From contig CADDYT010000069.1 in assembly GCA_902810755.1 (NCBI GenBank), forward strand, positions 1 through 30,511: a DNA stretch of 30,511 nt, in the 5' to 3' direction. Source of the stretch: Chloroflexota bacterium (GTDB lineage Bacteria > Chloroflexota > Ktedonobacteria > Ktedonobacterales > Ktedonobacteraceae). Shown here in pieces: positions 1 through 30,511 of the stretch. Position 1 is the first letter of the stretch. Every line of letters begins with the position of its first letter. Under the pieces are notes generated by a model. It did no database searches and was not told the origin of the DNA. It saw nothing but the letters and a program-made list of their open reading frames with translations. Both the position numbers and the translations under genes were made by a program.

Positions 1-29
1 AACGAAACAGCCTCTGCTACTTCAGTCAT
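1..29 (-). CDS. start of an unidentified protein (5' partial)
   Basis: An ATG (complement of 27-29) is preceded by a consensus Shine-Dalgarno AAGGAG (complement of 39-44) at a spacing of 9 nt. The frame stays open to the window edge and reads MTEVAEAVS. It lies 44 bp downstream of the fusion gene ending at 74, on the same strand, so it is probably co-transcribed. Too little is visible to assign a function. Confidence 0.5.
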
Positions 30-73
30 TGCTCTATTCTCCTTAAATAAATAGTTGAGTGATGCTGATTATG

Positions 74-3000
74 CTACGTCGGTGACGGGTTTCTGCAAAA
101 GTCCTCGTTTAGAATTACGTCCAGGGTTTCGATGAGAAAATCGGCGTTGGCGGCGGTGAAGACGAGGGGAGGCTTGATTTTCAGGACGTTGTGGTAAGGG
201 CCGTCGGTGCTGAGCAGGATGCCGCGCTCGCGCATGCGGTTGGCGATGTAGGAGGCATGGCGCTGGGCCGGTTCGCCTGTCCGCCGGTCGCGCACCAGTT
301 CGATGCCGATGAAGAGGCCGAGGCCGCGCACATCGCCGATGATGGGATGTTTTTGCATGAGCTGGCGCAGGCCGTGCAGGAGATAGGTGCCGGTATGCAG
401 CGCGTTAGCCTGCAAATGCTCATCCTCGATCACGTCCAGCACGGCAAGGCCGATGGCGCAGGAGACGGGGTTGCCGCCAAAGGTGTTGAAGTATTCCATG
501 CCGTTGTCGAACGAGGCGGCAATTTCCGGCGTCGTCACCACCGCCGCCAGGGGATGACCGTTGCCGATGGGTTTGCCCATTGTTACGATATCGGGGATGA
601 CGCCCTGCGTCTCGAAGCCCCAGAAGTGTGTGCCGACGCGCCCGAAGCCCGTCTGCACCTCATCGGCAATGCAGACTCCGCCTGCCGCGCGCACGTGGCC
701 ATACGCCTCTTGCAGGTAATTATCCGGCAGGACAATCTGCCCCCCGCAGCCGGGCAGCGACTCGCAGATGAAGGCCGCTATCTCCCTGTCCTGCACACGC
801 GCCTGCCCGATGGCCTCTTCGACGAAGCGCGCGTACTTCTTGCCTGCCTGTGGGTCGTCACGCTTATACTCCCCTCGATAGACGTCCGGCAGGGGGACGG
901 TGTGGACGTAAGGCGGCGCGCCGCAGCCACCGGGAGCGGCAAACTTGTACGGGCTGATCTCGACCAGCGTGCCGGTGTTGCCGTGATAGGCGGCATCGAG
1001 GACGATCACGTCTTTGCGGCCCGTGTGCGTGCGCGCCAGGCGCAGGGCCAGTTCGTTGGCCTCGCTGCCGGAGCAGACGAAGTAGCAGACGGAGAGCTGC
1101 CCCGGCAGGGTCGCGCAGAGCCGTTCGGCGTACTCGACCAGGTATGGATGCAGGTAGCGCGTGTTGGTGTTCAGCACCGCCATCTGCTCCTGCCCCGCCC
1201 GCACAACGCGAGGATGGCAATGCCCTACATGCGCCACGTTATTCACCGCGTCCAGGTAGGCGCGCCCGTTTTCATCGTAGAGATACTGCATCCAGCCGCG
1301 CACAATATGCAGTGGGCGGCGATAGGAGATGCTTAGCGAGGGGCCGATATGCGCCGCTCGCGCTCTGAGAATCTGCCCTGAGTCGCGTCCCGGCGCGGGA
1401 AAGCGTTCTGCTGGAATGCGCGTAATGAGATTGGGGTCGGGGCTGAGGCTCAACCAGACCGCGCGCTGGCTCGGACGCGCCACACCGGGGAAATCGCCGA
1501 TGAGGTCGAGCATATCGGTGATGATCTGGAAATGCAGGTGCGGGGGCCAGCCGCCGTTGACGCCCATCTCGCCAATGCGCGCGAAAGCCGCTCCCTGCGC
1601 TACCGGCTTACCCTCGTACAGGCCGTCGAGAGAGGCGAGGCTCAGATGGCCGTAGAGGGTATAGAAGGTGAGCGGCTCGTTGTCTTCGCCCGTGACGGTA
1701 TGTTGCAGGATGATGGTTGGGCCGTAATCGAGCGGGGCGGCGTTGTTCTGGAAGCTGTGAACGATGCCATCGAGCGGGGCCAGCACGGGCGAACCGGGTT
1801 CCATGAAGAGGTCGAGGCCCGTATGCAGGGTGCGCCATTCGGGGCCGTCATTGCCCGCCCTTCTGTACTGATCGCTCGCGTAAATCGGGCGGGCCTCGTT
1901 GTATCTGCCGATACCCACGCTGCTGTTAGCCGCGCGCATGCGTTCAAAGATGTAGCGATTGAATTGCTCAAGATTGGCCATGTCCGCCAGCGTTCCTACT
2001 TCGCGGCTGCCGATGCTCAGGTCAAAGATAACCGGGTTGGCGCAGCTCAGATCAGGTTCGACCACGCATCCGAGGCTGTCCCGGTTGTCGCGCAGCCAGC
2101 GCACTACTTTATCGCTGCGTGGGTCGGCGGGCTGGCCGCAGACGCTGCGGAAAAGATAGTGGGCGAAGCGCGGATGGACGCTCGCCAGTTGTTCGAGCAG
2201 CGCCCACGCCGGTTGCTCGCTGATCTTCAGATAGGCATTCTCCGGCTCAACCTGCTGCTGGTAGGCTGCATTGACCACGCTGACGCACAGCCGCGCACAG
2301 ATCAGTGGATACAGCACAGGCAGTTCGTCTTCGCGCAGTGGAAAGGTTTCGTGGTAGCCCGCGATGACGTTGGCTGCGGCAGCCAGCGGATCAGGCTTAT
2401 CCAGCATGGCATAGGCGGCGGCGATAGCAACTTCGTTGACGGTGGTCGTGTGGAGCATATCGCCAAAATCGATGACGCTGACCACGCGCCCCGGCTCGTT
2501 GTCGTTCGCCTCACTGACCAGCACGTTGTAGTCGTTGGCATCGTTATGGATGATGCTCTGGCGCAGCGCGGGCAGCACGGGCAAGACGTCGGTCCCATAG
2601 CGGTCGAAGAGGCGTTCCACCAGGGCGCGCCGCTGCGGTAAAGCGATACAATGCAGATATTCGCGAATCCAGTCGGCCTGACGCAGATCCCATTTCAGCG
2701 CGCGTGCGGCGGCTGGATGCTCGAAGCCCTGCAAGGCGCTGTCCAGACGGCCCAGCCAGTTGCCCAGGCTGCGCAGCAGTTCGGGCGAGTGAGGGCGCGA
2801 CTGCGCCAGCAGCCTGCCTGGCACGTAGGTGAGCATGCGCACGAAATGCTCTGCTCCCTGCCTGTCGCTCACAACCTCGATGGTCTCGCCTGTCAGAGTT
2901 GCGCAGACGCGCGGCAGCGTCAGGGTCTCGTCCTGCACGCTCAGGTGTTCCAGCGCCTGATTTTGCAGGTCGAGCGTCTCCCATTGCTCGCTCGCCGGAG

Positions 3001-3166
3001 CAATCTTCAAAACAAAGGCGCGCCCCCGTTCCGTCTCCAGATAAAAATTCGTGTCGCGTTCCCCCGGCAAAGGCCGTGCCTTCACCCGCGCTCCGTACAA
3101 CTCCCACGCAATGCGTTCGGCGTCCTCTATCGTAAAAAGCGATGATTGATGATTGCTATCTAACAT
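74..3166 (-). CDS. APH-type kinase / M23 peptidase-like / class III aminotransferase fusion (putative amino-alcohol kinase and phospho-lyase)
   Basis: This 1030-residue protein has three domains and no signal peptide, so it is probably cytosolic. Residues about 1-340 are an aminoglycoside-phosphotransferase/hydroxylysine-kinase fold with catalytic loop HNDANDYN (H207, D209, N214) and DFG (233-235). Residues about 435-560 are an M23/LytM-like domain that keeps the zinc pattern HTGLD (H448, D452) and HLH (H543, H545), plus H507. Residues about 590-1025 are a class III PLP enzyme of the AGXT2L type, with the probable Schiff-base lysine K865 in [10 protein letters not shown]. Bacterial fusions of APH kinases to AGXT2L enzymes are known. 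The animal counterparts are hydroxylysine kinase and the ammonia/phospho-lyases acting on phosphohydroxylysine and phosphoethanolamine. By analogy the kinase would phosphorylate an amino alcohol and the PLP domain would release ammonia and phosphate. The substrate and the role of the M23 domain are unknown. The start has an AGGAG about 12 nt upstream. Confidence 0.85.
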
Positions 3167-3218
3167 GGAAAAGTATGGCTCCTGAGATATACATTTTGAA
3201 ATGTCCCGTTGTCGGATT

Positions 3219-3246
3219 ATTTTACCAGATTTTATTATGCTGTCCC
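3219..3246 (-). promoter_or_regulatory. putative sigma70-type promoter of the kinase/aminotransferase gene
   Basis: On the minus strand an extended -10 reads TGG-TAAAAT (hexamer at 3219-3224). A weak -35 GGGACA (3241-3246) lies 16 bp upstream. It is about 55 nt from the start codon at 3166. The call rests on hexamer matches only. Confidence 0.4.
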
Positions 3247-3323
3247 TACTATACTCCTTTTCTCACTATCTATCCAGAGGCTGAGCATCATCGTCTCCCA
3301 GGCAGAACGAAGGGGCATTTTTG

Positions 3324-3332
3324 TGCTATACT
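3324..3332 (+). promoter_or_regulatory. extended -10 element upstream of the FabH-like gene
   Basis: TGC-TATACT is a good extended -10 about 45 nt before the ATG at 3377. No convincing -35 hexamer is seen 16-18 bp upstream, as expected for some extended -10 promoters. Confidence 0.4.
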
Positions 3333-3376
3333 GGACATAATAGAGACTATTCCTCGTTCCCGGAGGGTCTACGGAG

Positions 3377-4639
3377 ATGAAACAACCTCGAATGGAGCAA
3401 TGGCCCCGCTACACCTATATTGTGCCTCACGTGTATACCAGAGCGAAGGTGCGCCTGATCGGCTTTGGCAATTATGTGCCGTCGGGCTGCATCACCAACG
3501 AATTTTTCTCATATGTCACGGCGCGACTGGGTGAGCCGCGCAGCCCGCAGGATATCGAGCGCGGCTCTGGTCTGCGCTCGCGCCACGTGCGCAACTCGAC
3601 GCTGGAATTGTGCCGACGGGTAGCCGGGAAGGATGCGCCCGGCCTCATAGCTGGCCCCGAACGCCGCGAGGAGGAGACGCTGGCGGAGATGGCCCTGGCG
3701 GCGGCGCGGCGCGCACTGGCGAGCGCGGGCCGCGACCCTGCCGAGGTCGATATCATTCTTGGCGCGTCCTCGACCGATAACGATGCCTTCCCCACTGTTG
3801 CCAGTCTGGTACAGATGCGGCTGGGCATGCGACCTGTGCGCTCGACCATGCTCAAGGGCGGTTGCGCCTGCCAGACGGAATCGTTCCAGTGCTGCGCCGA
3901 GGCCCTGACGACCGGCTCCGCTCGCCTGGCGCTGATCGTCATGACCGAGGGCCTGCTCTCCAACGCCATGCATATCCTCGACTGGCGGCTCAGTTCGCTC
4001 TTCGGCGAGGGCGCCGCCGCCTTCCTGTTTGAACGCTGGGACGATGACGACGAGGATGAGGTAATGTATGTGATTAACGGCTCCGACGCGAAGCAGGCCC
4101 CGGCTCTGCATGGCTGGACGCCGCTGCGCAAGGATATAATCGCGATGGCCGAGGAGGACGAACTGATCCTGCGCCTCTATAACGAGGGGCAGGGCGCGGA
4201 ACTCAACCGCCTGTTCGCCAGCCGCGAAATGCCGGGCTACGCTAAAATGAACGGGCGGGAAGTCTTTCGCGAGGCTCCGCGCGCGATGGCCGAGGCGGTC
4301 GATGCCTTGCAGCGCCATGCCGGGCTGGACTACGATGATCTCGACTACATCATCCCTCACCAGGCCAATTCGCGCATCATCCATCGCCTGGGTGAACTGC
4401 TCATCCATGACTATGGCTGGCCCGCCTCGACAATGGAGAAACTGGTCGATAATTTCCGCGACTACGGCAACCTTTCCAACGCCAGCATCGGCACCTCCCT
4501 GGTCGAATTGATGCATCAGGACAGGCTCCGCGACGGTCAGTGGCTCGCCATGCCCGCCGTCGGCGCCGGCCTCAACTACGGCAGTTGCCTCCTGCGCTTC
4601 CACACGCCGAAGAATCCAGCCGCCCTGTTCGATGCGTAA
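3377..4639 (+). CDS. 3-oxoacyl-ACP synthase III (FabH/KAS III)-like protein
   Basis: This 420-residue thiolase-fold protein condenses an acyl-CoA or acyl-ACP with an extender unit, or carries out a related acyl transfer, by analogy with its family. The KAS III triad can be placed. The cysteine is in GGCACQ (C163 or C165), the histidine in IPHQAN (H328), and the asparagine in GNLSNASIG (N365). The C-terminal glycine-rich GAGLNYGSCLL segment also fits. It is longer than housekeeping FabH (about 320 residues), with an N-terminal extension of about 25 residues and an acidic insert DDDDEDE near residue 215. The active-site sequence around the cysteine (GGCAC, with more cysteines at QCC) differs from the usual AAC-AGF. 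The start has GGAGGG 9 nt upstream. No other fatty-acid or polyketide genes are adjacent, so it could be a specialised rather than a fatty-acid-initiating enzyme. Confidence 0.82.
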   Translation: MKQPRMEQWPRYTYIVPHVYTRAKVRLIGFGNYVPSGCITNEFFSYVTARLGEPRSPQDIERGSGLRSRHVRNSTLELCRRVAGKDAPGLIAGPERREEETLAEMALAAARRALASAGRDPAEVDIILGASSTDNDAFPTVASLVQMRLGMRPVRSTMLKGGCACQTESFQCCAEALTTGSARLALIVMTEGLLSNAMHILDWRLSSLFGEGAAAFLFERWDDDDEDEVMYVINGSDAKQAPALHGWTPLRKDIIAMAEEDELILRLYNEGQGAELNRLFASREMPGYAKMNGREVFREAPRAMAEAVDALQRHAGLDYDDLDYIIPHQANSRIIHRLGELLIHDYGWPASTMEKLVDNFRDYGNLSNASIGTSLVELMHQDRLRDGQWLAMPAVGAGLNYGSCLLRFHTPKNPAALFDA

Positions 4640-4675
4640 GTTCTCTGTTTCTGGTGAGACGTGTGCATCACAGGC

Positions 4676-4681
4676 TATAAT
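4676..4681 (+). promoter_or_regulatory. -10 box TATAAT upstream of the oxidoreductase gene
   Basis: A perfect TATAAT lies 62 nt before the ATG at 4743. The -35 region (TGGTGA, 18 bp upstream) is weak. A 6-bp hairpin, GATTCC/GGAATC at 4693-4710, would lie in the leader. Confidence 0.45.
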
Positions 4682-4742
4682 ATGATGGTGGCGATTCCAC
4701 TGGAGGAATCTTTAGCTGGATGGAAGGAAGGAGTCAACATTT

Positions 4743-5444
4743 ATGGCTTTGATCTCACCGGAAGATCAAGAAACACTGAAAAAGCTGTTTGAGGAGAAGC
4801 TGACGGGCGATGTCAGCATCACCTACTTTACGCAGCACGAATCCCCATTGATTGTGCCAGGGCGGCACGAATGCTCCTATTGCAAGGAGACACGCGAGAT
4901 ACTCGAAGAGGTCACTGACCTTTCAGATAAATTGCATCTGACGGTCAAGGACTTCGTGGCCGATGAGAAGGAAGCGGAGCAAATGGGCATCACGCGCATC
5001 CCGGCGTATGTGATGCAGGGGCAGAATAAGGGCAAGGTGCGTTTCTTCGGCCTGCCCGCCGGTTACGAGTTCTCCACGCTGCTCCAGTCGATCATCGATG
5101 TCTCCACAGGGAAGACGCAGTTGAGCCAGAAGACGAAGGAGGCGCTCAACACGCTCGAACAGAACCTGCAGGTGCAGGTCTTCGTCACCCCCACCTGACC
5201 CTACTGCCCGCGAGCAGCCAGTCTGGCTGTGCAGATGGCCGTCGAGAACGAGCATATCACGGCGGATGTCGTAGAGGTCTCCGAATTCGTCGAACTGGCC
5301 CAGCGATACAATGTGCAGGGCGTTCCCAAAACCGTCGTCAATGATACTGTCGAGTTCGTCGGCGCACTGCCGGAGCCGCGCTTCGTCCAGCAGGTTCTCC
5401 AGGCCGCCACGAAGAAGGAACCTGAACAGGGGAAAGAGCGGTAA
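4743..5444 (+). CDS. probable selenoprotein: two-domain glutaredoxin/thioredoxin-like protein disulfide oxidoreductase with UPYC active site
   Basis: Read through the in-frame TGA at 5196-5198, this gives 233 residues. It has two tandem thioredoxin folds, as in protein disulfide oxidoreductases (PDO, glutaredoxin-like). Unit 1 has a CSYC motif (C44, C47) and cis-proline motif TRIPAYV. Unit 2 begins VQVFVTPT-UGA-PYCPRAA, so the stop codon falls exactly where PDOs have the first Cys of CPYC (position 152, with C155 following), and it continues to the cis-proline motif QGVPKTVV. The downstream part shares the frame and is a normal PDO C-terminal half with no start-like N-terminus. The simplest reading is selenocysteine at 152; the alternative is a TGC-to-TGA nonsense mutation or sequencing error. 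It would catalyse cytosolic thiol-disulfide exchange, probably reduced by a thioredoxin-reductase-like enzyme. The start has a GGAAGGAAGGAG purine run about 10 nt upstream. Conventional calling would give 4743-5198 and 5229-5444 as separate genes. Confidence 0.75.
5196..5234 (+). promoter_or_regulatory. candidate bacterial SECIS element following the UGA codon
   Basis: After UGA (5196-5198) an upper stem GCAGCC (5214-5219) pairs with GGCUGU (5225-5230) around the loop AGUCU (5220-5224). A lower stem CUGC (5204-5207) pairs with GCAG (5231-5234), leaving a 5'-side bulge. The loop begins 21 nt after the UGA and has a G in its first two positions followed by U. Both fit general rules for bacterial SECIS hairpins and resemble the GGUC loop of E. 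coli fdhF. Folding was done by eye. Confidence 0.6.
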
Positions 5445-5497
5445 CAAAAGCCATTCAGTACCACTTCTCACATGCTCCCCCCGTGCCAGCAGCTATG

Positions 5498-5506
5498 TGA
5501 TATAGT
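5498..5506 (+). promoter_or_regulatory. extended -10 element upstream of the cyclase/NB-ARC regulator
   Basis: TGA-TATAGT is an extended -10 about 63 nt before the GTG start at 5569. No good -35 is visible. Confidence 0.4.
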
Positions 5507-5568
5507 AGAGGAAAACAGCATGCGGGATGAAATACCGGCATGCTGGCCTGCGGCGAGGAGGGTTTGTT

Positions 5569-8475
5569 GTGCGCAAGCTGCCGATAGGGACGGTGACGCT
5601 GCTTTTTACGGATATCGAGGGGTCGACGCGCCTGCTGCAACGGCTGGGGGAGAGCTATGCGCAGGTCTTGCGGGAACACCGGCGGCTGTTGCGCGCGGCC
5701 TTTGAACAGTGGCATGGCTATGAAGTCGATACGCAGGGCGATGCCTTCTTTGTAGTCTTTGAACGCGCCGTCGATGCCGTTTGTGCTGCACGCAGCGCGC
5801 AGCAGGCGATTTTTGAGACACGCTGGCCCGACGAGGTTGCCGTGCGCGTGCGCATGGGTCTGCATACGGGCGAGCCACAGCCGACGGAAGAGGGCTATAT
5901 CGGCCTGGATGTTCACCGCGCCGCGCGCATTATGAGCATCGCGCATGGCGGGCAGGTGCTGCTCTCGCGCGAGACCTACGAGCTGGTGGCCCCCGACCTG
6001 CCACCGAACGTGAGCGCGCGCGACCTGGGAGCATACCGACTCAAAGATATCGGCGGTCCCTACCAGCTTTTCCAGCTGGTCATGCCGGGCCTGCCCGCCG
6101 AATTTCCGCCGCTCCCGGCCCTGAGTTCGCGCCGACCGCTGCGCAATCTCCCTGCGCCCTCTACCTCGTTTGTGGGCCGCGAGCAGGAAGTTGGAACCGT
6201 CTGCGACCTGCTGCGCCGCGAGCAGGTACGACTGCTCACGCTGCTGGGTACGGCTGGAGTGGGCAAGACGCGGCTGGCCCTGCGGGTCGCGTCACGGCTC
6301 GCGCAGGAGGCTGAGCATAGCCTGTTCGGGGATGGCATGGCCTTTGTCGCCCTCGATCAGGTCAGCGAGCCGGAGGGGGTAATTGCCGCCATTGCAGGGG
6401 CCATCAATGTGCAGGAGGAGAAGGGCTACGCGCTCTTTGAACGGGTGAAGCTGGCCCTGCAAGATCAGTCCTTACTGCTGATCCTGGATAACTTCGAGCA
6501 GGTGGTCGCGGCGCGCACATCGCTCGTGGAATTGCTGACAGCCTGCCCCGGACTGAAGGCACTGGTGACGAGCAGGAGTATGCTACACGTGCAGGCGGAG
6601 CATATTTTCGAGGTGCCGTCCCTGGCTTTACCCGTCACGACATCCCTCTCTGACGTAGAAAGGCTTTCTCAGTGTGCCTCAATCGAACTTTTCGTGCAGC
6701 GCGCCCGCGCCGTGCAGCCCGGCTTCCGACTCACCCCCGACAACGCCCCGGCCATTGCGCAGCTCTGTACGCGGCTGGACGGCATTCCGCTCGCCATCGA
6801 ACTGGCGGCGGCGCGCGTGCGGCGCTTTGCCCCGCATCCGCTGCTGGCCCGGTTAGAGCGCGGGCTGGCCGTGTTGAGCGGCGAAGCACAGGACTTGCCG
6901 GAGCGGCAGCGGACGCTGCGCGGGGCTATCGCCTGGAGTTACCACCTGCTGAACGGTGAGGAGCAGCGCCTCTTTCGGCGGCTGGCCGTGTTTGCCGGAG
7001 AAGCCACGCGGGAAGCCGCCGCGCAGGTGTGCGCGAGTGCAGGCAGCGTGCCAGATATGCTGGAGGCGCTGGTCGATAAAAGCATGCTGCAACGACGCGA
7101 GGATGTTGCAGGCAAAGGAGAAACGCGCTACCGGCTCTTGCAGACGCTGCGCGAGTACGGGCTGGAATGCCTGGTCGAGGCGGGAGAGATGGAGTCGGCA
7201 CGCGCCGCCCACGCAGCCTACTTTCTCGCCTGGGCTGAACGGGCCGCGCCCCTGCTCTCCGGCGCGACACAGACCGAGCAACTGGATCTCCTGGGCAGCG
7301 AGTACGAGAATCTGCGCTCCGCCCTCGAATGGCTGCTGGAACGCTGCTCCCATGAGACCGGGCGGGCAGAAGAGGCGCTGCGCCTGTCCATCGCGCTGAC
7401 CGGCTTCTGGGAGATACGCGGCTACCTCAGCGAAGGGCTATCCCTGCTGGAACGCGCGCTGGCGGCGAGCGAAAACGCCAGCGCGGCCATACGCGCTCAG
7501 GCCCTGCACGAAGCCGGGACGCTGGCCCTGATGCAGGATGATAGCGAGCGCGCGGCAGCCTTTTTGCGCCAGAGCCAGGCACTTTTCCGCGAAAGCGGAG
7601 ACCGGGGGGCAATGGCGCACATTCTGAGTATGCAGGGCAACCTTGCCAGGGCAAGAAATGCGTATAAGCTGGCGCGCCGTCTGCTGGAAGAGGCGCTGAG
7701 CATCTATCGCGAGCTGGGGGATATGAAGCGCGTGGCCGCGACGCGCGAGGCGATGGCACAGGTCGCCATCGCCCAGGCCGATTACTCCGGCGCTATCTCC
7801 CTGCTGGAGAAGAACCTGGCGCGCTACAAAGCGTCCGGCGAGCAGTACCGCGCGGCCTACCCGCTCTCCCTGCTGGCACGAACCCGCTTCCTTGCGCGCG
7901 GCGACCTGGAACTGGCGCGGGCGCAGGCCGAAGAGAGCCTCGCCCTCTTCAAAGCAGTCGGCAACCGGCGGCTCACCGCTTCTGTGCTGGGCCTGCTGGG
8001 CCAGATCGCGCTCGCCGCCCACGAAGGCGCGCGCTCGCGCGCCTTGCTCGAAGAGAGCGCGTCAGCCTTCGAGGAATTGGCCGACCGCTCTGGCCGCACA
8101 GAGGCGCTGATTACGCTGGCGCGCCTCTCGCTCGCAGAGGGAAATCTCGCGCAGGCATACACGCTCTACAATGAGAGTCTGGAACTGCTGCGCGGAATAG
8201 AAGCGCGAGAGCTGCATGCCGCCTGTCTGGAAGGCTTCGGAGAACTGCTGGTGGCGCAGGGCGAGCCGGAAAGGGCCGTGCAGCACTGGGCGCTGGCGGC
8301 ATCCATACGCGCCGCCATCGTCGCCCCCACGCCGCCGGTCTACCGCGTCCCCTATGTGCAGGCAGTAACTACAGCCCGCGAACGTCTGGGCGAAGAACGT
8401 TTCCTGGTCGCCTGGAACCAGGGGCGCGCCCTGTCCTTAGAGCAGGTTCAGCCGGTTGCAGGCGCATCTCAATGA
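5569..8475 (+). CDS. class III nucleotidyl cyclase / NB-ARC ATPase / TPR signalling protein
   Basis: The protein has 968 residues from the GTG at 5569. That start has a strong GAGGAGGG 6 nt upstream, and the protein then begins VRKLPIGTVTLLFTDIEGS, the usual opening of this family; an upstream ATG at 5527 lacks such a site. Residues about 5-170 are a class III adenylate/guanylate cyclase homology domain with metal aspartates D15 (FTDIEGS) and D58 (GDAFF). The transition-state Asn of GxxVNxAAR is replaced by His (GLDVHRAAR, H116), with Arg120 kept. Residues about 195-480 are an NB-ARC/AAA-like ATPase with P-loop GTAGVGKT (K233), Walker B LLILDNFEQ (D307) and GIPLAIELAAAR. The remainder is alpha-helical with TPR-like repeats. 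Such proteins are cytosolic signal-transducing regulators. Cyclase activity is uncertain because of the His substitution. No DNA-binding domain is apparent. Confidence 0.88.
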   Translation: MRKLPIGTVTLLFTDIEGSTRLLQRLGESYAQVLREHRRLLRAAFEQWHGYEVDTQGDAFFVVFERAVDAVCAARSAQQAIFETRWPDEVAVRVRMGLHTGEPQPTEEGYIGLDVHRAARIMSIAHGGQVLLSRETYELVAPDLPPNVSARDLGAYRLKDIGGPYQLFQLVMPGLPAEFPPLPALSSRRPLRNLPAPSTSFVGREQEVGTVCDLLRREQVRLLTLLGTAGVGKTRLALRVASRLAQEAEHSLFGDGMAFVALDQVSEPEGVIAAIAGAINVQEEKGYALFERVKLALQDQSLLLILDNFEQVVAARTSLVELLTACPGLKALVTSRSMLHVQAEHIFEVPSLALPVTTSLSDVERLSQCASIELFVQRARAVQPGFRLTPDNAPAIAQLCTRLDGIPLAIELAAARVRRFAPHPLLARLERGLAVLSGEAQDLPERQRTLRGAIAWSYHLLNGEEQRLFRRLAVFAGEATREAAAQVCASAGSVPDMLEALVDKSMLQRREDVAGKGETRYRLLQTLREYGLECLVEAGEMESARAAHAAYFLAWAERAAPLLSGATQTEQLDLLGSEYENLRSALEWLLERCSHETGRAEEALRLSIALTGFWEIRGYLSEGLSLLERALAASENASAAIRAQALHEAGTLALMQDDSERAAAFLRQSQALFRESGDRGAMAHILSMQGNLARARNAYKLARRLLEEALSIYRELGDMKRVAATREAMAQVAIAQADYSGAISLLEKNLARYKASGEQYRAAYPLSLLARTRFLARGDLELARAQAEESLALFKAVGNRRLTASVLGLLGQIALAAHEGARSRALLEESASAFEELADRSGRTEALITLARLSLAEGNLAQAYTLYNESLELLRGIEARELHAACLEGFGELLVAQGEPERAVQHWALAASIRAAIVAPTPPVYRVPYVQAVTTARERLGEERFLVAWNQGRALSLEQVQPVAGASQ

Positions 8476-8516
8476 CACTCCGGCGCGGTTCACCTGCCTG
8501 GCGCGACCTGGCGAGG

Positions 8517-8544
8517 GCAGGGGCGAGCCTGGCCCTCGCCCTGC
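8517..8544 (+). terminator. GC-rich hairpin downstream of the cyclase regulator
   Basis: GCAGGGGCGAG pairs with CTCGCCCTGC over a 7-nt loop, with one bulged G. An alternative GCGAGGGC/GCCCTCGC pairing overlaps it. There is no T tract, so an intrinsic terminator role is doubtful. Confidence 0.3.
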
Positions 8545-8613
8545 AACTCCATCCTTACGAACATCTCTTTAAGTCATAAATAGCCGAATCGATTGGAAAG
8601 GTTTTATTTCTTC

Positions 8614-9402
8614 ATGCTGCTCTTCATCTTCAAACTGTTGCTGACTCCCCTGCTGATCGGGCTGGTGAGCCTGGCCGGGCGGCGCTGGGGGCCGGGAGTC
8701 AGCGGCTGGCTCGTGGGTTTGCCCCTGACATCAGCACCGGTCTCCCTCTTCCTGACGCTGGAGCAGGGCAGGGCGTTCGCGGCAGTGGCCGCGCAAGGCA
8801 CGATGCTGGGGCAGGTGGCAATGGCCTCTTTCTGCCTGGCCTATAGCCGGTTCGCGTTCCGCCTTAACTGGTTCTACAGCATGCTGAGCGGCTGGTGCGT
8901 CTTTTTTATCGTCGTTGCCCTGCTGGAGCAGCTTGCGCTGCCTCTGCTCGCGGCCTTTATCGCCGTTGAAGTCGCTCTTGCCCTGCTGCTGCAACTCTTC
9001 CCCCGCGTGCGCACGCTGGTTACTCCCCCGACTCCACCTCCCTGGGAGACGCTGCTGCGTATGCTCGTCGCCACCGCCTTCGTGCTGCTGCTCACCGCCA
9101 TCGCCGGTCTCTTAGGCCCCCATCTGAGCGGCCTGCTAACCCCTTTTCCCCTCTATGCCAGCATTCTGGCCGTCTTCACCCATCATTTTCAGGGTAAAGC
9201 GGCAGCCGCTCGCTTCCTGCGCGGCGTTGTCAGCGGCTCCTTCGCCTTCGCCGTCTTTTTCCTGATCGTCGCCGCCCTGCTCACAGCATGGAGTGTTGTC
9301 GCCACCTTCAGTCTTGCTCTCGTCGCCACCCTGCTCGTACACGGCTGCTCCCTCTTTCTGGTGCGCCGTCAGGAAAAGCCTTCATCGATCAATAGAAAGT
9401 AG
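8614..9402 (+). CDS. polytopic membrane protein of unknown function with internal duplication
   Basis: The protein has 262 residues from the ATG at 8614; a TTG at 8593 is an alternative start. It is almost entirely hydrophobic, with about eight predicted membrane segments, so it is a cytoplasmic-membrane protein. Two halves share a pattern. GPGVSGWLVGLPL, starting near residue 26, corresponds to GPHLSGLLTPFPL near residue 168. Each is followed by a conserved F, a QG pair, alanines and spaced glycines. This looks like an ancient duplication of a helical unit, common in transporters. The family is not recognised. The ribosome site is weak (AAAGG 12 nt before the ATG). Its 3' end overlaps the convergent methyltransferase gene by 21 bp. 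Confidence 0.7.
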   Translation: MLLFIFKLLLTPLLIGLVSLAGRRWGPGVSGWLVGLPLTSAPVSLFLTLEQGRAFAAVAAQGTMLGQVAMASFCLAYSRFAFRLNWFYSMLSGWCVFFIVVALLEQLALPLLAAFIAVEVALALLLQLFPRVRTLVTPPTPPPWETLLRMLVATAFVLLLTAIAGLLGPHLSGLLTPFPLYASILAVFTHHFQGKAAAARFLRGVVSGSFAFAVFFLIVAALLTAWSVVATFSLALVATLLVHGCSLFLVRRQEKPSSINRK

Positions 9403-10362
9403 TCCGCCAGCGCAGTCTTCGTAGTGCATCGTCCCACCCTGCCAGCGGGCGAGGCACCAGCGTCCGACAGACTCGAGCTTTTCGCGGGTGAACAGTTGCA
9501 GGTGACCGTAGATGGATTCTGGCTCGCCTGCCTCGAAGGGGACGGCGATGATAAGCCTGCGCGTAGTGAGCGGCAGCAGGTTCGCCAGCACGCGGTACAT
9601 GTCCATCTCGCAGAAATGTTCGAGGACGTGCAGGATGGTAACAGTATCGAAGTGGCCGATAGCGTAAAGATCGGGAGAGAGCAGGTCGGCCTGGACGAAT
9701 TGCACGTTTGTCAGGCCGCGCTCTTCGGCGATGGCGCGACTGATGGCGAACGGCTCCGCGCTGATATCTACTCCGACCACCCGTGTCAGCGCAGGCAGCC
9801 TTTCGGCGGCCAGCAAGGGCAAATAGCCGGAGAGGCAGCCCGCGTCGAGCAGGCTGGAGCCGGTGATGAGCGCGCAGACACGCCGGTAGAGCGGGGCAAA
9901 GATATCGTTCTGGCCAGGCATGTCGGGCGGGCTATCGGCTGCCAGCAGGCGATGATAGCGTTGTAATGCATTCATGCTGAAGAGATGCCAGCCGCGACCG
10001 GGGTCGCGGGGAAAGAGCGAGCCGATGACGGCGGCGAAGACACTGGCAAAATCTTCGGAAGTGGTGATGATACCCGCCGACCTCAACTCCGCCAGGAAAT
10101 AGTCGCCCAGCCAGCGGTCGATCTCTTCCGGCGTGAAGCGGTGAATGATAAGCGTGGGCGCACCCTCGCGCTGGCCCAGCAGGAAGTGCGGCGTCTCCCT
10201 CAGCGCGTAGCCCGCCTCAGTCACCAGCGCGCGAAAAGCCTCCATGTTGACGCGACAGGCATTGACGCCGATAAATGGGCCGCAGGGGAAAGCGCGTTCC
10301 TGAAAGCGCACCCGTCGTGTTCGGTTGTGCGTAGTCAATCGTTGCTCCCTGTGCTTGCTCAT
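9382..10362 (-). CDS. class I SAM-dependent methyltransferase
   Basis: The protein has 326 residues from the ATG at 10362. The frame is open further upstream, to 10503, but that part would lie across the promoter. The C-terminal half is a Rossmann-fold methyltransferase. Motif I is LLDAGCLSGYLPLLAAE, the acidic end of strand 2 is VVGVDIS, and ILHVLEHF resembles the motif that follows strand 4. The N-terminal about 130 residues (around FRALVTEAGYALRETPHFLLG) have no domain I recognise and may be substrate-specific. Neighbours do not indicate a substrate, though a gene-specific promoter and palindrome suggest regulated expression. The pattern fits small-molecule or lipid methyltransferases; nothing suggests a DNA methyltransferase. 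Confidence 0.75.
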   Translation of the reverse strand: MSKHREQRLTTHNRTRRVRFQERAFPCGPFIGVNACRVNMEAFRALVTEAGYALRETPHFLLGQREGAPTLIIHRFTPEEIDRWLGDYFLAELRSAGIITTSEDFASVFAAVIGSLFPRDPGRGWHLFSMNALQRYHRLLAADSPPDMPGQNDIFAPLYRRVCALITGSSLLDAGCLSGYLPLLAAERLPALTRVVGVDISAEPFAISRAIAEERGLTNVQFVQADLLSPDLYAIGHFDTVTILHVLEHFCEMDMYRVLANLLPLTTRRLIIAVPFEAGEPESIYGHLQLFTREKLESVGRWCLARWQGGTMHYEDCAGGLLSIDR

Positions 10363-10371
10363 GCTCTTTTT

Positions 10372-10388
10372 CAGAACAGATTGTTCTG
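10372..10388. promoter_or_regulatory. perfect inverted repeat, candidate operator of the methyltransferase gene
   Basis: CAGAACA-GAT-TGTTCTG is a perfect 7-bp inverted repeat with a 3-nt spacer. It begins 4 nt downstream of the predicted minus-strand -10 (10392-10397), so it would cover the transcription start and sit 10 nt before the ATG. This is the usual position of a repressor site. It does not match the GAACnnnnGTTC spacing of Gram-positive LexA boxes. Confidence 0.5.
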
Positions 10389-10391
10389 TGT

Positions 10392-10420
10392 AATGTACAA
10401 CAAAGTGACCGTGCCGACAA
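10392..10420 (-). promoter_or_regulatory. sigma70-type promoter of the methyltransferase gene
   Basis: On the minus strand TTGTCG (10415-10420) is separated by 17 bp from TACATT (10392-10397), about 30 nt before the start codon at 10362. Confidence 0.5.
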
Positions 10421-10475
10421 CAATAAAAAGGGAGAACAGCCTGTAACCTATCAACAGGTAAAGAGGCCGCTATGA

Positions 10476-10504
10476 TTGACTTTCCTGACAGGCAAGCATA
10501 CAAT
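10476..10504 (+). promoter_or_regulatory. sigma70-type promoter of the PQQ-repeat lipoprotein gene
   Basis: TTGACT (10476-10481) and TACAAT (10499-10504) have ideal 17-bp spacing. The leader to the ATG at 10657 would be about 145 nt, and I see no strong structure in it. Confidence 0.6.
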
Positions 10505-10656
10505 CTTCTTCAGGGAATACCGTATGCGAGTGCATCATCTTTTTACGGTTCATTTTCCATATGCACATGCTCTTACACATGTTATGTTCTCAGATACATC
10601 ATGCTGATGCAACGACATGGCATGCCTGAGATTGTGCCAGGAAAGAAAGAAGGCTT

Positions 10657-12243
10657 ATGAGAACACAGAAGCGAGAGATGAGGCTGGCTTCCACTGCATG
10701 CCTGCTGCTCTGTCTCCTGTTCTCTTCCTGTGGCATTGCGGATAGAGACGCGGTCTCGCAGAAGCAGGGCAGCAACAGGTCAACGCCGACCGTTCAGGCG
10801 AGTAGGAGGGTACCAACGCCCCCTGTGACGCCAACGGCGACGCGCCCTCTTGACCCGGCGCGGGCTGAAGCGAGCGACTGGCCGAGTTATTTGCTGGGCA
10901 ACGGTAATTTTAATCCGTATGAGACGGCTATTACTCGCGATAGCGCGCCATTCCTGCAACTGCTCTGGTCGTACCATGCAAAGGGGTCTATCTCTGCGCA
11001 ACCGATTGAGGTCAACGACAGGCTCTACGTTGGGGCGTGGGATGGGCTGGAACGGGCGCTGGACCTGAACGGCCAGCAACTGTGGACCACCAATCTGGGG
11101 ACGACCGAGGACGATGACTGTGATCCATCCGAGGCGGGTGTGGCGGGGACGCCAACGGTGTCGACTATGAGCATTCAGGGGAAGCAGACGCAAGTTCTCT
11201 TCGTGGGCGGCGGCGATGGCAATGCCTATGCTCTGAACGCGGCCAACGGGCAGGTGATCTGGAAGACGCTACTCGGCGCGCCGCCGGATGCCTTCATCTG
11301 GAGTTCGCCCGTGCTGTATCAGGGCAGCATCTATATCGGCCTCTCCTCGTTTGGCGACTGCCCGCTGGTGCAGGGCAAGCTGTTCAGGCTGGATGCCGCG
11401 ACGGGCGCCGTGCAAAATGTGTTTGCCACCGTGCCGGATGGCTGTGTTGGCGGCAGCATCTGGGGTTCGCCGGTGGTCGATGCGCGCGCGAACACTATCT
11501 ATTTCGCTACCGGCAACGCGAGCGATACCCCCTGCCCGGCGGGCGAGCCTTACACACCCGCCCTTGTCGAACTGCGCCTGCCCGACCTCTCGCTGATTGA
11601 TTTCTGGCAGGTGCCAGCGAGCCAGTGGTCGGATGATAGCGATTTTGGCTCAACGCCGACGCTTTTCACCGCTACGATTGATGGCAAGCTGCGCAAGATG
11701 GTCGGCGTAGAGAATAAAAACGGCATCTATTACGCCTTTATACGCGGGGAACTTAGCAATGGCCCGGTGTGGAGCGATCAGATTGCCACTTCCGAGGGCA
11801 GTATGTCGCCGAGCGCGTGGGATGGCAACTGGCTCTATATCGCGGGGACAAATACGACCATTGACGGTCAAAATTGCCAGGGCAGTCTGCGCGCGGTTGA
11901 CCCGGCCAGCGGCAACTATATCTGGGAACGCTGCCTGCAAGATAATCGCGTGCTGGGGCCGGTAACTGCCATCAAAGGAGTGGTAGTGGTTGGAGAAGGC
12001 AGGACGATAGCGGTGCTGGATGCCGTCAGTGGCCGCCCGCTTTTCGGCTATCGTGATAGCCACAATGGCTCTTATTTCTGGTCTGCCGCCACCATCGCGC
12101 ACGGCATGCTGTATATGGGCAATATGGACGGCACGCTCTACGCCTTCGGCCTTCCCCATACAACCCCTCCCGGCTCCGTAGGGACGATCTCGAAAGGTAG
12201 CCGCCAGCAGGTTATTGCATGTATGTCTCCACAATGCGCATGA
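10657..12243 (+). CDS. PQQ-like beta-propeller repeat lipoprotein
   Basis: This 528-residue exported protein begins with a basic N-terminus, a hydrophobic stretch and a lipobox-like LFSSC (C25), so it is probably a lipoprotein anchored outside the membrane. A Ser/Thr/Pro-rich spacer follows to about residue 70. The rest is a series of PQQ-like propeller blades, seen as recurring units such as LYVGAWDGLERALDLNGQQLW, YALNAANGQVIWK, LRAVDPASGNYIWE and LYAFGLP. Proteins of this type resemble BamB or quinoprotein dehydrogenases. No PQQ-binding catalytic residues were identified, so a scaffold or binding role is as likely as an enzyme. Several Cys residues in the propeller may form disulfides. GAAGG precedes the ATG. 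The last 32 bp overlap the convergent response regulator gene. Confidence 0.82.
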   Translation: MRTQKREMRLASTACLLLCLLFSSCGIADRDAVSQKQGSNRSTPTVQASRRVPTPPVTPTATRPLDPARAEASDWPSYLLGNGNFNPYETAITRDSAPFLQLLWSYHAKGSISAQPIEVNDRLYVGAWDGLERALDLNGQQLWTTNLGTTEDDDCDPSEAGVAGTPTVSTMSIQGKQTQVLFVGGGDGNAYALNAANGQVIWKTLLGAPPDAFIWSSPVLYQGSIYIGLSSFGDCPLVQGKLFRLDAATGAVQNVFATVPDGCVGGSIWGSPVVDARANTIYFATGNASDTPCPAGEPYTPALVELRLPDLSLIDFWQVPASQWSDDSDFGSTPTLFTATIDGKLRKMVGVENKNGIYYAFIRGELSNGPVWSDQIATSEGSMSPSAWDGNWLYIAGTNTTIDGQNCQGSLRAVDPASGNYIWERCLQDNRVLGPVTAIKGVVVVGEGRTIAVLDAVSGRPLFGYRDSHNGSYFWSAATIAHGMLYMGNMDGTLYAFGLPHTTPPGSVGTISKGSRQQVIACMSPQCA

Positions 12244-12595
12244 CGTCGTCGGTGGAGAAGGGTTTGGGCATGACGGTGTTGACGTTGAGCGCGGCGGCCT
12301 CGGCGAGCCGGTCAAGGGCGGAGACCAGCACGATGACGTGTCGATTGCGAATATCCGGCTCGGTGTCGAGGGCCTGACAAACCTCCTTGCCGCTCATGAC
12401 CGGCATCAACAGGTCGAGGAAGACCAGGTAGCTTTCGTCGCCTTGCAGGACTTCGAGGGCCTGCAAGCCGTTGCGCGCCACTTGCACGGGATAGCCTTCC
12501 AGATCGAGGATATCGACCATCATATCGCGAATGATCGGGTCGTCGTCGACAACCAGAATCTTACGGGGTTTGATATTCGGTTTCGTTTGCATCAT
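12212..12595 (-). CDS. single-domain response regulator (CheY-like receiver)
   Basis: The protein has 127 residues from the ATG at 12595, or one fewer from the next ATG. It is a receiver domain only. The acidic pocket is DDD (17-19), the phospho-acceptor D61 lies in FLDLLMP, the switch Ser is S92 (VSA), and the conserved K111 is in MPKPF. There is no output domain, so it probably works by protein-protein contact or in a phosphorelay. Its start lies inside the 3' end of the upstream histidine kinase gene (35 bp overlap), which implies translational coupling and a functional pair. A longer upstream frame exists but would only duplicate kinase-coding sequence. The 3' end overlaps the lipoprotein gene on the other strand. 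Confidence 0.88.
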   Translation of the reverse strand: MMQTKPNIKPRKILVVDDDPIIRDMMVDILDLEGYPVQVARNGLQALEVLQGDESYLVFLDLLMPVMSGKEVCQALDTEPDIRNRHVIVLVSALDRLAEAAALNVNTVMPKPFSTDDVMRIVETYMQ

Positions 12596-15386
12596 CCTGT
12601 TTACCCATTTCAGGCGCCGGTACGCGCGGGAGATAGAAGGTGAAGATTGAACCTTCGCCCGGCACGCTGCGTTCCAGCCAGAGTTTGCCGCCCATCGCCT
12701 CGATATAGCGGCGAGAGATATAGAGGCCAAGCCCGGAGCCGCGTACCGGGGTCGTCAGCGAGCGGGGCAGGCGCACAAACTTCTCAAAAATCTTTTCCTG
12801 CTCTTCCTCCTGGATGCCTTCTCCCCCGTCGCGCACGCGCAGCAGGATCACGGGCAGATCGGGATTTTCCGCGATCAGAGACTCGCTCTCGACCGGCAGG
12901 GGGACATGGGCCAGTGTCGTTGCGATGCAGGTCAGTTCAATTGTGCTATCGGGCGGAGAGTATTTGGCGGCATTGTCCAGCAGATTGGAGATGACCTGGC
13001 GCACGCGCAGGGGGTCGCCGCGCACCCACAGGTCCTGCGCCACCTCGGCGGTGATTTTCTGCTCAATATTGACGCTGAGCATGCTGATGGCGATTTCAAC
13101 GGCGGCGGCCACTTGCACCCCGCTCAATTGCAGGTCCAGTTTTTTGTCAACGGTGCCGATCTTCGAGGCCTCGGTCATGTTCGCCACCAGATCGCCCAGT
13201 TGCTGCGCGGCACCGGCGATTTTGCCGGCGAAGCGCAGAATTTGCTGCGAGGTAATGCGCCCGCTCTGTCGTTTGAGCAGCGATGAGTAGCCGCTAATGG
13301 CGCTGAGCGGCGTGCGCAGTTCGTGCGAGGCGGTGACCAGGAATTCGTCTTTGAGCCGGTTCAAACGCTGCAATTCGGCGTTGGTCTCCTGCAGTTCTTC
13401 AAAAAGCTGGGCATTGCGAATGGCGCTGGCCGTCTGCGCGCAGATTGCCAGCAACATGCCGATCTCGTTGGGTCGGAAGGCGCGGCGCGGCGCGGGCAGG
13501 TGGACGGCCAGCATGCCCACAGGGTCCGTCTGGTAGACAAGCGGCACCATCAGCATCTTCTGAAATTCCGTCTCGCGCAGGAAGATAGCTCCGCCTTCAT
13601 TGCTATGCCGGGCCAGTTCCTCAGCCTCCCAGGGTTCCAGGTAGAAGAAACTCTCCTCGGCCTTTTTCGCCAGCAGAGAGTCCTTAAAGGGCAGGTGAAT
13701 TGACTTGATAAGTTCGTTGTGCGTTTTGTCGCGGGCCAGCGCAAGCAATTCGTTCTCTTCGTTCGAGGATTTGGGCTGTGCGTACATGGCCTGAGCAATC
13801 AGCACATCCTTCTCTCTTGAGAACTGGAAGAAGGCGCACATCTCCGCCTGCACCATACGCCCGGCCATCTCAACAAATTTGTGCAGCAGTTCGTTGAGAT
13901 CCAGCATGGTGCTGATCGATTGCAGGGCGCTGTTCATCGCCGCCTCCATCTCTCCGCGCTCCTGGGCGGTACGCAGGGAGACATGGACTTTATCGTAGAG
14001 CTTGACGTTTTCGATGCCAACGGTGATGATCTGTACCATCGTTTCCAGCATCAGGATTTTTTCCGGCGTGTACACATTGGGGCGGGCGCTGGTCAGGCAC
14101 AGAGTGCCGGTGACGCGATTGAACATCTTCATGGGCAGGAGCAGAAACGATTCGGCTCCGTGCTGATCTCCCCAGGCGCCGCCGAGCAATTCGTCGTACT
14201 CCTCAGGGTGTTTCTGCGTGGGCGCAAAGGAGAGCGGGCGTTTCTCCTGCTGCGTGATTTTCCACCAGACAGGTCGTTGCTCCGGCTGAGCCGTATGTTC
14301 CAGGTCAGGCAGGCCTGCGACGAGTTGCCCGTGATTGATGGCGTAGACGTCGAAGATGCGCTTGCTATCGCGGTCATAGAGCGTGACAAGCATCGATGAG
14401 AAATCGACGACGCTGGCGGCGAAGCGGGCGGTCTCTGCCAGCAGATCAGAGAGCTGAGCCGTCGCCGGGAAGGCCCCGCTGATGACCTGCAGGCGCTGCA
14501 AATAATCCTTGCTGCGCTGCTGCGCGCGACGGAGTTGCTCATTTTGCAGGTAGAGTGCAATGCGATCGGTATACAACTGCGCCTCGTGACGTTGCCGCTG
14601 CTGGAACAGGGGAGCGGCGCTGTCCTCCGTCTGGTAGAGAACGATGATGCCGAGCGTATCAGGACGCCTTTTCTTGCCGCGTACCTCATCGGGCAGCGTT
14701 GGTTCCTTGACCGGCAAGACCAGGTAGCGCGTCGGTCGGAAAGCCAGTGCGGGCATCATGTCGGTCTGGCGGTAGACGGAGAGAAATTCTTCGTGCCTGA
14801 TCAGATAGGGATCACCGGTACGCCAGACGGTGCCGATCAGATCATAGCCAGGGGGGTAGGCCGAGCCAACGGGGAACAGGGGATCATGCTCCGGCGCAAC
14901 GTCCTCTATTTCCCCGACCGGTGGCGTTGAAGGAGCAGGTTGTCCCACGCCCGCCGCCCCGGCAGAGAACAGGCCATGTGGGCGACGAGTGGCGCCCGGC
15001 AACGGGGACGAGGGCGGCCCCGCCAGAGAGGATTCCGCCGGGGCAGACGGCGATGGAGAGGGCGAGAACGGCCTCGGCGCAGGAATGGGCGTCGATCCCG
15101 GCAGAGACGGCGAAAGCGGCGAAGCGGGTGGAACAAAGCCGCGCTCGATAGCGGCAGTTGTGCTGGCCTGGCTGGCAGGAACGGCAGTGCGGGCGGCATC
15201 GGCAGTGCTACGAGCGCGCAGGTGCAGGCAGACCACCATCTGATTGATCGTCCCATCGCGCAGGGCAAGGCAGCCGCCACTGGCCCCGAAGTGGCTCATC
15301 ATCTCCTGTAACAATGCTCGCAGTAATGGTAAGGGCAGGGCATCCTCGGACTGCGGTCCCGGCCCCTGCCAGGTCGCCATCGACAT
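12561..15386 (-). CDS. GAF-domain sensor histidine kinase
   Basis: This 941-residue kinase has no clear membrane segment, so it is probably a cytosolic sensor. An N-terminal GAF-like domain appears split: residues about 15-58 and about 160-290 flank a Pro/Ser/Ala-rich, probably disordered insertion. Two further GAF domains follow (about 300-470 and 480-660). The HisKA dimerisation helix carries the phospho-accepting H688 in TASHELRTPLS. The HATPase domain has an N box NLLDNAAKY, G1 DGGEGI, F box KIFEKF and G2 GSGLGLYI. The start at 15386 has GGAGAAAGG 5 nt upstream; the next ATG is two codons later. It overlaps and should phosphorylate the response regulator at 12212-12595. The ligand cannot be read from the sequence. 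Confidence 0.9.
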   Translation of the reverse strand: MSMATWQGPGPQSEDALPLPLLRALLQEMMSHFGASGGCLALRDGTINQMVVCLHLRARSTADAARTAVPASQASTTAAIERGFVPPASPLSPSLPGSTPIPAPRPFSPSPSPSAPAESSLAGPPSSPLPGATRRPHGLFSAGAAGVGQPAPSTPPVGEIEDVAPEHDPLFPVGSAYPPGYDLIGTVWRTGDPYLIRHEEFLSVYRQTDMMPALAFRPTRYLVLPVKEPTLPDEVRGKKRRPDTLGIIVLYQTEDSAAPLFQQRQRHEAQLYTDRIALYLQNEQLRRAQQRSKDYLQRLQVISGAFPATAQLSDLLAETARFAASVVDFSSMLVTLYDRDSKRIFDVYAINHGQLVAGLPDLEHTAQPEQRPVWWKITQQEKRPLSFAPTQKHPEEYDELLGGAWGDQHGAESFLLLPMKMFNRVTGTLCLTSARPNVYTPEKILMLETMVQIITVGIENVKLYDKVHVSLRTAQERGEMEAAMNSALQSISTMLDLNELLHKFVEMAGRMVQAEMCAFFQFSREKDVLIAQAMYAQPKSSNEENELLALARDKTHNELIKSIHLPFKDSLLAKKAEESFFYLEPWEAEELARHSNEGGAIFLRETEFQKMLMVPLVYQTDPVGMLAVHLPAPRRAFRPNEIGMLLAICAQTASAIRNAQLFEELQETNAELQRLNRLKDEFLVTASHELRTPLSAISGYSSLLKRQSGRITSQQILRFAGKIAGAAQQLGDLVANMTEASKIGTVDKKLDLQLSGVQVAAAVEIAISMLSVNIEQKITAEVAQDLWVRGDPLRVRQVISNLLDNAAKYSPPDSTIELTCIATTLAHVPLPVESESLIAENPDLPVILLRVRDGGEGIQEEEQEKIFEKFVRLPRSLTTPVRGSGLGLYISRRYIEAMGGKLWLERSVPGEGSIFTFYLPRVPAPEMGKQDDANETEYQTP

Positions 15387-15407
15387 CTATACCTTTCTCC
15401 ATCATCT

Positions 15408-15419
15408 GTAGGCGCCTAC
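15408..15419. repeat. 12-bp perfect palindrome in the kinase leader
   Basis: GTAGGCGCCTAC is a perfect palindrome 22 bp upstream of the kinase start at 15386. It resembles the centre of the hairpin at 22897-22918 (GGTAGGGGCGCCTACC). It could be an operator or a fragment of a dispersed palindromic repeat. Confidence 0.4.
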
Positions 15420-15566
15420 GAATAGATAATACACCGACCTCATTGTACGTAACGCATGTAGCATATCACACGTCTCTACCGTATTCAACCGCGTTATTTC
15501 GGTGTTTCACCTGGAGAAAAAAGGCTCTGAGAGGCAGACGGCTAGCTTATCATAGTATCTACTGCT

Positions 15567-16256
15567 TTATAGTAGCAGGTCCTCGCTGGCTATCCAGCGA
15601 ACCTGCTCCTTGCCGCTATTGAAGCGCACCAGCTTCTCCCAGTTGATGCTGCCATCGGGGTTGCCGAAGTTGATGAGAAAATCCCGCTCAAATCGATTGG
15701 TAGCTTTATCCCATTCTTGCTTAAATTCACTATGGTGCTGAGTAGCGTAGTTGCCAATGAGGGAGATAAGTTTGATGTAAAAATCGGGGTCGCCCGTGAG
15801 TTCTTCCCAGAATGCCTGACCGGAACGAATGCGATAGGTACGGTCTTTCGTGGGATCAGCAGACTTGCGCCCATAACCATGACCAAGCAGAGGGTCAAAT
15901 CGCTTATGCAGCTTGAGCAGGCGGCTACCCAGGCTCTTAAATTCTTGATCCTGGCGTTTTGCCTGACTCGAATTGAAAATATTCGGCCCTGATTTTACGG
16001 CAATTGCCTTGTAGACTGTATCTGTCTCGACAGTGATATCAACGCCCTCACTTGGTGACACTACACCCCCGCTAACAGCTTTGGCCACCTGCTCAAAAAA
16101 TGCATCGCCGAAAATCGTCTCATCGGAAGACGACATATAAGAGCGCAGGATTTCGGTGACAATCTCACGAGCGTCCTGCACCCCAATTGCCCGCAAAAGA
16201 TACGGGTTCTTTCTGCGCAGGACTTCACTAAACCTCAACTCGCTTAATTTCTTCAT
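15567..16256 (-). CDS. type II restriction endonuclease, PmeII-like
   Basis: The protein has 229 residues. The opening LRRKNPYLLRAIGV and the segment SSSDETIFGDAFFEQ are typical of PmeII-family type II endonucleases as I recall them. The likely metal-binding core is SEGVDI (E70, D73) followed by AVKSGPN (K88), a PD-(D/E)xK arrangement in which the middle acid is not at its standard place. It would cleave unmodified DNA as a cytosolic enzyme; the recognition site cannot be predicted. It lies 43 bp downstream of a methyltransferase gene on the same strand, the usual arrangement of a type II pair. No strong ribosome site precedes the ATG, which may keep expression below that of the methyltransferase. 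Confidence 0.7.
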   Translation of the reverse strand: MKKLSELRFSEVLRRKNPYLLRAIGVQDAREIVTEILRSYMSSSDETIFGDAFFEQVAKAVSGGVVSPSEGVDITVETDTVYKAIAVKSGPNIFNSSQAKRQDQEFKSLGSRLLKLHKRFDPLLGHGYGRKSADPTKDRTYRIRSGQAFWEELTGDPDFYIKLISLIGNYATQHHSEFKQEWDKATNRFERDFLINFGNPDGSINWEKLVRFNSGKEQVRWIASEDLLL

Positions 16257-16299
16257 GCGACGTTGGTAAAAGTCATTAAGGCTACGGCGTATGATATCC

Positions 16300-17304
16300 T
16301 CAAGTTACGACTGATTCATACCATGGATCACTTTCTCCACCGTCTTCGTTGTTTCCCGTTCCATTTGTCTCAATCGCTTCGGAGAAAAGAGGAATAGGAG
16401 TCTGCGCTGTCATTCTCCGCTCAGGGGGAAGTTCCTTCGTGTTCTGTTTGTTGACTTCAGAAAGCAGAGAAGGAGAAGATTGTACTTCTGCGTCTTCTAA
16501 ACGTTGCTGCGCGACTTTGAAATAATCAGTGTTGAGTTCGATGCCGATACAGCGCCGTCCGAGTTGCACAGCAGCGACAGCCGTCGTTCCAGAGCCAAGA
16601 AACGGATCAAGTACAAGGTTTCCAGGCAAGGTAAACAGCTTGATAAACCAGCCGGGAAGTTCGACGGGAAAAGCGGCGCTATGGCCCCGATTCCCGCATT
16701 CGGTTGCCAGATAGAGTACGTTATCAGGATAGGCTAATTCACGCCCTATCCAGTTCGCAATCTTTTTGCCGAAACCGCTCTGCACATGAGAATTGTCGCG
16801 TCGCTTGTCGGTCTCACTGAGGTTGCGTAACCGCGTCTGGCTCCACTCACCCATCGGAACACGTACAGCATCCTGATACATAGCGAAATGCTTCTCTTTT
16901 GTGAAATGGAGACAGCATTCCCAGGCATCGCGAAAGCGGTTGGGCCACTTACCAGGATAGCTATTGCGCTTGTGCCAGATATATTCCTCTGTCCAGAGCC
17001 AGCCCTGCTTACGCATCGCTAAAATCAGTTCCAGCACATACGTATGTCGCTCACCATCAACTACACGCTCTTTGATATTGAGAATAAACGACCCTTCCGG
17101 CTTCAACACCCGTTTGAGTTCAGCGGCAATGGGGAGAAACCATTCAACGTACTTATCTGGCGCTACTCCCCCATATGTATCCTTGCGCTGATCAGCATAG
17201 GGTGGAGAAGTGACTATCAAATCGACGGAGTTGGATGGAAGCGCAGGTAAAATATCCAGGCAATTTCCGTGAAAAAGCTGTGTTTGTAAAGTTTGATCAT
17301 CCAT
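16300..17304 (-). CDS. site-specific DNA methyltransferase, beta-class, probably N4-cytosine
   Basis: The protein has 334 residues from the ATG at 17304; a GTG one codon earlier is possible. GAGGG lies 8 nt before the ATG. Catalytic motif IV TSPPY (residues 32-36) precedes the SAM-binding motif I DPFLGSGTT (233-241), the order of beta-class amino-methyltransferases. The S-P-P-Y form favours N4-methylcytosine over N6-methyladenine, although this is not absolute. It should protect the host from the endonuclease encoded immediately downstream. The C-terminal tail after about residue 280 is low in conservation signals and rich in Glu, Ser and Thr. Confidence 0.88.
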   Translation of the reverse strand: MDDQTLQTQLFHGNCLDILPALPSNSVDLIVTSPPYADQRKDTYGGVAPDKYVEWFLPIAAELKRVLKPEGSFILNIKERVVDGERHTYVLELILAMRKQGWLWTEEYIWHKRNSYPGKWPNRFRDAWECCLHFTKEKHFAMYQDAVRVPMGEWSQTRLRNLSETDKRRDNSHVQSGFGKKIANWIGRELAYPDNVLYLATECGNRGHSAAFPVELPGWFIKLFTLPGNLVLDPFLGSGTTAVAAVQLGRRCIGIELNTDYFKVAQQRLEDAEVQSSPSLLSEVNKQNTKELPPERRMTAQTPIPLFSEAIETNGTGNNEDGGESDPWYESVVT

Positions 17305-17353
17305 CACTCATACCCTCTTGTTTATTGCCATCTGAAAGAGATTGGATGCCCTC

Positions 17354-17382
17354 ATTATAACATTATTCTCATTGCGTGACGA
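17354..17382 (-). promoter_or_regulatory. sigma70-type promoter of the PmeII-like restriction-modification pair
   Basis: On the minus strand TCGTCA (17377-17382) lies 17 bp from a perfect TATAAT (17354-17359), about 50 nt upstream of the methyltransferase start. It would drive methyltransferase then endonuclease. Confidence 0.55.
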
Positions 17383-17468
17383 ACTTTCATTCTATGGTAC
17401 TGCCATATCTCTCATTCGTTCTCGTACATCCTTGGAACTTCCCTTTAGATAAGCATCTTTATAGATAA

Positions 17469-17867
17469 TCTACCATATCGCTAATCTACTGGCTAACCAG
17501 CCTGACCGGCCATCAGGTGCGCAGTGATTATCGTTCGCCCGAGACTGCCGAGTCGTTTCCTCCCTGTGATGCTATCGTCGTCGTTGCCGCTACATTCAAC
17601 ACGGTCAACAAATTTGCGCTTGGTATTGCCGATAATCGTGCGCTCACCATTCTCTGTGAGAATCTGGGGCGAGAACGGCCTATCCTGATGGTTCCCTGTA
17701 TCAACCAGAACCATCTTGCTCGTCATCCCGCCTTTCTTCAGAGCATAAGCACACTCCGCTCGTGGGAAGTCAGCGTTCTTTACGATGTGGAAAGATACCC
17801 ACCCAGGAACGAGGTGCCATGGGATGTCATTCTTGATGAGCTTCACCGGCTTATGAAGGGGAAATAG
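17469..17867 (+). pseudogene. flavoprotein gene remnant, 5'-truncated
   Basis: The frame is open from just after a TAA at 17466 and encodes LTSLTGHQVRSDYRSPE, then CDAIVVVAATFNTVNKFALGI and the C-terminal RYPPRNEVPWDVILDELH. This corresponds to the C-terminal part of small flavoproteins of the PPC-decarboxylase-like (flavin-binding) fold, normally about 180 residues. The N-terminal half with the first beta-strand and nucleotide-binding loop is missing, and no start with a ribosome site is present; a GTG at 17517 falls inside the conserved region. It is the only plus-strand gene in the block and is probably the stump of a resident gene cut by a rearrangement. A short functional protein is possible but unlikely. 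Confidence 0.6.
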
Positions 17868-17881
17868 AGGTGTATTGCCTT

Positions 17882-18235
17882 TCAGTCATCAAAGAATAGA
17901 TAGGGCTGTCTGGCTTCTGCTATTTTCAAGTCCTTCGGCTTTACCCCATCTGTGTCTATACCGATGATGAGTACAGGAATATCGATATCAGAAACGCCTC
18001 GATGATCCAGATCCCAGACAAACTCTGCTTCAAACTGTTTCTTGAAGGCTTCATTGAGGCACGGCGGCCTATAGAGTACCTTGTCTCTCATGGTCTTTTC
18101 TTTGCTTACTTTGGTCTTGCAGTTTTCTGCATCGACTGAATCGATGACCTGTAACACCTCTTCCAGTTCAGCCTGATGAAGCTTTTTGATGACTTCCTTT
18201 CCCCTGTTGAAGGAATATATTCCTGCGATACGCAT
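17882..18235 (-). pseudogene. BglII/BstYI-type endonuclease remnant with the catalytic middle deleted
   Basis: The intact 117-codon frame begins MRIAGIYSFNRGKEVI and continues IDAENCKTKVSKEKT-like sequence (here VDAENCKTKVSKEKT) to LYRPPCLNEAFKKQFEAE. This corresponds to the N-terminus of BstYI-like endonucleases of about 200 residues. It then passes directly to HRGVSDIDIPVLIIGID, which resembles the BstYI C-terminus. About 90-100 residues between, including the catalytic PD-(D/E)xK segment, are absent, so an in-frame deletion is the simplest explanation. It lies 16 bp downstream of its likely methyltransferase partner. It is probably inactive as a nuclease; whether the short protein is made or folds is unknown. 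Confidence 0.6.
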
Positions 18236-18251
18236 TCCTAATTTTTCTCCA

Positions 18252-19226
18252 TTACTCTGAATTCTGGCGCATCCATTCGAGTGGAACCTGTGCCACCTTT
18301 TCGCGCCCTGTTGGCTTATGTACTGGTCTCCCCAGTGGCCGTGTTTTTAATGTTCCATTGTAAAGCTGGAAGATTCTTTCTTTGCTAATCGAGATGTATT
18401 CCTGTTCTTTGTCCACGCCTATAGCTTTTCGGCCATGCATGAGGGCGGCAAGGAGGGTAGAGCCTACACCACAGTAGGGGTCCAGGACACGCTCATCTTC
18501 GTTTGTAAGGGCAAGGACGCAACGCTCAACAAGTTCCACGGGGAACTGGCATGGATGCTCGGTTTTCTCGATATGGTTTGCTTTCACATTGGGAATTTCC
18601 CAGATGCAGGTTTCCCATTCCTCAAGGAGAAATTCCCAGAGATCAGAGGGATTCTTTCCCAATGGATTCCCGGAAGGCTGTCCCTTATTTGGCCCTTTGA
18701 AATGCCGTTTCCCTGGGTATTTAGCAGGAACACGCACAGGATCAAGGTTGAAGGTGTAATCATCGCTTTTGGTGAACCATAAGATGGTTTCGTAGCGACC
18801 GGAAAATCGTTTCGAGGCGTGCAGGCCGTGCTCAAAGTGCCAGATAATTCTGTTGCGTAACTTAAGCCCGTACTCCTTGAAAATATCGTAATAAAAAATA
18901 TCCAGAGGAAAGACTTCGCCCTCATCAACATAATTACCGGTTTGCCAGCAAATGCTGCCACGTGGATCGAGAATACGGACCAGTTCACGGATAACAGCTT
19001 TTTGCCCGGTGAGATATGTTGTGATGTCTTGCTTCCGTTCATAAGCTTTCCCGATGTTGTAAGGTGGAGAAGTCACAACAAGGGATATGGCTTCATCGGG
19101 TATGGTCTTTAGAAAGGTTTGTGCGTCTCCGTGATGAAGCGTGATACTATTGCTCGCATCGTAAGTATCTCCAATGAGAGGAGCGTGATAATCTGCGGCA
19201 GGCTGGAATAACGGTGAAATACTCAT
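18252..19226 (-). CDS. site-specific DNA methyltransferase, BglII/BstYI-type, probably N4-cytosine
   Basis: The protein has 324 residues. Motif IV TSPPYNIGKAYE (52-63) precedes motif I DPYCGVGST (249-257), giving beta-class order. The segments LRNRIIWHFEHGLH, KRFSGRYETILWFTKSDDY and YPGKRHFKGPNKGQPSGNPLGKNPSD are characteristic of the widespread methyltransferases associated with BglII/BstYI-like systems. S-P-P-Y favours N4-methylcytosine. A GATC-containing target such as RGATCY is possible by association with the neighbouring endonuclease remnant but is not proven. All motifs are intact, so the enzyme is probably active even though the endonuclease is decayed. GAGG lies about 10 nt before the ATG. 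Confidence 0.88.
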   Translation of the reverse strand: MSISPLFQPAADYHAPLIGDTYDASNSITLHHGDAQTFLKTIPDEAISLVVTSPPYNIGKAYERKQDITTYLTGQKAVIRELVRILDPRGSICWQTGNYVDEGEVFPLDIFYYDIFKEYGLKLRNRIIWHFEHGLHASKRFSGRYETILWFTKSDDYTFNLDPVRVPAKYPGKRHFKGPNKGQPSGNPLGKNPSDLWEFLLEEWETCIWEIPNVKANHIEKTEHPCQFPVELVERCVLALTNEDERVLDPYCGVGSTLLAALMHGRKAIGVDKEQEYISISKERIFQLYNGTLKTRPLGRPVHKPTGREKVAQVPLEWMRQNSE

Positions 19227-19257
19227 AGCAACATAACCTCACATATTATCTGATGGC

Positions 19258-19274
19258 CCTCTCATAACGAGAGG
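19258..19274. promoter_or_regulatory. hairpin/inverted repeat in the methyltransferase leader
   Basis: CCTCTC-ATAAC-GAGAGG is a perfect 6-bp inverted repeat between the predicted promoter and the start of the methyltransferase gene at 19226. It could be an operator or an RNA hairpin. No controller-protein gene is seen in the block. Confidence 0.35.
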
Positions 19275-19293
19275 ATGCCTGCATCTTGCTGAC

Positions 19294-19322
19294 AGTATAC
19301 ATGACAGCCCTGAAATAGACAA
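19294..19322 (-). promoter_or_regulatory. sigma70-type promoter of the BstYI-type methyltransferase gene
   Basis: On the minus strand TTGTCT (19317-19322) is 17 bp from TATACT (19294-19299), about 65 nt upstream of the start codon. Confidence 0.55.
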
Positions 19323-19366
19323 GACATATGTACTAACGGGATATGCCATGAGACGGCGGAAGCAAT

Positions 19367-19396
19367 TTGACATTACCCGCTCGCGCGGACTATCAT
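19367..19396 (+). promoter_or_regulatory. sigma70-type promoter of the M16 peptidase gene
   Basis: A perfect TTGACA (19367-19372) lies 18 bp from TATCAT (19391-19396). It shows that the in-frame ATG at 19348 is upstream of transcription and that translation starts at 19453. Confidence 0.6.
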
Positions 19397-19452
19397 GCTA
19401 TAAAGATGCATTCTCTCTCTACTGGCTCTCTTCTGTTCTGGAGGAAAACTTG

Positions 19453-20730
19453 ATGGCAGAATCCGTAAGCAACGGGAACACGACCGTTTTTCATACGCAT
19501 CGTTTGAGCAATGGTTTGCAGATTGTCGCTCAGCCTATGCCCGATTTTGAGTCGGTGGCGCTGTCGTACTATGTGCGTACCGGCTCGCGTGATGAGTTGA
19601 ATCCTGATCTGTATGGCGTCTCCCATTTTCTCGAACATATGGTGTTTAAGGGGACGCAGACGCTGGACTGGCAGCAGATTACGCTGGAATTTAATAAGAT
19701 TGGCGCCGAACTCAACGCCTATACCTCGCATGAGGCCACCGTTTTCTATGCCCGTGTGCTGAGCGAGTATATGGAGCGCGCCTTTGAACTGCTCAGCGAT
19801 ATGATGTATCCCCGGCTGCAAGAGGATGATTTCACGACGGAGAAAGAGGTCATCATCAATGAGATTGCGCGCTCCGAAGACCAGCCGGATAATCTGGCCT
19901 GGCATCTGATGGTGCGCAACTACTTCGACTCCAATCCCCTCGGCCACGATGTTCTCGGCACCCGTGAGAGCATTCGCGATATGCGCATCGAGCAGATGCG
20001 CAACTACTGGCAGCAGCGGTACGTGGCGAATAACCTGATCTTTGCCATCGCGGGCAATTTCGACTGGGAGAAGGTCGTTAACCTGCTGGAGACGCGCTGC
20101 AAGGACTGGCGCACGGGCGATGCGCCCCGCCACGTGCAGCACTACGAGCCGCAGCAGGCCAGCAACCATGTCGTCGTCGACAACAACCTCAAGCAGCAGA
20201 TCACGCTGCTGGCTATGCCTGCGGTGGATATGCGCGACCCCGGCTACTACGCCGCTTTGCTGGGTAGCACGATTTTCGGCGCAGGCGAAGGCTCACGCCT
20301 CTACTGGAACATCTACCAGAAAGGACTGGTCGAGTCGGTCGGCTCCTCGCTCTGGGCGCTGGAGGGGACGGGCATGTTCATGATCGAGGCCAACTCGACG
20401 CCGGAGAACGCGCCCGGCGTCCTCAAACTGCTGCGCAGCGAACTGGACAGCCTGCTGGAAGATGGCGTCCACGAAGACGAACTGCGCCGCGCCAAAGATA
20501 AGTGGATCAGCAACCTCGTGCTGAGCAGCGAGTCCACCTTCGTGCGCATGCGCTCGCTCTCCTCTGACTGGGTAACGGAAGGCCGACTGCTCAGCGTCGA
20601 GGAAGAGATCGAACGCTTCGAGAAGGTGACGACGAAGGATGTGATGGACGCCTTCCATCGCTTCCCCCTGCGCGAAAAGCAGGTTCTCACCGCCCTCGGC
20701 CCCCTCAATGAACAAGAATTACTGGCATAA
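19453..20730 (+). CDS. M16 family zinc peptidase (processing-peptidase-like)
   Basis: The protein has 425 residues from the ATG at 19453, which has GGAGG 8 nt upstream and follows the promoter. The inverted zinc motif HxxEH is HFLEH (H58, E61, H62), and the distal zinc ligand is probably E137 in INEIARSED, about 75 residues later. The C-terminal half is the paired M16 domain with YYAALLGSTIFGAGEGSRLYWNIYQKGLVES, a typical substrate-clamp segment. No signal peptide is visible, so it is probably a cytosolic peptidase acting on peptides or small proteins. The length matches the single-chain bacterial beta-MPP-like class. There is no second M16 gene next to it, so it may act as a homodimer. Confidence 0.92.
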   Translation: MAESVSNGNTTVFHTHRLSNGLQIVAQPMPDFESVALSYYVRTGSRDELNPDLYGVSHFLEHMVFKGTQTLDWQQITLEFNKIGAELNAYTSHEATVFYARVLSEYMERAFELLSDMMYPRLQEDDFTTEKEVIINEIARSEDQPDNLAWHLMVRNYFDSNPLGHDVLGTRESIRDMRIEQMRNYWQQRYVANNLIFAIAGNFDWEKVVNLLETRCKDWRTGDAPRHVQHYEPQQASNHVVVDNNLKQQITLLAMPAVDMRDPGYYAALLGSTIFGAGEGSRLYWNIYQKGLVESVGSSLWALEGTGMFMIEANSTPENAPGVLKLLRSELDSLLEDGVHEDELRRAKDKWISNLVLSSESTFVRMRSLSSDWVTEGRLLSVEEEIERFEKVTTKDVMDAFHRFPLREKQVLTALGPLNEQELLA

Positions 20731-20775
20731 AAGGGATCTGGTTCGCTGGCCGGGCAGGCCCATCCTTTCCCTTTT
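20729..20775 (+). terminator. possible terminator after the M16 peptidase gene
   Basis: AAAAGGGA (20729-20736) can pair with TCCCTTTT (20768-20775) across a long loop. That loop contains a second small stem, GGCC/GGCC. The T-rich end is short, so this is a weak call. Confidence 0.3.
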
Positions 20776-20869
20776 CTTATGCTATCTGCGATTTGTCGAG
20801 TAGCCCTCGTTCTTTCAAAGCAAGAGGATAATGGCTTTCGGTCTCCTCAAACTTTGTAAGGAGGGTATT

Positions 20870-22723
20870 GTGCGTCACAAGCTCGTAGTATCTCTCTCTT
20901 TCGCGCTCGTCCTGCTTGTCGGTGGCCTGTTGTATCCGGGCCACTCCATCCCCCGCGCGCAGGCGGCGAGTCGTTTTCGCCCTATGGATGTCGGCGATTT
21001 CCCTTCCCTGGTTAAGCTGAGCCAGTTGCTGGGCAACGACCGGCAGGATCGGACGTTGCAGATGAGCGTCGGCCTGGCGCTGCGCAATCAGGACCAACTG
21101 AACACCCTGCTGCAAAATCTCTATGATCCATCCTCTCCTCAATACCACCAGTATCTGACCGTCGCGCAGTTCACGCAGGAATTTGGCCCGACGGCGGATG
21201 AGCAGCAGGCGGTCATCAACTATCTGACGCAGCAGGGCTTCCGCGTCACGCAGACGTACCCCAACCGTCTGCTGGTCGACTTCAGCGGGCCGGAGTCGCT
21301 GGCCGAGCGCGTTTTCGGCGTGCATATCAACAGCTACCAGGGGCCGGATGGCCGCCACTTCTTCGCCAATAGCAGCAACCCCACGCTGCCGACCTACATT
21401 GCCCGGGATATCACCTCGCTCACCGGCCTGGACAACGCCAGTGAGTTCTCTCATCCCCCCATCATTTCTCAGAACAGCAGCATGAGCAGCCCGCAGGCCA
21501 GCAATTGCCCGACGGCGGGCAGCGGCAGCGGCGGCGGTGGCTTGCTGGGAGGCGGCACGGCCTATATTCCGAGTCAGCTTGCCACCGCCTACAACTATGA
21601 CGGGCTGCACAACGCCGGTCTGCAAGGACAGGGCCAGACGGTCGGCGTCTTTGAACTCGATGGCTATTCGGCCAGCGATATCCAGGCGTATACACAGTGC
21701 TTCGGCGGCGGCAACGTGCCGTTGCAGAACGTCGTGCTGGATGGCTTCAACGGCCAGCCCGGCGCGGGCGCAATTGAAGTCGAACTGGACGTAGAAGTCA
21801 TTTTGAGCATGGCCCCCAACCTGTCGAAATTGATTGTCTACGAAGCGCCAAACACCACACAGGGCTACAACGACGAATTCGCGCGTATCGTCAATGATCG
21901 CACGCCTGTCATCAGCGTGAGCTGGGGCCAGTGCGAGACGGCTGCCGGGCAGCAAGAGGCGCAGCAGGAGAATACCTTCTTCCAGGAGGCGGCGGCTCAG
22001 GGCCAGACCATCCTCGTCGCTGCTGGCGATAGCGGCAGCGAGACCTGTTTCCAGCAGACCTACGACCCCTCGCTGATAGCAGATGACCCGGCGGCGCAGC
22101 CCTACGTCACCGGCGTGGGCGGTACCACGCTTTCGCTCAACAGCGATAACAGCTACCAGTCTGAACACGTGTGGAACGACGGCTTCTTCGGCGGCGCAGG
22201 CGGCGGCGGCCTGAGCCAGTACTGGAAGCAGCCTTCGTGGCAGACGGGTCACGGCGTGCAGAACACCTACTCCAACGGCATGCGCGAGACGCCCGATATC
22301 TCGCTGAACGCCGACCCCGCCACCGGCTATCCCGTCTACTGCACGGTCGGCTCCAACTGCACGGGCAGCACCGGTTTGCCGGGTGGCAGCGGCGGTGGCT
22401 GGCTCACCGTCGGCGGCACCTCGGCTGCGGCCCCCATGTGGGCTGCAATGATCGCGCTGACCAACCAGGAGGCGGCGCAGCACGGCAAGGGAGTAGTCGG
22501 CTTCCTTAACCCCCTGCTCTACCAGATCGCTTCCGGCTCGCGTTACAGCAGCGATTTCCATGACATCACGCCGCCGGGCGACGCGACCACGCCGTCCAAC
22601 AACGACGAACTGGGCTTCAACGGGGGCGCCTACCCCGTCACGCAGGGCTACGATATGGCAACCGGCTGGGGCAGCTTCAACGCCACCAGCCTGGCCGCCG
22701 ACCTCGTGGCATTGGGAAAATAA
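20870..22723 (+). CDS. secreted sedolisin (S53) serine-carboxyl peptidase, pro-kumamolisin type
   Basis: The protein has 617 residues from the GTG at 20870, which has AAGGAGGG 4 nt upstream. An ATG at 20831 would add 13 residues before the signal peptide. Residues 1-34 are a signal peptide (basic start, hydrophobic core, AQA end). Residues about 45-200 are the pro-domain with the YHQYLT segment typical of S53 enzymes. The mature part contains the catalytic E303 and D307 (E-x3-D in IEVELD), the oxyanion D387 (AGDSGSE), and nucleophile S518 in GGTSAAAPMW. The calcium site is FHDIT and the terminal YDMATGWGSFN. The enzyme should be exported, self-activate at acidic pH and digest extracellular protein. 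A Gly/Ser-rich linker joins the pro-domain to the mature enzyme. A strong terminator follows. Confidence 0.93.
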   Translation: MRHKLVVSLSFALVLLVGGLLYPGHSIPRAQAASRFRPMDVGDFPSLVKLSQLLGNDRQDRTLQMSVGLALRNQDQLNTLLQNLYDPSSPQYHQYLTVAQFTQEFGPTADEQQAVINYLTQQGFRVTQTYPNRLLVDFSGPESLAERVFGVHINSYQGPDGRHFFANSSNPTLPTYIARDITSLTGLDNASEFSHPPIISQNSSMSSPQASNCPTAGSGSGGGGLLGGGTAYIPSQLATAYNYDGLHNAGLQGQGQTVGVFELDGYSASDIQAYTQCFGGGNVPLQNVVLDGFNGQPGAGAIEVELDVEVILSMAPNLSKLIVYEAPNTTQGYNDEFARIVNDRTPVISVSWGQCETAAGQQEAQQENTFFQEAAAQGQTILVAAGDSGSETCFQQTYDPSLIADDPAAQPYVTGVGGTTLSLNSDNSYQSEHVWNDGFFGGAGGGGLSQYWKQPSWQTGHGVQNTYSNGMRETPDISLNADPATGYPVYCTVGSNCTGSTGLPGGSGGGWLTVGGTSAAAPMWAAMIALTNQEAAQHGKGVVGFLNPLLYQIASGSRYSSDFHDITPPGDATTPSNNDELGFNGGAYPVTQGYDMATGWGSFNATSLAADLVALGK

Positions 22724-22747
22724 GCTGGTTTGAAGTTTGAGGGTAAG

Positions 22748-22787
22748 CAAAGCAGGCACAATGGCGGTTATCATTGTGCCTGCTTTG
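22748..22787 (+). terminator. intrinsic terminator of the sedolisin gene
   Basis: A perfect 16-bp stem, CAAAGCAGGCACAATG with CATTGTGCCTGCTTTG, encloses the loop GCGGTTAT and ends in TTTG followed by TCTGTT. It lies 24 bp after the stop codon. The T tract is interrupted, but the stem is very strong. Confidence 0.75.
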
Positions 22788-22896
22788 TCTGTTCAAGCGG
22801 TTGCCCTGGCAGAGTGGGGAAGAGAATGTCGATTCATCTTGTTATAGACTATAAGAAGGCGTTACAGGACAGGCGATCAACACGACTCGTCCGGCG

Positions 22897-22918
22897 GTTG
22901 GTAGGGGCGCCTACCAAC
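22897..22918. repeat. palindromic repeat unit 1 in the sedolisin-RNase J gap
   Basis: GTTGGTAGG-GGCG-CCTACCAAC is a 9-bp perfect hairpin with a 4-nt loop. It resembles the short palindromic GTAGGGGC-type repeats dispersed in many Chloroflexota genomes. No open frame with a ribosome site is seen around it. Confidence 0.5.
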
Positions 22919-22946
22919 TACGACACGGGCCGCATCCGTCGTTAGT

Positions 22947-22970
22947 AGGAGCGCAGCTTGCCTGCGCCCT
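22947..22970. repeat. palindromic repeat unit 2 in the sedolisin-RNase J gap
   Basis: AGG-A-GCGCAG pairs with CTGCGC-CCT around CTTGC, with the A bulged. It follows unit 1 by 28 bp and begins with a similar GTAGGAGCGC sequence. The rest of 22724-23226 holds the terminator, these repeats and the RNase J promoter and leader; I see no gene in it. Confidence 0.45.
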
Positions 22971-23008
22971 GGCACATCACACGCGCAGCGATCCTGCGGT
23001 TCCCTCGC

Positions 23009-23037
23009 TTGCTATTTCGCCGCGTCTATGGTACACT
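23009..23037 (+). promoter_or_regulatory. sigma70-type promoter upstream of the RNase J gene
   Basis: TTGCTA (23009-23014) and TACACT (23032-23037) are separated by 17 bp. Transcription from here would give a leader of about 180 nt before the start codon at 23227. Confidence 0.5.
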
Positions 23038-23226
23038 GTCTAATGGAATAATAGGATATTTACTATCTTTTCAGGTTGCTCTTTTTTGCATTTGCCGCTT
23101 TTGCTATTTCCGGCTTGCATCGCATGCCTTTTGCTTCTGTTGGAGAAGACAGAAGTGGAGATAAATGATTATAGTGTTTTATAGTAGAGCTATACCCTGT
23201 GGTGTAGTGAGGAGGTTTTTTGTACC

Positions 23227-24894
23227 TTGACAACTGAAAATATTCGATTGATCCCGCTGGGAGGGCTGGGGGAAGTCGGAAAGAATATGGTCGTCGTTGA
23301 GTATGGCGACGATATTATCGTGATTGATGCCGGGGTAATGTTCCCCGATGATGAGATGTTCGGTGTAGACCTGGTTATCCCCGATACGACCTACCTGGCC
23401 GATAAAAAGGACCGCATTCGCGGCATTCTTATTACGCATGGTCACGAAGACCATATCGGCGCGCTGCCCTACATCTTACCAGAGCTTGATTTTCCTCCCG
23501 TTTTTGCCACTCGCCTGACGGCTGGCCTCATCAATGTCAAGTTGAAGGAACACCGACTGGCCGATAAGACAACGCTGAACGTGGTAACTCCCGGCGACCA
23601 GATTGAGCTGGGCGAGTGCCTGGCGGAGTTCTTCCGCGTCAACCACAGCATTCCCGACGCGGCTGGCGTAGTGATTCACACCCCCATTGGCGCCGTGTTG
23701 CACACCGGCGACTACAAGTTTGACTACACGCCGATCGATGGCCGCTCCGCCGATATCGGCACCCTCGCTCGCATCGGCAACGAGGGCGTGCTGGTGATGA
23801 TGGGCGATAGCACCCGCGTCGAGACGCCCGGTTTCACGCCGTCCGAGCGCGTGATTAACGAGTCGCTGGATAAGATTTTCGCCAATGCCCCCGGTCGCAT
23901 CCTGCTTGCCACCTTTGCCTCGTTGATTTCCCGCGTGCAGCAGGTGGTGGAGACAGCCGAACGCTATGAGCGCCACGTGGCTTTTGTGGGCCGCAGCATG
24001 CAGAACAACGTGCAGATGGCTATCGAACTGGGCTACCTGCATATGCCGAAAGGCATGATGATTCGCGCCGAGGATATCAACAAATATCCGGCGGATCAGG
24101 TGGTGATCATCTGCACAGGGAGCCAGGGCGAGCCGACATCCGCACTGACGCGCATCGCCAATGGCGATCACCGGCTCGTGCATATTCAGCCCGGCGATAC
24201 CGTTATCCTTTCGGCCACGCCGGTACCGGGCAATGAACGCATGGTGCATCGCACCATCAACAACCTGTTCCGCCAGGGCGCGGAGGTGTTCTACTCGTCC
24301 ATCTCCAACGTTCACGTCTCCGGCCACGCCGCGCAGGAAGAGTTGAAGCTGATGCTCAGCCTGGTGCGCCCGCAGTTTTTCATGCCCATTCACGGTGAGT
24401 TCCGGCAATTGATCCTGCATGCCAAACTGGCGCATTCCCTCGGCATTCCAGAAGATCATATGGTAGTCGCCGAAGATGGCGACATCGTGGAAGTCAGCGC
24501 AGAGTCGATCAAGATGGACGGGCATGTCCCCGCCGGCAACGTCTTTGTTGACGGCCTCGGCGTGGGTGATGTGGGCCAGATTGTGCTGCGCGACCGCCAG
24601 GTGCTGGCGCAAGACGGCATCCTGGTCGTCGTCATCACCGTCGATAAAGAGACAGGCCAGCCGCTGGCCGGGCCAGATATCGTCTCACGTGGCTTCGTCT
24701 ACATGCGCGACTCTGAAGAGCTGCTGGATGAGGCCCGCCAGCGCGTGCTGGAAGACCTCGCCCGCGTCGACCGGCACGGACACGCGGCAGACTGGTCGTT
24801 CATCAAGGATAAGATCAAGCACAGCCTGAGCGAGTTCCTCTATGAGAAGACCCATCGCCGCCCGATGATTATTCCGGTCGTGATGGAAGTCTAA
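23227..24894 (+). CDS. rnj: ribonuclease J (metallo-beta-lactamase/beta-CASP RNase)
   Basis: The protein has 555 residues, the usual RNase J length. It opens with IRLIPLGGLGEVGKNM, the signature start of the family. The metal motif is THGHEDHIGAL (H71, H73, D75, H76), followed by the HTGDYKFD motif and a beta-CASP domain with FASLISRVQQ, GRSMQNN and ICTGSQGEP. The C-terminal metal histidine is in the FMPIHGE segment, and a C-terminal RNase J domain follows. It degrades and matures RNA in the cytosol by 5'-exonuclease and endonuclease action. The start is a TTG preceded by TGAGGAGG at a spacing of 11 nt; no better in-frame start is visible. It has its own promoter and a clear terminator, so it is probably monocistronic. 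Confidence 0.95.
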   Translation: MTTENIRLIPLGGLGEVGKNMVVVEYGDDIIVIDAGVMFPDDEMFGVDLVIPDTTYLADKKDRIRGILITHGHEDHIGALPYILPELDFPPVFATRLTAGLINVKLKEHRLADKTTLNVVTPGDQIELGECLAEFFRVNHSIPDAAGVVIHTPIGAVLHTGDYKFDYTPIDGRSADIGTLARIGNEGVLVMMGDSTRVETPGFTPSERVINESLDKIFANAPGRILLATFASLISRVQQVVETAERYERHVAFVGRSMQNNVQMAIELGYLHMPKGMMIRAEDINKYPADQVVIICTGSQGEPTSALTRIANGDHRLVHIQPGDTVILSATPVPGNERMVHRTINNLFRQGAEVFYSSISNVHVSGHAAQEELKLMLSLVRPQFFMPIHGEFRQLILHAKLAHSLGIPEDHMVVAEDGDIVEVSAESIKMDGHVPAGNVFVDGLGVGDVGQIVLRDRQVLAQDGILVVVITVDKETGQPLAGPDIVSRGFVYMRDSEELLDEARQRVLEDLARVDRHGHAADWSFIKDKIKHSLSEFLYEKTHRRPMIIPVVMEV

Positions 24895-24909
24895 GCGCAA
24901 AACATACAG

Positions 24910-24947
24910 AAAAGCGATACAGTAGAAAAATGCTGTATCGCTTTTTT
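24910..24947 (+). terminator. intrinsic terminator of the RNase J gene
   Basis: AAAAGCGATACAG pairs perfectly with CTGTATCGCTTTT over a 10-nt A-rich loop, ending in a run of six T. It lies 15 bp after the stop codon. Confidence 0.88.
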
Positions 24948-24984
24948 ATTTGCTCGCAATTTCCTCTGCCCCCGAAATTGCTAC

Positions 24985-25013
24985 TTGCTTCCCTCGAACA
25001 TATGCGCTATCAT
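24985..25013 (+). promoter_or_regulatory. sigma70-type promoter of the ftsK/spoIIIE gene
   Basis: TTGCTT (24985-24990) and TATCAT (25008-25013) have 17-bp spacing, 42 nt before the ATG at 25056 and just after the upstream terminator. Confidence 0.6.
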
Positions 25014-25055
25014 AAACGTGTCTCTTGAAGTTTGTTGAAACAGGAGGAGAGAGCG

Positions 25056-28049
25056 ATGGCAGGCGGCAAAGCGGGCAAGGAGCAGAAAAGACAGCAGAAA
25101 AGAGTCGGGCCGAGCCTCGACGCGAATATTGCTCAGGGTACGTCTCGCGTGAGCCGGGCTGCTGGCAGTATGAGCGCGTCCAGCATGCGTGAAGAGCAGC
25201 GCGGCAAAGTTTCCGGCGGCAAGGTGTCTGGTGCCGGTAGGCGCGGCGGCTCCGCGTCGCCCTCGAAGAGCGCGGCAGGCGGGCGCGGCCCAAACGGGCG
25301 CGGCGCGCAAAGCGGCCAGAGCGGAAAATCCGGGCGCGGCAGGGGCAGAGCATCCGGCCCGTCCTCATCCCCGTATGCCGCCGCTTCCCCGCAAACGCAG
25401 GACGCACGCTTCATTGACTGGATACGCAAAAAATGGAACGGCATGGAGCCGCATCACCAGCAGCGATTCTTAGGTTTCCTGCTGCTGCTGCTTTCGCTCT
25501 TTCTGCTGGCGACGCTGACCGTATTTCGCTCTGCTCCCGTCTTATCGGCTATTGCACGCTTCTTCAACGACTTTTTTGGCTGGTCTGCCGTGCTGCTGGC
25601 CTTCGGCCTCGTTGCCTTCTCTATTGTTCACCTGGCCGAAGGTATTCGCAACCAGCGCATCATTCGCTGGTCGCTGGTAATCGGCCTTGTCGTTCTCTGG
25701 CTGATTGTCCTTGCCGAGAGCAGCTTGATAACCGGCGGAAAAGCGGGAGGAGCCATCGGCCAGTTGCTGATGAAGCCCTTTCAGGGCTGGCCAGGCGCTG
25801 TAGGACATATCACGCTCATCGGCCTCTTTGTGCTGGTGAGCATCATCGCTTTCCGCATCACTTTCGGACATATTCTGATGGTTGGTCGCTTCGTGAGGGG
25901 CCTGACGGCAGGTGGAGGGAGCAGCAATGGCACGGGCAATACAGGCCGCCCCTCGCCCTATCTCGGCCAGCGCCCGCAGTACAGCCGCTATGGCAGCGGC
26001 AAGCCCGCTCCGGCAGGTCAGGGGCAGGCCGCAATGGACGAGGATGATGAGGATGAGGACGGAGAACCATTAATCCGGTTTGAAAGCGATTTTGACGACG
26101 AAGATGACCCGGAGAATGATATCAACCTGCACCGGCATGAGATTGGCTCTGTGCCGCGCGGCAACCCACCTGTGCCGCCGTTCAATCGTGCCGAGCATAA
26201 AGAGGCTGTGCAGGGGGCGCAGCAGCCACCGCTCCCCTTTGGCGCGCCATCGCCCGCGCCTGCCCCCATGCCGCTCATCCCGCCTGAACCTGCTCAAAGT
26301 CGCAAAAATGCGCGCGGCAAACACAAATCGGATACTATGGAGCCGCTGCAACCCAATCCTCTGCGGGCGCAGCAAGGGCAGCAGGCGATCAATTCGCCCT
26401 GGCGTATGCCGGATATCTCGCTCCTTAACAGCCCGGAAGAGGTCAAACTGCAAATGTTTGGCGACGACACGAACGCGCTGGCGAAGATTATTCAGGACAC
26501 GCTGCGCAGCTTCCGCGTGGAGGCCGAGGTCAGGCCGGAGGATATCAGCATCGGCCCGACGGTTATTCGCTTCGGTATTCGCCCCACCGGCAAACCGGAG
26601 ATGCGACAGGATGCGCAGGGACGCTATATGCCGCTGCGCGACGCCTCCGGCAACATCGTCTATGAATCGCGCACGCGCGTCAGCCGCATCATGGCGCTGC
26701 AAAACGACCTGGCGCTGGTGCTGGAGGCGAAGAGCATTCGCATGGAAGCTCCCGTCCCCGGTCGCCCCTACGTCGGCGTCGAGATTCCCAACAAGAACAG
26801 CCGCCTTGTCACCCTGCGCGAAGTGCTGGAAAGCAAGGAATACCAGGCGGCAAGGGTGAAGTCGAAGCTGGCCGTTGCCCTCGGCAAGGACGTGGCCGGA
26901 GCCGTGCGCGTCGGCGACCTCGCCCGCATGCCCCACCTGCTCATCGCGGGCGCAACAGGCGCCGGGAAATCGGTCTGCATCAATACTATTATCGCCAGTA
27001 TCCTCACGCAGGCCACGCCCGACGATGTGCGCCTGCTGATGATCGACCCCAAAATGGTTGAGTTGAATGTGTATAACGGCATTCCGCACCTCAATTTTCC
27101 GGTGGTGACAGAGGTGGAGAAGGTGGTGCCGCTGCTCAAGAACGCCATCACCGAAATGGAGCGGCGCTATCGCCTCTTCTCACAGCTGGGAGTGCGCAAC
27201 CTGGATGGCTACCGCAAGCTGCGGGTCGAGCGAGCCGCAAAGGGCGATACGACGCTCAAGAACCTGCCCGCCATCGTCATTATCATCGATGAACTGGCGG
27301 ACCTGATGATGGCGGCGCCCGAAGAGGTGGAGGGGATGATCTGCCGTCTGGCGCAGCTTGCCCGCGCCACCGGCATTCATCTGGTGATCGCCACGCAGCG
27401 CCCCTCCGTCGATGTCATCACCGGCCTGATTAAGGCCAACATCCCGACGCGCATCTCCTTTATGGTCAGTTCCGCCGTCGACTCGCGCACCATCATTGAC
27501 ATGGGCGGCGCCGAACGCCTGCTGGGGCGCGGCGATATGCTCTACCTCCCGGCGGACGCGGGCAGACCGGAACGCATTCAGGGCGCCTTCCTGGCCGACG
27601 AAGAAGTCGAGCGGCTGGTCAACTTCTGGCGGCAACAGACGCAGGAGCATACCGGCGGGCAAAGTGCGGTCGCGCCGCCGCCGGTAGAACCCGGCTGGGA
27701 GATTCAGGAACACATCTCCGACGACTTTGAACTGGAAGACGACCTGCTGGAGAAGGCCGAGGAGGTCGTGCGCGAGTACGGGCGCGCCTCTATCTCACTC
27801 TTGCAGCGTCGCCTGCGCATCGGCTACTCGCGCGCCGCCCGCCTGATCGATATGCTCGAAGAGCGCGGCATCATCGGCAGCTTCGAAGCCAACGGTCGCC
27901 CGCGCGAGGTTCTCGATAACGGCAATGGCAACGACCAGGGCAACGGCGGCTTCGGCCCCGGGCGCACTATGGCCGACGAGGTGGCCGATATTATCGCCGA
28001 AGAGAAGGCCCGCGAAGACTTCCTCAAGAAGCAGCAAGATAACCAGTAG
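25056..28049 (+). CDS. ftsK: FtsK/SpoIIIE DNA translocase
   Basis: The protein has 997 residues from the ATG at 25056, which has AGGAGGAG about 8 nt upstream; an in-frame TTG at 25032 is not needed. Residues 1-125 are basic, rich in Gly, Ser, Lys and Arg, and probably disordered. Four membrane helices follow (about 140-290), anchoring the protein in the cytoplasmic membrane. An acidic and Pro-rich linker runs to about residue 455. The motor has an alpha/beta domain, Walker A GATGAGKS (K638) and Walker B IIIDELADL (D745). The C-terminal gamma winged helix is present (EKAEEVVREYGRASISLLQRR, then YSRAARLIDMLEERGIIG, as two stretches). It pumps chromosomal DNA across the division or sporulation septum. 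The order RNase J then ftsK recurs in Gram-positive-type genomes. Confidence 0.95.
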   Translation: MAGGKAGKEQKRQQKRVGPSLDANIAQGTSRVSRAAGSMSASSMREEQRGKVSGGKVSGAGRRGGSASPSKSAAGGRGPNGRGAQSGQSGKSGRGRGRASGPSSSPYAAASPQTQDARFIDWIRKKWNGMEPHHQQRFLGFLLLLLSLFLLATLTVFRSAPVLSAIARFFNDFFGWSAVLLAFGLVAFSIVHLAEGIRNQRIIRWSLVIGLVVLWLIVLAESSLITGGKAGGAIGQLLMKPFQGWPGAVGHITLIGLFVLVSIIAFRITFGHILMVGRFVRGLTAGGGSSNGTGNTGRPSPYLGQRPQYSRYGSGKPAPAGQGQAAMDEDDEDEDGEPLIRFESDFDDEDDPENDINLHRHEIGSVPRGNPPVPPFNRAEHKEAVQGAQQPPLPFGAPSPAPAPMPLIPPEPAQSRKNARGKHKSDTMEPLQPNPLRAQQGQQAINSPWRMPDISLLNSPEEVKLQMFGDDTNALAKIIQDTLRSFRVEAEVRPEDISIGPTVIRFGIRPTGKPEMRQDAQGRYMPLRDASGNIVYESRTRVSRIMALQNDLALVLEAKSIRMEAPVPGRPYVGVEIPNKNSRLVTLREVLESKEYQAARVKSKLAVALGKDVAGAVRVGDLARMPHLLIAGATGAGKSVCINTIIASILTQATPDDVRLLMIDPKMVELNVYNGIPHLNFPVVTEVEKVVPLLKNAITEMERRYRLFSQLGVRNLDGYRKLRVERAAKGDTTLKNLPAIVIIIDELADLMMAAPEEVEGMICRLAQLARATGIHLVIATQRPSVDVITGLIKANIPTRISFMVSSAVDSRTIIDMGGAERLLGRGDMLYLPADAGRPERIQGAFLADEEVERLVNFWRQQTQEHTGGQSAVAPPPVEPGWEIQEHISDDFELEDDLLEKAEEVVREYGRASISLLQRRLRIGYSRAARLIDMLEERGIIGSFEANGRPREVLDNGNGNDQGNGGFGPGRTMADEVADIIAEEKAREDFLKKQQDNQ

Positions 28050-28070
28050 CCGTCGCGCCCATGCCATATA

Positions 28071-30278
28071 TTATGAGAGCAGACAGGGAAGCAGGCAGCT
28101 AAAGATGCTGCCTTTGCCCGGTTCGCTGGTAACGCGGACTTCGCCGCCGTGTAGTTCTACAATCATCTTCACAATCGCCAGCCCCAGGCCCTGACCGCTG
28201 CTGCGACCGCCGGTTGAGGAGACCTGGTAAAAACGCTCGAAGATGCGCTGCTGCTGCTCCGGCGCGATGCCAACGCCGGTATCGCTAACATCAAGTTGTA
28301 GCAGGCGAATATCCTCACGCTCCTCGTCCTCTGCGCCTGGCATTGGCCCGCGGACTTCACGCGCTTTATGGACAACGCACGCCGAGACGGTGACATGCCC
28401 ACCGGCGGGCGTGAAGCGCAGGGAGTTGCTGAGGAGGTTGCGCAGCACTTGTTGCAGGCGCACAGGATCGACATAGACCGGCGGCAGATCGGCAGGGATA
28501 TCAACTGTGACGGCAACGCCATTATCGGAGGCCATCAGCTCCAGTTCCTCGACCGCGTGATCGACAATTCCGCGCAGGGCCGTCACCTCGCGCGTCAGGC
28601 GCACCTGGCCGGAGTCGGCGCGGGAAACGAGCAAGAGATCTTCGACCAGGGCGTAGAGATGCTCGCTGCTGGCGCGCGCCCGGCGGATAAATTCGTGCTG
28701 CTGCTCGTTCAACTCACCCGCGATGCCTTCCAGAGCAAGATCGAGGTAGCCGTTGATGGCGTTGAGCGGCGAGCGCAGTTCGTGCGTAATCATCGAGAGG
28801 AAGTTGGCCTTCATGCGCGTCAGGTCGCGAATGGCTGTCACGTCACGCGCCACGATCAGGCAGAGCGGCCTGCTCGTCGTCGAAACGGGAGTGATGCTCA
28901 GGCCGATGGCGCGCGCCGCCCCGTTGACCTGTAGCTCGATCTCGACGTAGGGCAGCGGCTTCCCCAGTTGCAGGGCGCGATGCACCATGCACAGTTCGCC
29001 GCAGCGCCCATGCCCGTTCTCGCCATCGCAGCCGAGCAGTTCCATACACTCCATGCCCACAATGCGCTCCGGTTCGACGCCAAAGATGCGCCCGAACGAA
29101 GGGTTGGCCTCGATAAAGCAGGTGTTGGCCCCCAGCAGGGCAATGCCATCGGAACTGGATGCCAGGATGGCGCGCAGCTGCTCCTGATCGGTGCGCACGC
29201 GGTGAAAGAGTTCGACGTTTTCCAGCGCCGCCGCCGCCATGTTGCTCAAATTGCGCACCAGTCGCAACTCCTCGCTGGTGAACGGCTGCTCGCGCCGCAG
29301 GGCAATCACGCCGTAGAGGATATTTTTCGAGACCAGCGGCGTCGCCATCTCCGCGCTGGTCGAGGAAACGGGGGCCACCGGAATCACGGGGGCGGGAGAA
29401 ACGACGCCATTGTCGCTGTCGTGCGCCACCTTCAGGGGCGAATGCAGAATAGGGTGGCGATGCACGGCTGCCCAGGCGGCAACGGAATTGGTATCGTGCA
29501 GGCTGATCTTCTGCTGTCGCAGATTCGCCGTCACCACCGCCGCCAGGCACTCTTCCTGATCGCAGGTCGCGGGCGTGGCCCGGCAGGAGAGTTCCGCCAC
29601 CGGCCACAGTTCCTGCGCCTGCTCGTGATACTGGTACATGATGGCAAATTCGCAGGTCACCAGTCGCTGCGCGTCGGCCAGAATCGTGCGATAGAGCATC
29701 TCCGGCTCCAGCCGCGTGGTGATGCCACGTGAGAGGTCGAGCAACATCTCAAGCTGGTCGGCCTGCCGCCGCGCCAGTTCGGCGTTGCGCGCGTTGGTAA
29801 TTGCCAGTACCGCCTGGTCGGCAAAGATTTTCAGCATGTGCAGCTTCTGCTCGTCAAAAGCGGCGGTAGCCCCGCTGCTGGCGGTCAGCGTGCCAATAAA
29901 GCTGCTGTTATCGATGAGCGGCACGCAGACCATCGAGCCGACAGGAGTGTGGCCCAGGCGTTTGAAGCGCGGGTCGAGGCCCACATCAGAGATGACCAGC
30001 GGCTCGCGATGCTGCGCCACCCAGCCGGCCACGCCCTCGTTCAGGCGAAAGCGGGTATGCCGGGGAATGCGCCCCTGCTTGCTGAGGGCTGCCAGCGTGA
30101 CCAGCACCGTTCCGCTCGCATCGAGCAGCGCCAGTGAGCAGCGTTCCACGCCCAGTAACGCGCCCGCATTCTGTACAATTTTTTGCAATACGTGCGCCAG
30201 TTCCTGGGACTGACCCTCAACCGTCGCGTGACCGTTCTGGTCCTGGCGACTGCTCGTAAAAGATATATTGGCAGTCAT
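28071..30278 (-). CDS. GAF-GAF-PAS sensor histidine kinase with cysteine-rich PAS domain
   Basis: This 735-residue kinase has no membrane segment. GAF1 covers about residues 25-165 and GAF2 about 175-355, the latter with C232, C239 and C244. A PAS domain (about 370-480) carries four cysteines, C411, C417, C426 and C430 (spacing C-x5-C-x8-C-x3-C). HisKA has phospho-accepting H499 in MITHELRSPLNAING. HATPase motifs are NLLSNSLRF, DTGVGI, RIFERFYQ and GQGLGLAI. The cysteine pattern suggests a metal or redox cofactor, but none is proven. The start at 30278 has AAGGA 6 nt upstream. No response regulator is adjacent in the window. The gene converges on ftsK with a gap of 21 bp and no terminator between. 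Confidence 0.9.
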   Translation of the reverse strand: MTANISFTSSRQDQNGHATVEGQSQELAHVLQKIVQNAGALLGVERCSLALLDASGTVLVTLAALSKQGRIPRHTRFRLNEGVAGWVAQHREPLVISDVGLDPRFKRLGHTPVGSMVCVPLIDNSSFIGTLTASSGATAAFDEQKLHMLKIFADQAVLAITNARNAELARRQADQLEMLLDLSRGITTRLEPEMLYRTILADAQRLVTCEFAIMYQYHEQAQELWPVAELSCRATPATCDQEECLAAVVTANLRQQKISLHDTNSVAAWAAVHRHPILHSPLKVAHDSDNGVVSPAPVIPVAPVSSTSAEMATPLVSKNILYGVIALRREQPFTSEELRLVRNLSNMAAAALENVELFHRVRTDQEQLRAILASSSDGIALLGANTCFIEANPSFGRIFGVEPERIVGMECMELLGCDGENGHGRCGELCMVHRALQLGKPLPYVEIELQVNGAARAIGLSITPVSTTSRPLCLIVARDVTAIRDLTRMKANFLSMITHELRSPLNAINGYLDLALEGIAGELNEQQHEFIRRARASSEHLYALVEDLLLVSRADSGQVRLTREVTALRGIVDHAVEELELMASDNGVAVTVDIPADLPPVYVDPVRLQQVLRNLLSNSLRFTPAGGHVTVSACVVHKAREVRGPMPGAEDEEREDIRLLQLDVSDTGVGIAPEQQQRIFERFYQVSSTGGRSSGQGLGLAIVKMIVELHGGEVRVTSEPGKGSIFSCLLPCLLS

Positions 30279-30511
30279 TCGCTATCCTTCTCTCCGCATA
30301 CATGCTTTCAGTGCCTGCCCCTCAAGCCAGCAGGCAGAGATATATCCTTCTCTTCTCACCATTCCTCTTTACTGATTTGCTATCGACATACAGGCAAAAA
30401 AATGAAGCATTCTATTATGGATAGGAGTATAACATTATCACTAAGGATGAGTCGAGGGCATGAGGAAGATGGGCTACTCTATACAGGCCACCCCACAAGT
30501 CCACCACACAG
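30279..30511. other. intergenic region upstream of the last kinase, no supported gene
   Basis: The kinase leader contains a 7-bp inverted repeat, TGCCTGC...GCAGGCA, at 30312-30336 with an 11-nt loop. Two plus-strand frames beginning with ATG at 30447 and 30460 stay open to the window edge, but neither has a convincing ribosome site. No clear promoter was found on either strand. Confidence 0.4.

Follow-up and report, generated by a model that had tools for sequence, protein, structure and literature searches.

The gene at positions 4743-5444 raises the question of whether an in-frame TGA at the active site of a protein disulfide oxidoreductase (PDO) ends the protein or is read as selenocysteine (Sec). 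It lies in the window, by which we mean the whole stretch of DNA that was analysed (30,511 nucleotides, contig CADDYT010000069.1). The initial annotation had joined the two frames flanking the TGA at 5196 into one 233-residue PDO, had placed the TGA at the first Cys of the second CxxC (giving UPYC) with the N-terminal CSYC intact, and had called the product a probable new selenoprotein. The features of the locus are the following.

4728..4733 (+): AAGGAG, probable ribosome binding site, 9 nt 5' of the ATG
4743..5444 (+): Sec-type PDO gene, 233 codons plus TAA, with one in-frame TGA
4872..4883 (+): N-terminal CSYC (residues 44-47), both Cys specified by Cys codons
5196..5198 (+): in-frame TGA, predicted Sec codon (residue 152, position 1 of UPYC)
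5199..5441 (+): C-terminal thioredoxin-fold half, made only with read-through of the TGA, as indicated by a Thioredoxin_3 match and the codon-position pattern
5214..5230 (+): SECIS-like hairpin, 7-bp stem 5214-5220/5224-5230 with loop GUC at 5221-5223, 22 nt after the TGA

The TGA at 5196-5198, codon 152, is the sole internal stop of the forward-strand frame 4743-5444, which ends with TAA at 5442-5444. Read through this codon, the gene encodes 233 residues with CSYC at 44-47 and UPYC at 152-155, so that the TGA indeed occupies the place of the first Cys of the second CxxC. The read-through protein matches the family TIGR02187 over residues 6-221 with 266.1 bits, well above the cut-off of 185, and Thioredoxin_3 is matched separately by each half, with 29.8 bits in the N-terminal half and 55.6 bits in the part after the TGA. 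Judged from its sequence, the protein would thus have the build characteristic of TIGR02187, in which a CxxC or UxxC occurs in both of two thioredoxin-fold halves, and the reading of both frames as one PDO holds. The structure of Pyrococcus furiosus PDO (PDB 1a8l) is matched over residues 1-221 (E 2.6e-43), but the C-terminal site of the window protein is UPYC, at a position where 1a8l presumably has a Cys. Solved PDO relatives also include 2ayt, 2ywm and 2hls.

We scanned genome contigs for relatives, of which there are at least 576, and compared the best 80 loci. The codon at the first position of UPYC is TGA in 19 of these 80 and a Cys codon (TGC or TGT) in the remaining 61; no other residue occurs there. 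Loci of the scan labelled as archaea have TGC or TGT. The TGA loci, L009, L011 and L031 among them, are mostly metagenome-assembled genomes (MAGs) and are labelled Ktedonobacterales, Chloroflexi, Thermalbibacter, Thermomicrobiaceae, Acidobacteria, Sulfopaludibacter, Blastocatellia, Chloracidobacterium, Gemmatimonadetes and Bacillota. Together with L110 and the window they make 21 TGA genes, whose frames run over 221-240 residues without a further stop. An in-frame UGA is thus aligned with the Cys of homologues and kept in other species, which is the pattern by which bacterial selenoproteins are recognized.

A pseudogene or a sequencing error would offer another account, in which a nonsense change leaves a 151-residue N-terminal fragment. 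Proteins of this length that end at the TGA position do exist in databases: among the best 120 of 6254 protein relatives, seen as proteins and not as DNA, six end exactly before it (P0075, P0080, P0081, P0086 and P0087 with 151 residues each, P0101 with 172). A related genome, G064, moreover retains only a C-terminal PDO remnant. However, a random loss of function would not be expected to place TGA at the same codon in 19 of the best 80 loci, from several phyla by label, nor to leave 21 genes that run on for their full length without a second stop. The initial annotation had also seen no decay downstream of the TGA, and this is borne out by comparison with L001. Between the window PDO and this TGA relative, the 76 codons after the TGA differ 17, 6 and 47 times at codon positions 1, 2 and 3, with 57 of 76 residues identical; the corresponding figures for the 150 codons upstream are 34, 20 and 76, with 103 of 150 residues identical. 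In the relatives compared, the differences after the TGA likewise fall mostly at third positions. We conclude from this concentration that selection still acts on the part after the TGA as protein. On the conserved TGA, the continuing frames, this downstream selection and the hairpin described below, we rejected a pseudogene or sequencing error, which we consider very improbable.

In the class of G002, which is Ktedonobacteria by the labels of L002 and L006, PDO matches were found in 12 of the 47 genomes: five have one TGA, six have no stop and one is the C-terminal remnant. The latter, locus L120 (positions 430-630, genome G064), keeps about the last 67 PDO residues in frame behind an unrelated upstream frame, and may be a gene remnant or an assembly break.

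Sec insertion in bacteria is directed by a SECIS hairpin, for which the accessible text of PMC13188914 gives a model with a loop of 3-9 nt, a G in its first two positions, a stem of 4-16 bp, a spacing of 16-37 nt and an MFE of -7.5 or lower. The hairpin after the PDO TGA fits this model, as set out in that portion of the source, with 7 bp, loop GUC, spacing 22 and MFE -16.0. The generic model is unspecific, being satisfied by 481 of the 879 TGA triplets of the window and by 39 of 61 Cys genes, and we rejected it as evidence. General measures of folding were equally uninformative: Cys genes match TGA genes in the longest stem formed at any place within 48 nt, mean fold energies differ little (-15.2 kcal/mol in TGA vs -12.3 in Cys genes), and the window's hairpin region by itself shows no exceptional stability (z -1.02, with 31 of 200 shuffles folding equally well). 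Searches of the window with Rfam at gathering scores and with ARAGORN returned nothing. Since neither the generic model nor stem length at any place discriminates, only a comparison of hairpins at a specified place counts.

Such a comparison separates the two kinds of gene. In a recount over the 80 loci, L110 and the window (21 TGA and 61 Cys genes), a stem of at least 4 bp round a loop at offset 23-25 is present in 19 of 21 TGA genes vs 5 of 61 Cys loci; when the loop must also read G[GU]N, the TGA count stays at 19 of 21 and the Cys count falls to 0 of 61. In L020 (6451) and L037 (4520), the two TGA genes that depart from this pattern, the pairing is shifted by one base, which gives a 6-bp hairpin with the loop AGGTTG in place of the common 3-nt loop. 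Other hairpin analyses used 20 TGA genes (L031 left out) and 61 Cys genes (L032 left out, L119 added from outside the 80); L034 and L040 are identical over the 48 nt, two of the Cys rows also do not differ from each other, and L040 was omitted from alignment A2. When the genes were recoded synonymously with each gene's own codon usage (1000 trials), the hairpin was expected in 1.36 of 20 TGA genes, with a maximum of 6, whereas 18 of the 20 actually have it. At offset 22-24, all 20 TGA genes carry the codon AGG or AGT, while among 61 Cys genes AGG occurs in three and AGT in none. The outermost stem pair is kept as GC, AU, CG or GU. Covariation was seen in one of five pairs, the other four showing none and two of them never varying, and one pair with changes on both sides also arose in 425 of 500 shuffles. 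Of the 879 TGA triplets in the window, only one is followed at the same distance by a hairpin whose loop reads G[GU]N and whose stem has at least 5 bp; as the PDO TGA satisfies this rule, the single hit is the PDO TGA itself.

The exact exchange of UGA for Cys codons would also be explained if UGA were read as Cys or Trp, through a suppressor or an altered code, as insertion of Cys would likewise yield a working enzyme. The decoding machinery was looked for in related genomes, of which 23 were searched for tRNA-Sec and 24 for SelA and SelD; the genome of L037 lay outside these sets, and G042 lay outside the tRNA-Sec and SelB searches. The best tRNA-Sec match reaches 64.8-75.3 bits in all 18 TGA genomes searched and 69.3 bits in two Thermogemmatispora genomes, whose PDO has Cys, vs 51.4, 42.9 and 50.8 bits in the Cys genomes G011, G012 and G014. 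The model is loose: its 47-bit cut-off is passed by 22 of 23 genomes, including G011 and G014, which are without SelA and SelB, and it responds in 14 of 14 control genomes, five of them above the cut-off. Because the cut-off fails to separate the genomes, the distinction rests on the gap in score. ARAGORN in turn reported tRNA-SeC(tca) in all 13 loci submitted to it, out of 20 fetched.

Among the protein factors, SelB scores above its cut-off in 18 of 23 genomes, namely 16 of 18 TGA genomes and both Thermogemmatispora; SelA does so in 16 of 24 (14 of 19 TGA genomes), Thermogemmatispora keeping it as well, and SelD in 20 of 24 (18 of 19 TGA genomes). In all 20 genomes with SelD above cut-off (G001-G010, G013, G016-G023 and G042, including the two Thermogemmatispora with a Cys PDO), the SelD frame itself contains one TGA, as expected of a Sec-containing SelD. 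None of the three proteins is above cut-off in the Cys genomes G011, G012 and G014. Among TGA genomes, SelB is below cut-off in G001 and G010, SelA in G001, G009, G010 and G023 (G007 has only a piece), and SelD in G015; these absences are probably gaps in the MAGs. Decoding as Cys or Trp does not account for the tRNA-SeC(tca), for SelB in 16 of 18 and SelA in 14 of 19 TGA genomes, or for a G[GU]N hairpin found in 19 of 21 TGA and no Cys genes, and a general code change would hardly single out one codon of the PDO gene. These data indicate ordinary Sec decoding, and a changed code, which we rejected, is scarcely credible.

The window's own genome probably shares this machinery, as deduced from its relatives. 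The RNase J of the window shares 83% identity with the G064 enzyme and 82% with the G001 enzyme; for this reason the window fits the class of G002, to which G064 (SelA 581 bits) belongs and in which SelA is present in 41 of 47 genomes.

The continuous frame, the conserved TGA, the hairpin, the selection past the TGA and the Sec machinery of relatives are all documented at the level of sequence. We hold it very probable that the gene encodes a two-domain PDO with Sec at UPYC, its UGA decoded by way of a SelB-bound hairpin. Sec would take the place of the N-terminal Cys in a C-terminal CPYC site, turning it into UPYC; at the UGA 5196-5198, Sec-tRNA-Sec would do the decoding, brought there by SelB docked on the intragenic hairpin at 5214-5230. 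The same gene might also have two outputs, if low selenium let the TGA act as a stop to give a one-domain CSYC protein and read-through gave the two-domain enzyme, with the hairpin as a selenium switch. The 151-residue product would hold a DUF7088 match (residues 19-103), a Thioredoxin_3 match (42-114) and the intact CSYC; however, neither stability of this short form nor selection for it has support, and dual output seems unlikely. It is compatible with Sec decoding of the UGA and not exclusive of it.

Given Sec decoding, the mixture of TGA and Cys codons among relatives bears on how often the family has switched between them. We built a tree of 168 rows (26 Sec, 142 Cys) by a quick method with no mixture model and with long branches flagged. 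For the protein rows, a C residue was scored as Cys and a truncation as Sec; these rows come from P0002-P0093, less P0027, P0049, P0052 and P0072 (motif filter) and P0076 and P0091 (length), and P0101, the relative of 172 residues, lies outside the tree. At least 13 changes of state are needed, four of them forced by well-supported branches. The window shares a starred six-row group (support 99) with five truncated relatives that were scored as Sec. Sec and Cys members can adjoin closely, as L001 (TGA) and P0032 (Cys) do at 84% identity. The tree gives no direction to these changes, because change counts cannot tell gain from loss. Thermogemmatispora has Cys at the PDO site, yet keeps SelA, SelB, tRNA-Sec and a TGA-bearing SelD. 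Sec-to-Cys substitutions are described as rare and documented mainly in FdhA and SelD in the accessible part of PMC13188914. We tentatively suggest, at somewhat less than even chances, that the PDO family is a hot spot at which Sec and Cys replace one another, the hairpin being gained or lost along with them, and that these exchanges include a Sec-to-Cys reversion in Thermogemmatispora.

Sec-containing thioredoxin and glutaredoxin are one-domain proteins. The window protein differs from them as a two-domain PDO with predicted Sec in the second site only; shared with these UxxC proteins are Sec at motif position 1 and a thioredoxin-type fold, as they appear in the accessible portions of PMC9312934 and PMC13188914. 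The proposal of a probable new selenoprotein stands as to the selenoprotein, on the conserved TGA, the TGA-specific hairpin and the Sec machinery of relatives. Its novelty fails at the family level, because TIGR02187 already bears the NCBIfam name PDO_seleno_TRX and is listed in two reviews. In the sections available, these reviews (PMC9312934, PMC13188914) count TIGR02187 among the predicted selenoproteins, under the name 'Homolog of AhpF N-terminal domain (Grx-like domain protein)' and with the motif UxxC, and the latter grades the prediction 'with high confidence'. The 2006 survey, from the text at hand, already places selenoproteins of this type in Carboxydothermus and Symbiobacterium (PMC1794560). 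The window PDO belongs to the same NCBIfam family as the predicted UxxC selenoproteins and has the same motif type; its likeness to the published cases, of which ABB15282.1 is an example, is one of family and motif type and not of exact Sec position, as far as the available text goes.

A literature search outside supplements and most subscription papers found no paper that names a TIGR02187 selenoprotein in Ktedonobacteria, and none on selenocysteine or selenoproteins in Thermogemmatispora or on selenoproteins in Ktedonobacteria. The accessible parts of PMC1088965, PMC12013277, PMC5029168, PMC5330540, PMC3971608 and PMC4918011 hold no mention of the family in Ktedonobacteria. For Ktedonobacter and selenocysteine, the same excerpts yield an AhpC homologue in a figure legend (PMC5330540), general mentions (PMC3971608) and a genome list (PMC4918011). 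It is thus well supported that the window PDO belongs to a known, computationally predicted selenoprotein family, which the literature found has so far left unnamed in Ktedonobacteria.

By analogy with its family, the protein is most likely a cytosolic disulfide reductase or isomerase coupled to thioredoxin reductase, which would feed it, and the selenol would be its attacking nucleophile. Among six loci in which ten neighbouring ORFs were scanned, a thioredoxin reductase stands beside the PDO in one: in L014 it (TIGR01292, 372.8 bits) ends about 190 bp upstream of the Sec-PDO on the same strand, and the neighbours in the other five are unrelated. Scans of the window's own ORFs covered nine in one case and ten in another, out of 97. 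The PDO gene is preceded in the window by an ACP-synthase-III-like gene and followed by a cyclase/AAA/TPR regulator, and with such neighbours no operon is evident.

Three other regions of the window, all on the reverse strand, drew attention. At 15567-19226 lies a restriction-modification cluster, in which small ORFs separate the genes for an EcoO109I-like endonuclease (PF14511, 170 bits) and two N6_N4_Mtase proteins. A single frame of 1030 residues at 74-3166 unites an APH-type phosphotransferase, a Peptidase_M23 and a class-III aminotransferase domain. At 20777-22774, an ORF of 665 residues with no Pfam match overlaps a 630-residue ORF on the opposite strand (20831-22723), and either may be the gene.

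These results indicate that Ktedonobacteria use Sec in a core thiol enzyme, and that gene callers truncate genes of this kind at the active site, which leaves 151-residue entries called 'glutaredoxin-like' or 'hypothetical'. With Sec and Cys members among near relatives, and some of the Cys members in genomes that decode Sec, the family offers a natural set in which to ask why Sec is gained or lost.
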